This document shows positions 1 through 6,519 of a DNA stretch of 6,519 nucleotides, piece by piece. The notes under the pieces were generated by a model. The model did not search any database and had not been told where the DNA came from. It was given only the letters and a program-made list of their open reading frames with translations. The stretch comes from Acidobacteriota bacterium (lineage in GTDB: Bacteria > Acidobacteriota > Terriglobia > Terriglobales > Acidobacteriaceae): contig JAJZNH010000611.1 of assembly GCA_021811745.1 (NCBI GenBank), forward strand, positions 1 through 6,519, in the 5' to 3' direction. The position numbers were made by a program, and so were the translations under genes. The first letter of the stretch is position 1, and every line of letters begins with the position of its first letter.

Positions 1-1258
1 TCTGAGAGCGGGCCTCGGCAATGATAGGAAGATCGGCGAGCGTCACCCCTCCATGCTGCTCTTCGCCGTCCGCGGCATTGAGTGACCCTTTGAGCACGTG
101 GAAATGCGCCGCATCCCCACCGAGCGCATCGAAACGTGGGCGGATCGTTTCGGCGATCGGGTTCTCAACGCTGAGGTAGAGCGTGCTGGCCGGTTCCAGA
201 GTCCGCCCATCGCGCAGTTTTCCACACGACAGGTCGGCGGCCACGGCCAGAGCGATAAATGATTTCCCGGCGCCCGGATCGCCGCTGAGCATAGAAAGCA
301 TTCGCACGGGGATGAATGGCTCCCAAAGCCAATCGACAGGCCGCGCCTCAACATCGGCAAGACAGAGCAAATCAGGCTTCAAGACTGGCTTTACCTCCGG
401 TTCGGATTTCGGGTTCGGATAACGCGCGGGAATGTCACGCGCGATGGCTCGCACCTTTCTCTCTGAAAGCGGCGGGGAACACTTTGCCGCGTTCTCAGCG
501 AGCAGGGCCGCTTCGATAGCGGCGGGGTTCATGCCCCGTTTGTTCATGGTTCCGACAAGGGAGACAAGATGGGGAGTGCGGTTGGGGTGTTCAACCACAG
601 CGCCCGCCGATGGCGCGCTTTGCCTGGCCTGTGCGCCTTTCGGCTCGTGGGTGAGGGATAGGAGCCAATCGGGACAGGGTACGAGCAAGTTGGCTGATTC
701 GTTGATTTCGTACCGGACGCCCCTCACGTGGAGCGAAGGCGGTGCCACGGCATATCCGCCCTGTCCGCGAATGTCCAACCCAGGAGCGATCCTGCTCTGA
801 GAGTTGCGCACCGCTACGCCTTCCGGCCAAAGGAAATAGAAATGCTGGCCACCCCCACCGGTTCGGACTGTATAGGTATCCGGCAGATGACAGCCGCGCT
901 GCGCGAATTCGATCAGCGATTCTTTGCCTCGCGCGCCGTCCACGTCAAGGACAAAGATGCCACTCTCCGCCCCGGTCACGATGCCGATATTGGCATCCGG
1001 CCATCGGTCCCACCATTCGTGGATAGTGGCAGGATCGCGTGTGGCATCTTTGAGCCCGTGCGCAGTCCGCGGATGTTTGCCGGGATTCGCACACTCCGTC
1101 CGCCCGCAAGAGCAGCCGCGCGCTGTAGGCGTGTGAAGCGGGATCACGGGCCAACCGCGCGCTGTGTAGGCAAGAGCCGCCGAACGAGCATCGACAATGC
1201 TGCCTGCTTCGTCGCAGTCACTATTACGCGGGGTCGAGTGAATCTCACCGTGCGCCAT
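1..1258 (-). CDS. Bifunctional primase-polymerase with AAA (RepA-like) ATPase domain, C-terminus beyond window
   Basis: Replication protein of a mobile element, expected to make primers/DNA and to act as a helicase-type ATPase. The frame stays open for 419 codons from ATG 1258 and leaves the window on the left. Residues about 24-200 match the prim-pol domain: GWPVIPL near 35; a Cys-rich loop (Cys49, Cys51, Cys56, then NPGKHPR); WW at 82; the metal-binding DVD at 105-107; GGGGQHFYF at 134-142; GLDIRG at 160; and GYAVAPPS. Residues about 225-280 look like a primase C-terminal (PriCT-like) helical segment. Residues about 305-419 begin an AAA_25/RepA-type ATPase with Walker A GDPGAGKS at 326-333 and LYLSVEN at 360-366. 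Walker B lies outside the window. The start sits one base after the stop of the preceding HTH gene, so translation is probably coupled. Domain identity is clear; the in vivo role is inferred from the family. Confidence 0.93.
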   Translation of the reverse strand, partial: MAHGEIHSTPRNSDCDEAGSIVDARSAALAYTARGWPVIPLHTPTARGCSCGRTECANPGKHPRTAHGLKDATRDPATIHEWWDRWPDANIGIVTGAESGIFVLDVDGARGKESLIEFAQRGCHLPDTYTVRTGGGGQHFYFLWPEGVAVRNSQSRIAPGLDIRGQGGYAVAPPSLHVRGVRYEINESANLLVPCPDWLLSLTHEPKGAQARQSAPSAGAVVEHPNRTPHLVSLVGTMNKRGMNPAAIEAALLAENAAKCSPPLSERKVRAIARDIPARYPNPKSEPEVKPVLKPDLLCLADVEARPVDWLWEPFIPVRMLSMLSGDPGAGKSFIALAVAADLSCGKLRDGRTLEPASTLYLSVENPIAETIRPRFDALGGDAAHFHVLKGSLNAADGEEQHGGVTLADLPIIAEARSQ

Positions 1259-1259
1259 T

Positions 1260-1454
1260 CTACGCGGCCTCACGGTCAGTACCGTTCTTTATGAATCGTT
1301 CGACATCGGGCTGGCTGAAAAGCAGCCGGCGACAAATCCGCGTTGGATGCAGTTTGTTCTTTCGCACAAAGCTACGGATTGTGTGCGGACTGAGCCTGAG
1401 CAGGTCCGCCACTTCCGATAGAGTCAAGAGTCGAGGAATTGCGTCGGCCATCAT
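1260..1454 (-). CDS. Small AlpA/excisionase-type helix-turn-helix DNA-binding protein (second of a pair)
   Basis: A 64-residue protein of the MerR-like excisionase/AlpA type. LLTLSEVADLLRLSPHTIRSF (residues 9-29) is a classic helix-turn-helix, followed by a short basic wing (RKNKL, then RRLLFSQPDVERFI) typical of the family. Such proteins act as recombination directionality factors or as transcription activators of element genes. ATG 1454 overlaps the previous gene's TGA as ATGA; ATG 1451 (TGATG) is equally possible and sits better behind AAAGGGGG (1456-1463). A GTG at 1505 would give 17 more residues, but these would lie inside the upstream gene and have no HTH relevance, so I reject it. The stop is one base before the prim-pol start. 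Whether it serves as excisionase or regulator cannot be told from sequence. Confidence 0.88.
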   Translation of the reverse strand: MMADAIPRLLTLSEVADLLRLSPHTIRSFVRKNKLHPTRICRRLLFSQPDVERFIKNGTDREAA

Positions 1455-1621
1455 TCCCCCTTTGCTATCCGGCGAGCTTCCACTGCTTCTGCCGAAATTC
1501 GCCACTGCCTATTAACCTTCCGGGCACTGAGCTTGTTCGCCCATACGAGCGAGTAGAGGTGATTCAGAGACACACCGAGCCTGCGAGCAGCCTCGGAAAC
1601 GGTGATTTCATGCTTTGCCAT
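1451..1621 (-). CDS. 56-residue helix-turn-helix protein, excisionase/AlpA-like (first of a pair)
   Basis: A short gene that a length cut-off of 60 codons would miss. ATG 1621 follows a very good ribosome binding site, GGAGGA (1628-1633), at 6-nt spacing. The protein begins MAKHEITVSEAARRLGVS and ends RRIAKGE. Residues 6-26 form a helix-turn-helix (ITVSEAARRLGVSLNHLYSL), followed by a wing with WANKLSARKVNRQWRIS, as in excisionase/AlpA proteins. It resembles the next gene in the same positions: T-x-SEA/V-A, S, S-x-V, NKL, and a basic stretch before V-E. It is therefore probably an old tandem duplicate. Its TGA overlaps the next start. It heads the leftward operon, facing the zinc-finger/integrase pair, and is the natural candidate for controlling both. 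Function beyond DNA binding is inferred. Confidence 0.87.
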   Translation of the reverse strand: MAKHEITVSEAARRLGVSLNHLYSLVWANKLSARKVNRQWRISAEAVEARRIAKGE

Positions 1622-1633
1622 GGTGTTTCCTCC

Positions 1634-1662
1634 TTGACAGCATCAGTAGTAGCAGTTACAGT
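1634..1662 (+). promoter_or_regulatory. Candidate sigma70 promoter for the zinc-finger/integrase genes
   Basis: A perfect -35 TTGACA (1634-1639) is followed by 17 bp and TACAGT (1657-1662, 4 of 6 to TATAAT). Predicted transcription start is about 1668-1670, which coincides with GTG 1669, so the message could be leaderless. The element sits right against the divergent HTH gene's ribosome binding site. I see no equally good promoter for the minus-strand operon in the same gap. Confidence 0.5.
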
Positions 1663-1686
1663 ATTTCCGTGATACGTGACCGTAAC
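1655..1686. promoter_or_regulatory. Possible operator between divergent operons
   Basis: GTTACAGT (1655-1662) and ACCGTAAC (1679-1686) form an inverted repeat of 8 bp with one mismatch. Between them CGTGA occurs twice in direct order, 7 bp apart (CGTGATACGTGAC). The left arm overlaps the -10 box. This is a plausible binding site for one of the two adjacent HTH proteins, but no binding data exist. Confidence 0.3.
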
Positions 1687-2442
1687 AAAACCGTTATCAA
1701 CAAAGAAAGCTTCGACATCCTGATTCCCGCCAGTCGAGCGGAAGCGGCAGGTGAAGCAACTTTCGGCGTTGAGTTTGGACCGCCCAAGCCTGTTCGCATC
1801 TTCACCAAAGATGACCGCCAGCGAGCAATAAAGAGAATCAACGGTAAAGAAGGGAAACTCTTTGACGCGCTCTTAGCTTTGAGGGGTGCACTGGAATCGA
1901 GAGACGCATTGCAGATAGAAGCTGCGAGGGCACGACTGGAGCGGTTCTATCGTTTACGGGAAGACGAGGATCCACCTTACGTGTCAAAAGACCCTGAGAT
2001 AGACCGACAATTTGCTGAAGTTCTTGCGCAGCGGTCGGGGCTCTCGCCCGAGGAGGCTATAAAACACTTCGAGGGTTTACGTCCCGGTCCAAGGGCAAAA
2101 TCTGATCCGTTCAGATTACTTTCCTACGAAGTTTCGCAGCGTGTCAGTGGTCCGCTGGAAACCGAGCTCGTTCTCTGGTGGGACGGCAAAGAATTCAGGC
2201 CGGCAATCTATTGCAGCGATCATGTATCGGCGCTCTATGTCCACACATTCTTTCTCGGCCGGACACGCTACCGGATTTGTCCAAAATGCGGGGAGCGCTT
2301 TGAACAACTTCGACCCAACCAAGATTACTGCACCGTCGCCCACAGGGAAGCGCATCGCGTCAAGCGCTTCCGCAACGCGAAGAAGTCTCAGCAACGCAAT
2401 AAAGAGAAAGGGGGAAACAATGGCACTCAAGAAACGCGGTAA
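1669..2442 (+). CDS. Unrecognised protein with C-terminal CxxC...C...H zinc finger, upstream of integrase
   Basis: About 257 residues from GTG 1669. I do not recognise the family. The C-terminal 60 residues hold a treble-clef-like zinc finger: CPKC at 204-207, then Cys221 and His225 or His229, followed by a very basic tail (VKRFRNAKKSQQ). This resembles CGNR-type fingers, so nucleic-acid binding is likely. The middle contains a charged helical stretch (about 48-100), and residues 162-195 (LVLWWDGKEFRP, ALYVHTFF) look like a small beta/alpha domain. An in-frame ATG at 1615 lies before the promoter and inside the opposing HTH gene, so I prefer GTG 1669. No Shine-Dalgarno sequence precedes it. 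The last 23 bp overlap the integrase start, which suggests co-expression and a possible accessory role in integration or control. That role is inference only. Confidence 0.75.
   Translation: MIRDRNKTVINKESFDILIPASRAEAAGEATFGVEFGPPKPVRIFTKDDRQRAIKRINGKEGKLFDALLALRGALESRDALQIEAARARLERFYRLREDEDPPYVSKDPEIDRQFAEVLAQRSGLSPEEAIKHFEGLRPGPRAKSDPFRLLSYEVSQRVSGPLETELVLWWDGKEFRPAIYCSDHVSALYVHTFFLGRTRYRICPKCGERFEQLRPNQDYCTVAHREAHRVKRFRNAKKSQQRNKEKGGNNGTQETR
2407..2414 (+). promoter_or_regulatory. Ribosome binding site that fixes the integrase start
   Basis: AAAGGGGG lies 5 nt before ATG 2420, inside the end of the zinc-finger gene. It supports a start at 2420 rather than at any upstream in-frame ATG such as 2141. 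Confidence 0.7.
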
Positions 2443-3574
2443 AACGTGGCACTGTCATTTCGTTGTCAACGGGCAACGATTCCGGCAGAGCCTTGAGACA
2501 ACGGACTGGCGAGAAGCCCAAAACAAAGAGAAGGAACTGATAGCAGACGCGCAGGCGGGCAAGTTGCACCAGACCTCAACGTCTCTGGCGCGTCAACCGT
2601 TCGGGGATGCGGCAGACGATTACCAGACTGCTCGCAAGCTGGAGTTGGCCCCGGCCAGCCGCGCCAAGGAAAAGCAACTGCTGGTGCAACTGCGGGCCTA
2701 CTTCAAACAGGAACCACTGAAGGCGATCACAGCCAAGCGAATCATTGAATACCGGGCATGGCGGGCAGAGCAGGGAGTGGGACCGGCAACCCTGAATGCG
2801 GAACTAGGCATTCTGCGGCGCGTTCTGAAGCGGGCGCGGCTTTGGGCAAGGGTTGCTGACGATATACGCCCCTTGAAAGAGCCGGGCACCATCGGGCGGG
2901 CATTGACTGAGGATGAGCAGCAACGGCTGCTCAAAACGGCTGTGATGCGTCCGGAGTGGGAAACGGCCTACCTTGCGGCCATCCTCTGCCTGAATACGAC
3001 CGCGCGGGGTTGCGAGTTGAAAGGGCTGCAATGGGCGGACGTGGACCTGTTCGCAAAGACGCTCACCATCCGCAAGAGCAAGACGGCTGCCGGGGAGCGC
3101 ATCGTACCCTTGACCACGGTTGCCTGTTCCGCCTTGGCGCGGCTGCGGGCGCGGGCGGAATCGTTCAAACCCGTGGAACCGGCCCACTACGTTTTTGCCG
3201 CATTCAAACCCAAATTCACTTTCAGCGGCCAGACAGTCGTGGATTACAACGTGACCGGCTTCGATCCCTCGCGGCATCTGAATAGTTGGCGGTCAGCTTG
3301 GCGGACGCTAACGAAAAAGGCGGGGCTGCCCGGCTTCCGGTTTCACGATCTGCGGCACTGTGCGATCACGTCACTTGCCGAGAGCGGCGCGTCAGACTCA
3401 ACCATCATGGCGATTGCCGGACACGTCAGCCGCCGGATGCTGGAGCGGTATAGTCACGTCCGAATGGAAGCCAAACGCGCGGCCCTTGAAACCCTTGCCA
3501 AGAGCACAGGAATTGAGGGTTATGACACAAACCATGACACAAATCAACCGTCTGTGACCGTTCGCCCTAGCTAA
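2420..3574 (+). CDS. int: Tyrosine recombinase (phage-type integrase), complete
   Basis: A 384-residue site-specific recombinase that integrates and excises the element at the adjacent attachment site. Residues 1-50 form the small arm-type DNA-binding domain (KRGKTWHCHFVVNGQRFRQS, then a helix). Residues about 60-150 are the SAM-like core-binding domain. Residues about 160-365 are the catalytic domain. Catalytic residues are all present: Arg196 (TTARGCELKGL), Lys219 or Lys221 on the beta hairpin, His309 and Arg312 (HDLRH), His335 (GHVS) and the nucleophile Tyr344 (LERYSHV). Length is normal for the family. The start is set by AAAGGGGG at 5-nt spacing. The extreme C-terminus (YDTNHDTN) is encoded by a 12-bp direct repeat that probably doubles as integrase-binding DNA. 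The stop is 14 bp from the tRNA-derived core. It appears functional. Confidence 0.97.
   Translation: MALKKRGKTWHCHFVVNGQRFRQSLETTDWREAQNKEKELIADAQAGKLHQTSTSLARQPFGDAADDYQTARKLELAPASRAKEKQLLVQLRAYFKQEPLKAITAKRIIEYRAWRAEQGVGPATLNAELGILRRVLKRARLWARVADDIRPLKEPGTIGRALTEDEQQRLLKTAVMRPEWETAYLAAILCLNTTARGCELKGLQWADVDLFAKTLTIRKSKTAAGERIVPLTTVACSALARLRARAESFKPVEPAHYVFAAFKPKFTFSGQTVVDYNVTGFDPSRHLNSWRSAWRTLTKKAGLPGFRFHDLRHCAITSLAESGASDSTIMAIAGHVSRRMLERYSHVRMEAKRAALETLAKSTGIEGYDTNHDTNQPSVTVRPS
3522..3543 (+). repeat. Direct repeat ATGACACAAA x2 in the integrase 3' end (candidate P-arm sites)
   Basis: ATGACACAAA occurs at 3522-3531 and again at 3534-3543, a 12-bp period. It lies inside the coding end of the integrase and about 45 bp from the attachment core. 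Paired short direct repeats at this distance are typical arm-type integrase or excisionase binding sites. Confidence 0.6.
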
Positions 3575-3588
3575 ATTATTGATTAGAT

Positions 3589-3637
3589 TGGTGGACCTGG
3601 TCGGGATCGAACCGACGACCTCTTCCATGCCATGGAG
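3589..3637 (-). other. 3' half of a tRNA-Ala(GGC) gene: attachment-site core
   Basis: Read on the minus strand this is the right half of a tRNA. The anticodon loop ATGGCAT has anticodon GGC at 3629-3631. The 3' anticodon strand GGAAG and variable AGGTC follow, then T stem GTCGG/CCGAC with loop TTCGATC, acceptor strand CAGGTCC, discriminator A and encoded CCA (3589-3591). To the right of about 3637 the sequence stops fitting: the 5' anticodon strand pairs for only 3 bp, and there is no D arm or 5' acceptor. It is therefore not a functional tRNA. Tyrosine integrases commonly recombine within the anticodon arm/3' half of tRNA genes, and the CCA end faces the integrase here. Confidence 0.88.
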
Positions 3638-3676
3638 TGGGTTCAAACGCAAGTTATAGACGGCACAGCACTTACA

Positions 3677-3712
3677 AACCGGCAGAACCGGCAAAAACGG
3701 CCTAATCGGCGT
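3677..3712 (+). repeat. Four tandem 9-bp units, consensus AANCGGCNN (candidate P'-arm sites)
   Basis: The units are AACCGGCAG, AACCGGCAA, AAACGGCCT and AATCGGCGT, exactly end to end. They start about 40 bp from the tRNA core on the side opposite the integrase. No gene covers them. I read them as protein-binding repeats (integrase arm sites or excisionase sites), which is inference from position. Confidence 0.6.
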
Positions 3713-3716
3713 TATT

Positions 3717-3737
3717 TGCTGCCAAAATGCTGCCAAA
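3717..3737 (+). repeat. Direct repeat TGCTGCCAAA x2, 11-bp period
   Basis: TGCTGCCAAA is found at 3717-3726 and 3728-3737, separated by one A. It follows the 9-bp array closely and spaces the sites about one helical turn apart, as expected for adjacent arm-type sites on one DNA face. Its CAAA end is shared with the ATGACACAAA repeats on the other side of the core. Confidence 0.55.
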
Positions 3738-3757
3738 TTTACCCTAAGCGGGCCACC

Positions 3758-3781
3758 GGGCTGATCGTGTGGAGTCAGCCC
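3758..3781. repeat. Inverted repeat GGGCTGA / TCAGCCC with 10-nt loop
   Basis: A perfect 7-bp stem (3758-3764 with 3775-3781) lies between the att repeats and the antitoxin promoter. There is no T-run after it, so a rho-independent terminator is not well supported. It may be a binding site or may insulate the toxin-antitoxin operon. Confidence 0.4.
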
Positions 3782-3813
3782 AAATCCCTTATGTAAGTGA
3801 CCTAAGGCATCTC

Positions 3814-3842
3814 TTGAAAATCATTAAGATCATGAGTATCAT
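3814..3842 (+). promoter_or_regulatory. Strong sigma70-type promoter of the antitoxin-toxin operon
   Basis: TTGAAA (3814-3819, 5 of 6) is followed by 17 bp and TATCAT (3837-3842, 5 of 6). Predicted start of transcription is about 3849, leaving a short leader that contains the GGAAGG ribosome binding site. Confidence 0.7.
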
Positions 3843-3851
3843 GATAATCAC
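3820..3851. promoter_or_regulatory. Operator array: ATCATNA heptamers at 9-bp spacing over the promoter
   Basis: ATCATTA (3820), ATCATGA (3829) and ATCATGA (3838) recur every 9 bp, with a partial fourth ATCAC at 3847. The last full copy is part of a perfect 10-bp palindrome TATCATGATA (3837-3846) that covers the -10 box. Antitoxins of this class usually repress their own operon, so this is the expected place for an autoregulatory site. Binding is inferred. Confidence 0.6.
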
Positions 3852-3857
3852 GGAAGG
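3852..3857 (+). promoter_or_regulatory. Ribosome binding site that fixes the antitoxin start
   Basis: GGAAGG lies 7 nt before ATG 3865. The upstream in-frame ATG at 3769 precedes the promoter and would translate through the operator, so it is rejected. Confidence 0.75.
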
Positions 3858-3864
3858 TGCCACC

Positions 3865-4836
3865 ATGTCCGAATATGTCACGTCCCATGCAGCTCTCCTT
3901 GAACCTTCGGGGATCCATGCGCTCGACGTCCGCCATGCAATGGATAAACTCGTTGCCGCGGCTTCATCTGAGAATCCTGAATCCAACGCGGCGTACGGTG
4001 TCGTCGTCTACCGTGCGGCGAAGAAAGGGCCGGCGCCGAACATTCTCAGCGCGACCGGCAGGTTCGTCCGAGCCTATCTCAAGGGATGGACCGCTCTCAA
4101 GAAGATGGAAGTCGGAGCCGTTGGAGTTGGAGCGGACAGTCAACACGGAATCGGCGTGCTCCAACACGGCGACGTTCGCTTCGTCGTAAAGGTCTTCGCT
4201 GGCACAGCCGCAGTGAGCGCCCTGAAAAAAGAAGCGAAGCCATCGCCTGGCGTCTACATCAATACGACAAATCTCGACACATTGTTGCTCGACGATCTCA
4301 GACTTCCTCACCTTCCTGAGCGTTTCCAAAATATGCCACTGGTCATGCAGGTGGAGGAAACCGAGCAAAAGAGCGATGAACCGTTACTCGGATGGGAAGA
4401 CTTCGTCAAGTCATCTTCCAATGAGATTTCGGCTCAGGAAACCATCAGCCGCGACACCGTGGAATGGCGAAGCCATTTCATGAAGAAGTATCCAAGCTGG
4501 ACAGCAAAGGAAGTTGCGGACCAAAGCACGAGCACGGCGAAGAACCGCGCAGCACTGGCCTCACGCTGGGCCCAGGAGAAGAAGATTTTCGCGGTGAAAT
4601 ATAAGGGCCAACTATGGTACCCGCGCTTCCAGTTTCAGAACGGCGAGCCGTTGCCTATAATCGGCCAAGCGATTCAGGCATATCCCAGCTATGCGAACGG
4701 ATGGGACTTCGCGTATTTCTTTGCCACTTCGAATGCGAACATCGGCGGCCGGAAGCCTCTGGAATTGCTCAAGACGGATCCGGAGCGGGTTCTCTCGCTT
4801 GCCCGGGCCGCCGCCAATCCTGCCGATGCCTATTAA
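3865..4836 (+). CDS. Xre/MbcA/ParS-type antitoxin with long N-terminal extension
   Basis: A 323-residue protein, first gene of a toxin-antitoxin operon. The C-terminal third carries the hallmarks of RES-partner antitoxins: a putative HTH-like segment (about 195-250, with TAKEVADQ and NRAALASRWAQEKKIFAV), then WYPRFQF (251-257) and EPLPII. The DUF2384/toxin-binding segment follows with GWDFAYFF (279-286), IGGRKPLELL (293-302) and DPERVLSLA (305-313). Known members neutralise the RES toxin by capping its active site and repress their operon. Members are usually around 130-250 residues, so residues 1-190 are extra. That part (AAYGVVVYRAAKKG, FVRAYLKGWTALKKM, VRFVVKVFAG, LLLDDLRLP) is not one I recognise and has no membrane segment or signal. 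The gene overlaps the toxin start by 11 bp. Antitoxin assignment is good; the role of the N-terminal domain is unknown. Confidence 0.85.
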   Translation: MSEYVTSHAALLEPSGIHALDVRHAMDKLVAAASSENPESNAAYGVVVYRAAKKGPAPNILSATGRFVRAYLKGWTALKKMEVGAVGVGADSQHGIGVLQHGDVRFVVKVFAGTAAVSALKKEAKPSPGVYINTTNLDTLLLDDLRLPHLPERFQNMPLVMQVEETEQKSDEPLLGWEDFVKSSSNEISAQETISRDTVEWRSHFMKKYPSWTAKEVADQSTSTAKNRAALASRWAQEKKIFAVKYKGQLWYPRFQFQNGEPLPIIGQAIQAYPSYANGWDFAYFFATSNANIGGRKPLELLKTDPERVLSLARAAANPADAY

Positions 4837-5515
4837 CTGTCCACCCGCTCCAGCAGCAGCCAATCCGGCGCTCATCGTCCAGACCTCGATTTTGAAGGCC
4901 GGTACGGTGCTGATGCGCTTTCATAGCAAGGCTCGCGCAGGGGACATTTATAACCCAAACACAAACAAGCGCATCGATATCGAAGAGGACGGGGCGCGAT
5001 TCAATCCATTCCCCGGAGCCCCGGCAGCCAATGTGCCAACCCTGTACGCTGCCGATAATCTGAGTGCGGCTGCGCTTGAAAGCATCTTTCACGGGGTGAA
5101 GCACGTTCCATCTCCGACCTTTCCCAGAATAGGGCTCAAAGAATCGTGCTACAGCGAGCTTAAGGTTAACGACAACATTGTTGTGCTTGAACTTGTGAAC
5201 CCCCAACTCCGGCAGATTGCGGTCGCAGGTCGCCGTGCCTCATTGAACGAAGGCGAACTGATTCATACTCCGCCCCGCCAATATAAAAACACCCGCACAT
5301 GGGCTGGCTACCTGCATGCAAGCCTGCCTGCTCTCCAAGGACTTTGCTGGCGTCCGCGGCTCGGTGGGACCGGTCATGCCTACATGCTCTTTGGAGACCG
5401 CTGCGCTCCTGGAGCTCTGATCGTAAAGTCCGGCCCCATTGACATCGATTCGGGAACGGGATTCGTCAAAGTGTTCGCGGTCGCCCAATCGGCAAACATC
5501 AAGATCATCGGTTGA
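4826..5515 (+). CDS. RES-domain toxin (NAD+-consuming or ADP-ribosylating family)
   Basis: A 229-residue protein with a RES domain. Known members degrade NAD+ (MbcT-type phosphorylase) or ADP-ribosylate a target (ParT), halting growth. Visible blocks: LMRFHS at 29-34; GARFNP at 56-61 with Arg58; PTLYAAD with Tyr74; AAALESIFHG with Glu85; TWAGYLHASLPALQGLCW (158-175); and AYMLFGDR (185-192). The conserved Arg and Glu are present. The expected Ser in the block before LFGDR is not obvious: the sequence is W-R-P-R, with Pro177 about where W-x-S-R proteins carry Ser. ATG 4826 lies inside the antitoxin end (11-bp overlap), the usual antitoxin-then-toxin order with coupled translation. An in-frame ATG at 4691 is rejected because it lies deep in the antitoxin gene. 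Activity may be altered if the Ser is truly lost. Confidence 0.87.
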   Translation: MPINCPPAPAAANPALIVQTSILKAGTVLMRFHSKARAGDIYNPNTNKRIDIEEDGARFNPFPGAPAANVPTLYAADNLSAAALESIFHGVKHVPSPTFPRIGLKESCYSELKVNDNIVVLELVNPQLRQIAVAGRRASLNEGELIHTPPRQYKNTRTWAGYLHASLPALQGLCWRPRLGGTGHAYMLFGDRCAPGALIVKSGPIDIDSGTGFVKVFAVAQSANIKIIG

Positions 5516-5667
5516 CAGGTTGGCCTCTTACTTCAAAAACTCAGTCCCTGCCGGAGCAGCCTGCCGAGCGGATTTGTGGCACCCCTTTCGCATTATCCGG
5601 AATCTTATGGATCGACAACGCCCGATTTTTCAGGCTCTTGCTACCAGCGACTGCGGCGAACCGTACC

Positions 5668-5720
5668 AAGGCGAAATAAGGCGGTCGAATAAGGCGGAAT
5701 TGGGCGGAATTGGCGGGATT
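5668..5720 (+). repeat. Degenerate 10-bp tandem repeat, GGCGGAAT type
   Basis: Successive units are AAGGCGAAAT (5668), AAGGCGGTCGAAT (5678), AAGGCGGAAT (5691), TGGGCGGAAT (5701) and TGGCGGGATT (5711). Four of the five are exactly 10 bp and one is 13 bp. A 10-bp period puts each unit on the same face of the helix, as in iterons or multi-site operators. No function is proven. Confidence 0.55.
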
Positions 5721-5804
5721 CAGTGCGAGCCCCTCCGACGAACCGCACTCTCTCTGGTTCAAGACCGAATCACCCTCCGGCAAGCCGGCCTCCGGTATCT
5801 TCCA

Positions 5805-5966
5805 TCAGCGATCCCAATGATGCGCGGGCAGCCAATCTGCAAGGGCATGAAGGTATTCGGCCAGGACCTCGCGCCAGTTGTAGTTCTCAATCATTTGCGC
5901 TCTGCGTGCACGCATCGTCTCAGCCAACAGATGGTGCCTCGGGGGTTTTATTCGATCCGGTCGCCC
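5805..5966 (-). pseudogene. Possible C-terminal remnant of an alpha/beta enzyme, perhaps a glycosyltransferase
   Basis: On the minus strand 53 codons run between TAA (5967-5969) and TGA (5805-5807). They include HHLLAETMRARRAQMIENY, then NWREVLAEYLHALADWL. The pattern of a basic helix (MRARRAQ), an aromatic N-Y-N-W, and an amphipathic helix ending near the stop resembles the C-terminal tail of family-4 glycosyltransferases. No ribosome binding site or upstream catalytic domain is found in this frame. It may be the leftover 3' end of a gene whose body was deleted, or chance. Confidence 0.25.
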
Positions 5967-6234
5967 TTAGCAATGAGTGGCGGATAGACGCAGGTTCCTT
6001 TGCAGATTCCTAATGATGGGGAATCGAGCAGCCCACATTCGGCTCTATTATGCGCATATCGCCGTGCTGCGCGAAACTATTCAGTGTATTGCGTCTTCAG
6101 TTGGGATCGAAACTCAACAAAGTCCGGCACTGTCCGATATTTATATTCTTGAGTCGAACACGAAATGTCGTCCCGGCCGAGGCCATCGGACGGACTACCA
6201 ACAGGCCAGCTTCCGCGAAGTAGAAAATGCCTGG

Positions 6235-6262
6235 TTCAGGAGTTCAGGATGGATCTCCTGAA
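6235..6262. repeat. Inverted repeat TTCAGGAG / CTCCTGAA
   Basis: A perfect 8-bp inverted repeat (6235-6242 and 6255-6262) surrounds a 12-nt centre. TTCAGGA also recurs directly at 6243-6249, so three copies of one half-site lie within 28 bp. It could be a regulator site; there is no T-run to make it a terminator. Confidence 0.45.
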
Positions 6263-6448
6263 AGCACCCGTTGCCAATCTTCTGTGGTGGACTGGACCTG
6301 CGCAGGGTTGTGAGGATCCGAAATTTCGCCCACTGTTGCGCCGCAGACGTTGTGGGAAATCCGGCAATCACGATATGCATGCAAGCGTCGTCCGCCCAGC
6401 CACGAAAGCCGTTTGAAGTTGCTGCCTGGGCGAGTCTATTCGATCAAG

Positions 6449-6485
6449 CGGACGGATAAATTCCATTCAGTAATGCATCCGTCCG
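6449..6485. repeat. Inverted repeat CGGACGGAT / ATCCGTCCG
   Basis: A perfect 9-bp stem (6449-6457 with 6477-6485) encloses a 19-nt AT-rich centre. A smaller imperfect hairpin, CAGCGAC-TTTT-GTCACTG, follows at about 6493-6510. Possible roles are an operator, a structured RNA or a transposon-end relic; the right neighbour is outside the window. Confidence 0.45.
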
Positions 6486-6519
6486 TTGTTCGCCAGCGAC
6501 TTTTGTCACTGCTCCACGA

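Follow-up and report, generated by a model that had tools for sequence, protein, structure and literature searches.

Organization of the Locus

The stretch of DNA analyzed here, referred to as the window, is 6,519 nt long. Read from left to right, it begins with genes for a primase-polymerase and two small HTH proteins on the minus strand, followed on the plus strand by a reading frame whose cysteines are zinc-ribbon-like and by the gene of a tyrosine integrase, all of which are assigned to element B (Table 1). A C-terminus resembling that of the zinc-ribbon-like frame, as compared by eye, is found at the equivalent place in one relative (L001, 7118-8023). The Phage_integrase domain (PF00589) adjoins the 3′ end of a tRNA gene, making this a tyrosine integrase element at tRNA-Ala(GGC).

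The first-pass annotation had described a 3′ part of tRNA-Ala(GGC) that lacks its 5′ half and lies between two repeat-bearing arms, and this arrangement is confirmed by the sequence itself, by ARAGORN, by shuffled controls and by the recurrence of the repeats in relatives of each arm. The tRNA-derived core, which starts about 15 bp past the integrase stop codon, is identical to that of relatives save for a few bases, and the match to the tRNA includes three bases of the stem's other strand, past the anticodon loop (...CCATGCCATGGA). ARAGORN found no complete tRNA in the window, and Rfam gave a single sub-threshold match over the core (E 0.096). The same core recurs in 9 of 11 and in 9 of 9 genomes searched, often in at least two copies. 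In the window it sits between two elements of the same orientation, flanked by int to its left and by a P arm to its right, as in a chimeric attachment site. Searches of phage and plasmid collections for near matches to the window DNA returned none, and IMG/VR yielded no relative of the window integrase or of the RES protein, nor any match to the one core-plus-right-arm pattern searched there.

Table 1. Genes and attachment-site features of the window, with the evidence for each.
Feature	Position	Strand	Evidence
Prim-Pol primase/polymerase with AAA_25 domain, element B (left)	2..1273	-	Pfam PF09250 E 1.5e-49, PF13481 E 4.5e-15; open at window edge
HTH_17 protein, excisionase-like, element B	1260..1505	-	Pfam PF12728 E 6e-11; phrog_66 excisionase and regulator E 6.6e-10
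Second small HTH_17 protein, excisionase-like, element B	1451..1621	-	Pfam PF12728 E 3.2e-12; phrog_2655 excisionase E 3e-4
Frame with C-terminal zinc-ribbon-like cysteines beside int, element B	1615..2442	+	Pfam: only sub-cut-off matches (cut-off 0.001)
Tyrosine integrase of element B (family 1)	2420..3574	+	PF00589 E 2.8e-23; phrog_1 E 1.5e-58; 11 relatives 79-93% identical
P′ arm of element B, with two ATGACACAAA repeats (spacing 12 bp) that overlap the int 3′ end	3522..3545	+	Copies at 3522 and 3534; family-1 relatives have this type in their P′ and P arms
Shared core, tRNA-Ala(GGC) 3′ part, anticodon loop to 3′ end	about 3588-3636	-	Identity to relatives
Probable P (int-distal) arm of element A, different integrase family	3637..3790	+	3588-3782 82.7% identical to core plus arm in G006; 9/396 genomes
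Four 9-bp units (ACCGGCAGA, ACCGGCAAA, AACGGCCTA, ATCGGCGTT)	3678..3713	+	Similar in element-A relatives
Two 11-bp arm-type repeats (TGCTGCCAAAA, TGCTGCCAAAT), type of element A's family	3717..3738	+	TGCTGCC repeats also in P′ arms of G072, G405, G213, G114, G363
Likely antitoxin, element A cargo	3865..4836	+	PF09722 (Xre/MbcA/ParS C-terminal toxin-binding domain), weak match at E 0.0046, below cut-off
RES-domain toxin, element A cargo	4826..5515	+	PF08808 E 9.7e-12, above cut-off; start overlaps antitoxin end

The Left Arm and Its Relatives

The tandem repeats of the left arm exceed what chance would give, with none of 1000 dinucleotide shuffles of 3500-3589 reaching the observed length. A scan of genome contigs for the window integrase found 11 loci; 10 of the 11 titles are acidobacterial, Sulfotelmatobacter being counted among these, and one is Formivibrio. 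Beside int, ARAGORN identified an intact tRNA-Ala(GGC) in six of these relatives (L001, L002, L004, L005, L007, L010) and a tRNA-Val(GAC) in L011, while in L006 (tRNA-Val-like) and L009 (tRNA-Ala) the 5′ half of the tRNA follows a masked stretch. The 5′ half therefore adjoins int in 9 of the 11 relatives, the contigs of the other two (L003, L008) ending in or at the core, and the arrangement seen at the integrase end of the window occurs in none of the 11 (again with L003 and L008 ending in or at the core). A 5′ half to the right in related strains had been named in advance as a sign of a simple deletion; it is indeed there in these nine, but the right side of the window is a recognizable arm and not the flank of a simple deletion. 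Separately, the integrases of L006 and L011 are about 80% identical to that of the window yet adjoin tRNA-Val (GAC in L011) with a partly shared core, which suggests retargeting within family 1.

The far ends of family-1 elements are visible in several genomes. A second, upstream copy of the core is present in L001, L004, L010 and, in part, L008 (masked), and the P arm that follows it carries, some 150 bp away from this copy, a pair of the TGACACAA type. Further TGACACAA-type P arms occur in G003, G005, G007 and G009, and that of G002 is cut by the contig end. Family-1 relatives with a visible far end have TGACACAA-type repeats in both arms. The right arm of the window contains no TGACACAA and does not match the family-1 P arms.

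The Right Arm and a Second Integrase Family

The tandem repeats on the right are also above chance, 2 of 1000 dinucleotide shuffles of 3638-3760 reaching the observed length, and the repeats of each window arm recur at similar offsets in the relatives of that arm. The core search in the genomes of the 11 relatives found, in G006, one core followed by sequence homologous to window positions 3637-3782. A right-arm query (3634-3790) was then searched in 396 genomes of the phylum of G006, that genome included, and matched at 14 places in nine of them. Eleven of these places directly abut the tRNA-Ala core; of the other three, two consist of a TGCTGCC repeat upstream of a core and one (L041) has no core. 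The paired P-arm repeats differ from element to element (TGCTGCC, TGCTACC, TGCGGGC, TGCGACA, TGACACC, TGACACA), and their offset is nearly constant (+81 to +82 in most) within an arm that stays similar around them. These matches and repeats mark the right arm of the window as the int-distal arm of a second integrase family, to which, judging from its arm repeats, the integrase of element A would belong. The arm repeats presumably bind the N-terminal domains of the integrases, as in known tyrosine integrases (PMC8138268), and the four 9-bp units may be sites for an accessory protein.

Three repeats of the TGCTGCCAAAA type also lie downstream of a different integrase on an IMG/VR viral contig (L012, 990-1260), and judging from this contig the type may be widespread. 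No tRNA was found at the repeats of L012, which was therefore left out as evidence.

Arm Pairing Within Elements and Across Junctions

The relation between the two arms of an element was measured on 14 segments, each bounded by two cores on one contig, by aligning the integrase-side arm to the far-side arm. Several of the family-1 segments in this set are close relatives, and the G213 segment, which spans 217 kb, may not be one element. The within-segment scores sum to 254, compared with a permuted mean of 153 and maximum of 221, so that none of 20,000 permutations reaches the observed value, and the repeat itself gives the best alignment in all 14 segments. At the 10 junctions that were picked for a recognizable left arm, the window among them, the left and right arms score 6-9 against each other, the level of unrelated arms. 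The left arm of the window scores 17-26 against six family-1 P arms, and its right arm 13-23 against three TGCTGCC P′ arms and 12 against the TGCTACC one. Against each other the two window arms score 9, which is background, and each matches a different family.

The link between arm type and family is not strict. In segment G381b the P arm (TGACACAAA) scores only 10 with its own partner, compared with 15 for the left arm of the window and 8-16 for family-1 P′ arms; therefore, arm type alone does not name a family. In G166 the arms left and right of the junction align best (score 9) over the two repeat pairs. To the left of the L045, L053, L055 and L077 junctions no intact integrase frame was found, and the neighbors there were accordingly called from repeats only.

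Arrays in Other Genomes

Junctions of the same kind occur inside single contigs elsewhere. The clearest array is that of G381, a single 5.66-Mb contig with four cores of the same orientation (at 3435163, 3414809, 3351012 and 3318964), the last of which is part of an intact tRNA-Ala(GGC). The three segments between them carry CGTATC, TGACACAAA and TGCTACC repeats, respectively, each type at both ends. In G072, two segments precede the intact tRNA, one of 15.8 kb with TGCTGCC repeats and one of 81 kb with the TTGCTCCC type, while G166 has one TGACACC segment ahead of the intact tRNA and a TGGTAGC arm outside that segment. The reverse of the window's combination is found in L010, where a family-1 element follows an integrase frame with TGACACC arms, the frame being cut by the contig start. 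To the left of the 11 P-arm sites, an arm repeat, integrase or remnant of another element was recognized in seven (L032, L033, L034, L037, L038, L039, L040; L033 was assigned by eye, its left repeat being absent from the scripted repeat list), and in the other four no clear element is present.

Altogether, the arm-repeat types that share the tRNA-Ala(GGC) core are TGACACAA, TGACACC, TGCTGCC, TGCTACC, CGTATC and the TTGCTCCC type, and a TGCGACA arm repeat is found on two contigs of one genome. To relate arm repeats to the N-termini of the integrases, 24 frames were sought; two sites had no frame, several automatically picked frames were fragments or non-integrases, and 10 of the 24 could be aligned. 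These 10 fall into at least three lineages, the third being 22-28% identical to parts of the others, and family-1 and family-2 integrases gave no blastp match to each other at 1e-5. This makes tRNA-Ala(GGC) an integration hotspot for at least three integrase lineages, and no published description of such a hotspot was found among the literature matches listed.

Origin of the Site and Alternative Explanations

Taken together, these observations make it very probable that the window holds a chimeric attachment site produced by tandem accretion, the seam of two different elements at one tRNA gene. Element B would first have integrated at tRNA-Ala(GGC), its integrase-side core restoring the 3′ part of the tRNA. 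Element A, with a distantly related integrase and the same tRNA target, would have integrated later by recombination around the anticodon loop, and its insertion would have shifted the tRNA 5′ half to its other side. The resulting row would consist of the P′ arm of B, the 3′ part of the tRNA and the P (int-distal) arm of A, with the RES toxin-antitoxin pair as cargo at the int-distal end of A; the integrase of A, the intact tRNA and the far end of B would all lie beyond the window. In such a series the far arm of the newcomer lands, by this model, behind the integrase-side core of the older element and creates an attP-like site with mismatched arms. Since each integrating element would restore the 3′ part of the tRNA, the gene would stay a target for the next.

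The main remaining doubt about this reading concerns assembly over the shared core. An assembler could have joined the integrase end of element B to the far end of another element over the core of about 47 bp, which is nearly identical, repeated in genomes and long enough for a wrong join, and the source of the window is possibly a metagenome assembly. Such a chimera is nevertheless unlikely, given that the same architecture is found within the 5.66-Mb contig and other long contigs; moreover, 7 of 11 P-arm sites elsewhere have a trace of another element on their left, and real junctions therefore seem common. It is still less likely that the window shows a single element, B, that captured a foreign P arm by recombination. 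From 6.5 kb alone such a swap and a seam look the same, but a TGCTGCC P arm occurs in none of the seven family-1 elements whose two ends lie on the same contig (L001, L004, L008, L010, G003, G005, G007), and a hybrid with a swapped arm would be without the arm sites of B on one side.

The first-pass annotation had offered an excised circle, a junction of tandem elements and loss of the tRNA partner as options, and it is the tandem junction that holds, albeit one of two different elements. An integrase gene, two repeat-bearing arms and a missing tRNA 5′ half are what the attP of one excised element with the toxin-antitoxin pair at its other end would also present. A circle, like a tandem of one element, however, predicts the same repeats in both arms, as seen in 14 of 14 segments, while the arms of the window are unmatched and agree with two integrase families, which renders the circle extremely improbable. 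Equally hard to credit is the idea that the right side of the core is just a deletion or a secondary target other than a tRNA: only GGA is kept past the anticodon loop there, yet this flank is a conserved arm that other genomes also have behind the core, its repeats being at the matching offset (+81 to +82 in most). The pairing results suggest a practical rule for sites that look like attP in a raw contig: a true circle should have agreeing arm repeats on the two sides of the core. Such agreement was present between the ends of all 14 segments and absent at all 10 seams examined.

Comparison with Known Systems

Tycheposons are tyrosine-recombinase elements of marine hosts that sit at tRNA genes, often in series, and the window resembles them in these two respects. 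Tandem accretion at tRNA genes is already known as a route of genomic island growth. According to the review PMC5704250, ICEs, IMEs and CIMEs can accrete in tandem at a tRNA gene and then have an internal site of chimeric make-up (attI) between them, as in the S. agalactiae tRNA-Lys composite, and such a site is reported between elements whose integrases share under 30% identity. The arrays described here resemble those systems in that very different integrases use one target, in the internal chimeric att site and in decayed neighbors; they differ in belonging to Acidobacteria-type genomes, in the tRNA-Ala(GGC) target and in the integrases. The Dehalococcoides ssrA islands, as portrayed in PMC3146451, are likewise tandem islands parted by direct repeats of the 3′ end of an RNA gene, but they use a serine recombinase, unlike the tyrosine integrases with arm repeats of the window.

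Cargo Beside the Far Arm

The toxin-antitoxin operon had been placed in the first-pass annotation at the other end of the same circle. The arms of the window do not match, and this placement is therefore unsupported; the operon adjoins the far arm of the second integrase family. A search for proteins like the antitoxin found 28, one of which bears PF09722, and the cluster to which the window's antitoxin belongs lists three contigs, the longest of 8172 bases. Homologues of the RES protein are present in 5 of the 396 genomes (best E 6.9e-17), none of them at a listed P-arm place. No PDB entry was related in sequence to the RES protein at E up to 0.1 or to the antitoxin at E up to 1, and NCBIfam and PADLOC named neither protein at 0.001.

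At the second-family P-arm sites the same position is often occupied by AbiE genes. Neighbors were surveyed at 10 of the 11 sites, L050 being left out, and an AbiEi/AbiEii-like pair adjoins the P arm at 6 of these 10. Pfam confirmed AbiEi in L056, L053 and L049 and AbiEii in L056 and L053, while the pairs of L051, L052 and L057 were called from near-identical sequence only. The other neighbors are a sub-cut-off AbiEi_2 match (L055), an SLFN_AlbA_2 protein (L024), a small HTH-like protein (L045) and, on the other strand, NOV_C and SNF2 genes (L047). Among the listed frames within about 13 kb past the AbiE pair, no integrase was recognized by eye in L051, L052, L053 and L057, and these sites are possibly remnants that keep only the far arm and the toxin-antitoxin genes.

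By analogy, it is plausible that the RES toxin-antitoxin pair favors retention of the island. A role of this kind has precedent in the tested cases reported in PMC8978831 and PMC11062541. CGI48, described in PMC8978831, is similarly a composite island located at a tRNA gene and is stabilized by its toxin-antitoxin pair, HipAB; in that system one island carries the other and stabilization was shown by experiment, whereas the RES pair of the window is a candidate for such a role.

A more general and rather speculative idea is that the arms serve as address labels: distantly related integrase lineages would share the tRNA-Ala(GGC) core while their own repeats change in concert on the two arms of an element, so that elements might stack without excising their neighbors, with a toxin-antitoxin or defense slot beside the far arm securing each layer. 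If so, the natural series could read out a specificity code of the arm-binding domain. No residue-level code relating arm repeats to integrase N-termini emerged from the 10 aligned frames; the paired arm variants do open integrase arm recognition to comparison.

Two smaller observations can be added. In L056 (11451-14845, minus strand), a segment of 3.35 kb between two cores consists of a P arm, an AbiEi/AbiEii pair and an integrase frame that, unlike its relatives, has no N-terminal part and is interrupted close to the end; the segment is apparently an internal-deletion derivative. At both second-family loci where it was seen, a GGCGG-rich repeat (AATAAGGCGG) follows the cargo genes, at 5655-5709 in the window and at 2294-2347 in L024.
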